NCBI GenBank assembly: GCA_963565915.1
Contig: OY751488.1
Span: 4,650,001-4,714,000 of the forward strand
From: Entoloma clypeatum
Lineage: Eukaryota > Basidiomycota > Agaricomycetes > Agaricales > Entolomataceae
DNA length: 64,000 nt
Reading direction: 5' to 3'
Shown here piece after piece: positions 1-64,000 of this stretch; position 1 is the stretch's first letter, and each line of letters starts with the position of its first letter. Both the position numbers and the translations under genes were made by a program. Under the pieces are notes generated by a model. The model searched no databases and had not been told where the DNA came from. It saw only the letters and a list, made by a program, of their open reading frames with translations.

Positions 1-2166
1 CTTTGAATAGTTGGTACACGAGGTGTTCTTTCCCTTTTACTATGTAGCCCTCAGGCTGTCGCATGTAAATGACTTCACGGAGCGTTCCATAGAGGAAGGC
101 TGATGAGACGTCCAAAAGTGTCATGAACCACCCTTCAAGGGCTGTCAATGCCAGTATTAGTCGGATGGTTTCATATCTTACGACTGGTGAGAAGATCTGA
201 TCAAAGTCGATCCCTTCCACCTGCGAGAAGCCTTTTGCGACAAGGCGCGCTTTCAGACGCCCGTCGGATTTTTCATTATAAACCCATTTGTTCCTTAGAG
301 CTTTCCTCCCTGCAGGCAGGGGTACTAGCTCCGCGATCACCCCGCGGCGTTTGAGCATGTCTAGTTCTTTACGTTCAGCCGCATACCAGTCTTCTTTATT
401 TGGAAGAGGGTATATGTCTTTATGGGACATGTCGACAATGCCAACTTGGACTGATATCGCCTCCATCAGGAGGTCATTCATCCATGCCGTTTGACCGCCC
501 AATCTCCGTCTTCGATCTAATTTTTCAAGATCAGACGCTGGAGTGTCTTCCCCATAGATGCTTCCTGGCATCTTCCGAACTCGTCGTTCCCTGATCGGTC
601 GATCTGGTACTTGCTCGGGTTCGGGAGTGGGTACTTGCGGTTCGTCATCAGGCTCACTGGCAGGCAATTCGTTGTCTGATTCAGGTTGATCTTGTTCAAT
701 GGGAAGTGGGTCATGAGGTGTTTCATTGTGACTGTCGTCATCATTGCTGCCGGGAATGAGATCCTCAAACTCATCAGCCGGCTCTGGGTTTTCCATTTCT
801 GGGTGGTTTTCTGGCAACGGGTCGATATGGCATCTAGGGTACTTGCTTTCATCAAAGATAGCTTTCCCTCCCATGAAAATCGTGTTGGTCTCAGGATCCA
901 TGAAGCGGTATCCTTTGACCCCTGGTTTCGATCCGAGATAAATCATCAATCGGGATCTTGATTCCAGGGAGTTCCTACGTTTCTCCTTTGGGATATATAC
1001 ATATGCCTGACATCCGAATACTCTGACGCTAGACATGTCGGGGATCTCATTGGTCACCCTGAAGTAAGGGGTTTTCCATTCAAGACGCTGCATGGGGGTT
1101 CTGTTGTAGAGAAATGCTGCGTGTTCCAAACAGAATTTCCACCACATGGGCGGTAAGCATGCATCGAAGCGCAATGCCTGAGATTTTTCCCATAGCATTC
1201 GATTGATCCTTTCTGCTCTACCATTCTGCTGGTGCTGATATGGGAGCGTGATATCGATCAGAATTCCATGATCGGCAAGTACATCCTTGTATTCGTCAAA
1301 TTCTCCACCTCCATCAACCCGCCATTTTTTAGGGGTGGCGGCGAATTGATTCTGGATCATCGCAAGGAATTGTTTCAGCGCCGTGATGGCGCCTGACTTC
1401 TTCCTAAGCAAGACGACCCAGACATGGGATGAAAAATTGTCCAAAAAGGTGAGGAAATATTTGTACTTATGGTACGATGCCGTGGATATCTGCTTCAAAT
1501 CCGAATGGATCAAATCAAAAGGTTTGACAGCCCTTGTCATTGAGTTAGGATAAGATTGATTCGGCATTTTCCCTTTTAGACACCCCGTGCAGCTTTCCTG
1601 TGATTTCTCACGTACTAACGTTTTGGGTACTCCTTTGGTACTGGTGGGAATCTTATTGAGCGCTTGGTCATTTGGGTGGCCAAGGCGTTTATGCCAGGTT
1701 TCAACAGTGATTTCGCTAGAGATCGCGTGGATTTGGTCATAGCGTATTTCAGTGTCTAACCAGTAAATGGTTTGTCCGATGAAATGAGGTGAAAACTGTA
1801 TTTTGTTCAGCCCTTTAGAGATATTAATTTCTCCGTGCATTCCATCAACTTTGTAACCATGGTTAAGGAAGACGCCTAGGGACAATAGACGTGTGTCCAT
1901 ATCCGGAATATAAAATACCGGTCGTAGGAGATGGGTTTTAGTTTCCCCATTTAGGGTATGCCGTACTGGAACGGCCCCAACTCCGAGAATTTCCAGTTTC
2001 TTTCCCTTTGCAGCTGTTTGGACAAATCGCTTAGCCTTGAGAGGCCTGTAATACGCGAAGTCTTTGAACTCATGGGTAAAGTGTAATGATGCGCCGGAAT
2101 CTAAGATCCACTGAGCGCGTTCTCTCTCTTTGCAGTGTGTGCAGGACGCGGAATGTTTGATATATT
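1..2166 (-). CDS. copia pol: protease, integrase, start of reverse transcriptase (partial)
   Basis: The open frame runs leftwards off the window with no stop. It begins in a retroviral-type protease with WILDSGASLHF (about 2090-2110). A GAG-pre-integrase zinc region follows, with HKRLGHPND and a CxxC pair (about 1590-1690). The integrase core has the acidic triad in HSDLK (about 1505), DGGGEF (about 1305) and NGRAERI (about 1215). An acidic linker leads into reverse transcriptase with KARLVAKGFSQ, FSPVVR, LDVSSAFLYG and QPEGY. The catalytic YVDD box would lie beyond base 1. The frame is intact across all visible domains, so this part of the element looks young. It joins the upstream gag fragment only across a one-base shift at a run of seven A (minus strand) near 2165. 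Confidence 0.92.
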
Positions 2167-2846
2167 TTTTTGTACAGATCATCACTAAAGAGATCTATAC
2201 TATCTGCATCGGTACTGGCTAATATGTATTCAAACGTCTGTGCGTGATTATTAGTGTTTCCCATTTGGTCAAGTTTGAGAGAAATATGTGACGAACCGTC
2301 AAGTTCAATCAGCCCATCTTCGAATTGTTCCGGCCCCATCCGCTCGCTTTGATGGTCTATGTCCATCATTTTCAGCGATTCTTCTATCGACGGGGCTACG
2401 CGACGCTGTTTAGCCGGCCTTTCGTTGATGTCAGGAATGATGGTGTCTAGGATACGAAGATTCGATCCTGAGGGGCAAGCACCAATGCCGCGCGCGAGTT
2501 TGCGGACATGGTCGTTCTTTTTCCACACAGATGGTCTTCCAGAAGGAAGCCCGGTGTACTGTGATGGAGGGGGGTTCATTCGTTGCAGGAGCGACTGCAT
2601 TTTTGCGGAATCGGGCTGTGCGGTACTTGTCGTTTTCCCGCGACCAGTGACGGTGGTGAAGGATGGCGGCGGAAGAGGAGGGAAGTGAATGGCGGGAGCA
2701 ACAAACTCAACCGTTTCTTCCACATGGTCGGACGTGTTGTCCGCATTGTTAGCGCTTTTCTTCTGATTGCGCCAACGTCCCTTTCCCTTCTTCTTTTCAG
2801 AAGCGGTACTTGGGTCGGCCGAGTTAGGCTGCTCGTCAGCATCGTT
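2070..2846 (-). CDS. copia gag C-terminal part (interrupted by gap; ends by frameshift)
   Basis: The frame is open from the gap edge at 2846 down to a stop at 2070. The first residues (KGRWRNQKKS) are basic, as expected just after a gag zinc knuckle; the knuckle itself would lie in the Ns. The middle is Pro- and Asp-rich linker. After about 2165 this frame overlaps the start of pol and is no longer coding-like, while the protease frame begins there. The change of frame falls in a TAC-A7-TATATC run. One A fewer would make gag and pol a single reading frame, as is usual in fungal copia elements. Confidence 0.7.
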   Translation of the reverse strand, partial: NDADEQPNSADPSTASEKKKGKGRWRNQKKSANNADNTSDHVEETVEFVAPAIHFPPLPPPSFTTVTGRGKTTSTAQPDSAKMQSLLQRMNPPPSQYTGLPSGRPSVWKKNDHVRKLARGIGACPSGSNLRILDTIIPDINERPAKQRRVAPSIEESLKMMDIDHQSERMGPEQFEDGLIELDGSSHISLKLDQMGNTNNHAQTFEYILASTDADSIDLFSDDLYKKIYQTFRVLHTLQRERTRSVDLRFRRIITLYP

Positions 2847-3046
2847 NNNNNNNNNNNNNNNNNNNNNNNNNNNNNNNNNNNNNNNNNNNNNNNNNNNNNN
2901 NNNNNNNNNNNNNNNNNNNNNNNNNNNNNNNNNNNNNNNNNNNNNNNNNNNNNNNNNNNNNNNNNNNNNNNNNNNNNNNNNNNNNNNNNNNNNNNNNNNN
3001 NNNNNNNNNNNNNNNNNNNNNNNNNNNNNNNNNNNNNNNNNNNNNN
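2847..3046. other. assembly gap (200 N)
   Basis: There are exactly 200 N between the gag fragments of the copia element. The round length suggests a scaffolding placeholder rather than a measured size. The gap lies next to an inverted LTR, as expected when an assembler fails on a nested repeat. Confidence 0.99.
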
Positions 3047-3084
3047 TAAGATGTATTTAGAAGTATGTACTAAATATGGGGGGG

Positions 3085-3394
3085 TGTTGAAACTTTTCCC
3101 ATCACGTAGATTAGATTAGATTAGATTACATCACGTGACCTTTACATATCTTCATTACATACTTGTTTGGTTGGTACAAACAGTAGTACAGTATATAAGA
3201 CCAGGAAACTGTCAATACCAACAAGTTGTCTCTTGACTCTTAACCGCCTCCATCGCTCTTACCAGCCTCAACCGCTCTCACCAGCCTCACCCTCTCCAAT
3301 CTATGTAAGTGGTCAGAACGGTATCGTAGAGTACTTCCACTGTAGCCGGTTGCTTCAGTACACTTGCGGCTAGCGCCCAGGTGGAACTTCAACA
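3085..3394 (+). repeat. copia LTR, inverted relative to the host element
   Basis: This 310-bp unit starts TGTTGAAAC and ends TTCAACA. It is about 98% identical by eye to the reverse complement of 3924-4233. It is preceded by ATGGGGGGG, a typical polypurine tract, so in plus orientation it looks like the 3' LTR of a second element. It interrupts gag of the minus-strand element at 3394/3395. It carries TATATAAG and a short run of TTAGA repeats near its start. Confidence 0.9.
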
Positions 3395-3561
3395 GAGACC
3401 GTGGTGGTGAAGTCGGCGATGACAGGGCGGGTGATATCGCCAGAAACAAGGCGCCAGACTCCTTGATGAAGGAGGTAGGACTTCATCCTTTCGGCCCAGC
3501 TTTGGTAGTCAATGCCGTCGAAGACGACGATGGAGTCGAGGGCGGAGCGAGAGGTAGACAT
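3395..3561 (-). CDS. copia gag N-terminal fragment
   Basis: About 55 residues start at the ATG at 3561 and include the segment FDGIDYQSWAERMKSYL, characteristic of copia-type gag (W-x-x-x-M-x-x-Y-L). The in-frame ATG at 3618 is less likely because its extra residues do not resemble gag. The reading frame runs straight into the inverted LTR at 3394, so the protein is broken there. The remainder of gag resumes on the far side of the gap. Confidence 0.8.
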
Positions 3562-3910
3562 TGTAGATGAATCTAAAAAAGGGTTCCCAATCAGTGATGT
3601 GTTATGAATATGATTCAAGAAAACAATTAAATGATTCCTTATGACATATTCCCTTTAGGAATAGTGGTCACGGGAAAACCCTTTATATGTCAGAAACGTA
3701 TGAGGTGCGATCAACGTTTCCACATGGAGTGTACTAGGTCAATCCCCTTAGGGACGTTTCATGACAGGTACTTGTCGTAATGACGTTCCCAGGTTCATAT
3801 GTGAAGAAGTAAAACTCAGAACCTAGATCTTTCGATCGGTTCTTCGCCAGCCAGGGTAGAGTGGGCAGGTACTCGCTGTTGCCAGCGTTTCCCAAGTCCC
3901 TCTGCTATCC

Positions 3911-3923
3911 GGGGCCCATAACC
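3911..3923 (-). promoter_or_regulatory. copia primer-binding site (half-tRNA, initiator Met)
   Basis: Read on the minus strand this is GGTTATGGGCCCC, directly after the last base of the 5' LTR. It is complementary to the anticodon stem-loop segment GGGCCCATAACC of eukaryotic initiator tRNA-Met. Priming from an internally cleaved initiator tRNA (half-tRNA) is the known mode of copia-type elements. Confidence 0.75.
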
Positions 3924-4233
3924 TGTTGAAGTTCCACCTGGGCACTAGCCGCAAGTGTACTGAAGCAACCGGCTACAGTGGAAGTCCTCTACGATACCGT
4001 TCTGACCACTTACATGGATTGGAGAGGGTGAGGCTGGTGAGAGCGGTTGAGGCTGGTAAGAGCGATGGAGGCGGTTAAGAGTCAAGAGACAACTTGTTGA
4101 TATTGACAGTTTCCTGGTCTTATATACCGTACTACTGTTTGTACCAACCAAACAAGTATGTAATGAAGATATGTAAAGGTCACGTGATGTAATCTAATCT
4201 AATCTAATCTACGTGATGGGAAAAGTTTCAACA
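3924..4233 (-). repeat. copia 5' LTR
   Basis: The 310-bp terminal repeat has TG...CA ends (plus strand TGTTGAAG...TTTCAACA). It abuts the primer-binding site on its inner side and gypsy coding sequence on its outer side. A TATA-like TATATAAG lies in the middle on the minus strand. Confidence 0.92.
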
Positions 4234-4875
4234 GAAACTTCCCTTGCCGACCTCCTTCATTGCCAGATGAATATCCGACTTCATTCGCTGTCCAACCTCC
4301 CCGTCGCCCCGACTCCCGAACAGAAACAAATCCTCGGGTATTACACCAGCACCCTCGTTATTGTTATGCGTAACAAACCGTTCCAAGGTTCGGGCAGAGT
4401 ATGCAGGAAGATGGAAAGGCGAAGAGCAATGTGATTGCTAAATCTAAGGAATGTAGCTATGGTACATGAGGTTTATATAGTACTGACTATGAGCGGTAGC
4501 GAATGAGTCAGTAACTGCGGAAGGCAGTGCGCATGAGTAAGGCGACTGCGGAAGGCTATGTACTAATGAGTAAGCTGACTGCGGAATGAGTCAGACAGCT
4601 GCGGAAAGCGAGTCAGCGCGGGAGCGAAGTATACTAAAGGAAATAAAGTATAATATGATATGTGTAAGCGGGGGCCGATGAGTAAAAGTGAAAAAGTAAG
4701 CGTATATGTCCGTAGTCGTTAGTCCGTAACAGTTATCGAAAATCGACGTATTCGGCTGGCCATCAAGGGCCTTGAACTCGCCGTAGCCATCAACGAGGAG
4801 TTGATATATGATTGGAGCCTCAAGGAGAGTCCGAACTGGTCCGATCCCAGCAACAACGAGGGATGGGGACAATGA
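4234..4875 (+). pseudogene. accessory 3' ORF of the old gypsy copy, split by a solo LTR
   Basis: The two halves, 4234-4361 and 4732-4875, are homologous to residues from about 35 to the end of the 121-aa ORF at 61106-61471. Shared blocks include IRLH-LS-LP and ENRR-RLA-GLE. Both halves remain open apart from the LTR insertion, and differences from the young copy are often synonymous. The N-terminal third was lost to the copia insertion. Function unknown. Confidence 0.8.
4362..4731 (-). repeat. solo gypsy LTR with 5-bp target duplication
   Basis: This 370-bp LTR (minus strand TGTTACGGAC...GCATAACA) belongs to the same family as the LTRs at 55334 and 61509. It is flanked by GTTAT at 4357-4361 and 4732-4736, a perfect 5-bp target-site duplication. 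No internal sequence remains, so it is a solo LTR left by recombination. It interrupts the accessory ORF of the older gypsy copy. It contains several repeats of a CTGCGGAAGG-type motif. Confidence 0.92.
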
Positions 4876-4909
4876 CTCTGTGAGGACACAGAGCTTGGAG
4901 AGGGGAACA

Positions 4910-6717
4910 TGTTACGGACTCTACGGTATGCGGACGACATCATCACTTTTACTTATTGGCCCGACTCGGCGCCCTCTTACGAGCTTACTATGTCTAATGT
5001 CTACTTTCGCAACCTTCGATTCCCAGTCTGACTCACTACCTTTACTTCGTCAGCCCCTTTAGTATACTTCGCTCCCGCGCTGACTCGCTTTCCGCAGTCA
5101 GCTTACTTACACGGGATCACCGGACCAATGTTCCTCTCGTGAACATAGTGAACAAAGGATGATGTAATATAGTATTTTTTATCTTGATAAATGATGTGAA
5201 CATTGATTGATGCATTTTATATAAGCACAACCTGAGCCATGAATGTTTTCATGTGACAGGTTAAATAATAAATGTGCCACTTGTGTTCCTGTTTAACCTG
5301 TCACATGAAAACACGAGGGTATGACCCGTGCCGTATGGCGCGGGCGTGAGAAAATGCGCCATACGGGTGTGGTGTGAAAAAGTAACTGTTTGTGTCCATA
5401 ATTGATGTATTATAGAATCATTTTTCCAAAAAATTGCATCACATGTATGTCTACTGCACTCAAGCCTCCTGCCTTTCTGTTGTTTACCCGTTGCTTACTG
5501 ATTGCAAAAATCTGGGTTTTCCACTAAAACTGGTTGGTAAGTCCAATCACTTTCTGTTGTTTACCCGTTGCTTACTGAGTCGCTTCAACAAAATATTTAA
5601 TATTGACAAAATGATGGGGGAAATACATTCCACCTTCTGTATCCTTGATTTGTGCATTGAATGAGTGAATTTGACTGGAGGAGTAAGGGAAATAATGTTC
5701 CAATCAGTCATGAAACCCATGTTCTCCCCATTTTTCTATATTTCAACAAAACACTGAATATAAGCAGATCCGTGGAACAGATCCCTATTGTCTCTTTTGT
5801 CCCTTGCATTATCCATATCATGGATGATTTTCGCCGAATGAATAAGCTGGGAATTGCCTATATACAGTACACACCCTGACCCCCTCCTTTCTGCTTATTT
5901 TCATAATATCAACAGATCCGTGGAACAGATCCCTATCATCTTTTTTGGCCCTTGCATTATGCATATTATGGATGATTTTCGCTGAAGGAATAAGCCAGAA
6001 AGTCCCTACACAAATTGTAACAATTCTGCAGTCTCATCAGGCAAATATCTTATTTCTTTACAGCCATTCATGGTTATTTTTATTTTACTCCATATTTTGT
6101 TCAGGTTACTCAAATACATGCTACAATACATGGCCCACATAGTATACATACCTTCAGTGAAAGGATCCACAATATTCAGTGAATTGATGGCTGCATCAAT
6201 GGATTGATGGGAGATTGATGGAGCCATGGCTCGTGCTTCGCACTCGTCGGACAGTACATGGGAGGGATTTTGCTTAAGTAAGACTTACCAATCCTGACTC
6301 AGCTTACTAAGATTCATCAATCTTAGTCAGTTCTGACCAATCTTAGTCATTGACCCCCCCCCTCCCACTTGTTATAGATTCATGGCTCAGGTTGTGCTTA
6401 TATAAAATGCATCAATCAATGTTCACATCATTTATCAAGATAAAAAATACTATATTACATCATCCTTTGTTCACTATGTTCACGAGAGGCACATTGGTCC
6501 GGCGATCCTGTGTTATTGTACATAGCCTTCCGCAGTCGCCTTACTCATGTGCACTGCCTTCCGCAGTACTGACTTATCCGCTACCGCCTATAGTCAGTAC
6601 TTATATAAACCTCTTGTACTATAGTAGATTCCTTAGATTTAGCAATCACATTGCTCTTCGCCTTTCCACTTCCTGCATACTCTGCCCGAACCTTGGAACG
6701 GTTTGTTAAGCATAACA
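4910..6717 (+). repeat. gypsy 3' LTR interrupted by a TIR element
   Basis: The left part 4910-5109 starts TGTTACGGAC after a purine tract. The right part 6516-6717 ends GCATAACA. Without the insertion and its 3-base duplication the LTR is about 400 bp, slightly longer than the 348-bp LTRs of the young copy. The right part keeps the TATA-box region and the segment AGATTTAGCAA that pairs with the self-primer in the young element. Confidence 0.88.
5110..6512. mobile_element. non-autonomous terminal-inverted-repeat DNA transposon (CACTA/CMC-like)
   Basis: The element is 1403 bp with near-perfect 135-bp inverted ends (5110-5244 and 6378-6512) starting CAC(G/A)GGATC. It is flanked by a TTA duplication (5107-5109 and 6513-6515). 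CAC termini plus a 3-bp target duplication fit the CACTA/EnSpm-type superfamily. Inside are a perfect 21-bp inverted repeat (5245-5265 with 5292-5312), a second hairpin near 5327-5365, an ~86-bp direct repeat (about 5767-5852 and 5913-5998) and a doubled TTGTTTACCCGTTGCTTACTG. No transposase-like frame is visible, so it should depend on a relative in trans. Confidence 0.82.
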
Positions 6718-7043
6718 GAGGAATCCTCTTTCCCTTTTGGTTTATCATCAAAAAAGACACAAAGTGTTATATATAGAAAAATTCAAGAAACATATAATGT
6801 GTTTTCTAAGTAATTCTTTTAGTAAAACTTTTCATTTTTCCAAGAGTTTTTTACAAAGATAAACTTATTCCATTGTTCAAACAATGGATTTAGTTTTTTC
6901 TCAAGAAATACTTTAGGATAAACAAAAGGTTCTTTGTCCAAAAATATTTGGAAAAGACATTACATGTTTCTTAAAATTTTCAATGCAGTATACTTGGTAT
7001 CTTTCTTAAAGATACATCCAAGAGAAAGAGGATTCCTGTTTTA
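6718..7043. mobile_element. AT-rich foldback (MITE-like) element
   Basis: The two ends are imperfect reverse complements: AGGAATCCTCTTTC at about 6720 against AAAGAGGATTCCT at about 7030. The similarity continues inward, for example around AAGAAACAT.TAATGT.TTTTC at about 6788 and, inverted, at about 6958. Base composition is strikingly AT-rich compared with both flanks. It begins directly at the end of the gypsy LTR. No target duplication was recognised with confidence. Confidence 0.42.
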
Positions 7044-7134
7044 TAATAGATTTTTCCTCCAGAAAAACTTATTAGTGTCAGCAGTGACAGCAGGACTAAG
7101 ACGATACAGCAATCATTGAGGTATAAATATATGC

Positions 7135-7255
7135 ATGTCAGCGTGACTTTGACCCATTGACCCTTTATTGACTGACCCGGTCAAACAGGTCAGACCACTT
7201 TGACTATTGACCTTTATTGACGAGGTCAATGGGGTCAAGACAACACTGCACTGAC
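7135..7255. repeat. cluster of TTGACC/GGTCAA motifs in an imperfect palindrome
   Basis: Within about 120 bases the core TTGAC or GTCAA occurs roughly ten times on both strands. The two halves (GACTTTGACCCATTGACC... and ...GGTCAATGGGGTCAAGAC) form an imperfect inverted repeat. It lies just upstream of the ORF at 7291. It could be a regulatory cluster or the end of a decayed transposon. Confidence 0.45.
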
Positions 7256-7290
7256 CAACATTTTATTCACTGATCCCGCTATAAACCCAA

Positions 7291-8019
7291 ATGAAGGATT
7301 CGGTTTTTCTCGATGGCCTGACTTCCTGGTCGACGACGGCATCACCAGAACTGACACCGCCAACTTCTCGAGAGCCGTCCATCTCTAGAATTGGGCCTTC
7401 GCAACGTGTGAATTCCATTGGGATGTCTATAAACCGGCTGATAGACTCAACTTCGCACCTTTGGAAAGGAGTAGTATTCATGTGGATGCTTGTTTCGGTG
7501 AGCTTAATTGCATTGGTAGTCTTAACGGATGGATTCGTCACTCGCTACGATATTTACATTCAAGCCACTGGCTTTGCCCAAAGACAAGATCCTCGCAACG
7601 CCCAAGCAATGCCGTTCACGCGCGCCGAGATCCTCAAAATCCGACACAAAAAGGCCGGCAGACCAGGCCACCCCAGCACCGAGGTCACATTTGACAGCGG
7701 AAACATGCTCGCACTCACGGGACGCCACGGCGTTTCCAAAATCGCTCCTGCCGCGAGACGCACGACGGTCGTTCCCCAACCCCTCATCCATGATTTGACA
7801 GACCTACAGCCATCGCAAGGCATGACAGTACAGGACGAGCGGCCTCATGGAAGCGCCTTCACAACGACACCGGCAGTTCCCTCTTCCTCCAAGGCCCTCC
7901 TTTCCACAGCTCCCGAGATCCAGTTGCGAGGTAAGTATCGGGGTCAAGTGATGTTATCGAGGCCATGGATGACGAGAACGATGCAGAGGTGCGAAGCAGC
8001 CCTGAGGTCATTGAGTTGA
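7291..8019 (+). CDS. hypothetical protein with one membrane segment
   Basis: The ORF encodes 242 aa from ATG at 7291. A hydrophobic stretch near residues 62-82 (FMWMLVSVSLIALVVL) is a likely single membrane anchor. The rest is polar, with Ser, Thr and Pro. I do not recognise a family. A strong donor (GAGGTAAGTAT at about 7931) suggests the true gene may splice here. In another frame 7970-8130 reads as an acidic segment with VIELSDDD, a SUMO-interaction-like motif, ending in TAA. I could not find a splice that joins the two frames, so the 3' end is uncertain or the gene is decayed. It lies directly beside the transposon stack. Confidence 0.4.
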   Translation: MKDSVFLDGLTSWSTTASPELTPPTSREPSISRIGPSQRVNSIGMSINRLIDSTSHLWKGVVFMWMLVSVSLIALVVLTDGFVTRYDIYIQATGFAQRQDPRNAQAMPFTRAEILKIRHKKAGRPGHPSTEVTFDSGNMLALTGRHGVSKIAPAARRTTVVPQPLIHDLTDLQPSQGMTVQDERPHGSAFTTTPAVPSSSKALLSTAPEIQLRGKYRGQVMLSRPWMTRTMQRCEAALRSLS

Positions 8020-8374
8020 GCGATGACGACAGTGGCGTGGCCATATGCCTTTCGGCATTCATCCGCTCGCATCCCAGTCTGCACCGCACATTTTGTCCCA
8101 TGGCCCTCGGCCCAGTTCCGCGCGATAATTAAGATGTTGACTGTGCATGACAGTGCACGGGAAAATCGCGGTCACATGCCCAAGATTCCAAGCCGCGTCT
8201 GCCAAGTGGAACCTGAGCTTGATTTGACAGCTCGAGCCTTATCCAGTCAGGCAATGGTCTTGCATGACATCACCAGTAATTAGCCGAGCGAATTTAAACA
8301 GCCTCGAGTTGATAAATGGTCATCGGCCACGATTCCCTTTCCTTTCTCTAGTCTGCCATTCGAAATTTTCCTTC

Positions 8375-9356
8375 ATGTCTCGCCGTCCACGAAACCGCTC
8401 CCGAGAATTAGAAATGGAGGCTGAAGCAGACCATGAAAGAACGACCTGCCGGTTGGAACGAAGGGAAGCCCTCCAGCGCAGTGCCGACATCGTACTAGTG
8501 CTTCAACTCGACATCATGGAGGCTATCTTCATCCACGTCACTATGTGGAAGATTCTTCTCAGACCAAGGATTTTTCAATGGCCTGACTCTCAAACAATTC
8601 CAGACTGGATACGTTGTGTACAGCAAGAGAAAGAACAGACCAAAGTCACCTTCAGCAACGCTCTTGCCGCTGTCTGCCAAAGGGCCGTGAACCACCCCGA
8701 TGCCGCCCAGCCTACTCAAGGTTTCGGCCTTGCTCGCCCACATGCCACCGCTACCATCCAACCCATTGGACGATCTGGAATTCCCCTGGTCGCCAAACCC
8801 ACCCGTCAATTCAAATTACCCGCAGAGGTGACAGCCCTCAATGAACCCAGCGAGAAAGAAGCAGATTACGAGGGTGGAGCTCTGCCCGTCACGGATATCA
8901 AGCGATTGATGAATTATATTCATGACAATGTGAGTGGCAGTGCATTTATCACGACACAGCCACTCCTAATGGATGGATGTCAGTACGAAGCTATCAAAAA
9001 GGGTAGGGATACCACTGGACACTCGATCTCCGCTGGAGAAGCAGCAGCTGTACTCATCCAATACAAGGACATGTGCGAACGGAAAGGGGAAGGGTCACGA
9101 AGATTCAGGGTGTTCGAAGACATGTATTGGGTTATTTTCGGACATAGTTACAGGAATATTCCCAGGGGTGGCGAATCCGTAAGGATTCACAACGGTATGT
9201 TACCTGTCCTCAGGCTGTTCATTGTGAATGCTAATTTTTTTTCCAGACGATCCATTCCCAGCGGATAACGATGTGGGCGACAAGGGGGACGTGGACGGTT
9301 GTGGAGGTGAAGGTGGAAGTGGAATGGAGGTGGAGGACCAAACACACGGCGAATAG
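8375..9356 (+). CDS. hypothetical protein, two exons
   Basis: Exons 8375-9194 and 9247-9356 are joined by a 52-bp intron (GTATGT...TTCCAG, phase 1). The join extends the frame into an Asp/Gly-rich acidic tail ending in TAG. An in-frame ATG at 8264 would add 37 residues; 8375 (MSRRPRNRSRELE) has the better context. The protein is charged and soluble-looking, with a central Pro-rich part and a C-terminal conserved-looking block (GHSISAGEAAAVLIQYKDM, VFEDMYWVIFGHSYRNIP). Family not recognised. The good splice signal and clean frame support a real gene. Confidence 0.6.
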
Positions 9357-9577
9357 AGATTGAGAGGAGCCAGAGAGAATGATCCGGACGTTTACCAACA
9401 TGCGATACCCCGACAAGATTTACCCTAAAAAAATGCACGCATTTGTTTCGAAACCGGGTTCTGGAATATGCAAGGGCGTTGACTGCGAAGTTGAATCTTT
9501 TTGCATTTCGAAACAAGTGCATGAGTATGTAATGATCATTGCCAACGACTTGCACTCTCACACTGCCTTGCAACCCG

Positions 9578-12500
9578 ATGACCTCCAGGCGAGAAGATAG
9601 CTTCCCTGCGACCTCCATCGGACGCACCGCAGGTTCTGGTTTCCAGCGGGCCGCAGCCGCAGCCGCCAGCGCCGCCGAGTCTCTCACTGCGCACCCACTT
9701 CTAACACCGAACCGCTCGCCTTCACCGTCGCCTTCATCAGAGCCAAAATATGTACCCTATACACCGCGACAACGAGTGTCTGGGGCCACGACGACGGGGA
9801 CAAATGTGCACCCCGCATCGTCTTCTTCCCCACATCACCATCATCAGCAACAGCAACAGCAGGGGGATGCGACGAGCAAGCTGCAGCTCGTCCATCTGAA
9901 GACGGCTGCGCAGAACGTGGGCCTCGATACGGGGAGTGTGGGGTGGGGGATCCTGGAGAAACTCGTGTATAGCGAGGGGGATGCGGAGTGGACGGAGATA
10001 TGGAATGCCGTGACGTTGGGCAAGGTCTGTGTGCCATCTAGGATTCACGTTTGTTACTGACGTTGAGACTTTGAATCGTAGGCTACCCTGTTATTGCCGT
10101 TGGAACCACTATCAGCCCACGACAAGCTCACACCCGAGTTTGTCAAGGACCACGTCGTACTCTACGATGGACCATCGCGCCCCACAAACGCGTCCGCGAT
10201 TACTCTCTCTGGCCTGCGAGGTATCTTACACGAGTATGTCTCTCTTACATATCTTCAAATCTTTGACCCTCTAAACCTCGTCTCTTTCCAGGCAAACCCT
10301 AACCCTGCGCTCAACTCTGCACCCCCTCTCCAAAATCTTCCCCTCCCTCCTCACCACAGGCCTCTCCGTCCTCCCGCCTCTCCCGCATTTCCCACTCGCG
10401 TCCTACCCCAATTTCACCCTCCCGGGGCACACCACCGCTCTCCCCCTCCCCCAACGCACGCACCCCCAAGCTACCATGCAGACAAAACCGCCACCGCTCC
10501 CTCCACGTCCCTCCTCCTCCTCCTCCTCCACCACCACCACCACGACAAGCGGCTCCCCAGCCGGCACCCCCATCTCCCGGATCAGCAACCCCTTCGCGTC
10601 CCTTTTCGGGAGCCACACCCCAAGCCACAGCCCCACCCCGTCCCTGTCTGGTCCAAGTCCAAGTCCAAGCCCAAGCGCCCATGCAGACCCGACGGCCGCG
10701 CCGCTGATCGAGGTCGCGGCGTTCACGCTCGACCGCAAGATCGTGCGTGCGGACGTGGGGAGGGAGATGAACCGCGTGCTGCGGAGGGAGGTGAAAGGGT
10801 TCCTTATGGGGTCGTCCCCCGCCTCCGATCCTGCTTGGGTGGGACCTGTGGAGGATGTTCCGCAGTGGGTCGTTGAGCGGGTGCATGAGTTCACGGCGGG
10901 GTGGTACCCGTTCTTGAAAGAGCCATCTGTTCTTACTCGGGACAGAAATAAAGACAGAGACAGAGACAGAGACAGAGACAGAGACAGGGCGGCGATCCCG
11001 GGGTATGCGGTTGCGTGGGTTCAGTGGGATACGGAGGAGGTCCCGGAGAAGGTGCAGGAGTTTTATCGGGCGCTGGAGGGTGATTTGAGGGTGTTGGGTG
11101 GGTTTCAGAGTCGTGGTGGTGAAGACGGGGAAGAGAAGGGGACTGCAGAAGGAGATCAGAATGAAGGGGAGAAGAGGATTGCGAGGGTGATGGAGAGGGT
11201 GGAGAGGTGTCTGAGTATGATGTTCTATGATCGGTGGGTATTCTTCTTGTCTTCGTCGAGCTGCTTTGCTGATAAGTATATCCTCGTGTTAGGCTGTATA
11301 TGCAACCGACCTCGGATGACTCTTCGCACGACGAGGCGCTGTCCACTCGCATTGCGGCTTTGAACCTTTTGGATCTCGGGTTGGAACATCTGGATGTACA
11401 TGTTGGCGAGGAGGCGAGGGAGGGGGTGGAGGGCGTTGTGAAGGCATGTGGGGAGGGTATGCTGTCTTCTCTCGTCTCGTCTTTCTTCATCGTTCTGATT
11501 CAACAATATAGTGTTATCGCGATTGAGCGAACACCACACGCCGGGTGATAAAGCGGCCGTGTTGGTGGAAGCGCATAAAGTCATCGTTGGTGCGTGTCTG
11601 CACGCATATCGGATGCATATACTCAAGTTTTTATATTCATTAGACGGCCTCTCGGGCCTGCCGCCCATCCGATTGATGACGGAGGAAGAGGCGAAGGCTC
11701 AGAGGGAGAAAGCTGTTGCTGCTTCCCCTATCGCTGCTGCGAGTCAATCTCACGAAGAACCACAACAGCAAGCCTCCACCACGATCGATGATCATGGTCA
11801 GGCGGAGGGAAAATCATCCGGCATCGACGCTGCTTCGCCCCCTGTGGATGGACCGTCCATCCCTAGCATCGTCGTCCAGGACGGGCCCGGCTTGTCGCCC
11901 CCACCATGCAGCGTCGCAAAAGGAGACTCCGGTGATGTCGACAACGAAGAAGCCGCCGGTACATCCGCAAATGAGGAACCACTACCACTACCAACGCCCA
12001 CCCTCGCACCCCCAACACCAACACCCGTATCAACCGACATCCTCCTCCCCCTCCTCATACTCTCCGTCGTCAAAGCGAACCCCCCGCACCTCGTCTCGCA
12101 TCTCCTGTACACCCAGCGGTTCCGGAACGCGAGTCCAACTCTGGATTGTCTCGTCGTCGACGGTGGAGGAGAAGCAGGAGGGATAGGGAGGGGCGAAGAG
12201 CAGTTTTGCATTGTGAACTTGATGGGGGTGGTGCAGTTCCTTGAGGGTGTCGATTTTGTTGCGTTGGGGCTGCTGGGGTTGGCGGTGGGTGCGGTGGATG
12301 ATGGGAGGATTGCGGGTGTGAAGCCTGCGAGTCCGTTGACGCCGATTCCGATGCCTGTTGTTAATGTGGGTACGGGCGGGGGAGGGGGAGGGATGCTGGG
12401 GGTTGGGGTTGGGGTGTTGAGGGGGCGGGTGGAGCAGGCGACGAAGGGGGTGTTGAGTGGGGTTGTGGGGACGGGTGTTGGGGTGTTGAGGGCGCTGTTG

Positions 12501-13491
12501 CCGGGGGGTGCGAATGCGAATGCCGGGATGAATAATAGCCATGCTGGGAATGGGGTGGTGCTTGGCCAGATCCCGGTGGGTCCGTCGGCGGATGCGGTGC
12601 CGTGGAATGTGGGTGTGGGGAGGGGGAGGGCTGGGACGCCGAGTGTGGGTGTGGGTGAGGGGGGTGTGGGTGGGTTTTCGATAAGGAGTATTACGGCTGC
12701 GCTGCCTGTGCCGATTCCGCGTGTTGGCAGAGGAGCGGGAGGGGAAGAGGAAGGGCAGCAGCTTTTGCCGGTGGGTCCTGTTGGGGCGGGAGCAGAGTCG
12801 AGTGAGGATGGTGATGGCGATGGTGATCATGATGATGAAGGGGAGGACGCAGAAGAGGATGAGGATGAAGATGGGGAGCCTGAAGATGAGGAGGAGGGAG
12901 TGGTGAGCGATGCTGCGAGTACGACGTTTGGCTCGGACGCGCGGAGTATACGGAGCTTTGAGAGTATGCTTGGTGGCGGGGCGGGGATGGCGAGGGGGAA
13001 GAAGAAGGAGAAGAAGGAACGGTTCTTTGGGGAGAAGATCGTGGGGAAGGCGGGGGTGCCGCCTGGAGGTGATGGAGGTGAGAAGGGAGGAGTTGGAGCG
13101 AGGAAGAGCTTGAGTGATCGGTTGGCGAGGATGTCGAGTCTTGCTGGGTTGAAGGTGTGTTGTGATTGTGTTTAGGTGAGGGATGATGCTGACCAGTGGA
13201 CTGTAGGGATCGCCGCCGTCGTCACGGCCCGCGTCCCTTTTGCAGCCGCTTCAAGGGGATACGTCCTCGCTGTCTTCTTCCCGCCCTGTGTCGCCTTCGC
13301 CTGTCGGTGGAGAGGAGACGCCGCACCCCTGGGGGGCGGGGAATTCGCGGCAGCTTAGATTGGCACCACCTGTTCAGCGGTTCGTGGAGTGTTCGCCTGG
13401 GGACTTGAGGCTCTCGGAGGTGGCGGAGCTGTTGAGGGATTATCGACGGCTTGTTCGAGGGGTTAGAGATGTGGGTGGGTTCGTGGAGTGA
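9578..13491 (+). CDS. VPS9-domain Rab5-type guanine nucleotide exchange factor
   Basis: Seven exons (9578-10024, 10082-10233, 10292-11233, 11293-11456, 11512-11589, 11644-13154, 13207-13491) give 1192 aa; exon lengths sum to a multiple of three. The VPS9 core spans roughly residues 420-800: FYDRLYMQPTSDDSSHDEAL, a helical segment ending LVEAHKVIVDGLSGLPP, then LLPLLILSVVKANPPHLVSHL and FCIVNLMGVVQFLEGVDF. VPS9 proteins load GTP onto Rab5/Vps21 GTPases on endosomes. A low-complexity insert of about 120 residues splits the domain before the LLPLL helix. Poly-Ser/Thr/Pro, an (Arg-Asp)6 run and a Glu/Asp-rich C-terminal block are likely disordered. No Ras-association, SH2 or ubiquitin-binding CUE domain was seen, so assignment to a specific Vps9 or Muk1 orthologue is not possible. 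Confidence 0.85.
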
Positions 13492-13689
13492 GGGAGTGGT
13501 TTTTATCTTTCAGTTAGGTTATGTTGCTTGGATAACTTCAATTACCTTTGGGACGTCGCCAGTGGGAGGGTATTTTCAAATTACAGACGGTACCATAGAT
13601 GTATGTAGTAGACACTGATGTTTATGCCAACCAGCTTGCTTCTGTCAACGACGATGACTTGACCAATGACCTCTTTTTGATTCTCCGTC

Positions 13690-14770
13690 ATGTCAGCATA
13701 CGGTACTGATTATGTCGACTACAGCAAAGGCCTCAGGCTCCCATCCGAGGCCTACAGAGGCAAGAACCATGGCTTCTACGCGCCCATGGGCGATATAATA
13801 CCAGCAGATGCCGAACCCAGGCAGCTGCAGGCGGCTCTCGCTCGCCATCGGCTGGCAATGTACTTTCTCACACAAAAGGACCAGTCCATCCCGTCGTACG
13901 TCCCCCAATCTCTCCTCCACACTTCATTTCTACGGAAAACGATGGCTGAAAAACTTTCGTGATTTTTTTATCTTTTTTTTTTTTTTTGGGTTGGACAGGT
14001 TGAAGGAGATGCAGGACGACGTCGCGATGACAGGTGGGGAGGAGGCCACGCTGGCTGGGGTGCAGGAACAGATTGCGGCGGTGCAGGCGCAGCATTTGGA
14101 GGATCTGGAGAGGATGTATGAGTTGCATGCGGAGGAGTACCTCGAAGAGGCGAGGGACCAGTATTTGGCGAGGGATGATGGGATGTACCTCGTTGAGGGA
14201 GAGAACAATCCTGTGCTTGTGGAGAGTTATAAGAAGCTCGATGTGCGTGTTCCCCTCTCCCTCCCTTCCTCCCTCCCCTCAATGAAACTTTTACACTGCT
14301 CAGTCGCTGTATGAAGACTGTCGACGCTCGGTGGGCGACGTCTTCACGTGGGAACACGACATCGCGGTGTTGAACCACACGTACCACAACCGCTTGTTGC
14401 CGCTGTGCGAGCGGCGCGGGGAGCTGGAGGCGCTGGAGGTGGAGGAGCGCAAGCGGCGGGAGGCCGACTTCCCACAGACGAAGGAGGAGTTTAGGGCGAA
14501 GGGGAGGGAGGTGAAGCAGCGCGCGGTGATGTTCTTGACGACTGGGGCGGATACGGCGGCGCAGGAGAAGATGTTGGGCGAGTATGGGTGGGCGTGGAGG
14601 CAGGTTAAGCCGTTGATGGATGTGTTTGAGAAGGATGTGGGTCTTTCTCTTTTATTTTTTATTTCTATTTTATTCTTGTTTATGTGCAGAAAGCATTCAA
14701 TTCGGAAGTGATAGCGCTGCGGATATCGATTGATATGGAACTCAAGGACCCGAGGAAACGCGTCGCTTGA
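13690..14770 (+). CDS. orphan protein A, paralogous to the gene at 16972
   Basis: Four exons (13690-13895, 13999-14242, 14304-14636, 14690-14770) give 287 aa with all junctions in phase. The protein is alpha-helical and very charged, probably coiled coil, with LKEMQDD, AQHLEDLERMYELHAEEYLEEARDQ and a long Glu/Arg-rich helix in exon 3. Residues around the first intron match the protein encoded at 16972-17681 (IPS/LQEMKDD, AQHLSDLEGLYAYHAAEYL), and the intron falls at the same codon and phase in both. No known domain recognised. No signal peptide or membrane segment. Confidence 0.72.
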
Positions 14771-15295
14771 GTGATTCCTTCGATTTCCCCGCCGACCACT
14801 GACCCTCCCAGCGTCCCTCTCTGGTAATTGGGCTGCAGGTAGTATCATCGGAACCGCAGATACGTGTAAATTAATCTAGAGCGTCGAAGAAATTGCTTCA
14901 TTTCGGAGATATGGTGTTATCCTTGGGCTCTTTGTTACGTAAGGGACCAACGGATTTGTTCCTGGTTTCTATCATTCGACATAGCCTTTCCGTTGAGCAC
15001 TGGTAAGATATAAAAGATACGACAGGTTCAGCATTCAAACGAATGTTTGATCCTCGTCTTCCGGCTCGCAGGAAGACAAAGCCAAGCTTTCATTCCTCAT
15101 CAATCTGTGCGTCACCGTCCCTTTTCTTACCCATGAAACGCGTCCCTAAATTATCTCACTCCATCTTCCCTGATGATCGTAAGTAGGACCGGGAGTGAAA
15201 GAACGTTCGTAAGTAATCTTCCTCCTTCAAAAAAAATCTTTTGTTGTCACAGACACAGCCTTTGTGCGATTCAAGCCCCCTGCCGAGTGCGAGAA
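14771..15295 (+). other. intergenic region upstream of the Bud6-like gene
   Basis: No ORF with coding character. It contains a TATA-like ATATAAAAG near 15008, about 290 bases before the ATG of the next gene. Otherwise nothing recognised. Confidence 0.5.
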
Positions 15296-16051
15296 ATGGA
15301 TCCGTATAACTACTCGACGTCTTCCGTTGCATCATCGCGACAATCAACACGAGCCTCGGTGAGCTACGCGAAACCAACTTCTCTTCTCCGTCGTTCAATC
15401 TCCTCATCTCACCCCCCCGTTCCTTTTGTCTCCCATCATCCTACATGATCGTGCACCCTCCTCCTCCTCCTCCTCCTCCTCCTCCTCCTGCCACATCGCC
15501 CCCACCCCCGCAAACGCAAACACAAACACAACGCCCCATCATCTCCATCCTCACCCAGAAAAACCAGCCCGACGTCCCAGGATCCGTCCGCAGTCTCCTC
15601 CTCTCCACCAAACGTCTGCAGGATCTCTTGAATCAGTGGAGCACAGGACAGGCGAACGAGACGCAGGTCAGCGACGTGTTCGTGGAAGTGGGGACAAATT
15701 TCAACAGCACGGTCCGGGCGTTTGCGTATTACCAGATCAACCTCAGGTGTGTCTGTGTTTTCTACCCCTCCCTCCCTCCTTCCCTTCCCTTCCCTCCCGA
15801 CCCCACCCCACCCCACACCTCTCTCCCCTTGTTTTTTTTTTTTCTTTTTCTTATGACATGACGTTAGCGATATACATTCGATTCCGCAAGAGCTGAGGCA
15901 GGTGCTGGAACGGTGTTTGGGGGAAGATCCGAGTCCGGAGGTGTTGGAGGGTTATATGCCGGAGGTGAAGCAGGTCCTGCTTAAGCTGCTGAAGGGGCTG
16001 CAGTCGCGGGAGGAGGCTTGGAAGGCGACGAGTGGGCGGAGTCCGTGGTGA
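15296..16051 (+). CDS. stand-alone Bud6/Aip3 N-terminal domain protein
   Basis: Exons 15296-15358, 15559-15746 and 15868-16051 give 144 aa. Alternatively a start at 15445 gives 161 aa with a poly-Pro N-terminus, in the same frame. Both models sum correctly. The core (PGSVRSLLLSTKRLQDLLNQW, VSDVFVEVGTNFN, SDIHSIPQELRQVLERCL, EDPSPEVLEGYMPEVKQVLLKLLKGLQ) matches the N-terminal region of Bud6/Aip3, an actin- and formin-binding polarity protein. Bud6 family proteins are normally several hundred residues, with a C-terminal coiled coil that nucleates actin. Here TGA at 16049 ends the protein right after the N-terminal domain and nothing downstream resembles the missing part. It could be a truncated duplicate or a regulator that binds the same partners. 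Confidence 0.72.
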
Positions 16052-16971
16052 TCTACCCCCCCCCCCCCCCCTTCCCGACTCGGACTTCAGCTATGGGAGA
16101 AGAAGATCGTTGTTTCTTATCGGGCGTGGACACGAGACTCCATTTTTAGATGTGGGTTTTTCTGCGACGATGGTGTGGAAAAAGGCTTCGGATTTATTTT
16201 TTTTCCCGTTTGGATATTACTACTTATATTTGTAATGCCTATGTACAGTTTCATGCTCTGCCTTCTGTGTGTTACTTAGGACTACTCCCGAGGACAAAAG
16301 GACGTCGACCCCCTTTGTCTCAGACTTCGTACCGTGCTGTTGCATCCCTGATGAGCGGGGGTTTTGGACTGACACGAGCTAAAATGGCAACGTGGAGCTC
16401 GGATAGAAGCTCACGACCTATTAGTATGTACGGCCGCTTTGTTTCCAGCCCCATTACCCAAGCGCCGATGTTTCGCCACTGTAAAGAAGCAGGCGGCACA
16501 AAGCAATATGATTACTCGTCCATAAAACCTCGGCATCCACAATTCGCAAGCGGCCACGGACCTCTCAACCATGTGAAGAATCGTGGGGCGGGGCGTCGCG
16601 CGCCGGGGGTACCAAGGAAGAAAGATATTCCTCAGGCTTGGCACCTCACGCTAAAATATCGAGAGACACTTTGGAATGATACTGTAAAAAAAATAAAAAA
16701 TAAACTCAGAGGAGGTCGAGCATCAACTTTCAAGTTACGCGCCGAGGAACGAAAAAAGAAAAACCCTCACGACATATGTACGACCCCCCCCCCCCCCCCC
16801 CTTTTCTTGTTTTTCACGTCCCGCCGTCCCCCCAGCCGCCGCCCCTATTCTGTCAAAGATGCGGCCGCACAGATGCCGGGCGGAGAAGGATTTGATACAC
16901 ACGAAAAAAAGAAAGAAAAAACCCCCGGGATCCCAAAAGTCCCGAACAGCCCTCCCCCTCCCACCACAACC
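16052..16971 (+). other. intergenic region with a partial duplication of the next gene's first exon
   Basis: The region has two long poly-C tracts (about 16060 and 16786-16801). The segment at about 16574-16642 is a degenerate copy of 17041-17104 in the first exon of the next gene (shared CGGGGCGTCGCG and GGGTACCAAGGAAG). A 361-codon open frame crosses the region into that exon, but its upstream part is low-complexity and lacks coding character. Confidence 0.55.
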
Positions 16972-17681
16972 ATGTTCAACTCCATCGACTGGGAATCGAC
17001 TCAAGGATTCGAGGGTGGCAGGGAACAGGGACAATTACCGAAGAAGGATCGGTGGCGGGGCGTCGCGCCGGGGTACCAAGGAAGGAACGGGTTCCACAGG
17101 CTTTCCGAGTCGAGTCAGCGCATACTACCCGCACCTCACGATAAGGAAGGGGCCGGTCTGTGGGCCGACGAGGAGGACCGGTATCAGGCGGCCGTGTATG
17201 TTCTGCAGCACAAGAATACGCGTATCCCGTCGTGAGTCTCTTTTTTTTTTTCCCTTTTTCTTTTTCTTTTTTACATAGTCCTGAACTGACCGTTTCATAA
17301 TTTAAAAAAAATTATCCAATTTACCTCCCCAACAGATTGCAGGAGATGAAAGACGATATCGGGCCCGACGGTGACGGTCAACTGCAGCAGGACGTGTCGG
17401 TCGACCGGAGGATTCAGGGCTTGAAAGCGCAGCATCTTTCCGACTTGGAAGGGCTGTATGCCTACCACGCCGCAGAGTATCTCCAGGAAGCAAGGGATGG
17501 GTACTATTGTTCTGCTGCGGGCGAGGAGAGCGCTCAGGCTGGCGTGGAGGAAGATATCTTTTACCGCTGGAGTTCGGTTGTGACTGCTAAGAGGTGGGCG
17601 GAGGATGTTGAGCAGGAGAGATATGGGCATCTACAGATGTTGGGGGGGTTGTATCGAGAGAAGAAGGGTTTGGAGGAATGA
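16972..17681 (+). CDS. orphan protein B, paralogous to the gene at 13690
   Basis: Two exons (16972-17231, 17336-17681; phase-2 intron GTGAGT...CAACAG) give 201 aa. Exon 2 (LQEMKDD, AQHLSDLEGLYAYHAAEYLQ) is clearly related to exon 2 of the 13690 gene, and the intron is at the same codon (IPS/L) and phase. The N-terminal 70 residues are diverged and include a Gly/Arg-rich stretch. It lacks the third and fourth exons of its paralogue. No known domain recognised. Confidence 0.7.
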
Positions 17682-17924
17682 TGTGGATGATCTGGAGATG
17701 TTTGGTTGATTTGGAGCTCTCTTTGACAGCGTTTGAAAGAGTGTGTGGATTTTTTAACTTGAAGAGGATTCTGGACTGGAGTCGCTCTAGCTACTAGCTG
17801 GTCAACGCTGGGAATATGTGGCATGCGGCGGCTGAAAGTTTTTGAAGAATTTTAGTGATGACGTCAAAAAAAAAGAAAAGAAATCGATTTTCTTTCTACA
17901 TACTTATGTTGAAGCCCATCCATC

Positions 17925-18961
17925 ATGTCGCTCATCCTCAGGCCCTCCTCCAGCTTTCGCAAGAGCTCTAGGTCTCTGGCAACCGCCGCATCCCTCAACA
18001 CACCAGCCCAACCCGAAACAAAACGCGAGGCTGAGTCCCCCGCGCCGCTTCACGGCACCGTCCAATCCCACAGGTCCTACATCCTCCTCCACTCAACCAA
18101 ACCTCCATCGTCCTTCCCCCCGCGGATCACCTCCGCCCTCCACCGCGCGCTGCAGCTCAAAGCGTCGAAATGGGGCGGCATTGTAAACTTCTCATGGATG
18201 GAGCACAGACAGTCTAACTTGAAGCGCACAGACTCGGAGACTGTGCAGAACCCCATGGCAGACGGTGGCCGCGTTTCCGCGACGGCGTTCTCGAGTCTGG
18301 GCGGGAGGATGGAGATTCCTGAGATCAGCTTGGAGAATCTGGATGAGGTGGAGGCGGGGTTGAGGCGGCATGCGGAGGGCTTGAAGGTGCCAGTGGTGGC
18401 GGGGTCCGAAGAGCTGCAGGAGGAGATCCATTTGTATGTGTGCACGCACGGCGCGAGGGACTGTCGGTGCGGGACGATGGGTGGAGACGTGGTCAGTGCT
18501 TTGCGGAAGGAGGTCGCTCGGCGTCTTGAGCTCGATCCCTCTGGTCTCGTCAGCCGTCTCAGAGTGGGTGAGGTTGGCCATGTCGGCGGTCATCAGTTGG
18601 GTCTTATTTTCCCTCTCGGATTTTTTTTTTTCTTTTCGCGGTTTGTCCTCACCGCGAGCTTCTAGGTACGCTGCGAACTTGTTGATATTCCCTCATGGAG
18701 AATGGTCCGATCTTCTCTCTCTCTCGCTCCCGCTTTGATTTGAAAGGCTTACGATGATTATCCACTAGGTTGGGTCGGCTGAAACCAGGCGACATCCCTG
18801 ATGTGTTATCGGGTATCCTGAAGACTAAACCTCGGCCACAGAGTCCATCCGCCCCGCCACTGTTTCCCCATCATTGGCGGGGACGTATGGGTCTGACGAA
18901 AGAGGAACAAGTTGAGCTATTCACGGATCACGCGTCGGCGTTATCGCTCTCCAAAGACTAG
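17925..18961 (+). CDS. sucrase/ferredoxin-like family protein (Apd1/Aim32 type)
   Basis: Three exons (17925-18595, 18666-18704, 18769-18961) give 300 aa; junctions checked in phase. The thioredoxin-like ferredoxin signature is present: CTHGARDCRCG (about residues 171-181), then HVGGHQYAANLLIFPHGEW. Family members bind a [2Fe-2S] cluster through the Cys pair and two His of the HxGGH region and are cytosolic or mitochondrial redox proteins. The N-terminus (MSLILRPSSSFRKSSRSLAT) is basic and Ser-rich, which would suit a mitochondrial presequence. The second intron uses an unusual donor (GTCCGA). A small decayed copy of the HVGG region lies at about 21905-21975. Confidence 0.88.
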
Positions 18962-19465
18962 GCGATGTTCATAGAGCTACAACAATACACCCTGCATGAA
19001 CATCAGAGTGTTCCTCTGGTGTCGAGAAATTCTGATTGGCCTTGCGAATACATGGGGCCATCGAACTGTTACAGTGTCGGACCCAGGGCTTGACAATCAG
19101 TGCACATCCGCAGTCGTACGCATGCGTTCTAACTTCTTACGAGGCGAGATCGAGTAAGTAATCTCTTCCGTAAATAGACCGTTTGAGTGGATTCAAGTCA
19201 CCTGCAGTAAAGTACCAAGGCCAGAGTGTTAGTGTGGGCCTGCAAGTGATATTTAGCAGCTTCTTGGGCGCTTCTCTTACTTCGGGTACTAGTAAAAAGT
19301 GGAAATTGAATGCGCAGGTGAAGCAAACAGTTATGTAGTGGCTGACGCGCCCCAGCCCCTTCAGAATGTCTTCCAGTCTATCCAATTGATAAATACTTTA
19401 CAGTTACAGGTAAACAACGAAGGTCCGAATTAGTATGAACAATGTCAGCCTCGATGTCAGCACAT
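18962..19465. other. intergenic; contains a block duplicated at 22.0-22.25 kb
   Basis: The segment at about 19140-19370 (GAGTAAGTAATCTC..., CAGCTTCTTGGGCGCTTC, ATGCGCAGGTGAAGC) recurs in diverged form at about 22025-22240. Neither copy has a convincing reading frame. Confidence 0.55.
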
Positions 19466-21471
19466 TCAGAATCTGCGCCCTCGCTTGACCTCGATCACCT
19501 CGATATCCGAGTCACTTTCCTCGACTTCTATACGAGTCAGACGGCCACCATGACTCTGAACCTTTCGTTTCTCACTTGAAGGTTGCTGGCGGTACCCAGA
19601 GTCATTCAAACTTGAACGGTGTATGCAGTCGCTGCCTGAAGCTTGGGGCAGCGCGCTGGATGATGATGGGAGGGCACTCGGCACCTGGACAGCACCTGAC
19701 TGAGGCGGCGTCTCCAGCGCAGAGGTAGAGCAAGCGCTGATGCTTTTGTGAAGGCTCACTTGAATTTTCTTGATAATGTCATCCCTCATATGCGGGTCGG
19801 ATTCAACGATCGGTAAAAAGACCGTCCCGAGGAAGGATTCGCATTCTTTGACATCTTGAAGCAGTCTTTGGTGACTGCGATGGAGGGCTGAGAAAGTTAA
19901 ATGGAGTATGCCTGGAGAGGATACGGAGCAGACTTACCGTCACGCTCTGCCTTCAACGATTTGTGTGCTTTGCCCAGTGTCGAAAGCTTCTCTTCGAGTT
20001 TGCCGACTTCGCCCGCGTCACGTTCTTCGATCTTGACACGATGGCGCTCCTCCTCCGTTTTGAGACGTTCCCCGGCGGTTATGAGTCCGTCGAGGTCATG
20101 CTGAGACCATCTCTCGTGAAAAGCACGAAGAGGCTCCATCTCTCTCTCCAATGCTTCCTTTGCGGAATTCGCCCGAGAGAGATCATGTTCGAGGGCAAGA
20201 TTCCTTTCGCGGAAGTTCCGGAGCTCTTCAATGTGAGGTTTTTTGGGGAGAAGGAGGCGCTCGCCCGCCGCCGGATTGGGCTGGTTGCCAGGAGTTATAG
20301 TGGTGACGGAAGATGATGGTGACTGGGACTCGGAGCTGCATTCATATCGGGGGACTTTTGTTGAAGAGGCGGCTTTCGTAAGTTCAGAATGAGAACCAAC
20401 GGAGGCACTGAGACTAGATTTGGCGGGAAGTTTGGAAATGGATGAACCTACGATTGATCACGTCACCGAATTACTCAGACCGTACATCGATAGAGATTAG
20501 AATGAAACACCCACCACCAGCCTGAGAGTCATTTCCCCGCATCGAGTCATTGGGCGCTAAGCCCGTGCGCGCCGCGGCATGTGTTGGGGTGTCTAAATGT
20601 TGCAGAGTAGAGGCGGGATATCGAGGCGGGATTTCGTAACCGATGGGACCCTGCCTACGAGGGGCGGGCAAAACACTAACCCAGGGGAAGGTCGAGGTGC
20701 TCGGAGGACTTGTATGATGTGGTTGGATATTGACAGCCTGCCAATGTTTTTTTTCTCGCCGATGCACCACCGGCACGGCATGTAAGGGAGACGAGGTTTT
20801 CATCGCAACAATAGCACCGTGGCGATCGGGCTTTTTTGTTGCGACTACCCTGACTGGCCGGGTGCGGGGCTCAGCGCAACCATGACTTGAATGTACCTTA
20901 GTATGCTTGATCCACAAGTCATAGCGGCGTTGACTTTCCATGACCGAGATCTTCAATGCCGACGCTGCTGTTTCGACCTGAAAACTTTCCATCCTTGAAC
21001 ACTTACCGCGGCGTTTTCGACAGGCGAGGCAGATCGGATTTCCTGCCTTCTTGGGCAGGCAAATATCGTTCGTTTCTATGCAACGTTCACACCTCTGCTT
21101 CGATGTCAAATACGGAGCTATAAGAAATCGGGGGATGGAATGATCAACAACGGAATCTCACCCCGGGGTTCCGCATGCACCAGGACGTTTTTTGTCCCCC
21201 ACTCACGGCCGCTCGCCACACTGCACGCCGATATACTCTCTCTTGATCGCAGTCGATCTCATCCTCATCTGAGTCGCCACAGGCTTGATAGTTGTCTTCT
21301 TCTTCAGATAATGCTTCCTCTTGAGGGTCTGCATCCGGATATTGGAATTCGGAACCTATAAGTGTCAAGTCCCCCTGAGTTCCAAGTTATATGCACCGAA
21401 GAAAACAAACTTTTCGGCTTGATACGCGGTACGGCGGGTGCGGGTGCCAACTTCGGGTGTAAAGATGCCAT
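19466..21471 (-). CDS. Zn2Cys6-like, coiled-coil regulatory protein
   Basis: Five exons on the minus strand: 21471 to about 21410; about 21355 to 21170; about 21090 to 20515; 20447 to 19938; 19887 to 19466. Exons 3-5 are secure. The end of intron 2 is ambiguous (two AG sites in phase). Exon 2 is acidic (SDEDEIDCDQ). Exon 3 starts with CERCIETNDIC and CLACRKRRGKC, spaced like the fungal binuclear zinc cluster C-x2-C-x6-C-x9-C-x2-C-x6-C. Exon 4 holds a coiled coil (about 100 residues, rich in Glu, Arg and Lys). The last residues include ESDSDIEVIEV, a likely SUMO-interaction motif. No fungal-specific transcription factor middle domain was seen. This type of basidiomycete protein is usually annotated as a transcriptional regulator; the role here is inferred. 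Confidence 0.7.
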
Positions 21472-21599
21472 TGTCCTCAGGATCTAGTGAACAGAAGAGA
21501 CGCGTTGGTGAGAGTATTGGATGATTGTTTAGTGAGATATTACTGGAGGTTGAACGTTGAACGTTGGAGTGGTTCGCGCCGGGTCACGTGGCGTCATGT

Positions 21600-22250
21600 A
21601 CTCCGAGTCAAGTTGTGCTGACATTTTCAAGTACTTGAACTTGACCTGAACAGAGCGCGTTGAGAGTATCGGACGGCACCGCATCGATTTCAGGCTTCAT
21701 CGCGATCATGCGGTGTGACAGACGCGGTTGCAAATCCATTGCCATGGTCCCCGATGTCGATACAGAAGGCTTGAAGCTAACGTGTCTGACACTCCATGTA
21801 CGCTCGCCCGACCAAGTTATGCAGATCAGGAATATTACACTAGCAAGAAATATACAGTTTCAGGTTACTCGAAACCGGATGTGGCTCTGTGGAAGGAGGC
21901 CACTCTGGCTCAACGCCTTCCCTGGTCTCATCAGCCGTCTCAGACTGGGCAAGGTTGGCCATGTCGGGGGCCTAAATAATCATGAAGAAACGTTAGCTGA
22001 GAAAAATACTGCACCAGATGACGTGCTTAGAGAGCGGGTAAGTAATCTCCTCTGTCGTTGGCACCTGCAATGAAGTTCTGGCCCAGAGTGTCAGCGCGGC
22101 ACCCAAGTGAAAGATTGAACCTGGCACGAGGCCTTCCGCGTGATGTCTAACAGCTTCTTGGGCGCTTCACTTGCTGCCGATGATAAGTAGATGCGATGCG
22201 TACAGGTGAAACGAGGCTGAAAGTATCCAGCGACCCGGTGAAAGTAGGCT
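21600..22250 (+). pseudogene. decayed duplicate of the sucrase/ferredoxin-like gene's end and downstream block
   Basis: The segment 21905-21975 reads LISRLRLGKVGHVGG, matching LVSRLRVGEVGHVGG of the gene at 17925, then loses the HQYAAN continuation. About 22025-22240 matches the block downstream of that gene (about 19140-19370). Parts between are missing or unrecognisable. It looks like the relic of a segmental duplication. Confidence 0.55.
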
Positions 22251-22703
22251 TCCAAGCCTGAGGCCGACCTTCACGTCGATTCCCTGCCAGATATTACGCC
22301 TTGCCATACAAGTACGCCGCAAAACTGGTTTCCCCCTCTACTCTGATTGCTGACTTCAATTTCACCGAGGAACCATGCCTATTTCTTGCTGTACCGTCCT
22401 GAGCGAGGTCAGAGCCGATGTCAGTTGTTAGAAGGGCCCCATCGCTGAAGATATCATCAGCTGAACGATCATTATGTTGTGCTCATTCCAAAAAACCGGC
22501 TTGGTCCCAACTCGGCCATTGAGTCCATTTCCATCTCTTTCAAATCTACTCCGGGGAATGGAGAAAAGGCTTGTTTGAGACTGGATGAATTTGAAACAAT
22601 CGGGCAGCAGGAGCTCTCGAGACTGATGTGCGTCTTCGCCTTCCCTCCATCATGCTTATCCCACTGAATCGGCCTTCGTCGCTTCAGATCAAGACCGGAA
22701 GAT
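22250..22703. other. intergenic, nothing recognised
   Basis: Short, non-conserved-looking open frames only; no repeat or RNA gene recognised. Confidence 0.5.
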
Positions 22704-23637
22704 ATGGCCCAATGCGCAGCTCCGGCATCGCCTAATGGTGATATTGCTGAGCTCAGTAGGGATGGAACATATTACTGGGATATGGTCACCTTCAACGTGA
22801 GAGGGTCGTTGGTCATGACCATTGCCGATCTCACATGCGATTCCGTACTAGGTCGAAGGTGTAATTTTTGCAGCGCCGGAATATCAATTCTTGAAGACCA
22901 CAGATTACTTTCTGCCGATGTTTGCTTCATTGAACAGAAGAGAGCGCGACGGGGACGAATCGGAAGAGGCCGTGGAATTGAAAGACGTGTCGCGGATTGA
23001 TTTTCAAGCACTGTTGAAGCTGCTTCACCCCTTGTACGCATGAGTCTGGCCTTGGCTGGTCCCTCTTGTTGAAAGACCTTTCAGATCACCTTTGACAATG
23101 ACACAAGCCGAATGGGAATCCATCCTGAAGCTCTCTTCGAAATGGAGGATGGAGGACATCCGCAAAATGGCAATTGAGAATCTGGTCCCCAACACGATGC
23201 AACCTGCGCATGTCATTTCTCTAGCACGAAAAGTAGGTGTGGACGATTGGCTGCGACCTGCTTTCGTTAGGCTGGTCAAACGAGAATTAGGCCCCCCACT
23301 TGTAGATGGGAGCTCGCTTGGGTTGAAAACAATCGTGAGGGTATATCATGCGCGGGAGGAAAGGTACCGAAAAGATCGAGAAACGTATCTGGAGAAATAC
23401 GGCATCGATATTCATAGCGCAGTAAGAGCGCATGTCGCATGGAGTGCCAGCGACTCGACAACATTCCCTGATGCCGTGGACCGGGTTCAGTTAGCCAGAA
23501 CTTCTGGGAAATCCGATTGGGTGTATTCAGCCTTTGCCGAACTCGCGGAACGACGAGATCCTATCACATATGAAGAGGCTGAAAGGCTCATCAGCAAATC
23601 AGACATGTGCTACAGAGTGCTACATAGTGCTCTGTAG
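22704..23637 (+). CDS. BTB/POZ domain protein, 3' end replaced by a TIR insertion
   Basis: Exons 22704-22796, 22852-23033 and 23085-23637 (introns GTGAGA...ACTAG and GTACGC...TTCAG) give 275 aa in phase. The BTB fold shows as RDGTYYWDMVTFN, VEGVIFAAPEYQFLKTTDYF and MFASLNRRE, an acidic loop, then VSRIDFQALLKLLHPL. The C-terminal helical part (EWESILKLSSKW, VVDDWLR-like and RDPITYEEAERL) is typical of the large agaricomycete BTB family, whose members probably serve in protein-protein interaction. The last 17 residues are encoded by an inserted 119-bp inverted-repeat element. The native tail continues in frame-compatible form at 23708-23881. Confidence 0.78.
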
Positions 23638-23707
23638 CATACATCCCTGAGAATGTAGTGCCCTATAGTGCCCATAGCAGCCATAGCACATGTCTGATTT
23701 GCTGATG
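23589..23707. mobile_element. 119-bp MITE-like insertion in the BTB gene
   Basis: The terminal inverted repeats are perfect over 24 bp (23589-23612 and 23684-23707, starting CATCAGCAAATC). They are flanked by CT on both sides (23587-23588 and 23708-23709). Removing the element and one CT restores EAERLGLSDTIDL across the junction. The interior contains a smaller hairpin (GCTACAGAG...CTCTGTAGC). It is too short to encode anything. Confidence 0.75.
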
Positions 23708-23881
23708 CTTGGACTTTCTGACACTATCGACCTCTGTCGTTCCAGAGAAGCTGTGCTGAGGTCTTCTCGTGACATCCTGACTGTGATACGGGGGAAACGG
23801 GCGGTAAGAGTGCCAGACTACGAGGCGCTTGTTAACAAGTTTTTCACGGACAGCCTTGGCTTTTACGGAGGACGAGATTGA
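23708..23881 (+). pseudogene. stranded 3' coding end of the BTB gene
   Basis: About 58 codons (LGLSDTIDLCRSREAVLRSSRD... to TGA at 23881) resemble the C-terminal region of BTB-family proteins. They line up with the upstream frame once the 119-bp insertion is discounted. As the sequence stands, they follow a stop codon and are not translated from the BTB start. Confidence 0.65.
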
Positions 23882-24246
23882 ATGAGGGGTCGCGGACGAA
23901 GGTTCTAGTGCTTCGTGATTCGGACGGAGAAAAAAATCAAAGCAGCTCGGAAGGGCCTGTAGGCAGTGTTTGTAAGTAAATCGAATTGCAAAGGATTTAA
24001 AGTCAATGAAAGAGCCTTGCAAAACCAAGTGATGATCCGATTTCCGACCTGTCTGGAACATCTCGTCAGCATGCACTGTCCACCTTGTGAAACGGCTTCA
24101 AGACAGCATCGTCGACGTGTCTCACGCTGAGATTCGACCAGGACCAGGTAACTGAAGGTAAGTTCCTCAGTGATCATCTGCGTACTCCAAGAAACCAATC
24201 CTTCCCTTGCCCCTGTCAAGAATCGCCCAAGGCAGTCATTTTCGCT
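23882..24246 (+). other. intergenic / promoter of the macrodomain gene
   Basis: No coding character seen. Minus-strand frames here are shadows. No clear TATA box. Confidence 0.5.
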
Positions 24247-25248
24247 ATGCCCCTCCATATCCTCCGCAATATATTTTCCACGTCTAAACCTGGTCCGCCG
24301 ACGGTGTCTCAGCGCCAGAAAATCGCACAAGACACCATCTCCCGCTCTAAATCCATTGTACAAGAGCACGCCGCAGCGGGTGCCTCTCTGGAGTCTACAT
24401 TCATCGCAGACCAACTTCCGGCACTGGATCCAGCTGCATGCCATAATTTTCCCGCATCAAAAGTCAAGGTGGTCAACGCAGACTCTTTCACCGTCGCACG
24501 GGAGATCATCCGGGACACTGCTAACGTGAGTGCGAGGGAGGAGGGCAAGGTCAGAGTTGCAGTGTTGAATCTAGCGAGTGATGCAGTGAGGGCTGGTGGG
24601 TGGGAGAGGTCCCTCTCAAAAACGCAGGTTCGTTGATTTGCTATACTTTACAAGGGGTCACTTTGAAGACTTCTTTACAATAGGAAGAGGCTCTCTGTTA
24701 TTCCTCTACCCTTTACGCCACTCTCAAGCCGTCTTACTATCCCTGGCCCAACCTCGGCCCGGGGTCCATCGCGGGCGTCTTTTCCCCAGGTGTCGTCATC
24801 TTCAGGGACGACCTCGACCATGGATGCGTTGAACTCAAACCGAGTGAACACCGTGTGGTCTCAGTCATCACCGTCGCCGCGCCGCGATACCCCAAACTCA
24901 CGGATGATGAGGCGGGATTCAGGAACGCGCAGGATCTAGAGGATATGAGGGGCAAGATTCGTCTGGTATATCGGATGGCGGCGCAGAATGGGCAAGAATA
25001 TCTGGTTCTTGGTGGGTCTCTGGTTTGCCTCAACAATCTTGAATATCTAAATGGCTATAGGTGCTATGGGCTGCGGCGCGTACCGGTGCCCCCCTCGTCT
25101 CGTGGCTGAAGAGATGAAAACCATTCTATCCGAGCCCGAATTCAAGGGATGGTTTCGTCACATCATTTTCGCCGTGTATAGCAAGGAGGATATCGGCGAG
25201 AGTAATTTCGATATCTTCAACAAAGCATTTAAAAATGTATCCATATGA
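24247..25248 (+). CDS. PARG-like macrodomain protein (TIGR02452/DUF2263 type)
   Basis: Exons 24247-24627, 24684-25011 and 25061-25248 give 298 aa, all in phase. The macrodomain features are KVKVVNADSFTVAREI, VAVLNLASDAVRAGGW, the catalytic loop KTQ-EEALCYSSTL (QEE signature, split by intron 1), SPGVVIFRD, VITVAAPRYPKL, and the nucleotide-binding loop GAMGCGAYRCPP with HIIFAVYS. Microbial-type PARG enzymes hydrolyse poly(ADP-ribose). The usual GGG of the diphosphate loop reads AGG here. The family is found in fungi, bacteria and some viruses. Likely nucleo-cytoplasmic, as no signal is visible. Neighbours do not suggest a pathway. Confidence 0.85.
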
Positions 25249-26090
25249 TGTACGTAACGGTGTAACTTTCCGGGAAGCCGGGCTAGTCCTCTGTCCATCG
25301 TCATCCTGGTTCGAATGCATTCTGCACTGGCAGATGATGCACGATCCCGCGAGCTTCACGGATGGTCTGGCCCTCCGAGTCCTATGATCAACGCTTCAAT
25401 GGATGCGCTGTGATGATGAACGAGAATACTCCTGCAAAAACCTTTGCTGTAGGTCTTGAATACCTCAGCAAGGAAAAATCTCATCCAATCTAAGCCAGAT
25501 CAATATACATGTTTCGTTCAATCAACACCACCTAAAACAAAAAATGTCTATACTCTGAGAGTTCGACTTCAATTTGACGACGACTTACCGACGATCCCAA
25601 ATCTCAACGTCTTTTTCCTCTTTCGCCCAAGGCATAGAAACACCCAAAAAATCCGGAACATCATCATTTGGTACTTGAATGTCTTGCATTCGTTGTTCAA
25701 CGTACTCTTCCTCAGGGTCGAGGATATCAAAGCGCAATATCCTCCCATATGCTTAGTCGTTCTTGTCAGTTCCGTGCTGCTTTCAAAATCCGACCGCGTC
25801 GGCCCCACAACGGCTCACAGGAAACCCCTCATTCAGGTCCTCAAACCGACATTACAACTACAGAATGATGATTGATGCAAGGGGGCCTTGACGAAACTAG
25901 CCTACAAAATAGCAATACAGACACAGCGGTTGAACAGGGAGGAAAAAAAAAACTACGGGAAGACGAGAAGGCCCAACCGGCGCTATAACTGATGTGAGTC
26001 ATTGTCAGAAGAAAAACAAAAGCAATCCATCCTAAACGACGAACAGGTTGTGCTCAATGAGACTGGGGCGACGAAAATTCCTTCGACTGA
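25249..26090. other. intergenic, nothing recognised
   Basis: Short frames without coding character; an A-rich run near 25944-25953. No repeat recognised. Confidence 0.5.
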
Positions 26091-26409
26091 TCATGGAATC
26101 GGCGCGGTCAACACTACGGCCGCGCAGGTCGCGGAGCACGTCCCCAGCGCGGAGTTACAAGCCAATATAGCAGCGGGGGCGGCAGGAGCAGCAACCGTCC
26201 CGAAGGTGAAACCGGCCGCCGCGTAACAGGCGACCGCGACGATGTTACATCCTGAAGACGTCGGTGAGTGTCTACAGAACCGGAAAAGAAAAAGGTGGGA
26301 CGACCAAAAATGACTGACCTGTCTGGCAGAGCCCATACGATATCGGCCCTGCCTGGACCGAACTGAGGGAGGCGAAGGCGAGGAGAGTGGTCAAACCGAT
26401 GAAACGCAT
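26091..26409 (-). CDS. small secreted Cys-rich protein (zygote-specific class V-like)
   Basis: Two exons (26409-26319 and 26251-26091; intron GTCAGT...TTCAG, phase 1) give 83 aa. The first about 20 residues are a clear signal peptide (MRFIGLTTLLAFASLSSVQA, cleavage before GPISYG). The mature part has six Cys (LCQTGCN, ACYAAAGFTFGT, LACNSALGTC, TC) and is rich in Ala and Gly. This pattern (GPISYGxCQTGC...ACYAAAGFTFGT...GTC...C) recurs in many fungal secretomes under names recalling the algal zygote-specific class V protein; biochemical function is unknown. The longer minus-strand frames here read through the intron and are artefacts. Confidence 0.82.
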
Positions 26410-28808
26410 TGGCGGGAAAGGGGGGTTTGTGGATTCTGAATAGCACCTAGTTTGCGAAGTGGGGCTGGGGTGGCGGCGTGGGTTGAGACAAACCGATTTA
26501 TATATTACCCCTTCCTGCGCCAAATAAGACTACATATTCAGGACGCATTGGGACATGGGATACTGCAGGTGCGAACTTCGAAGCGATGCGCAGCAGGGAA
26601 ATTGGCTTCTTGGGCGCTAATCAGTCGAAAATGATAGACACGAGTCAGGCTGTGGGAGGATTCAATAGACCGCAGCTGCAGTGTGTACGTTGTTGACCCA
26701 CAGAACTAGGTCATATGCATCAGTGCATACATGTTTTTGTGATAGGTACGCACATTTGGATTGCATATGTACCAGAGAGCAAAGCTAAAAGGACATGGGA
26801 AACAAACCGAATCTTTGGCACCCTGTCCTCCCTGAGCTGGCAGAAATCCGCATTTCACCCACCGTCCGAGATGGATATAGGAAGCATTCATATTGCCACT
26901 TGAAAAAAAAAAAAAGCAAACGAGACACCCAGCCTCACTATCACGATAACGAAACACGAGTACCAGTAGCACCCACCTCGTTTTATCAAACAAAGTCTTT
27001 ACCTGACCAACAGGCCCTTGAACAAAGGATGTCAGTCAAAGTGTGGATGTTTCACGAGATGAACCACTGGCACAGTGCGTCGTGTGAATATTAACAATCT
27101 GGAGAAAGCATCAAACACGATGCGGTTGGAGGGCCTCATGACTGCTAGCAATGCGGTGTGCATCATGCGACATGCCAGTGGTTCTGAGCGATACGACAAA
27201 AAGAGTAATAACATACAGGGAAGAGGCCACTTTTCGCTTATCGCGGGGTGGTGGTGATTAAGGGGTGAAGGCGTTGAACCTGATTCGTGGATGAGCATCT
27301 CCTTTGGAGGCGGGTAGATGACAATTATCACAGCATCAGCCTCAGGATCTCGATCACAGAAGACACGTGAAGACAAAAGACAGATACGAGGGAAAAGGAC
27401 ATACCAAATCTGGCAGTTGAGAACGCGCGTGGGTACTAGGAGGAAAGACGTGCCTCTACCCTGAAATTTTCTGAATCGTTTCAGAGGCCGAGAGACTGTT
27501 CATGCGCTTGTAAACAGGACAGAGGGAAAGATCCAAGATGGGTGCCTGTCAGCAACCGAGCAATAGAGCCGAGAAACAAAAAAAGAGAATGGTCAAGAGC
27601 GCTTTCACGGCTCGTGGCGAGTTCGCCAACTGTGCCTTCGTAGAACAAGGGATCTAACCACGCAACCGTGCTTAGTGCCAAGGTGAAAGGAGCGTGAAAT
27701 TTGTCGTATCCTCGGTCAAGCGAGGGGGATTGAAGGCTCGCCAGCTTCGAATACCAAGTGCTTTCATCCTTGGACATCAACGGACCTGCCTGCAAAGAGT
27801 CATATATCATATATCATATATGACTCTCACCCCGATCGAAGCGCCGTCTCACACTTCGGTTTCGGCCAAGAGCAGAGAGCGGGCCATGAGGGGATCAACG
27901 TGAAGTATGTACTATCGTCGAGATATGAGGTTTTGCGAACGCTGGGAGAATTTGGAAGCTTGAACCATTGTGGTCGGGGGTCGCGAGCGCGGGGGGCTGG
28001 GGGCTGGGGCTGCGGAAAAACAGTGGGCACGTGTGTTGATAGGATTGTAAATTCAGGCGTAACTCTGCGTCCTTGAGTGGAGTCGGTAAAGTGGCACTGA
28101 TGTGGCGTGTTTGCCAAATACTATGGGCTTTTTCCTTCCCGCCTTCTTTCCACACCCTTTGCAAATCCTTATCGGCCGCGGCTTGTCGGCTGTCCCAACG
28201 ACGATCATTGGAACTTTTGCGCCATCCCTTGATCGTCTCCGGCATAGATGGCGGCGTAAGAAGCCGGTCAACTCTGGCCCGCCTTGACTCCAAAATTCAT
28301 CCCAGAACACGGAGATACGGAGGATTAGTAGGATGACTTGGCCAACAGGAAACACGGAGGAGGTAGGAAAGTCAAAGGTCATAAATACGCAGAACCAACT
28401 TCAAGTTCTGCGTCATCAACCATGGTTTCCTGTTCTTCCAAGAAGAAAGCCAACAAACAAAAAGGTGCATTACTTGGCTTCCACTGCTGTTGACTTTCTT
28501 TACTGCGTGTTCAACAGTCAAAATCAAAAAAAAGACCTCGTAAGTCCAACGGGCTAAACTAACAGACCCTGGGCGGGTCCCCAAAGGGTCGAAAAACACA
28601 CTCAAAGAGGCGTAAGTCAAGCATCGGCATCTTTTGACCTATATCTAAACGCTGTGTTCATGCCACCTTTCTATTATGAAACTACTTACTCTATTCTGCG
28701 AAGACTCATGGGAATTCAAATCCAAGAACGGCGGACGTCAGGGGTAGTACACCCTCCCAGAGGCATGGGAAATGCTAAACGCGGGGGCCGGAACATCTGA
28801 ACAGACGC
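26410..28808. other. 2.4 kb without a convincing gene
   Basis: Two minus-strand frames could be exons of an unrecognised gene: 27481-27810 (109 codons) and 27895-28293 (133 codons, polar, Arg/Lys-rich N-terminal half). I could not connect them by splicing or match a family. Poly-A at 26899-26912. A triple CATATAT repeat lies near 27798-27825. A short hairpin (CGCAGAAC...GTTCTGCG) lies at about 28388-28413. Confidence 0.45.
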
Positions 28809-29100
28809 ATGGAGGAAGAGATGGTGAGTAGACATCACTCCTTTTCTCATCCTCGTTTCCTCGAAGAGCCTTTCTGACGGGAAGCTCTCCCTTTATATCA
28901 TCCATAGCTCATGGAATTTAGGGAGCAAGTGTTTACAGAAGCTGGTACGTCCGAGAGCATCCTGTCAGCGTTCCATCCGATCGCTGACTTCGTGTCTAGT
29001 GCATCATATGTTTACATGTCCGAGGACTGTGATTTTCAAAGTGAATAAAATGAAATCTGCTGGCGGAAAGCCTGGGTTTACACATTATATGAAATGTTAA
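28809..29100 (+). CDS. candidate micro-gene, three exons, 50 aa
   Basis: Exons 28809-28823, 28908-28944 and 29000-29100 are bounded by textbook splice sites (GTGAGT...CCATAG and GTACGT...TCTAG). They sum to 153 nt, giving MEEEM followed by LMEFREQVFTEA and a basic C-terminal half. No family recognised. Two consecutive consensus introns in one phase-consistent frame are unlikely by chance, but the protein is very short. It could equally be a spliced non-coding RNA or the 3' end of a longer transcript. It ends 36 bases from the stop of the convergent pirin gene. Confidence 0.35.
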
Positions 29101-29135
29101 GTACATGTACATCGTAATCAAGACGCCAGATAAAA

Positions 29136-30061
29136 CTAATCCAAATCAAAGAGCAAGACCTCCGCCCTCTCATCACCCACATTCTCAACTACAAACGTGG
29201 TGTGTCCCCCATTCCCAATAGCGATATACGCCCCATCGCCTTCCTTCAACTCCATCCTCTCCCCATTCGCCTTTGCACCGACACTGACACTCGCCCCCTT
29301 TGCTTTGCCCTCATTATATCCTCCCGTTTGAATGACATGCACATACCCCTTCTTCCCCTTCATCACCTGCTCTACCACCCTCCCCTTCTCCAACAACGTC
29401 GCGTGCATCGTCAGCGCACTCTGCACCGGCGCCGGCCCCTTCCCATCTCTCTCCGCATTTACGCCTTCGCTCCCAGCGGGAGCAACCACGCGCACGAACT
29501 TGTTCAGTTTGTCTTCGTCAGACAAGTGCCGGGTATAGTATTTCGGCTGGAGGCGCCGCGTGTGAGGGACACTCCAGATCTGGATGAAATGCACGGAGGG
29601 CGGGCCGGGTGCTTTCTCTGAGTGAGAGATGCCGGTGCCCGCGGAGGTGAGTTGGAGGGAGCCGCGGGTGAGGAGCTCTGTGTTGCCCATGGAGTCTTTA
29701 CTGAATAGAATATGGTATTTTAGAATGTGAACACATGTGAAAGGCTTGAGCAAGACTTACTGCTCGAGGGTTCCAGAGACGATGTATGAGAAGATCTCGA
29801 ATTCGCTGTGGGAATGTGTGCCGAACCCTGTCTTGGGTGCGACGCGGTCCTCGTTGATGACGCGGAGGGGACCGTATTGTTGATTTTTGTGATCTTGGTA
29901 ACTTGGAAAAGTGCATATAAGACTTGATGATACCGCATGGAAGGGGTTAGAAAAGCAACGTACCCAGCGAACGAAAACGTATGGAAAGTCTTGAGCCAGC
30001 CGTGATCGGCGTTTCCGCGCTCGTCACTAGGGCGCGGAATAATTTTCAATGAGGACGACAT
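29136..30061 (-). CDS. pirin family protein
   Basis: Three exons (30061-29964, 29901-29761, 29700-29136) give 267 aa in phase. Pirin is a bicupin iron protein; members act as transcription cofactors or quercetinase-like dioxygenases. Seen here: WLKTFHTFSFAG, GPLRVINEDRV, the metal-binding GTHSHSEFEIFSYIVSG with two His, LEHKDSMGN, and the second ligand pair in SAGTGISHSEKAPG. The C-terminal cupin ends IGNGGHTTFVVENVGDERAEVLLFDL. The arrangement resembles the YhhW-like branch (short N-terminus, no YDPF). No targeting signal. All four expected ligand residues (three His, one Glu) are present, so it should bind metal. Confidence 0.9.
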
Positions 30062-30670
30062 GCTTGTAGATGTAGCTGTGGATGTGAAGAGCCAAGGTGA
30101 CGTGTGGATGCGTTCAAGCTTCAATAGATTCGCTTTTGAGACTCGGAGTAGTGAAGACAGGTTTATCTGTAAAAATGGGGGTTCCAACGAGGCTTATATA
30201 GACTGGAAATAAGGCGATGAGAATGAAGAGGCAGGATTTGGGCTGCATGACACAGGCATGACGCAGAGTTGCCAATTTAGGGGATGACAAAGTCAGATCG
30301 AGGTCATGTGGTCGCGTTTGCTGATCCAATTCTGATGACAGCTTTCCCGTGTCAGGGTTTGGAGGGGAATCTCAGGCATCGTCCGAGCCCTGAGATGTCC
30401 AGCACTTCGCTCCAACACGCCGCGCGATGCTTCCTGAAAAACGGGCGTGCCACCCTGCGATGAAATCTGAACCAATTTTGTCGAAACATGGATTAAAAAA
30501 ATAAAAAGGTTCTGTTACGCTTCAAGTTACCGGCATCGAAATGACGGGGACTGATTGAAAAAAACGAAGTCCATAACCTACAGCCAAGACAGCTGGGAAA
30601 AACAGATGGCGTCCTAAAAAATCAAGTCCTGGACATGTGCACGATGGAGAACATGCAACCATGAATCAAA
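30062..30670. other. intergenic, nothing recognised
   Basis: Promoter side of the pirin gene. A TATA-like CTTATATAGAC lies near 30192-30202. No coding or repeat signal. Confidence 0.5.
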
Positions 30671-31310
30671 TCAATCAGCCTCACGCCTGGATCTTGTGAA
30701 GGATCGTTTTAGGAAGTGATCGATCGAAACATATTCGACCTCGACCATCGTGTCCTGCACCCTGCTTTTCCAGTGGCACATGCATTTGTGGCTTGAGACT
30801 GCATTTGTGAGAATGAGGACGTACGCAGGGATGAAGACGTCATTCAGATCTCGGCGGGGTGACGGTGGCCCAGGGCATGGGAGGTGTGCGTGGGGCCCCT
30901 TGTTTGGATCATCGAAGAAGAGACCAACCGTGTGGTCTGTTTCGGTGGGGCTGAAGAAGTACTCGTCGCACCTTTTCTTCAACGCAGGGTAGAGCTGAGG
31001 CCCTTGCACAATAACACACGTCGGATGGAAACGCACTGCATTTTCTTCGAACAGATAAGTCGCTGTGAGATTCTCTGAGCACAATCACTGCAGCGACTGC
31101 GCTGTCGTCCCACCAGTGGACACGCAAACACAACCTCATCAATGGTGGTGCTGGACGGTCGAGGGCTCCAAGGGCTTTAATAAATCGTTCAACTGTATCC
31201 TTTGACGCGTCGAAGATCCCCGTGTAGTAAGAACCATCGTTGCAGCGGAGGGTTATAATTGGAATAAACACGTCGGGCGTCCGGTCAAGGAGCCGTTGTC
31301 ACTCACGAAA
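30671..31310 (-). pseudogene. unrecognised gene, probably frameshifted
   Basis: Two coding-looking segments on the minus strand lie in adjacent frames. Roughly 31290-31095 (DVFIPIITLRCNDGSYYTGIF, VERFIKALG, VHWWDDSAVAAVIVL) continues after a one-base shift into about 31075-30671 (ATYLFEENAVRFHPTCVIV, DLNDVFIPAYVLILTN, VEYVSIDHFL). The DVFIP motif occurs in both, hinting at an internal repeat. No intron fits the junction, so either a one-base indel or a sequence error disrupts it. The N-terminal exon was not found. Family unknown. Confidence 0.4.
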
Positions 31311-31418
31311 TGTTCTGTCACATCTTGCAGAAGTGTCCAAAAAATTATCTTCATCACATTAGAAAGTCACGAGAACCAAACTACTACTAATGTTACATGC
31401 CCTGGGTTCCCCCCCCCT

Positions 31419-32436
31419 TCAATACTCGTCGTATTCACCGTAGTAACCCCTCGCGATGATGTCCAGGAGTTCCTCGACAACCAAGTCCCTCCTTATCTGT
31501 TGGAGTTGCCCGCTTGACACTGTGCCCTGGGCGTGCTTGCCCGGGGCTGTACCCCCTCTTGTTGATTTGGTGCCGGCATCGGCGGCGCGCTTGACGTGGT
31601 CGTTAGCATGGACGTGGTTCCCTGGGGTTGTACCGCCTCCTGATGTTCTGGTCCCGGCCTCTGCCCCACGCTTGACATGGTCGTTAGCATGGGCGTGGTT
31701 CCCCGGGGTTGTACCGCCTCCTGATGTTCTGGTCCCGGCCTCGGCGCCACGCTTGACATGGTCGTTAGCATGGGCGTGGTTCCCCGGGGTTGTACCGCCT
31801 CCTGATGTTCTGGTCCCGGCCTCTGCCCCACGCTTGACATGGTCGTTAGCATGGGCGTGGTTCCCCGGGGTTGTACCGCCTCCTGATGTTCTGGTCCCGG
31901 CCTCGGCGCCACGCTTGACATGGTCGTTAGCATGGACGTGGTTCCCTGGGGTTGTACCGCCTCCTGATGTTCTGGTCCCGGCCTCTGCTCCACGCTTGAC
32001 GTGGTCGTTAGCATGGGCGTGGTTCCCTGGGGTTGTACCGCCTCCTGATGTTCTGGTCCCGGCCTCTGCTCCACGCTTGACGTGGTCGTTAGCATGGGCG
32101 TGGTTCCCTGGGGTTGTACCGCCTCCTGATGTTCTGGTGCCGGCCTCGGCGCCGCGCTTCACGTTGTCGTTAGCATGGGCTTCATTGTAGGCTGTGTCAT
32201 GGATGTGATTCGCGCGCTCGAAGAGCTCGCTATCATCGTCGTAGAACAGGCCCCTCAAGTACAGCTCCTCATCTCCGCGCGCAACTAGATCGTAGTCAAA
32301 TTTGGGAACGGCAGCGCTGGAACGAGAAGAAGAAGTATCAGTATTTGAACAGAGGACAACAGGCCAAGAATTCGCACGCGGAAACTGAGCTTGCCAAAGC
32401 GGCGGCGGAAAGGGCGGCAAGAGTGGAGAAACGCAT
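31419..32436 (-). CDS. secreted Kex2-processed repeat protein (KEP) candidate
   Basis: Exons 32436-32378 and 32316-31419 (intron GTGCGA...TTCCAG, phase 2) give 318 aa. Residues 1-20 are a strong signal peptide (MRFSTLAALSAAALASSVSA). An acidic pro-region follows (DYDLVARGDEELYLRG, FYDDDSELFER). Then come eight Lys-Arg sites exactly 27 residues apart. Between them are seven almost identical units GAEAGTRTSGGGTTPGNH plus (A/V)HANDHVKR; the last unit is diverged (AADAGTKSTRGG). The tail has an IRR site and ends YYGEYDEY. Kexin cleaves after Lys-Arg in the Golgi, so the precursor should release seven copies of a ~25-residue His/Gly/Thr-rich peptide. No Cys, Tyr or Trp occurs in the unit, so a disulfide peptide or a dikaritin-type cyclic peptide is unlikely. 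Role unknown. Confidence 0.85.
31593..32159 (-). repeat. seven tandem 81-bp coding repeats of the KEP gene
   Basis: From the first Lys-Arg codon pair (32154-32159) to the last (31587-31592) is 567 bases, exactly 7 x 81. Units differ at few bases. Two variants, at the codons before the Lys-Arg motif (CCTCTGCCCC or CCTCGGCGCC) and CCCGGGG or CCTGGGG, partly alternate, suggesting a 162-bp dimer was duplicated. Most changes are silent, apart from an Ala/Val alternation and one Asn/His. Confidence 0.95.
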
Positions 32437-33393
32437 TTTTCTTGTTTCGGAAGTGTATGTTAGCTTGAAAGGTGACGATATGCACGATGTGAACCTCACC
32501 GAGCACAGGGGGTTATGAGAATGGGGGGATATGCAGGTTATGAGAAGCTCAGCTTCGTGAAGATAGTTGATTTGGGACTCGGTAGACCAGCTATGGAGTG
32601 CAGAAACTCGGTCTGCATCGTCTCCTTCTTATACTCGCGGATGGAACCACGATCAGACAGTCGACGCAATGTATCAAGGTTGTAGTGCCAACGCTGACAT
32701 GTGACGATTTTCAAGATATCTGTCACGTCGACAACAGTCCCAACTCAATTGTAGGCTTCGCCAGTTTATTTGGTGAGAGCCCGCATGCTGCATTTTGATT
32801 GAATGAAACAGCCAATGATGCCCGAAGAATGACTCCACGCACGACATGGGCACAGCGGGCACGAGACCGCTGAAAAAACAAAACATAACTTCATACACTA
32901 AGTATGGTGCAGGACTACGTCTCCCCAGCGAACATGTATTCTAATTCTACCCCATCATTGTATAGTCATCGGTGTGCGGCATTATGGTTGTCCACCATTC
33001 ATGGCACTGCCGTGGCATTTCATGCCTCGACGAAAACATGCTTCATCTTGGCATCAAAGCGGAACATGTGGTCTCCTCTCCCTCGCAACATCATGAGCAC
33101 AAAACAAACTGGCAAAATCTAGCGAACTTCTGGTGGAATGTGTTTTGGGGATGTCGCGCTCCTGAGCTCCTAAATCGGGCAAGCCACTCAGTGATGCTGT
33201 TCAAGAATGTCGGAGGATTTGTGGAATATGTAAGTACGCAGGACACATCCGAATCGTCACTTCATGCAGTGGCCGTGAATTTAGCATTTGGACCTCGAAC
33301 GCACTGAACTGTCCTTATTTTGGCCAGAACACTCGATGGGTGATGGTAACATGATAGTACCAAGATTTCCCCAATCTGCTCGAATCAAGTCTA
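32437..33393. other. intergenic, nothing recognised
   Basis: Upstream of the KEP gene and downstream of the MFS gene. Plus-strand frames at 32904-33307 look random; GTAAGT at 33231 is an isolated donor-like site. No repeat recognised. Confidence 0.5.
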
Positions 33394-35799
33394 TTATGCC
33401 ACAGTCTTCGCCTGCGTCTCCATCACCATTCGCGAGAATTTACTCTTACTCCTGATGGTCGGTCCGTAGAAGAAGAGAGTCTACAGGTCCAAGTCAGTTT
33501 TATGTTTCGCGTCACCGAGGTGTCGAGACGCACGAAAGGAATGGGTATCATGAGAACCGCAAGTAGGCCAAATAACGTATTAGCCCATTTGTATCCGAGG
33601 ACGTTGAACATGTGAGTGGTAAATAGAGGGAAAGCCATGCCGGTTAGGTTTCCTGTCATGGTGCCGTAAGTGAGATAGACCAGGTCTGGAAAAACAAGAC
33701 ATGGAGACAACGCACGAAGAAGACTCTGTCCAGCGAGTGCAGAGGATGCGTAAGGGCCATAACTAGGAAAAATTATCTTCAGCGGATTTGTATAGCTAGA
33801 GAGAAGATCCTTACCAATCCGCCAGATACGAAAAGACGACGAGGTAGATTGCGAATGTTGCCCACGCGTATACCTTCAAGTTCAATATCATCGGTCAGCG
33901 ATTATTATTATTATTATCCTAGATGCTGGATGTACGTACTGTGATGCCAATCATTTGCGCGATCCAAGGGATTCGAGGGAACGAAGTCCAGGCGTAAATG
34001 AGCATGCCGATAGGAAGAGCGACGGCGGCGACGCATCCCAGGTGCAAGCGAGCTTCCGGCCCACGCGTAGGGAAATCTCTCCTGTAATGAGAGCAGGCGG
34101 TCTGTCTCAGGCGCCAGATCTATGAAATTTCACTGACTTATAAAGTTTCTCCTGGTAGAAATTAGTGAAAAATGCGATGAGCGATCCAATCCTGCGGAGT
34201 GCGGTGCCAGATTATAAATCTATCAATGACAAGAAAAGGAGATGGAACGCACGCCATCGTGATGAAAGTTGTTCCAATTTGACCGATGTTGAATCCATGG
34301 ACATTTTTGAACACCAACGAAATCGATCTAGATGGAGACGAGGGGAAATCAAACGAATTCTTTGGCGGGAGGAGGAAAGAAACAGACGAGACCATGCAGT
34401 AATAGACCCCCCATGCTAAACCAACCCATAGCTGCGATGATGTCAGTGCCGTATTCAAACGCCGAAAAACGTTGACTTTACACTGAAACTCAAGACGACT
34501 GGTTCTGTTACCAGCAAAACTAGAGCAGACGGTTGGCAAACTTTTGGAAGGAGAAAGATCTGTGCACTTACGAATGGGACGTGTGCAGGAGATGTAGAGC
34601 AGAGTTCTCATGCTCGGTCGTTCATCCTCGCCCTTGGCTCGATATCTATCGTCTCCCGTTTGCTTTCGTTTCTTTTTTGCTATCTGCATCAGAAGGACGG
34701 CACTCCTAGTTTCCGTCATCACTATGGGGATGAGGATGAGGCAAAGGGAAAAGCAGCTGTCGCAGTCGAGAGTTAGTATTCAGGCGACCTAGGGAGGGTG
34801 TAAACGTTACATCATTTGGATCCACTGGATCCATCGCCATTCCAGACGAGGGTTGTGTTCAATCCATCCCGTTATGGAGGGTCCTATACCTATTCCACCA
34901 AAGACTGCGAGCGTGAACAACGACATCGGCAAGCCTCGTCTGCAATAATAGTCGAGTTGGCCGAGAACATTCTCGGAGACGCATTTAGCACTTACTCGGC
35001 AGAAGACCATATATCGGCAATCGTTCCACCGACCATGGTCGAACCAGTGGATCCGAAAGCACCTTGAAGGAAACGAGCTATGAGTACGGTCTGGATATTC
35101 TGAGCCCTATATTGGACTTGTTTAGTGAGGCGGACCACGAAACCGAACCTTGAATCTTACAGCGCAATCATTAAGAACATGAGATGGAAACCCAGCGCAG
35201 AGACGATATACAAAGGCTGTCGCCCAAGCTCCTCGCTGAAGGACGAGGACACGAGAGGGAGGACTGCGAAACCAAGTGCGAACAGGGCCAGCCCGATATT
35301 GGCCTGATAGCGAGTACAGTTGAGATCTCGTGTCATGGAGTCCAAACCGGTATTATATGTTGATATGGCAATACCTAGTAATCGAATCAGGGACTGTGAA
35401 GGGAAACTTGGGGGAAAAAAATAAGAACAAGAACGAACCTGAAAATAAAGCGAACACACAGGCCATGATCGTGATCCGCCACTTCTTACGACGGGGGAAA
35501 TTCATTGGATTTCGCGTATCGCCTTCAGCGAAATCTATCTGAAATTTGATTCACATCAGAGTTCGCCAGAGGGGAGAGGCCCTGTTCATTGGGCGTACAA
35601 TCATTGATGCTTCAGAATCCAATTTCTTTTCACTAAGCACGCGAGCGTATATGCCCATCGATTGACGAAAGGTCTCCTTCGTGACATGGATCGGCGGTGC
35701 CCGTGAGGACAGAGGGTCATCGAAGTCGGACCCTCGGACCTTCTCACAATCTATCGTATCGCATGGGTAAGACGGGAATCCCCCAATGGGCGCCGACAT
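33394..35799 (-). CDS. MFS transporter, DHA1 (polyamine/drug) type
   Basis: About twelve exons. The start is ATG at 35799; exon 1 (35799-35599), exon 2 (35538-35439), exon 3 (35374-35161), exon 4 (35106-34996), exon 5 (34939-34811) and exon 6 (from 34756) were checked in phase. The stop is TAA at 33396-33394. The core reads GDTRNPMNFPRRKKW, SMTRDLNCTRYQANIGLALFA, EELGRQPLYIVSALGF, IARFLQGAFGSTGSTMVGG, RGLPMSLFTLAVFGGIGIGP, WRWIQWIQMI, HGFNIGQIGT, RGPEARLHLGCVAA, SSALAGQSLLR, YKWANTLFGLLAVLMIPIPF and FFYGPTIRSKSKFSRMV, which are TPO/FLU1-like signatures. It should be a twelve-span plasma membrane proton antiporter; substrate unknown. No stop or frameshift seen in the spliced reading. Confidence 0.85.
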
Positions 35800-36599
35800 T
35801 ATTTGAGGGCGAGTGAATCACTAGCGTTCTCTGGTATGAGAACTTTGCACTGGAGGAGGAGGAATGCTGCACAAACCTCGTTTGAAGAGCAAAGATAGAG
35901 TCCAGTATCCCTTCGGATGATAGGGTCGACAAGAATGGGGTGTTCGGTTTAATCAATCCAGAACGTCGGGTTCTTATAGGTAAGAGGTCGAGCAGGGAGC
36001 AGACTCGTAATCTCGATGCTCAGTGTGGCAGATGCCAACGAAAGCGGGATGACTCGGATACATACATATTGCATCTTAAGAAGGAAATAGCCTTGCAGAA
36101 GAGCTGCTTTACCCCGGAAGAAACCTGTAACGGAACGGAGGAATGTAGATGGATGATTGAGCAAAGTTGTAACAAGGTTTCGTGCCGATCGCGAATCTGA
36201 GGTTGAGCCAGCCGGCTGCTTCACGGCATCTTGCGTAGCCCCGACATTCCCGGCAAAAAATTCGAACATTGGCCACCCTCGCAGCTTTTACCGATGCTCC
36301 TACTACCTAGTAGCTACACAGAACGAATGCGGGACGAGAGGTATGTTCGCCGTTAAGAGTCAAACCACTCCCTGCTCAGTAATTGCCCTCCTGAGTGGCA
36401 GTGAGTGCTCTCTGTTTCAAGCTTCCGGCCGAGAAATGATCCTGCCGGATCGGCAAGTTACACTGGGAGCATTTTGACGACCATAAGTTTGGTTCTGATT
36501 GTTTGGATGAGCTGCGCTATCCCATCTACGACGCACCCTCGGATCCCAAATAATCGCCCAAGATGGGTTGAGAGCCTATGTAAAATGACGTCTTCGCCT
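35800..36599. other. intergenic between the two MFS copies
   Basis: No coding character and no recognised repeat. It separates the intact transporter from its decayed half-copy. Confidence 0.5.
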
Positions 36600-37836
36600 G
36601 CATCTCCATCACCATTCGCGAGACTTTGGTTTTCCTTCTGATGGTCGGTCCGTAAAAAATGAGAGTCTAGAGATCCAAATCATTGCCTCTAGGCACTAAA
36701 GTCACCGAGACGTACGAAAGGAATTGGTATCATGATAATCCCAAGAAGGCCAAATGACGTATTAGCCCATTTGTATCCGAGGACCTTGAACAGGTGAAAG
36801 CCATGCCGGATATTTTTCTGTCGTGGGGTCGTAAGTGAGGTCGGCCTGGTGTGGAAAAACAATTTGACACAGAGACAACGCACGAAGGAGACTCTGTCCA
36901 ACGAGTGCACAGGATGCATAAGGGCCATAACATCTTCAGCGAAATTATATAGCCAGGGAGAAGATCCTCACCAATCTGTCAGATACGAAAAGACGACGAG
37001 GTAGATTGCGAATGTTTCCCAGGTAGATACCTTCAAATTCGATGAGCGATTATTATTAAGGATGCTGGATATACGTACTGTGATGCCAATCAATTGCGCG
37101 ATCCAAGGGAATCGAGGGAACGAAGTCCAGGCATAGATGAGCATGACGATAGGAAAAGCGACGGCGGCGACGCGTCGGCATCCCAGGTGCAAGCGAGCTT
37201 CCGGCCCACGGGTAGGGAAATCTCTCCTATAACTTGAATGAGAGCAGATTTTTCTCATGAGGCGCCGAGAGGTTATTGAATAATCCACTGAACTATAAAG
37301 TACCCCCTGGTAGTAATTAATGAGAATTGCGAAGGGCGATCCAATGCTGCAGAATGCGATATTTAAATTGCAAATCTATCAATGGCTAAAAAAAAAAAAG
37401 ATGGAGCGCACGTCATCGTGATGAAAGCTATTCCAATTTGGCCGATATTGATATTGAATCCATGGAATTTTTGAACCACCAGAAAAATCGACCTTTGAAT
37501 TCCGATGAAAGAGATCAAACGAATTCTTTTGGCGGGAGGAGGGAAGGAAAAAACAGACGAGATCATACAGCAAATAGAACGCCGATACACGCTGAAACTG
37601 GTTCTGTTACCAGCAAAAATAGAGCAGACGCTTGGCGGAAGATTGGAAGGAAAGATATGTGGACTTACGAATGGGACGGGTACAGGTGATGTACAGCAGA
37701 GTTCTCATGTTCGGTCTTTCATCCTCGATGTCTATCGTCTCCGGTTTTCTTTCGTTTCTTTATTGCATCAGAAGGACAGCATCCCTAGCTTCCGTCATCA
37801 CTATGGGGATAAGGATGAGGCAAAGGGGAAAGCAGC
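36600..37836 (-). pseudogene. decayed 3'-half duplicate of the MFS transporter
   Basis: The homology to the gene at 33394-35799 begins at the start of its exon 6 and continues to its end, introns included. It carries a TAA in the first exon (37762-37760, after VLLMQ), many small deletions and insertions, and has lost the original stop codon. It lacks the N-terminal half entirely. The break at an exon boundary suggests unequal crossing-over or a retained 3' fragment of a tandem duplication. Confidence 0.82.
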
Positions 37837-38007
37837 TGATGGACGAGCGGAAATATTGCTATCTAACTTCAAGTTGCAGGCAAGTTGGATTGACGCAGCC
37901 TTGGTGGCATGATCCTGCCGCATAAGCCCCAATGACATTCGACGTCGATGTAGACCACACACATATATGGCCCTTCAACACGCTGAAGTTTTCCGCGAGC
38001 CCGAAGC

Positions 38008-38679
38008 TCATCTCGATTTCGTAGCTAAACAAGTTGTATAGCCACGACGATGATAGAGGAGAGGCTTCATCCCGTCCCTCTCTAGCGACTGCGTATCCTC
38101 CACACGTTGCACGCGTGCGATAAACAGCTCCGATGTGATGACTCCGCCAATATCCGACGCGCATTCCCCGCCACCGCGACCCAATCCCTCCAAGAACTTC
38201 AGGTCGTGCAAGGGCAAGGGCTGCGAGACCAGCTTGCACGATATCGAACCCAGACACCGTTGGAGCGCGGGTATGCCTTCTTGCGTCAGAGAATATGGAA
38301 CATCGTGGAACGGTTCTGGGTAGGAATCTGGTCTCGAGAATTTTTCGGAAATGAAGGCTTGCTCCGCCGATAGCACATTGATGACCAAGTGCGAAGGCGC
38401 TTCCGGGGGTGCTTCTTTTAGCTGAGTCGCTAGACGAGACGGTACTCGTAGAGAAAAAGAGACGAGGGGGTATGGTTCCATGGCTATGGATGTGAAGGAG
38501 GATAAAGTCGCGCCATGGTATGGATGTTGGCCGTTTTTGGCGGGCATTTTGACGGTGGCTACCGCCACTGGTTGTGCTGTGTGTCGCAGGAGTTCCCGCA
38601 GTCGGTCTCCATGACTTCGGCCAGTGCTGTAGTTGCGGGAGAGAATCAGCCTCACGGTCTGGGTGAGTGTTCTGTTCAT
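38008..38679 (-). CDS. flavin reductase-like domain protein (FMN-binding)
   Basis: A single exon of 223 aa starts at ATG 38679. The flavin reductase-like FMN-binding split barrel shows as LLRHTAQPVAVATV, GATLSSFTSIAMEPYPLVSFSL, PSRLATQL, HLVINVLSAEQAFIS, FSRPD, GIPALQRCLGSISCKLV, GGVITSELFIARVQRVE and PLLYHRRGY. Such proteins bind FMN and reduce or transfer flavin with NAD(P)H. The N-terminus (MNRTLTQTVRLILSRNYSTG) is basic and hydroxylated with an Arg-x-Tyr-Ser motif, so mitochondrial import is likely. Upstream of it lies nothing; the nearest neighbour in the same orientation is the MFS pseudogene. Confidence 0.85.
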   Translation of the reverse strand: MNRTLTQTVRLILSRNYSTGRSHGDRLRELLRHTAQPVAVATVKMPAKNGQHPYHGATLSSFTSIAMEPYPLVSFSLRVPSRLATQLKEAPPEAPSHLVINVLSAEQAFISEKFSRPDSYPEPFHDVPYSLTQEGIPALQRCLGSISCKLVSQPLPLHDLKFLEGLGRGGGECASDIGGVITSELFIARVQRVEDTQSLERDGMKPLLYHRRGYTTCLATKSR

Positions 38680-39123
38680 AACGTACCTGAGGTCACGTTG
38701 TTCGTGTTAGCCCTGGGCCTGTTTGCAATCTTGTGCAAAGCTTGAAGTTGCCGGACCCCGCCACGGCAGTTTCCCTATCTCAAGTTCAAACGGTGACGCG
38801 CTTCAGAGGATGAACAAATCACTGGCACGTACTCAGATACCACCTTGTCTTATTAAATTGTTCTTAAGGGTCGTTTCCGTTGCTCAGTCGTAATATAATC
38901 CTATTTCCAACAGATCATGCGAGGCCCTGAGCAATAAAGGCCTGAGATTTTAAGAGTTCGAACCTGCATGTAATTTCCCCCTTTATACCCTATCAAAAGC
39001 AGCTTCCAGCTATCCTATGATTCGTAGATTTGATCTGTCTTGAAGTACTTATCTAAACAGATACCAAAGACCTTCTACCAACAAAAAATCCTACACGATG
39101 TAACATAGGCACCGTCTTCAAAC
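38680..39123. other. intergenic, nothing recognised
   Basis: No coding or repeat signal. A TTCGAACC sequence at about 38957 resembles a tRNA B-box but no tRNA fold surrounds it. Confidence 0.5.
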
Positions 39124-41120
39124 CTAGTACTTCCCCAATTCGTGTGATTCTCTCCCAAGAATTTTCATAACAGCATTAAATGTGGCTCCCTCGTCCCCGG
39201 CCTCTCTGAGAAAATTACGCCAAGGCTTGATCCACGCGTCCAGAACTCCCCTGAAATCCTCCCCCACCTTGTCAAACACCCCATCCGCAACCTCGTCGTC
39301 ATATATGAATGCCACCTTCGCTTCTCTAGATGCCGCGCGAGTTTTCGTCCAGTCCTCCAGAATCGGTTCGGTAGACCGTTTCATCTTCTGCTTTAGATCG
39401 CAGTGTACGGCGCACCAGACGAGGACGTAGAGGAAAGACTCTAGATCGTGGTGGTACTGATGCGGGTGGATGATCCTTTCCAAGAGCCCACGGGCCGCGA
39501 ATGCGACGGACCCGATGCGTCGGCTTCTGTCTGGAGCGGAAAGCTCGTCGTCTTCGTTGACTTCGCTGGCGACGTCCCAGTCGTTTAGGACGCCTGCGAC
39601 GGTGAAGATTCTCTGGGTGTAGCGCTGGAACATGAGGTTTGTCCAGCTGATATCGCGATGGAGGACTCTGGCGTTCGTGTAAACTTGGTAGTGACCTGTG
39701 AGAGAAGACATACCAAATAGTTATTGAGAGGGGCAGGAACAGAATATGACTCACATTCGAGACAATCAGCGAAGGCATCCTGAAATTCCTGGATGTTTTC
39801 GACTTCCCACAGGTGCTGGTATTTGAACGTGACGAAAGCGTGGAGGTTCTTATCCTCCTCAAGAGCGCGTAGGTGTTGAGCATTCAAGATCGCCACACGA
39901 GGGAGTTTGAGGTCGGCCGCGCTATAAGTCGCCCAGTAGCGGATCCGAGGCAGGTGTGTATCCCAGCTTGGAATCGCCTCAACAATTTTCTGGATGATTT
40001 GGGCCTCGTAGAGTCTGACAGGCAAGGCTTCGCGCCAGCTTAGCTTGAGCACACCATTGGCGTTGTTTATTGGATCTGAGCTATCGAGCACGACTTCGCA
40101 GACGATGGTCCCGCGGCAGAGAAGGGAGCCCGTGGATTGGAACAAGAGACCGGTGCAGTAGAACAGAGAATACGGCATCGTCCTTGGCGAGGTTGGCGGG
40201 AGGGCAAGCCAGTAGCTCCACATCTTCCAGCCAGGAAACAGAGCCCACGATGGCACTTCTTGTATCTGCGGGACTTGAAAGGAAGTGGTACAACAACTCA
40301 TCCCGCACACGAAGAGTGCGAACAGTTGCGGGTCATGGAGAAAGTCGACCCATGTGGTTCGGAAGACGTAAGCACGGTCGAAGTACCAGATTGAAACGGA
40401 AGTTCTGGCCACCAGCACGTAGATAATATGATGGATCCCGGGTGCAGACAGCGCCTTGGTGGCACATTCCCCGATATAAATTTCTGCCATATTGATCGTC
40501 CCTTCGTCGAATCCCGGAAGTCGTGGTGATCCCACAAAAAAGATGTGCCCCGGGGCGGTGCTGAGGGTGTACATGAACTCCAGGTTGTGACTGAGTCTTG
40601 CCAGATCCACATATTCACCAAAGAGACCAGATGTTCGTTTCGCGGTCGTGGAGATGAGTCGCTCGATGGCCAGCCGGTGGGTCCCATGGTTTTCTGCCTG
40701 AAGCGAACTGCGGCAATCGGCTAGAGCAGCTGAGTCGAGTGTCCAATCGGTAGACAGGATCTTTGCGACCTTTTCTGAGCTGACTCCAAGACCGTGCTCG
40801 CAGAAGTCGATGAATGAAATACTCCAGACTTTGTATTCGGGGACAAAGAGTAGACGGGGAGATGTGCTCGGATCTGGAATTCGTGTTTGTGAGATTGTGG
40901 CACTAGACTTTGAATCGAACTTGCCTAGACGAGAGTCCTCTCCTATGATGCTTTCATTCGAATCGTATTGTGAGGAACTTTCGCTAGATGTTGAAACGGA
41001 AGCAAGGTCATAAATCGGTGAAGGCTCAGGCTCTAATGCGGCGCTAGATATCGCCACAGAATCTTCCGTCGATATCGACGAGGTGGGCCACCGTTTGAAA
41101 TCCAGTAATACGTTCGACAT
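39124..41120 (-). CDS. FunK1-type fungal protein kinase
   Basis: Two exons (41120-39755 and 39695-39124; intron GTGAGT...TCACAG) give 645 aa. FunK1 kinases are a large divergent family of multicellular fungi with unknown substrates. Seen here: Ser-rich N-terminus, LAIERLISTTAKRTSGLFG, WYFDRAYVFRTTWVDFLHDPQLFALFV, LKLSWREALPVRLYEAQI (ATP-binding lobe with the predicted Lys), then the catalytic loop VLHRDISWTNLMF. The metal-binding DFG is replaced by DWD (LNDWDVA), as is common in this family, followed by GSVAFAARGLL and HDLESFLYVLVW. A stretch around residues 270-310 is Cys/Trp-rich. The start codon is 237 bases from the POL1 start on the opposite strand, so the two share a promoter region. 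Confidence 0.88.
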
Positions 41121-41357
41121 CGGGGCTTGGGGTTCTGAGGAAAATTTGAGTTATAACAACATCCACCCTGTGCGTTTTAATGCATTCCATGAGTGGCCAA
41201 GGTGTATCAAAGCGGGGTGGCCAGGCATGGTGACCGTGGCCTCGTTCACGACAGTGGCATCAAGGTCATGAAAGGGCCGACTCACCACGTGACACCGATA
41301 TCACGACGACATACGTACTTCTGCTTTTCTGACTTGCGCCTACCATTCTTCGGAAGG
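41121..41357. promoter_or_regulatory. divergent promoter region between FunK1 and POL1
   Basis: Only 237 bases separate the two start codons. Contains two GGGGTGG/GAGTGGCCA-type stretches and CACGTG at 41285-41290 (E-box). No TATA box is evident. Regulation is inferred from position only. Confidence 0.4.
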
Positions 41358-44300
41358 ATGTCCGACCGGTTCAGCAATAAAAAAAAGTCCAAGCTTGAAT
41401 CGCTCGCAGAGCTCAAGAGGGCGCGAGCTGGAGGCAAGAGGACGTTGAGGGTATGGCAATTCGACGCGTTGTGACTGGCTTTTTCAGTCTTACATATTGT
41501 TAGGAAGAGGACGTGGAAATTTACGATGAAGTTACCGAAGATCAATACAAGACCATCGTCAGGGGGAGATTACAACGAGACGATTTTGTCGTCGACGATG
41601 GTGTGGGCGGCTACATGGACGATGGCAGAGAAGATTTTGAAGAAGAAGATGAGTCCGAGGAAGAGGTCAAAAAGAAGCAGAAACGTACGTGGTCGAGCTC
41701 GATGGTGCTGTGCAATCGTGCTCAATGGTGCTTGCAGCGAAGAAGAATGAGAAGAGCAAGAGCAAACCCAAGCCTCCGCCTCCGCCCCCGTCTATTCCTT
41801 CTTTCAGTGCGTACAGAACTGTCAAGTCGGCCTCCCAAGAGGCGGATTTCATGTCCACGCTTTTGGGCGGTATGGACGATCTCCCAGCCTCGTCCTCTGC
41901 GGTCACGAGTAAAATGTCCCGGAAACGAAAGCCCTCCCCGGAATACGACTTCATCGAATCATCCTCGCCTGTCCGCTACGACTCCTCCGCGTATCGCAGG
42001 CGGCCCTCTTTTGGGGACATGTCGTCCGATGGCCTCATTGACGATGGCATACCGGCCCCCAACGACGACATATATTTCAGTCCCAAGAAGCGTCGCGTCC
42101 ATACCAGCGGGGGGATGACACCATCGACCGCCCGAATGGCCCAACTTGATGTCACCAGTGACTACGATTCAGTGGCAGACATGTCTCTCGACGACCTTGA
42201 CATGGACGCGTTCATGGATGTCGACGATGACTTGGAACTTAAATCGGAGCCGGATATCATGATCGATCAGAAGCCAAAGCTCAAGGACCCGCCAGAACAA
42301 GACGCGAAACCGTCGTGGCTGTCAGTCTATGATGGACTTGCAGTCGCAGCGGAAGATACGCTCGGACCTTTAGCCGCATCGTCATCGTCATCCGTCAAGA
42401 CCAGCAACATCTCAGCTTTGGAGCCCGACGGCTCCCTGCGCTTCTTCTGGCTCGATTACCTAGAGCACGAAGGCAAGCTTTACTTCGTCGGCAAACTGAA
42501 AGACAAGACCTCCGGCGCGTGGATTTCGTGCTGCGTCACTGTGGAGAATATCCAACGGAATCTCTACATCCTGCCACGCGAACGACGCGTCGAAGCCGAC
42601 GAAGAGGGCAATACGTGCGACACAGACATCGTGCCGACGCAGCGAGATGTACATGGTGACTTTGACATGATACGGCAGCAAATTGGGGTCAAGTCGTGGA
42701 AGGGGAAATTCGTGAAGAGGAACTATGCGTTTGGGGAGGAGAACGTGCCCCGCGGGGAGAGTCAGTGGCTCAAGGTAGTTTACGGTTTCAATGGTACGTG
42801 TCTACGTCTCCTTCTCGACACCCAATCCTTACCCTTTCCACAGAACCTCCAATTCCGATGAATGCTGAAAGCCCAAACATTGCCCAAATCTTCGGTACTA
42901 ATACGAACGCCTTCGAGATTCTGGTTCTCAAACGGAAGATTATGGGTCCTTGCTGGTTGGAGATCAAGAATCCCCAGGTCGACAACAAAGGGGTGAGCCT
43001 ACTCTTCGCGGTGTCTTCCTCTCGGTGTAATCCTCACATTCGATTGGAGGTATCCTGGTGCAAACTTGAAGCCACTGTTACCGATCCGAAAGACATCAAG
43101 CCGTTCCCCGAGACCGATTTCAACGCACCCAAGGAGTTGCCCCCGCTGACCATCGTCAGTTTAAGTGTTCGTACGATCGTAAACCACCACGAGAATAAAC
43201 GGGAAATTGTCTGCGCGACGGCGCGGATATGGCACAATAGTATGTCCCATTTCCCTACTTTTAATCCACCCGCTCATCTGGTACATCATCAAGTGGCCAT
43301 CGACGATCCAACCCCCCCGGAAAAGCTGCCCTGTACGGTGCATACTTTCGTTCGCCCGCTTGAACGGTTCCCTCCAAACTTTGAGACGCAAGCGAAGTTG
43401 AATGGCAAGGGCTTTATCTCGCCCATGAAGAACGAGCGTATGCTCCTTAGCAGCTTGCTCAGTGTGTTAAATCGCTTCACATCTATATTCCACATACAGC
43501 CTAATATACATCCTCCCAGTGATGCTTCATAAAGCCGATCCAGACGTTATAGTCGGTCACGAGTTTCTTGGTGTCTCCCTGGACGTCCTTCTGCATCGGA
43601 TGAGGGACCTCAAAGTTGACCACTGGTCCCGTATTGGACGGTTCAGACGTTCGCGGTGGCCCGTGATTGGGAAACAAGGATCAAACCTCAAATTTCTCAA
43701 CGGACGGTTGCTGTGTGATCTTGCCAGCGATGGTGCAAAGGTACGACCGATCTTCTGACATTCTTCTCACCTTCGCCGGCGCCTAATGTACAACATGAAT
43801 AGAGTATGATCTCCTCAACAACATGGTCGATGACCGAGATGTGCCGGACTCACCTCAAAAACGAACGACAAGATATTGACCCCGACGATACGGCGAGCTA
43901 TTTTGATGGAAGCGTGGGCACGCCGGACCGACTCCTCACTTTCGTGCGCCATTGTGAGTTGGACGCGCATTACCAGATGGCGATTGTTGCCAAGGTACAG
44001 GTTCTGCCTTTGACGAGACAGTTGACGAATCTTGCTGGGAATTCCTGGTCAGTCACATTTTTTGTTTTCGCGCCAGCTTCCAATATCTGATTTACCGAGG
44101 ACAGGAACAAGACCCTCAATGGAGGACGCGCGGAGCGAAACGAGTACATTCTGCTGCACGAGTTCCATCGGTTGAAGTACATCTGTCCGGACAAGGTGTG
44201 GGGGAAGAAGGCGGCTCTTGCGGTGAAGCAGGATTTGGACGACGACCCGGATAGCCAGAAGGTGACAAAGGGGAAACGTGACAAGTATAAGGGAGGGTTG

Positions 44301-46651
44301 GTGTTTGAGCCGAAGAGGGGCTTGTGGGATAAGTTCATCCTGGTGATGGACTTCAACTCGCTGTACCCGAGCATCATCCAGGAGTACAACATCGATTTCA
44401 CGACGGTGGAGAAGGTGGAGGATGATGATGTGTGTTTTCTTATGGAGGTTTATATGGGAACTTTGTTGCTCACTGCTTTGTTTTGACAGAATGGGGAAGA
44501 ACGAACCCCTGAGCCGCCGTCTTCGGAAGTCCCTCAAGGAGTATTGCCCCGCCTCATCGCGACGCTGGTGAACCGTCGACGGCAGGTAAAGTCTCTGATG
44601 AAGTCGGCATCGCTGGCTCAGCGGCTCCAGGTAACGTCAAGTAATCTGTGTTCGATCAGTGCTCATATTTTCGTCTCACTAGTATGACATCAAGCAGCAG
44701 GCGCTGAAGCTCACAGCGAACAGTATGTATGGCTGTCTCGGATTTGAGTATTCACGGTTCTATGCTCGGCCGCTTGCCGCCCTTACGACGTATAAGGGAC
44801 GTGAGATTCTGACGCACACGAGGGAGCTGGCGGAGAGCTTGGATCTTGACGTGAGCGTGCTCCTTCGGTCGACCTTTAACTACCTTATACTTTCACTCAG
44901 GTTGTCTATGGAGATACGGACTCTGTTTTTATCAACTCCGGCGTCACCGAGTTTTCAGAGGCTCTCAGGATATCTGCGGAGCTCAAGAAAGCCGTCAACG
45001 ATCGATACAAACTTCTGGAGATCGATTTGGATGGGGTCTTTCAGCGACTGCTTCTTTTGCAAAAGAAGAAATATGCTGCGATCAAGGTTGAAGATGGGTC
45101 TAGGACTTCGACGGAGGTGAAAGGTTTGGACATGAAGCGTCGTGAGTATTGTGCGCTTTCCAAAAACGTGTCGCAGTAAGACATTCCATCTTTTGACCAA
45201 AAAAAGGACAAGATACTAAAGGCTCTGTAGATATGTTTTGGAGCAAATACTATCTGGGGAGGCGACAGAAAATGTTGTGGAGAATATCCACGATTATCTT
45301 CGAACCGTCGGTGAGAACGTCCGGGAGGGAAAGGTTTTGATCGACGACTTCATCGTCTACAAGGTCCGTCTCTTTCGTGTCTGTCGCTACGTTGTGTTGA
45401 GGGGAATTACAGCGTTTAGGCAAAGCTCCGGAAGACTACCCAGATGCTAAGGGTCAACCACACGTGCAAGTTGCCCTCCGAATGAAAGCCAAGGGAGGCA
45501 CCGCCCGTTCGGGCGATGTTATACCTTACATCTTTTGCGTGGCCGAGGGTGAGGATACGGCGAAGTCCACGCAAGCTGAAAGGGCGAAACACCCAGACGA
45601 AGTTCGGAGATCGGGGTCGGGATTGAAGACTGGTCAGTGGAACGTTTCGTCAACATTAAAACACGAATTCTGATCCCATGCTACTTTCCTAGACTTCGAA
45701 TACTACCTGGCTCATCAAGTCCTTCCGCCCATCGAACGATTATGCGAACCTATTGAGGGCACTGACAGGCCAAGACTTGCCGAATGTCTGGGTATGTAGA
45801 GGGCCTTTTCAAAGCTCGTTTTGTCACTAACGAGAATGTCCATAGGTCTGGATCCTGCGAGATATCGCACGTCAAGTGGCGGGATTGATGACAGAGCCTT
45901 CCAAGCGCTGGGATCCAACGTTTCCGATGCCGAGCGGTTCAAAGAGTGTCTCTCATTCCTTGTTCGTTGTCGCCATTGCAAGGGCGAACTTACCTTTGCG
46001 CCGCTACACGATCGAAACGTGCGTATTCCGTGCAGATTATCTGACTCACTGATAAACTGACACTTTATCTGAACAGGCATCTATCTTGCAGCATGCAGGA
46101 CCGACCTGTCCCGCATGTCAAAAGGTCATCTCTACAGGCAGTCTCATAATGCAGTTAGAGGTCCAGATAAGGGAGCGCATTGCCAAATACTACGAGGGAT
46201 GGACTGTCTGTAACGACTCGACTTGCGGGAACCGAACGCGTATGATGGGTGTGTATGGGAGGCGGTGCTTGCGTTCAGGATGTCAAGGGACGGTTACCTT
46301 TGAGGTATGTCGGCCCGAGCCAAACCTTTCAACCCCCCATCGCTCACCGACTGAACGGCACGTTAGTACTCCGACGCGGAACTCTACAGCCAATTAAGCT
46401 ACTTCTCCTCTCTGTTTGACGGTGAGCGTGCTGTCAAAGCTGTCAGAGGAAGCGTGGATCAAGGTATGTCCTATCAACACGAGATACAAGCGTGAGCTGA
46501 CGGTTTTTTATCAGAAAAAGTAGAGGCCATTGTGGGGCAGAACTTTGCATGCTTAGAGGCCCTGACCGAATGTGTCGATAAGTATCTTGACAAGTGCGGC
46601 CGAAGATGGGTGGATCTTGGCAATATTTTCTCTTTCATGAAGATCCAGTGA
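41358..46651 (+). CDS. POL1: DNA polymerase alpha catalytic subunit
   Basis: About nineteen exons encode roughly 1,440 aa, start ATG 41358 ([20 protein letters not shown]), stop TGA 46649. The N-terminus carries the acidic [10 protein letters not shown] segment and a nuclear-type basic stretch. The family-B polymerase motifs are motif [18 protein letters not shown] (about 44349), motif [14 protein letters not shown] (about 44710) and motif [11 protein letters not shown] (44901-44930). The exonuclease acidic residues are not conserved, as normal for alpha. The C-terminus holds the two Cys modules that bind primase and the B subunit: [10 protein letters not shown] with CPACQK, then [14 protein letters not shown] with CLRSGCQG. 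It initiates nuclear DNA replication by extending RNA primers. The gene appears intact; the exon-intron detail in the middle was followed by eye only. Confidence 0.93.
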
Positions 46652-47351
46652 ATTTTTTCCCCTCGCTTCATTCTACGTTTTGCGGACACACCCTTTGTAT
46701 CCAACATTTTCCTTCATTCAACATATACCAGCATGTATGTCCTACTTCTGTCTGTATCCTGTCTCCGTTACCAATGTCGAATCAAAGATCGTAGCACATG
46801 TACCCATAAACAAAAAAAAATAGACCGCTTTTTTCAGCAAGCATCCACAAACTGCGACAGGGGGCCTTACTTCCGAGTTGCAAGCCTATATTTATGCATT
46901 TCAGATGTAGACACCTACACATATTCCACTCCTGGCTCTGGAGCATTTCGTTACCGGAGCACCCCTGTGTTATAAAACAAGCGATACTGATTAGAAGTCG
47001 GGTTTTTTCTCATCGAAAGCGCGTTAAAATCCGGTTGTTGTAGGTATGGGTTACCTCGGTTATATAAAAACGTTGTCTCCTCGTCGCAAACGATATCCAA
47101 ATTTCCGGTATGGATGACGACAAGATTCGCATCATAGTAAACCGTCTCTGACCAGGCCCTACATGCTTGTCATTGACATTAAGCTACATGGTTCCACAAA
47201 AACGTACCTGTTGAATGATATATAGAACTTTCGTTACCGTTCCGGATACCTCCACCCCCACCATGAATCCATGAGGGGATGGCACACAATTAGACAAATT
47301 CCTCCCATTTGCGAGGAATCCCATAATAACTCTAATACTTAATCATCCGAG
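46652..47351. other. 3' flanks of two convergent genes
   Basis: 700 bases between the POL1 stop and the stop of the minus-strand gene. AT-rich runs (A9 at 46811-46819), no coding signal, no tRNA. Confidence 0.5.
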
Positions 47352-48127
47352 TCAGTGGCTTTTTTTCTCCGGGTTGGCTCCGGACAATCCACCGGTGACA
47401 ATGGCGAGTACTTCGCTGGAAAACGCGAGGATTTCAGACCAACGAGAGCTTGACAGAAGCTTCACGATAAACGAAATGAGGAAACCAGAGAAACTCAGCA
47501 TCAAGCAGATCCTCAAAGTGCGGGGGTGAAGCAACGACAGGTTCCTTCGTCTCCCCACCTCGCGAAGAAACTTGAGAAACTTGAATTCCGCTCTGGAAGG
47601 ATCCGTAATCTGTTTCCAATCTAAGGCCAACTTTATCGTAAAACACTCCTGAGTACTATACTGAGTATGTACTTACCTGGCCGGCCATATAAAGCAGCCC
47701 ACAGTCTATGATAGAAATCCATGCGCAAGGTCGACCATACCATTTCAAGATACGAAAGTGGCTCGATGGCGCCGAGGAATTCCTCGTGAGTCAGCTTGGC
47801 GGGTGACTCGAGAAGAATGCGATCGCACCCACGCTTGACGAAGTGCCGGCAGTTATTCGACACCGGGTCATAGCCGCCAAACTTGCCAATGACGTCCGAA
47901 AACGTGTCCTTGACCTCGGCATCCGTCATTTTTGTTTCTCCAAGGATGAACCACCGATGCCCAAGCTGCCTCTGCAACTCCTCTGCCTCCCCAGGCAAAA
48001 GGTCTCGCTCGTTGAACGTAGGTTGGTTACTTGTGCTTTTGTCAAGCCGGAGCTCGTACTTGCGGTTTCGAATGACAAGGACGCAGTGCCCAAAGACCTT
48101 GAGTACGGGGACTGAAAGGAGGACCAT
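47352..48127 (-). CDS. possible thiol-hydrolase-like (NlpC/P60/PPPDE-like) protein with membrane tail
   Basis: Exons 48127-47677 and 47620-47352 (intron GTAAGT...CCTTAG, phase 1) give 239 aa. The N-terminal part has GHCVLVIRNRKYELRL and later YDPVSNNCRHFVKRGCDRILL. A His in an early strand and a Cys in an NNCxxFV helix are the catalytic layout of LRAT/PPPDE-type papain-like folds; that comparison is mine and was not tested. A hydrophobic segment near residues 190-210 (LRICLMLSFSGFLISFIVKLL) is a likely single membrane span close to the C-terminus. The next gene upstream ends only 19 bases before this start. Confidence 0.6.
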
Positions 48128-48146
48128 GGATCCATATCTGGAGAAA

Positions 48147-48711
48147 TCATGAGGTTGTAGTAACTACTGATGAAGGAGAGGAGGAATCGTACGACACGTT
48201 GAAGCTGCCGTGACTTATTGTGGCTTTCTCGTACCAGCATTCACAGCATCTCAGATAGGCTATCACGATGTAACTGCTGCACATCATATACGTGAGGAAC
48301 GTCCCCGTAGGGTATTTATCCAAGATGAATTCGGGGATCGAGGCCGTAAGGCAGATGAACTTGTAAGCAACGCTTGCATCGCAGATAAGACAGATGCCAA
48401 GGCTCATGATGTGCATCAAGGTCGGGCTCGAGTCCTTGTCATCTTGACCTGGCGCGCTGCCCAGACATTGAAAATCAGCATCGTCAGGAAGCTACTAATG
48501 GTATTTCTTACCTGTTAGCTGCCACCAGTAGTTTTCTAGACACTATTGATGAACCGAGAAAGACCGCGATGACTACTAACGATGTCATCATGGGACGCAT
48601 CCTCAAATGTTCCACCGAATATGTGCCATGAACCACGATGGCGGTGAACAGAAGCACCACAAGGAAAGCGGGAGTATAGTTTACGAGGCTTCGACGCTGG
48701 ACCGATGGCAT
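48147..48711 (-). CDS. small multi-span membrane protein, unknown
   Basis: Exons 48711-48512 and 48456-48147 (intron GTAAGA...GGGCAG) give 169 aa. About four hydrophobic segments: YTPAFLVVLLFTAIVVHG, MTSLVVIAVFLGSSIV, LMHIMSLGICLICDASVAYKF and LTYMMCSSYIVIAYL. The C-terminal tail is Ser/Thr-rich. No family recognised. The ATG at 48711 is preferred because the longer upstream frame lacks an ATG. Same strand and almost touching the 48127 gene; a fused single gene was considered but no splice joins the frames. Confidence 0.6.
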
Positions 48712-48993
48712 GCCTTGTGAAGGCCCGGGGGGTCTTGATGTGTTCAAGGGTAGAGGATGCCCAGTCAGAAGAATGCAACATGGACTATATGCGCGTCTAA
48801 TCGACGATTGACGCCCTTTGAACGCTTATATAATATCACTGAGAAAGGTTCTGCATGAGGCGTAAGTACATGTCCTGGACGTTACAGCTACCTTTTAAAT
48901 CCTTGATCCCAACATGGTACTTCAGCTTGTCCAAATGACCCACCCTTTTATGAATTCGAAACTGCCTCCAATGAACACTTCCGGACCCGACCT

Positions 48994-50694
48994 TCAGGGG
49001 CCAGAGAGGATGAAGCCTCTGTATCCATCCTCTGCGCTTTCTTTGCACATGCGTGAATAAAGCGGAAGGCCGCCCGTGAAGTTGAGGCTCTCGATCTTCT
49101 TCCCAGGGACGTTGGCACCAGTATACCACGACTTGGCCCTGTCCCAGAGACCGGCAGAGAATATCTGCTGTAGGGTTGCAGTAAAAGCGGTTTCTGCTTC
49201 TTGGGTAGGCTCGATCCGTGTGAGACCACGGGCTCGCATATATTTGATGCAGTCGACAATCCAATCGCCTTGGACTTCCTGCAATGATCGCCCAGTCATC
49301 AGAAAGAGTGAATGACGCAAAAGAGGGAGAGAGACGGGACGTACAACACACGTTGGGCCGTTACAAAAGGCCGTGGGACCTTGCGGTCCATAAAGGAAGA
49401 ACATGTTGGGGAAGTTGGCGCAGCTGAGGCCAAGATACGTGGAGAGACCCTTGTTCCACTTATCGCCAATTTTCACCTCGTCCGTCCCCTGAATATTAAT
49501 CTGAGTCATACTTCCCGTAACTGCGTCGAAGCCGGTTGCGAGTATTAGGACATCGAGTTCGTGTTCGACGCCATCTGCCGTCTTGACGCCTTTGCGTGTA
49601 ATCTCAGCAATCGGATTTTCTTGGAGGTCGATGAGAGTGACGTGGGGGAGATTGTAGGCTTCATAGTAGCGTTGTTCAAGGGATGGGCGCTTGACGCCAA
49701 AAGGATGGGGGGCGACGTCTGGTGCGAGTTTGCACTGCATCTCAGGATCCTGAAGCCGCGCCCTTACTTTCTTCTTCCAAAATGCATAAACCTCAGCATT
49801 CGCTTCCTCGTCGGCGAATATAAACGCATAGGTAGCGAGCCAATAGTTGAAACCGCCCTTCTCCCAGAGCTCTTCGTAAAGCAGGTGCCGCTCTTCCGGC
49901 GAGACTTCAGAAAAGCCCCTGTGATCAAAGTCGTAGTGAAATCCTCCGAATGTCTGCTTTCTGCGACGGAAAATGATGGGGTATAACTCTTCCTTCAACT
50001 TTGCTTGTGTCGCTTCGTCGACATCTTTCTGGACCATGGGTAACGCGAGGTTGGGGGTTCGTTGGAAGACAGTGAGATGGCCCGCTTCGGGACCGGATTC
50101 TTGGATCACCTGGACCCCACTCGCCCCAGTCCCAATCACGCCGATGCGTTTTCCCTTCAAGTCTACCCCCTCCTGCGGCCATAACGACGTGTGATGCACC
50201 GTCCCTTGGAAGGTGTCGAACCCCTTGTATTCAGGGAACAGAGGCTTGGATGCGAAGCCGGTGCAGAAGATAAGGAAGCGAGGGCGAGCGGCGATCCCAT
50301 TCGCGGTGGACACAACCCATCGGTTCGTCGAGACATCGAAATGCGCGTCGGTAACGCGAGTGTCGAAAAGGATGTCGCGGCTGAGATCGAGCTTCTTGTC
50401 GACATGAGCAAAATAAGCTCCAAGCTCTTTCTGCCCTGGGAAACGCTGCGTCCAGTTCCAATCTTTCCAGACTTCTTCGATGGAGTACTGATAGATGAGG
50501 CAATCGGAGTCGACGCGGGCACCGGGGTAGCAATTCCAGTACCAGGTTCCTCCAGCACGGCTTCCTGCCTCGAACACCTTGACGGAGAGCCCTAACTGGC
50601 GGAGGCGATAGAGTTCGTAAAGGCCACCAAAGCCGGCCCCCACTACGACAGCATCTAAATCTGCTCCTGGGGAAATTGATAAATTCGTGGACAT
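48994..50694 (-). CDS. Baeyer-Villiger monooxygenase (class B flavoprotein)
   Basis: ATG at 50694. The frame is open for 566 codons, but a 66-bp in-frame intron is likely at 49344-49279 (GTACGT...TTGCAG), giving 544 aa and restoring NGPTCV-EVQGDWI. The FAD Rossmann motif is GAGFGG near residue 19, followed by AGGTWYWNCYPGARVD. The family fingerprint FQGTVHHTSLWP (F-x-G-x3-H-x3-W-P) is present, as are the NADPH motif GTGASG and LILATGFDAVTGS. The catalytic Arg region (RRRKQTFGG) is in place. These enzymes insert oxygen next to a ketone to form esters or lactones, mostly in catabolism or secondary metabolism. No biosynthetic core gene lies nearby. Confidence 0.92.
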   Translation of the reverse strand: MSTNLSISPGADLDAVVVGAGFGGLYELYRLRQLGLSVKVFEAGSRAGGTWYWNCYPGARVDSDCLIYQYSIEEVWKDWNWTQRFPGQKELGAYFAHVDKKLDLSRDILFDTRVTDAHFDVSTNRWVVSTANGIAARPRFLIFCTGFASKPLFPEYKGFDTFQGTVHHTSLWPQEGVDLKGKRIGVIGTGASGVQVIQESGPEAGHLTVFQRTPNLALPMVQKDVDEATQAKLKEELYPIIFRRRKQTFGGFHYDFDHRGFSEVSPEERHLLYEELWEKGGFNYWLATYAFIFADEEANAEVYAFWKKKVRARLQDPEMQCKLAPDVAPHPFGVKRPSLEQRYYEAYNLPHVTLIDLQENPIAEITRKGVKTADGVEHELDVLILATGFDAVTGSMTQINIQGTDEVKIGDKWNKGLSTYLGLSCANFPNMFFLYGPQGPTAFCNGPTCVVRPVSLPLLRHSLFLMTGRSLQEVQGDWIVDCIKYMRARGLTRIEPTQEAETAFTATLQQIFSAGLWDRAKSWYTGANVPGKKIESLNFTGGLPLYSRMCKESAEDGYRGFILSGP

Positions 50695-53117
50695 GGCGCT
50701 GGAGTCAATGGCGGGTGTGGGTGTAAGGAATCACTGCATCTAAAGTCCTCAGGCTTTCCTGTTATTTTTGTAGTCTTTTTTGGACCCTCTGTGTAACACA
50801 TGTCCGGGGAAACGGCCTCCGATCTTTCGCGTCACGTCTTAGCCTTGACAGGGGATCCCGGGTCCTCGCCATTAACGCCGGCTAAATCCCATCGAAGTAT
50901 GGCGAGTCAACTCGATCCCATCGGACCGGCTGAAACGAAAGTTCGGCTTCGTTTGATGGGATGGATCGGCCATTCCCGGATGCTCCGAGTCGGGCAAATG
51001 CTGTCCTTCGCATCGAACCCCATCCTATCCCCAGTGACATCACAGGTCTCACTTCTTCCATGGTCAGGACTCGGAATGTCGCCAACTCTTTTACATCCTC
51101 GATCGCTCAGTTCCCCCATCAACTTCTCAGATCTCAGACTCCAGATCAACCTGCAAAAAAACCCATCCACAGTCGCTGACGTTGTACACGCTTTACTCGA
51201 TGCGAGCTTCATGCCAACTTTTTCCCTTTATAACTCCTTTTTGCCTTTTAAGAGCTCCACCCACGTCTTGTTGCTGAAACTCGAGAGTGGAGGCAACAAT
51301 TGTTTGGAAAATGATCCAGTCGAATGTTTGTAAAACGACTGAACGGAATTTTCGTTCACGCACACCCCGTTTTATGGTGGGTAGTACGCGTAAGGAAGAC
51401 CTCGCCAGCCAGTAGAGGTAAAGTGCCTGTTCGATGAGAGGACCCGATTTACTAGGTCGGCAACGACGGAAGGCATGAAGACAACCCGCTTGAGGCATAG
51501 GTCCTCAGCCAAGTGCTTGTCCTAATAGGCAGGGGGTATATCGGAAGGGATATGATTACTACGTTTGACAAGGGCAGGCGGGGTGGTCCTCAAAAAAAAG
51601 GGTCTTCGAGAAGCTGAAGCTCTTGCCATGATCATGCCAGTTGAGGGAGTGACTCGGATAGACCCGGATGAGCGAAAGTTAATTCTGCTGCTTCCAGGGA
51701 ACCATCAGCAAAACCACATGCTGATGGCATGCATGGCATGTCTGGCAATGTCTGGTAGTATGGCAACACAACGTGCCATACTACCAGATCTTGGCCACAC
51801 CACCCAGCTTTTTGTATGTATGCCATACATCCCAGATACTAGACTGCACTCATATGGTTGTACCATTCATTTTTCGCAACATAATATTTGGGACATAAAA
51901 GCCCCTTTAATGTAGTTCATTTCGTTAAACAAATGATAATGTGATACGAAACAATAAATAAAATAGGGTTCAATGTCATGGGCGCCACATCTCTTGCTCT
52001 CTCCTGCTTCCCGCGTGTCGTCTCTAAAGATCCTCGCAAGCGCGTCCCTTGGTGACCCCATTGTGTCTCTCCGAGCATCGTGGTGTAGTGTGGAGGCTTA
52101 CCATGGTGTGTTGTCGTGTCACAAGTGGAGCGAGGAGGTGTTGCGGGGGACGAGGGACGAGGGGGAGAAGGGAATCTGAGGGACTTTGAGGGAGCCAAGA
52201 AGACATTGGTTGACACAGCAACGTGTCAATATTTGGCACCGTCCAAACTCCATCAACCCTGAGCCGGCAACTTCCAATTTTGAACCTTGAATGTTGAACC
52301 GCAGTCGGAGTGCCTTGTCGCCTCCGTCTTTTTCCCCCATCACCTACCTCCCCATAAGTATGCATCTCCCCCCTCATTTTCCTTTTCTTGCAATGCCTCT
52401 CGCTCCCTTTGTCGCACGATAAACCACTAAGTGTGGCACCCTCTAGGTAAGTCATTCATTGGCCATGCTATGTCACAAATGCATCACTCACCGTTTAACA
52501 GACTAGGTTACCTATTCAGCAGACACTGGTAAGTCTCCACTGCCATGCCGTACCACAGTACCTGCTGACCACCTTCTCCATAGGCTTGTACCACTCTCAA
52601 CGTCCACGCGACTGGTCTGTGACTACACGCCCAGGCATGTGTGCGTGTCTGTGGCGATACACGAGGGCCAGGGAGGTTAGGGCCGTCGTCTCGAGGAAGT
52701 GCAGAAGGGGGGGTGTCACTGAGCGGCATGCGTGCGACGTGTGAGGAATGGATGACGCGCGGGGGGCAGCGGGGGCGTTGAATTTGACGTCCCGTTATGT
52801 TGTTTTTTTTCGTATCCAGGCTTGAGTATAGTAGAGTCTAATATAATGATTATTTCTCAATCTAATTCTGAATGCAAGGAGCATTCATAGGGCCTAGGAA
52901 ATGATTATGGTGGGATTATGGCCAGAGGGTGTAGCCATAAAAAATGATGTGCTTGCGATGGTATATATGCTTCTATACTGAAAGATGGAAGTGTGGCAAT
53001 GGCTGGCGACGTGATGGCGATGCTGGCTGGTCTGTTGCCATGCAAGCCAGCAGCATGTGGGTTTGCTGATGACCTGTGGTGGCGGGCTTTACCATGAGGG
53101 CCTGGTGGGATAGGGAA
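50695..53117. other. 2.4 kb without a convincing gene
   Basis: The plus-strand frame 50800-51333 (178 codons) lacks coding character and overlaps an equally long antisense frame. 51.5-52.7 kb is repeat-like, with a strong hairpin at 51751-51788. A GC-rich stretch lies near 52580-52760. No family recognised. Confidence 0.5.
51751..51788. repeat. perfect 15-bp stem hairpin
   Basis: TCTGGTAGTATGGCA at 51751-51765 is the exact reverse complement of 51774-51788, with an 8-base loop. Just upstream is a run of TGGCATGCATGGCATG-type repeats. Could be the core of a MITE or a transcript terminator-like structure; no flanking gene explains it. Confidence 0.7.
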
Positions 53118-53700
53118 TTATGGCGTCAAGGCAGACGTCAAGGCAGACGTCATCTTGCCGACTGAGTATGATAGAAGGTAAGTCGGGAAATCAACGGCTT
53201 CCGAGGGCCGGCGAGGCTGATGACAATGACGCGAAGACGACTATCCTTCTACCATATATGTACAAGTACAATGAGCATATCGCGATCGCTCTTCTTGTCT
53301 GCCTCCTGAATTGCATTGCCTGTGGAAGCAACAAGGCAACCTGAGTTTCTCAAAGCGAGCCATTCAAGCTTTTGATTTTCCGAATTCGAGCCTTTTGACT
53401 TTTTTTTTCTTTCTTTCTTCAAGTTTCTTTCACAAATGTCATTCATCAGCAAAACACAGAATTGTCTTGCCTGGTCTTGACAGTCAGCAAGACACTGCCA
53501 AGGCAAGCATTGTGAACTAGCATTAACTGGCTTATTGGGAGGTCTTAGTGCGTCTTGATATGTTATTGACTGTTCTGGATGGTGTATTGAGTGAGTGTTT
53601 AATCACGGTTCAAGACAGTGTCAAGACAAGGAGGCGTTGTGGGCCGTCTTGACTGCCTTGACAGCTGGCAAGACAGGCAAGACGATTCAAGGTTTTCCTG
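53118..53700. repeat. cluster of (T)CAAGAC / GTCTTG(A) motifs at both ends
   Basis: TCAAGGCAGACG is doubled at 53127-53151. GTCTTGAC, CAAGGCAAG, GGCAAGAC and their inverses recur at 53460-53510 and densely at 53610-53695. The arrangement (many short motif copies in both orientations flanking about 300 bp) resembles subterminal repeats of a non-autonomous DNA transposon. No clean termini or target duplication found. Confidence 0.35.
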
Positions 53701-53771
53701 ATGCTTATTTAGCGTACAATTGAGGCGGGCATGTACAGTTCCCCAGCCAGTGGTGGCACTGGTGCCAGCTG

Positions 53772-53866
53772 CGTTACCCCCTCCCCCCCCCATTAATGCC
53801 TGCAAAAGAACTATACCCAACTAAACCTAGTACCCCCCCCCCCCCCCAAAAAAAAAAAAAAAAGAC
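53772..53866 (+). repeat. poly-C followed by poly-A tract
   Basis: CCCCTCCCCCCCCC at about 53776, then C17 and A18 runs around 53831-53865. Low-complexity; prone to sequencing error. Confidence 0.8.
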
Positions 53867-54230
53867 GTTGATGATCATCCACTCCCGAAAAAAAATCAAG
53901 CTCAAAAACTCACAACTTGAAACTATGTATGTACCAAAAAAACGAACTCTTCACAACAGGTACATAACCTTAAGCACGTACATAAATAGACTGGCCGAAG
54001 TCCAGTTCCTGAACCTGGTCCGAACCTGAACCTGAAGTTCGAACTTGGTTCGAACTTCGTAAATCTTGGCCCATGCTATGTATCTTGGATGTGTTGAATG
54101 ACCCAGAAAGGAAGTCTAACTTGTGACTAAACATGCCTGTGGTGAGTACCCACAAGTATTGTACACTTATTTTCGTGTCAGACTGGTGAGCTGGCAAAGT
54201 TTGCCCAGATAAGACTAGGCAGCCCCAGGC

Positions 54231-54850
54231 TTATTCCTGCGGTGAAGACCTCTCCATATACTTCCGAAACAACATAGAAGTAGGACGAGAGGAATCCGTC
54301 CCACGGTTGTGCCAAAATAAATTGACTTTTGTGTGCTTTGGGGTTTTGAGAGGGCTATGATGTAGAATTGTAACCAGACATTACCCATGTTATTCCTATA
54401 GTGAAAATACAGTCATATAGATACTCAGAAAGGAGCAAAAGAGACTGAAGGGATCTGTGCAGTGGTTGTGCTGGAACTCATGATTCTGTGGTGTGTTGGG
54501 GTTTTGATGAGATTAGGACCCACCCACTGATCTAGGCATCATATGCCTTATCACCTTGGGGTAAGTCCACCCATATACGAACCGAACAAGGGGAGAGAAA
54601 GACGATATGAATTGGTTGGGCGGATGTGCCCAGATTAATAATTTTGTGACGCTTTCGGAGTTTTGATGAGATTGGTGTCTACCTACTGACCCAGGCATCA
54701 TCTCAACTATTCCTTCGGTGGAATTACTCGAATATATGTCTATTTCAATCGTCCAAAATATGAGAGACATCTGTGGAGTGGTTCACTTTCTATTAAGTTG
54801 CGCTTTTTTCACAATTCAGTGATGTACTATCTACCCAACATCACCCTTAG
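54231..54850 (+). repeat. degenerate tandem repeat, period about 159 bp, four copies
   Basis: Copies begin at 54231, 54390, 54548 and 54707 with (T/C)TATTCCT..GGTGAA-like starts. Each has a (CTGTG)CAGTGGTTGTGC-like block about 85 bases in and GGGGTTTTGAGA-like ends. Spacing is 159, 158 and 159. Identity between copies is low (perhaps 55-65% by eye). A fifth, poorer copy may precede 54231. No open frame spans it. Confidence 0.6.
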
Positions 54851-55074
54851 GTGCATACAAAAGCCTAAGTGTCTGGTACTAGCCACAAGAATTGAAGCAT
54901 TTATCCCCGATGCTAGCCACCAGTGGCTAGAGCCACAACTCGTATCATACAGTCAGTAACCCTGCCTGTGGCTCTAGCCATGGGTGTAACTGTGTTTATG
55001 TGAACAAATAATGAAATAAATCATTATTAATTCAGTAACTACTAATAATACAGGTGCACCATGCCATTACAGCA

Positions 55075-55333
55075 CGTCCCCCGCCTTGCTAGCGTGCAAC
55101 CCGCCGTTCCTGCGCGCACCTCGCCGTTCCTGCGTGCATCCCGCCTTTCCCACATGTCCTGTGCCGCTTCTTGCGTGCCTCCCGCCTCCCCCACGTGTCC
55201 CGTGCCCCCGATTGTGCGCCCCGCCGTTCTCAAGTGTTGTGCACCATTCGTCGCGTGTTGCTCGCATGCCCCGCCGTTCCTGCACCATTTCTCGCGTGTC
55301 CGGCCATTCCTCCCATGTATCTGGTCTTTCCTG
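55075..55333 (+). repeat. GC-rich degenerate minisatellite (left of gypsy insertion)
   Basis: Irregular repeats related to CGTG(T/C)(C)CCGCCGTTCCTG, about 16-22 bp each, fill this stretch. The same family occurs at 61857-62105 and 63213-63420, and inverted at 63850-64000. The gypsy element at 55334 inserted in it (TSD TCCTG is part of the repeat). Confidence 0.7.
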
Positions 55334-55681
55334 TGTTACGGACTAACGACTACGGACGTATACGCTTACTTTTTCATTCTTACTCATCGGGCCCCGCTTA
55401 CCTATATTCTATGACACTCTACTTCCATTAGTATACTTCGCTCCCGCGCTGACTCGCTTTCCGCAGTCGTCTTACTCAGACGCACTGCCTTCCGCAGTTA
55501 TCTTACTCAGATACACTGCCTTGCGCAGCACTGACTCATATGCTATCGCCTATAGTCAGTACCTATATAAACCCTTTGTACTATAGCTAGGTTCCTTAGA
55601 TTTAGCAATCACATTGCTCTTCGCCTTTCCATCTTCCTGCATACTCTGCCCGAACCTTGGAACGGTTTGTTACGCATAACA
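55334..55681 (+). repeat. gypsy 5' LTR
   Basis: 348 bp, TGTTACGGAC...GCATAACA. Contains several copies of a CGCACTGCCTTCCGCAGT/TCTTACTCAGA motif upstream of the TATA box, a possible enhancer-like array. Confidence 0.96.
55564..55608 (+). promoter_or_regulatory. gypsy core promoter and predicted start of R
   Basis: TATATAAA at 55564-55571. AGATTTAGCAA begins 34 bases from the TATA start (55598-55608), the distance expected for the transcription start. This 11-mer is exactly complementary to the sequence just after the LTR (55684-55694). Confidence 0.65.
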
Positions 55682-55683
55682 AG

Positions 55684-55694
55684 TTGCTAAATCT
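55684..55694 (+). promoter_or_regulatory. gypsy self-priming primer-binding site
   Basis: TTGCTAAATCT begins three bases after the LTR and is the perfect complement of AGATTTAGCAA at the predicted RNA 5' end. No common tRNA 3'-end complement (TGG...) is present here. In Tf1 and sushi elements the RNA 5' end folds back on the primer-binding site and is cleaved to prime reverse transcription. Confidence 0.7.
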
Positions 55695-56472
55695 CGTTAG
55701 GTTCGCCCAGAGCGAAGAGAGCAACTACCAGACGAGTCAAGACGTCGCGCTTCTTTGAAGACTTCACCAGTAACCCATTCGCCTCACCAGAAGCCCGACA
55801 GGAGGAGCTAAGTCCTCGAGACAGTATCGATTTTACACTCATCCAGCAGTACATCGAATCGGAGATCCGTCGCATCCTACAGCAGGTGCTTGACGAAGAA
55901 CTAGACAACGACGAGCATCGCCCCCACGGCGAGATAGCAGAGAGCATCCATCTTGCTCGGCAACATCAGATCGCGCGTTACAACGCCCGACAGAACGAAC
56001 TCGAAAGCTTTCGCGTTCAAGAAGGACCTCAGACAGGTCGGATCACAGAGATCAGAGAGTTTATCGGTGTCCAGACAACCGTTATCAGAAGATTGATTAG
56101 GACGCTCACATTGAGACGTCCCAGAGCCGCATCACCACGTCTTACTCGAAGCAGCAGATCTACGCCCACTTCACCACCAACGAGCAACAGACCGAGTACA
56201 ACCGTTGGGCACGAAACGAGAGACTTGACCCCTTCTCACGACCAACAGACGCGCAGGAACAGAGATTCCTTAGAGATCTACAGAGGAAATACCCCGAACG
56301 TTTTGCCACCGATTCCGCCGACGAGTCCCCTGACGAATTTACTTTTGACTCCGCGCAGTCAGATACCGAACAGACGCCTAGAACAGGGACTAATTTTCAA
56401 CCCCTACCTGTATCCCGAACCCCATCTTCATCCCAACAACCCGACACCTCTCCTACTCCGCAGGTTCTAGAC
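55695..56472 (+). other. ATG-free gypsy leader with coding-like frames
   Basis: No ATG on the plus strand from the predicted start of RNA (55598) to the gag ATG at 56473. Yet one frame is open from about 55693 to 56470 and starts with coding-looking sequence (SRFFEDFTSNPFASPEARQE, DFTLIQQYIESEIRRIL, EIAESIHLARQHQIARYNAR). After about 56100 the gag frame looks coding instead (QQIYAHFTTNEQQTEYNRWA, RFLRDLQRKYPERFATDS) and runs into gag without a stop. A 5' extension of gag through a -1 shift or splice, or use of a non-ATG start, would fit. Confidence 0.7.
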
Positions 56473-57339
56473 ATGGCAGAAGCACTGACAGTGCAAACGA
56501 TGGATACATCCAAGATCATCAAAGATCCTGGGATGTTCAAAGACAGACACACCTTTGACGAGTGGTGGAAAGCCACCAAACTATACATCAGGTTCCAGAA
56601 GGGCCTGTCCGACGATCAGAAGATCCTGGCGGTGTTATCCCGCATGATGGAAGGGTCCGGTAAACACTGGGCCAGCAACAAGTTAGACGATCTTGCTACC
56701 GATGGCGAGAACATCACCTGGTTAGGGTTCTCAGACGACATCGCTACGCGATTCTCTATTGCCAACAAGTCAGCAGCGGCCAAGGCGAGACTCGAAGTCC
56801 TGAAACAGGAGAAACGCACCATTGACGAATTCTTGGACGAATTCGAAGAGCTCTTGAAGCTGTCAAACCTTGGCGAAGAAACTGGGAAATACATCCTGGA
56901 AAAGAACGTCAACCGCAGAATTTCTGAACAAGTGGCTAGCGATGGCAAGACGTACACCGATTACGCAAAGGAGATCCGAAACAAGGGACGACAGATGGAG
57001 GGACATGCATTAGTCATCCGAGGGGGTGGCGACACACGCACCGGATCGGGCACCACTTATGGTGGTCAAGGCAAAGCCATGGAGATCGACAAAGCAGGAG
57101 TAGCCCGTTGCTACAACTGTCAACGTTTCGGTCACCTCGCTAAAGACTGCAGCGCTCCAAAGAAGAAAGATGGTCGCAAGTGTTTCAACTGCGACCAAGA
57201 AGGCCATATTGCGCGCAACTGCCGCAAGCCGAAGAAGAACTCCGGAAGGGTTAGGAAGGTGTCTGAGGAAGATGCCGAGAAGGATGAAACCACAATCTTA
57301 GAAGCCGACGAGAAGGATTTTCCCGAAGGGTCCGATTAA
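56473..57339 (+). CDS. gypsy gag (capsid and nucleocapsid)
   Basis: 288 aa from ATG 56473. The retrotransposon gag domain shows as [56 protein letters not shown]. Two zinc knuckles follow: [14 protein letters not shown] and [14 protein letters not shown]. The acidic tail ends FPEGSD then TAA at 57337. It packages the RNA into virus-like particles. The frame is open upstream to 56101, so the true N-terminus may be longer. Pol is in the -1 frame and overlaps the last 52 bases. Confidence 0.93.
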
Positions 57340-57380
57340 ACGACGCTAAGTCGCGACCCTTATCTATTAAACGGACTTGC

Positions 57381-60300
57381 TTGCCTTGTATGACTGCAGA
57401 CAATAGAACCTATGTCATCCCTGCCAAGCGAGCCGCTGCGTCGACTAAGATTGTGAAGGGAGACAAACCTCCGAAACGACGAGAGATCAGGCTGTTAGCT
57501 CAGCTCAAAACACGACGAGGACCAAAGGTCATTCGACCTGAGGTTGATAGTGGATGTGAACGCACATGCATCCATCCCAGAATAGTACGCGAACAGAACC
57601 TCCCTACGCGAGGAATACCGCCCATAGCAATTCTAAATGCGGATGGATCACCAAATCGACAACAGAGAGCGAACCAACTTGCCGAAGTCAAGCTGGATTT
57701 GGGAACACATCAGGAAACCATGGAAGCGATGGTACTGGACATCGGGAGAACTGACATGCTCTTGGGACATGACTGGTTGGTACACCACAATCCTACGATC
57801 AATTGGACAACCGGCGCTGTAACGTTCAACCGGTGCCCAGCAACATGCCGAACCAAACATTCGGAATTCAGGGTTAACCTTGATGGTCGCAAACACCGGG
57901 TTCGCATGGTTGAAGTGCGCGACAAAGATGCACCCAAGAAGTCGGATCAGAAATGGAAGCCTGGAGACCCTATATTGGAAGCTGTCACTCCCACACCACC
58001 TCCCACAACCAAACGACCCTCATATGTTGATCGATTTACTCACCTCTTCGAGAAGGAGAACTTTGATAAGATCCCGAAGGAAAGGGAATGGGACCATGGT
58101 ATTGAACTTACACCGGACGCACCAAAGGAACTAGGGGGAAACACATATCCCATGACACAAAAGGAACAAGAGGAATTGGACGCATTCATTGACGAGGGTC
58201 TAGCAACTGGAAAGATCCGCCCGTCCAAATCCCCTTATGCCTCCCCTTGCTTCTTCATCAACAAGAAGGATGGTTCCAAACGATTGGTACAAGACTACCG
58301 CATGGTCAACAAATTCACGGTCAAAGACAAATTCCCACTCCCTCGCATCTCCGATCTCTTGGACGTGCTGAAAGATGCAGTCTACTTCAATAAGATGGAC
58401 ATCATGTGGGGTTACAACAATGTCCGGATTAAAAAAGGCGATGAATGGAAGGCTGCCTTCCTTACCAGTCGAGGATTGTTTGAACCATTGGTCATGTTTT
58501 TCGGCCTTTGCAACTCCCCGGGAACATTCTCTCGGATGATGGCTAGTCTATTCCGGGACCAGATCCGCCGACGCATCTGCGTGATCTACATGGATGACAT
58601 CGTGGTTATTGGTAAAACCAAGGAAGAACTCGCGCGAAACACCGAAGAAATTCTGCAGATCCTATCGGACAATGACTTGTTCCTGAAGGAGAAGAAGTGT
58701 TTCTGGGAAGTAACAAAATGCCCCATATTGGGATATGTCGTTGGTGAAGGACGTGTCGAGATGGAAACCGAGAAGGTGGACACGATCCAGAACTGGCGAA
58801 CACCCACATCAAAAAAGGAAGTCCAGAAGTTCCTTGGGTTTGCTAACTTCTATCGGCGCTTCATTGAAGGATACTCAAACATCGCGAAACCACTTACCGC
58901 GCTCACAGGCGGCACTGCGTTTACTTGGGGACCAACGGAACAAAAGGCATTTGAAGGTCTCATACAGGCGATCACATCGGCACCAGTCTTGGCATTACCA
59001 AAACCAGATGGACAGTTCAGGGTCGAAACCGATGCATCGGGCTATGCAATTGGGGCTGTACTCTCTCAAAAACAGGACGACAAATGGCATCCTATCGCGT
59101 TCTTGTCGCGGACCATGTCCGCGGCCGAACAAAATTACGAGATATACGACAAAGAGCTCTTGGCAGTCATGGAAGCACTGAAAGATTGGAGACACTATCT
59201 GCTCGAAGCCAGGGAACGCTTCGAGATCTTAACTGATCACAAGAACCTGGAGTATTTCCGCCGTCCTCAGGACCTAAATCAACGGCAAAGGCGCTGGAAG
59301 ATGAAGTTACAAGATTATGACTTCGAACTACGGCATGTGCCTGGCAAGACAAATGCAAAAGCGGACATCCTGTTGCGCTTACCCTGGTATGAAACGGAAC
59401 TCGAACCGCAAGACAGTGACCAAATGCTCAAGGAGGGACTATTCTTGAAACGATTGGAATCAGAAGATGTGGTACAAATGGAGATGTTCACGGAGGAACA
59501 ATTCTTTGAAGGGGGTGAAACATCTGAGTCCATCAAGATTGGAAACGTCACAACCATCGAAAATCCGTGGATCGCACGCATCAAGGGTTCAAACCGCATG
59601 GAGACAGAAGTAGCCCAGGGTCTAAAAAAGAACCCTCATTGGTATCAACAGGAAAACGGCATCACATATGCAGGCGAACGAGTCTATGTTCCACCGGACC
59701 CACAACTGCGTCAAGAACTAATGTTTGAATCACACGATGCACCAGTGGCTGGACATCCAGGACAGTATCGAACACATGAACTCCTCACTCGCACCTACTG
59801 GTGGCCTACCATCCTGCATGATGTAAAGAAGTACGTAAAGGGTTGCAACACCTGTCAGCGCAACAAGATCAACAGACAGAAACGACATGCTCCGCTACAC
59901 CCCCATGCAGCACCAAGTCATCCATGGGAAGACATAGGGATTGACGTCGTGGGACCAATACCAGAGTCTGATGGAAAGAATGCGATCCTGGTCATCACGG
60001 ATAGACATTCGAAGATGCTTCATCTCATTCCGACAACCGTGGAATTATCGGCTGAAGGATTAGCCAAGATCTATCGGGATCAGATATGGAAGCTCCACGG
60101 AATCCCCAAGAAAATCATCAGCGACAGGGGACCACAGTTCGCCGCGAAGTTCATGGAGATACTTTGCCGCATGTTAGGGATCAAAAGGAACCTGTCCACC
60201 GCATACCACCCACAGACGGATGGACAAGCCGAACGATCGCATCAGGAAACAGAAGCGTTCTTACGAAACTTTGTCAACCATCTGCAAGATGATTGGGCTG

Positions 60301-60989
60301 AATGGATCGCGATCGCCGAATTCCAGTACAATGACAAAGAACATCAGGCGACGAAGCATACACCATTCTACCTCAACTATGGCTTACATCCTTGGAAGGG
60401 AGAACTTGTGTTGGAAGACACCAACCCGGCTGCCAACAGCTTCTTGGAAAAACTCAAACAAGCACGAGAAGAAGCCAATGCAGCGCTGAAACAGGCACAG
60501 GATCAGATGAAGAAGACAGTTGATACACGACGGAGTCCATCTCGAAACTACCGCATCGGAGACAAGGTGTGGCTGGAAGGGACTAACATCAGAACTAACC
60601 GCCCCTCGAAGAAACTTGACGCACTCCGACACGGACCATTCAAGGTCCTAGAGAAGAAAGGGGCTAGCGCATATGTTCTTGATCTTCCAAAGACTTGGAA
60701 AATGATCCACCCTGTGTTCAACGAGACCCTGTTGTCGCCATACGAAACCCCGAAGTATGCCATTCAGAAAAAGAAGCCAGCCCCTGATCCGATCATCGTC
60801 GAAGGACGAGAAGAATACCATGTCTCCACGATCCTGGACTCTCGGAAATTCCGCGGAAAGATCCAGTACCTTGTCCAATGGGAAGGGTATGGCCCAGAAG
60901 AGAACACGTGGGAACCTCGGGATAATGTTCAGAATGCTCAAGACTTGATCCGAGATTTTCATCGGCAAAATCCATCGCGTCCACGATAA
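57381..60989 (+). CDS. gypsy pol: protease, RT, RNase H, integrase, chromodomain
   Basis: The frame is open from 57288; first ATG at 57390. Protease [11 protein letters not shown] with downstream LLGHDWL; reverse transcriptase with [24 protein letters not shown] and the catalytic YMDDIVV; RNase H with [15 protein letters not shown] and [11 protein letters not shown]; integrase zinc region HPGQYRTHE...CNTCQRNK and catalytic Asp/Asp/Glu in [17 protein letters not shown] and [14 protein letters not shown] context; a GPY/F-like module ([22 protein letters not shown]). The C-terminal chromodomain [29 protein letters not shown] keeps the aromatic cage residues and should bind methylated histone. 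No stop or frameshift. Translation must follow gag by -1 shift or reinitiation 50 nt after the gag stop. Confidence 0.95.
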
Positions 60990-61105
60990 AAGATAAATCG
61001 CGAAATCCATTTTCCATACCGATTTCTGTCACATCGAGTTCCCCGCTCCAACTCTCCTCGCCCAACACGCCGTTCTTCTTATACCTTTCGAACCTCATCT
61101 CCACC

Positions 61106-61471
61106 ATGTCCAACATCACCACCTCCACCGACGCTTCCGACATCAACCCCACCATTACCACCCTCATTGGCGAAGCGCTCTCCATGCGCGACCAGATCCA
61201 TGCGCTTGAAACCTCCGTCGCCGACATCCTCCACCGACAGATGCATATCCGTCTCCACACCCTATCCGACTTGCCAACCGCTCCCACCGCTGAGGAGAAA
61301 CTTATCCTCAAAAATTATACCAACACCCTGGCCGTCGAGAATCGACGCCTTCGCCTCGCCGTTCGAGGTTTAGAGTTTGCCACGGCGGTAAACGATGAAC
61401 TGATAAAGGATTGGGGTAACCGAGTTGACCCTGCCTGGGCCGATCCAAATGGCAACGATGGATGGGAGTAG
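61106..61471 (+). CDS. gypsy accessory ORF between pol and 3' LTR (unknown)
   Basis: 121 aa from ATG 61106, in the position where env lies in errantiviruses. It has no signal peptide or membrane segment. It looks helical, possibly coiled coil: LSMRDQIHALETSVADILHRQ and KNYTNTLAVENRRLRLAVRGLE; the C-terminus is acidic and Trp-rich (DWGNRVDPAWADPNGNDGWE). A diverged copy in the old element at 4234-4875 keeps the frame and many residues, with silent changes common, which suggests selection on the protein. Function unknown. Confidence 0.75.
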   Translation: MSNITTSTDASDINPTITTLIGEALSMRDQIHALETSVADILHRQMHIRLHTLSDLPTAPTAEEKLILKNYTNTLAVENRRLRLAVRGLEFATAVNDELIKDWGNRVDPAWADPNGNDGWE

Positions 61472-61495
61472 GTAGTCTGTGAGGACACAGACCTT

Positions 61496-61506
61496 GAGGA
61501 GGGGAA
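61496..61506 (+). promoter_or_regulatory. gypsy polypurine tract
   Basis: GAGGAGGGGAA two bases before the 3' LTR; primes plus-strand DNA synthesis. The old copy has the related GGAGAGGGGAA in the same place (about 4897-4907). Confidence 0.85.
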
Positions 61507-61508
61507 CA

Positions 61509-61856
61509 TGTTACGGACTAACGACTACGGACGTATACGCTTACTTTTTCATTCTTACTCATCGGGCCCCGCTTACCTATATTCTATGACACTCTACTTC
61601 CATTAGTATACTTCGCTCCCGCGCTGACTCGCTTTCCGCAGTCGTCTTACTCAGACGCACTGCCTTCCGCAGTTATCTTACTCAGATACACTGCCTTGCG
61701 CAGCACTGACTCATATGCTATCGCCTATAGTCAGTACCTATATAAACCCTTTGTACTATAGCTAGGTTCCTTAGATTTAGCAATCACATTGCTCTTCGCC
61801 TTTCCATCTTCCTGCATACTCTGCCCGAACCTTGGAACGGTTTGTTACGCATAACA
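61509..61856 (+). repeat. gypsy 3' LTR
   Basis: 348 bp, identical by eye to the 5' LTR; followed by the target duplication TCCTG. Confidence 0.96.
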
Positions 61857-62105
61857 TCCTGCGTGCCCTATGCGACTTCTCGCGCGCCTGGCGCTGTTCC
61901 CGTGTGATTTGCTCCCCGTGTGCCACTCGTCGCGTATTGCTTGCGTGTCCTGCCGTTCCTGTGCATCCTGCCGTCTCGCGTGTATCCCGCTGTTCTTGCG
62001 TGCATCCCGCCTTTCCTGTGTGTCATGTGCCGCTTCTCGTGTGTCCCGTACCACCGGCGCGCGCCTCCCGCCGTTCCCGTGTGTCCCACCATTCGTCGCG
62101 TGTTG
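61857..62105 (+). repeat. GC-rich degenerate minisatellite (right of gypsy insertion)
   Basis: Continuation of the 55075-55333 repeat on the other side of the insertion: TGCGTG(C/T)CC, CCGCCGTTCCCGTGTGTCC-like units of roughly 16-22 bp. Confidence 0.7.
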
Positions 62106-63212
62106 AGAAGTGAGTTTGTGACGAGCGCCGAAAATGCGAGAGACTCTGGTCAGAGCTCTACAAACACCTCAAACACCCAACAACACTCTCAACAATTAGT
62201 TCAAGGGTGGCGGGAACTTAACCACTTATTTCGTAAGTAGTTAGACTCGTTTGTCTTTTGTAGAAAGTCGTCGTGAGGTCGCGCGTCGACAATCAAGGGT
62301 TTTGATCAAATAAAATAATAATATGAGATTGAGTTTCCTCAGGGTTCACTGAGACTCCCTTTGGATGAGACTTAGAAAATCTAACCACTCAATCAATCAC
62401 TGAGAGAGAAAGAGGGATTGGATCTGGCTGGGGGGCCTTTCTAATCTACAGTACATGGCAGGAAACTACAGTTTTTATACATGACAAGAGATGAAATATA
62501 TATATAAGGTTTATCACAAGATATGTCCATAACAAATCGGTTTCCAGGGTATCTGTTATTTGGGCATGGTCCAAATATTCACATGGGTCTTTTAAACATA
62601 TTTCCGAGGTGTCGAGAGGGCAACCGGCCCTGGCGGAGTGGGGCGACAAGAATGCGTCGTTTCACGAGCATTCTAGAACGCCGCATCAATATTGATGTTG
62701 TCGATCGATCAATCAAGTTCCTGGTTGTCATTGATCAAGGGTCTGAAGATCTGAAGCGTCACGGACCGGGAACCCGTTTCCAGGGTTTGGTCTATTTCTG
62801 GTAAGTCACACAGATCGGCATCACGGCATCTGTGATCGCGCGTCGTACACTGTGATGCTGGGCATCCTGCTCATTAATATGAGTCCCCCGAGCCCTCAGA
62901 TTGTCCATAGTCAATAGTAGTGATTGGATAGGGGGATATGTCATAGAATATTCTTATTAATGACTGGTCCCCTCAATGGTCTTATCCATTGAGAAATAAA
63001 GTGTTTTGTGTCAAGTTTTGGTTAAGCCCTCAAAGTGACTGTTCCCAAGATCATGACCAAAGGTGGTCCAGTGGTATTTAGACACTCTTAGGTAGCCAGT
63101 AGTACCATCAGTTCCAATAGAATATGTTTGTGAAGGGGCCAGCATTATATTCTTATATTGACAAAACTGTGGGAAAAGTGAATTTTCACGCACAGCTGCG
63201 CAGCGGTCGTAT
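62106..63212. other. 1.1 kb, no gene recognised
   Basis: AT-richer than its flanks. Contains AACACCTCAAACACCCAACAACACTC-like low complexity near 62160-62190 and short TA-rich runs near 62497-62507. Frames at 62523-62804 lack coding character. Possibly old transposon debris. Confidence 0.45.
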
Positions 63213-63420
63213 CAGCGTGTCCCGCCGTTCCTGCGTGTCCCGCCGTTCCTGCGTGTCCCGCCGTTCCTGCGTGTCCCGCCGTTCCTGCATCTCCCATGTT
63301 GTTTCCGGGTCTCCCGCCATTCCTCCCGCGTCTCCCGCCATTCCTCCCGCGTCTCTCGCCTTTCCGCGTGTCCTGTGCCGTTTTCCATGTCGTTTTCCAT
63401 GTGTTTCGTCAGAGGTCTGG
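63213..63420 (+). repeat. 18-bp minisatellite, near-perfect copies
   Basis: Four consecutive 18-bp copies of CGTGTCCCGCCGTTCCTG from about 63218, then diverging 20-22-bp versions (TCTCCCGCCATTCCTCCCGCG). Unit length is a multiple of three, so spurious Arg/Cys-rich frames appear on both strands. Confidence 0.85.
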
Positions 63421-63424
63421 GATA

Positions 63425-63815
63425 ACGTAAAAGGTGGGGTGCTTACATACACGGCGCCTCCGTGGCCCATGGTGAACAGAGGAGGGAGGAGGGAGGGATG
63501 GAGAAGGGAGGTGATGGAGGACGAGGTGATGGGGGGAAAACAAGAAGACGTGACGGGACTTGTGACTATTGTTCAACTTTCGGCCGTTGCTGGGTTCGGC
63601 AAGCTCCGACGTTTCATCATGAGTGCCTGGGCCCGGAACATGCCGGCTATATATCAATAGCCTAAACTTGCCACGTCAAGTTCTTGTCCCCACATCATCT
63701 TCTTCCACTCCCTCCTCCTCCATCCCTCCCTCCTCCTCCGTCCCTCCCTCCTCCTCCCCCCCTTCACGTGAGGTCCATGGAGCCCCCATATTGGTAAGCA
63801 CCCCACCTTTCCCGT
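63425..63815. repeat. large imperfect inverted repeat
   Basis: AGGTGGGGTGCTTACATACACGGCG at about 63432 and the following purine-rich GGAGGGAGGAGGGAGGGATGG are matched, inverted, by the pyrimidine-rich 63710-63770 and by ATATTGGTAAGCACCCCACCT at about 63790. A non-repeated centre of about 150 bases separates the arms. The flanking minisatellites (63213-63420, and inverted from 63850) extend the symmetry to at least 780 bp. Confidence 0.6.
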
Positions 63816-63844
63816 CACCTCAGACCACTGACATGCCAAAAACA

Positions 63845-64000
63845 TCCCAGCAACGACACGGGAACGGTGGGCGGCGCTTGAGAAACCACGCAGAATATGT
63901 GAGCACGGCAGGAAACCCGAGAAACAACACGGCCAAGGCGGGAGACGCGGGAGGAACAGTGGGAGACACGAGAAACAGCGCAGAGGCAGCGGGGCATGCG
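63845..64000 (-). repeat. minisatellite in opposite orientation
   Basis: GGCGGGAGACGCGGGAGGAACAGTG and GGGAGACACGAGAAACAG are the reverse complement of the units at 63300-63370. Runs off the right edge. Confidence 0.65.

Follow-up and report, generated by a model that had tools for sequence, protein, structure and literature searches.

A predicted secreted repeat precursor with an alpha-factor-like layout, and its paralog family, in the basidiomycete Entoloma clypeatum

Introduction

A 64,000-nucleotide stretch of the Entoloma clypeatum genome (contig OY751488.1 of assembly GCA_963565915.1, positions 4,650,001 to 4,714,000; hereafter the window) carries a tandem array with an open reading frame running through it. 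Does this frame encode a secreted precursor from which short peptides are cut, or is it a repeat that happens to be open? A first-pass annotation had proposed a secreted repeat precursor at 31419..32436. The coordinates are borne out, and the gene is now assigned to the minus strand, with its ATG at 32436 and its stop codon at 31419-31421. That annotation had overlooked two features, namely the family of paralogs to which the gene belongs and the X-Ala-X-Ala signal that follows its Lys-Arg sites.

Architecture of the precursor gene

The gene (minus strand, 32436-31419) comprises two predicted exons and encodes a protein of 318 residues, with an estimated mass of ~30 kDa. Its features are as follows.

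32378..32436, minus strand: exon 1 with signal peptide MRFSTLAALSAAALASSVSA; 59 nt, last codon split by the intron; a like exon in 14 intact paralogs
32317..32377, minus strand: predicted intron; 61 nt, GTGCGA...TTCCAG, with CTGAT inside; place common to all 15 models of the family
31419..32316, minus strand: exon 2 with the stop codon; completes the 318-residue protein
32160..32315, minus strand: acidic pro-region, residues 21-72; family leader (here FDYDLVARGDEELYLRGLFYDDDSELFER) and half-unit
31593..32159, minus strand: seven 27-residue units, each KR-GAEA-GTRTSGGGTTPGNH(A/V)HANDHV
31494..31592, minus strand: degenerate last unit KR-AADA-GTKSTRGGTAPGKHAQGTVSSGQLQQI; KR and X-Ala-X-Ala kept, much else changed
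31422..31493, minus strand: RR site and family tail RRDLVVEELLDIIARGYYGEYDEY; tail motif in 13 of the 15 intact members

Exon 1 translates to MRFSTLAALSAAALASSVS(A). The signal peptide that had been claimed for it was recognised by eye, and the conservation of the exon in the 14 paralogs agrees with this assignment. Read on without splicing, exon 1 runs into a stop codon, and the 61-nt intron is predicted from the sequence to be removed. Its donor GTGCGA is atypical: 13 paralogs use GTAAGT, GTGAGT, GTATGT or GTAAGC, and one uses GTGCGT. The pro-region deserves the name acidic that it had been given (13 Asp/Glu versus 4 Lys/Arg in residues 21-72), and ends with the half-unit YNEAHANDNV just before the first Lys-Arg. 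Comparison of the 318-residue precursor with Pfam-A profiles reports no family at E values up to 10, and a search of a phage collection returned no match.

Repeat units, Lys-Arg sites and apparent constraint

Lys-Arg pairs occupy residues 73, 100, 127, 154, 181, 208, 235 and 262, that is, eight sites spaced by exactly 27 residues, as first annotated, and a single Arg-Arg at residue 295 is followed by DL. The seven near-identical units announced between these sites all read KRGAEAGTRTSGGGTTPGNH(A/V)HANDHV and differ at one residue, Val being restricted to units 3 and 7. At the DNA level, TRF describes the array as 8.1 copies of 81 bp (93% matches, score 1068), the top of 20 rows for the 64-kb window. 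Directly after each of the eight Lys-Arg sites stands X-Ala-X-Ala, as GAEA seven times and AADA once; in the eighth unit, 8 of the first 20 residues are changed relative to the regular unit, and both Ala positions are retained.

Seven codons vary across the seven units, six of them only silently and one through the Ala/Val exchange (pS 0.143, pN 0.008). At least eight changes separate the units, of which one changes the amino acid and at least seven are silent; the binomial P is ~5e-4, or 0.002 when each of the seven variable codons counts once, both values being rough, as the units copy each other and are not independent, mutation bias is ignored and the changes total only eight. With so few amino-acid changes for so many silent ones, the peptide appears constrained, and neutral drift of the units is unlikely. 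A search of the whole genome with the unit returned at least four matches, and all among the matches listed lie within the precursor gene. Units 4-5 and 6-7 (31593-31916, minus strand) display the same order of silent variants (GGC GCC, then GGG GCA), pointing to duplication two units at a time.

KEX2-processed repeat proteins (KEPs) are defined, in the sections of Le Marquer et al. 2019 (PMC6339444) used here, by a predicted signal peptide without a later transmembrane segment, by at least four KR/RR fragments of which at least three are alike, and by a repeat covering at least 15% of the protein. Cut at KR/RR, the precursor yields 10 fragments, seven of them alike and amounting to 59% of its length, and so qualifies on both repeat criteria, re-implemented here with our own likeness threshold and not run with the authors' script.

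A paralog family alike at the ends and mostly different in the middle

Searches of the 60.08-Mb assembly (20 contigs) with the precursor protein and with a leader-tail consensus, followed by gene modelling, identified at least 15 intact genes including the precursor gene, all having the signal peptide and the intron in common; these counts are lower bounds. The intact members are distributed as follows.

Contig C6: one, the precursor gene
Contig C14: 770, 3170 and 3181 kb
Contig C11: 769 kb
Contig C1: 4984 kb
Contig C15: 2338, 2557, 2648, 2906, 2938 and 3090 kb
Contig C2: 1564, 4785 and 4791 kb

At least five broken or partial loci were found among those read (C2 4794, C5 1052, C15 2426, C15 2651 and C1 4986 kb), together with one weak match at C15 2315 kb (E 0.014 and 0.03). 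A pattern search with exon 1 hit 13 places, all already known: a broken copy and 12 of the 15 intact members. The reversed pattern, used as a control, hit none. The intron lies at nt 59 in all 15 models, or at nt 56 where one of them lacks 3 nt, and measures 49-69 nt, its shared place being partly a matter of construction, as the models were built looking for an intron there. Twelve members have the full leader. Those at C2 4785 and 4791 kb carry a shorter version, and little of it is left at C15 2906 kb, a member that retains the tail motif.

Two pairs of members are identical, leaving 13 distinct proteins among the 15; setting aside two near-identical members gives the 11 lineages compared below. 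The identical proteins belong to recent duplicates, 5.9 kb apart on C2 (L030/L031) and 11.4 kb apart on C14 (L018/L019), and the near-identical copies on C15 and C1 (L022/L023) are each accompanied by a like decayed neighbour. The smallest intact member (L080, C15:2905786-2906181) comprises 109 residues with KR/RR sites and a single core, KGRAGGGGTTPTQQTTEGQPATPGSKGKR; its donor GTGCGT resembles the GTGCGA of the precursor gene, and L080 perhaps shows what the latter looked like before amplification. In L016, L018, L021 and L033, an acidic spacer of the type SLFYDDDDELFAR separates the middle parts, which suggests that these members may be cut after single Arg (LxAR), beyond the dibasic sites.

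When the 11 lineages are compared in all 55 pairings, the signal peptide is the most alike (mean identity 0.79), followed by the leader (0.58), the tail (0.55, a value pulled down by C15 2938 and 3090 kb, whose ends differ) and the middle (0.29). Middles are alike above shuffles (z over 4) in 8 of the 55 pairs, with a median z of 1.0, and all eight pairs fall among five members (C14 3170, C15 2338, 2557, 2938 and 3090 kb), perhaps partly via the repeated acidic spacer. The middle of the precursor reaches a z of at most 2.8 against those of the 10 other lineages (20 shuffles each). Kinship of the unit itself with paralog middles was considered and set aside as not convincing after 14 comparisons (500 shuffles each), three of which gave P below 0.05: C15_2906 (P 0.008, over nine residues, RTSGGGTTP with RAGGGGTTP) and the near-identical C15_2648/C1_4983 (0.036 and 0.028, a 19-residue match), with C15_2557 at 0.056.

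In exon 1, compared with 12 paralogs after leaving out two identical copies, identity at codon positions 1+2 amounts to 76-89% for 11 of them (C15_3090, at 55%, being an ungapped count that crosses a 3-nt deletion), versus 33-53% at third positions in all 12. Positions 1+2 being far more alike than third positions, the signal-peptide exon is held by selection. The corresponding tail values are 0.92 versus 0.68 (C15 2648 and C1 4984 kb) and 0.82 versus 0.52 (C2 4785 kb), a contrast weaker than that of exon 1 and drawn from four usable members with three full-length matches; for the leader, the comparison was made at the protein level. Of the nine inner branches in a tree built from the leader and tail of 13 members, one is well supported, and the tree gives the precursor gene no supported position.

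The KR-X-Ala-X-Ala arrangement occurs in one of the 11 lineages and is absent after every KR or RR site of the other 14 members. Three members, representing two lineages, qualify on the KEP repeat criteria, namely the precursor and the identical C14 pair (5 fragments alike, 75%). Since the 12 others do not qualify and four members have no KR or RR at all, the shared ends by themselves do not imply Kex2 processing. It is conceivable, if on balance doubtful, that this family invents peptides: the signal peptide, acidic leader and tail would be kept while the middle is replaced or made anew and sometimes amplified into a Kex2-cut repeat, the alpha-factor-like layout having arisen afresh in the present gene. 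Its occurrence in a single lineage of the 11 is what would make the layout new here and not kept from an ancestral pheromone precursor.

Predicted processing and alternative readings

The reading that we consider probable is that the precursor is cut at Lys-Arg and releases its units. It would work like the yeast alpha-factor precursor: after removal of the signal peptide, a kexin of the Golgi would cleave behind each of the eight Lys-Arg pairs, the Lys-Arg left on the fragments would be stripped by a Kex1-type carboxypeptidase, and a Ste13-type dipeptidyl peptidase would take off Gly-Ala and Glu-Ala, leaving about seven copies of the 21-mer GTRTSGGGTTPGNH(A/V)HANDHV. The computed monoisotopic masses of this 21-mer are 2042.93 Da (Ala form) and 2070.96 Da (Val form). 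The first-pass annotation had predicted about seven copies of a ~25-residue peptide; the copy number stands, while the length is more likely 21, given that the GA-EA or AA-DA found after each Lys-Arg is a spacer of the alpha-factor Ste13 type.

The processing machinery is plausibly encoded in the genome. Fungi usually have one kexin gene; here, two kexin P-domain genes stand in tandem, ~3 kb apart (L084, C5:4032602-4035653). Both contain HGTRCAG, the motif of the catalytic His, and GTSAAAPNA, that of the catalytic Ser, is seen in the part of one that was read. For Ste13, the candidate is a DPPIV-N gene in which a hydrophobic stretch precedes the matched domain. Together with the repeat structure, the kexin-type genes and the Ste13-like candidate uphold the original designation of a Kex2-type repeat precursor, which is presumed to be spliced, processed and secreted.

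The probability given to cutting at Lys-Arg includes a minor share for a variant in which Ste13 trimming does not take place and the product is the 25-mer GAEAGTRTSGGGTTPGNH(A/V)HANDHV, with computed monoisotopic masses of 2371.06 Da (Ala form) and 2399.10 Da (Val form). The anatomy would be the same, and the product of a DPPIV-type gene need not be a Golgi enzyme, but X-Ala-X-Ala at all eight sites, kept even in the diverged last unit, argues against it. It is rather improbable that the protein stays whole, as a secreted Gly/Thr/His-rich surface or wall protein with its 27-residue repeats stacked into a beta-solenoid and the Lys-Arg pairs in loops. In the best of five AlphaFold models built without an alignment (mean pLDDT 67.1, pTM 0.59), regular strands run along the repeats, and the solenoid is our own reading of this strand pattern. 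However, a control made from a wrong frame of the same DNA and strand, likewise a near-perfect 27-residue repeat, equals it (mean pLDDT 69.0, pTM 0.67), and the five models spread from pLDDT 67.1 to 40.3, those of the control from 69.0 to 32.8. As this single control is of like quality, the model carries no weight in favour of a folded protein, and the solenoid-like fold was dropped as evidence. In the PDB, Foldseek finds no structure that reaches E 0.001, the best E being 0.15, and a whole protein would give no reason for X-Ala-X-Ala after every KR. By sequence, a shortened 183-residue version of the precursor reaches a best E of 0.58 in the PDB.

That the gene is decayed or silent, a minisatellite open by chance in an old family member, is very unlikely. 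The family does contain its five or more broken or partial copies, and two other frames are also open over most of the array. An open frame means little by itself here, since the 81-bp period is a multiple of three and keeps open every frame whose unit lacks a stop. What goes beyond chance is the silent bias among the units, the occurrence of this signal-peptide exon and intron position in 14 further intact genes, and the codon pattern of exon 1; moreover, exon 1, leader and tail of the present gene are intact, and it is in this frame that the unit differences are nearly all silent. Least credible of all is a ribosomal peptide cross-linked or cyclised after cutting, in the manner of the dikaritins. 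Dikaritin cores bear Tyr, while the unit contains no Tyr, Phe, Trp or Cys, in keeping with the first-pass view that it is unlike these peptides. A UstYa profile matched nothing in the genome, a result that proves little as the control was silent too, and none was found among the 20 of 134 window frames scanned. The precursors of ustiloxin and phomopsin do share the Kex2-cut repeat layout, and the EDYXI core fits a Tyr-bearing type, in the sections of PMC6339444 used here.

Comparison with known systems

Cutting at Lys-Arg with release of the units, the preferred reading, places the precursor among systems of a known kind. It resembles the KEPs of PMC6339444 in its by-eye signal peptide, its Lys-Arg sites and its seven like fragments making up 59% of the protein. 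It differs from them by its 15-member family with three qualifying members; the sections used describe no such family, and the words 'paralog' and 'gene family' do not occur in the main text. In the same sections, the STE13 signature is an X-Ala or X-Pro dipeptide following the Kex2 site; it is described as typical of alpha pheromones in ascomycetes and as occurring, to the surprise of the authors, in some Basidiomycota KEPs as well. The authors read the alpha-factor-like layout as maintained in Basidiomycota. In our precursor, XA stands directly after the Kex2 site at all eight Lys-Arg sites, and the succession of a Kex2 site and repeated X-Ala dipeptides is common to it and to the Basidiomycota STE13 KEPs of the portions consulted. 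The Trichosporon oleaginosus KEP peptide QSWGGCGGRGTPCW, the sole Basidiomycota STE13 peptide from those portions to be compared, is unlike the unit. Thus, the layout is of a known kind, STE13-bearing KEPs having already been reported from Basidiomycota in PMC6339444, within the sections considered.

The ascomycete alpha-factor precursors described in the same part of PMC6339444 likewise have a signal peptide and KR-(XA)n-peptide repeats. The peptide of our precursor, however, is unrelated to alpha-factor and contains no Trp or Cys. An acidic pro-region is present in ascomycete alpha-factor precursors and in this one. A search of the genome with the STE2 receptor profile gave no match, the control being silent as well; STE3 gave 11 matches, all on one contig. 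Together with 26 matches to DUF6533, a family that marks mushroom-type basidiomycetes, the STE3 matches agree with the basidiomycete origin of the DNA. Rep1 of Ustilago maydis offers a basidiomycete parallel, in which Kex2 cuts several peptides from one precursor, as is predicted here. Unlike our precursor, Rep1, as named in the consulted sections of PMC6339444, is devoid of the STE13 signature. The less ordinary part is the family, whose members resemble one another at the ends and vary in the middle, and of whose eleven lineages one has the alpha-factor layout.

Genomic neighbourhood

The window contains 134 frames of at least 110 residues, of which 20 were scanned against Pfam and eight matched. 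Closest to the precursor gene are the following.

29139-29756: pirin, beside the precursor gene; Pfam match
30674-31084, minus strand: coproporphyrinogen III oxidase-like fragment, just downstream of the precursor gene; PF01218, E 2.4e-10, profile positions 126-216 of 295
35160-35501: MFS transporter-like frame, below the Pfam cut-off

The oxidase-like fragment beside the pirin may be a decayed extra copy. Farther off are a flavin monooxygenase, 16 kb from the precursor gene, a kinase-like frame below the cut-off, and others. Nothing in the 20 scanned frames of the 134 suggests a peptide-modifying cluster. Two tandem arrays with the same 31-bp consensus (55459-55528 and 61634-61703) flank a frame of 1233 residues (57288-60986, plus strand); they may mark the ends of a retroelement, as its terminal repeats.

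Possible role and significance

As to the role of the peptide, our guess, a tentative one, is a self-signalling, hormone-like function outside mating; an outward-acting peptide, effector or antimicrobial, is about as likely. Metal binding by the HAHANDH cluster is an idea that its composition may prompt.

As fungal signals and effectors, peptides from repeat precursors have been little explored, and the present analysis supplies exact peptide masses as targets. A fresh origin of the alpha-factor layout, if true, would contradict its reading as maintained in Basidiomycota in the sections of PMC6339444 used here. Because the precursor can be placed in a family whose ends are alike and whose middles vary, comparing close relatives makes it possible to test how new secreted peptides originate, and also how an alpha-factor layout arises outside ascomycetes.
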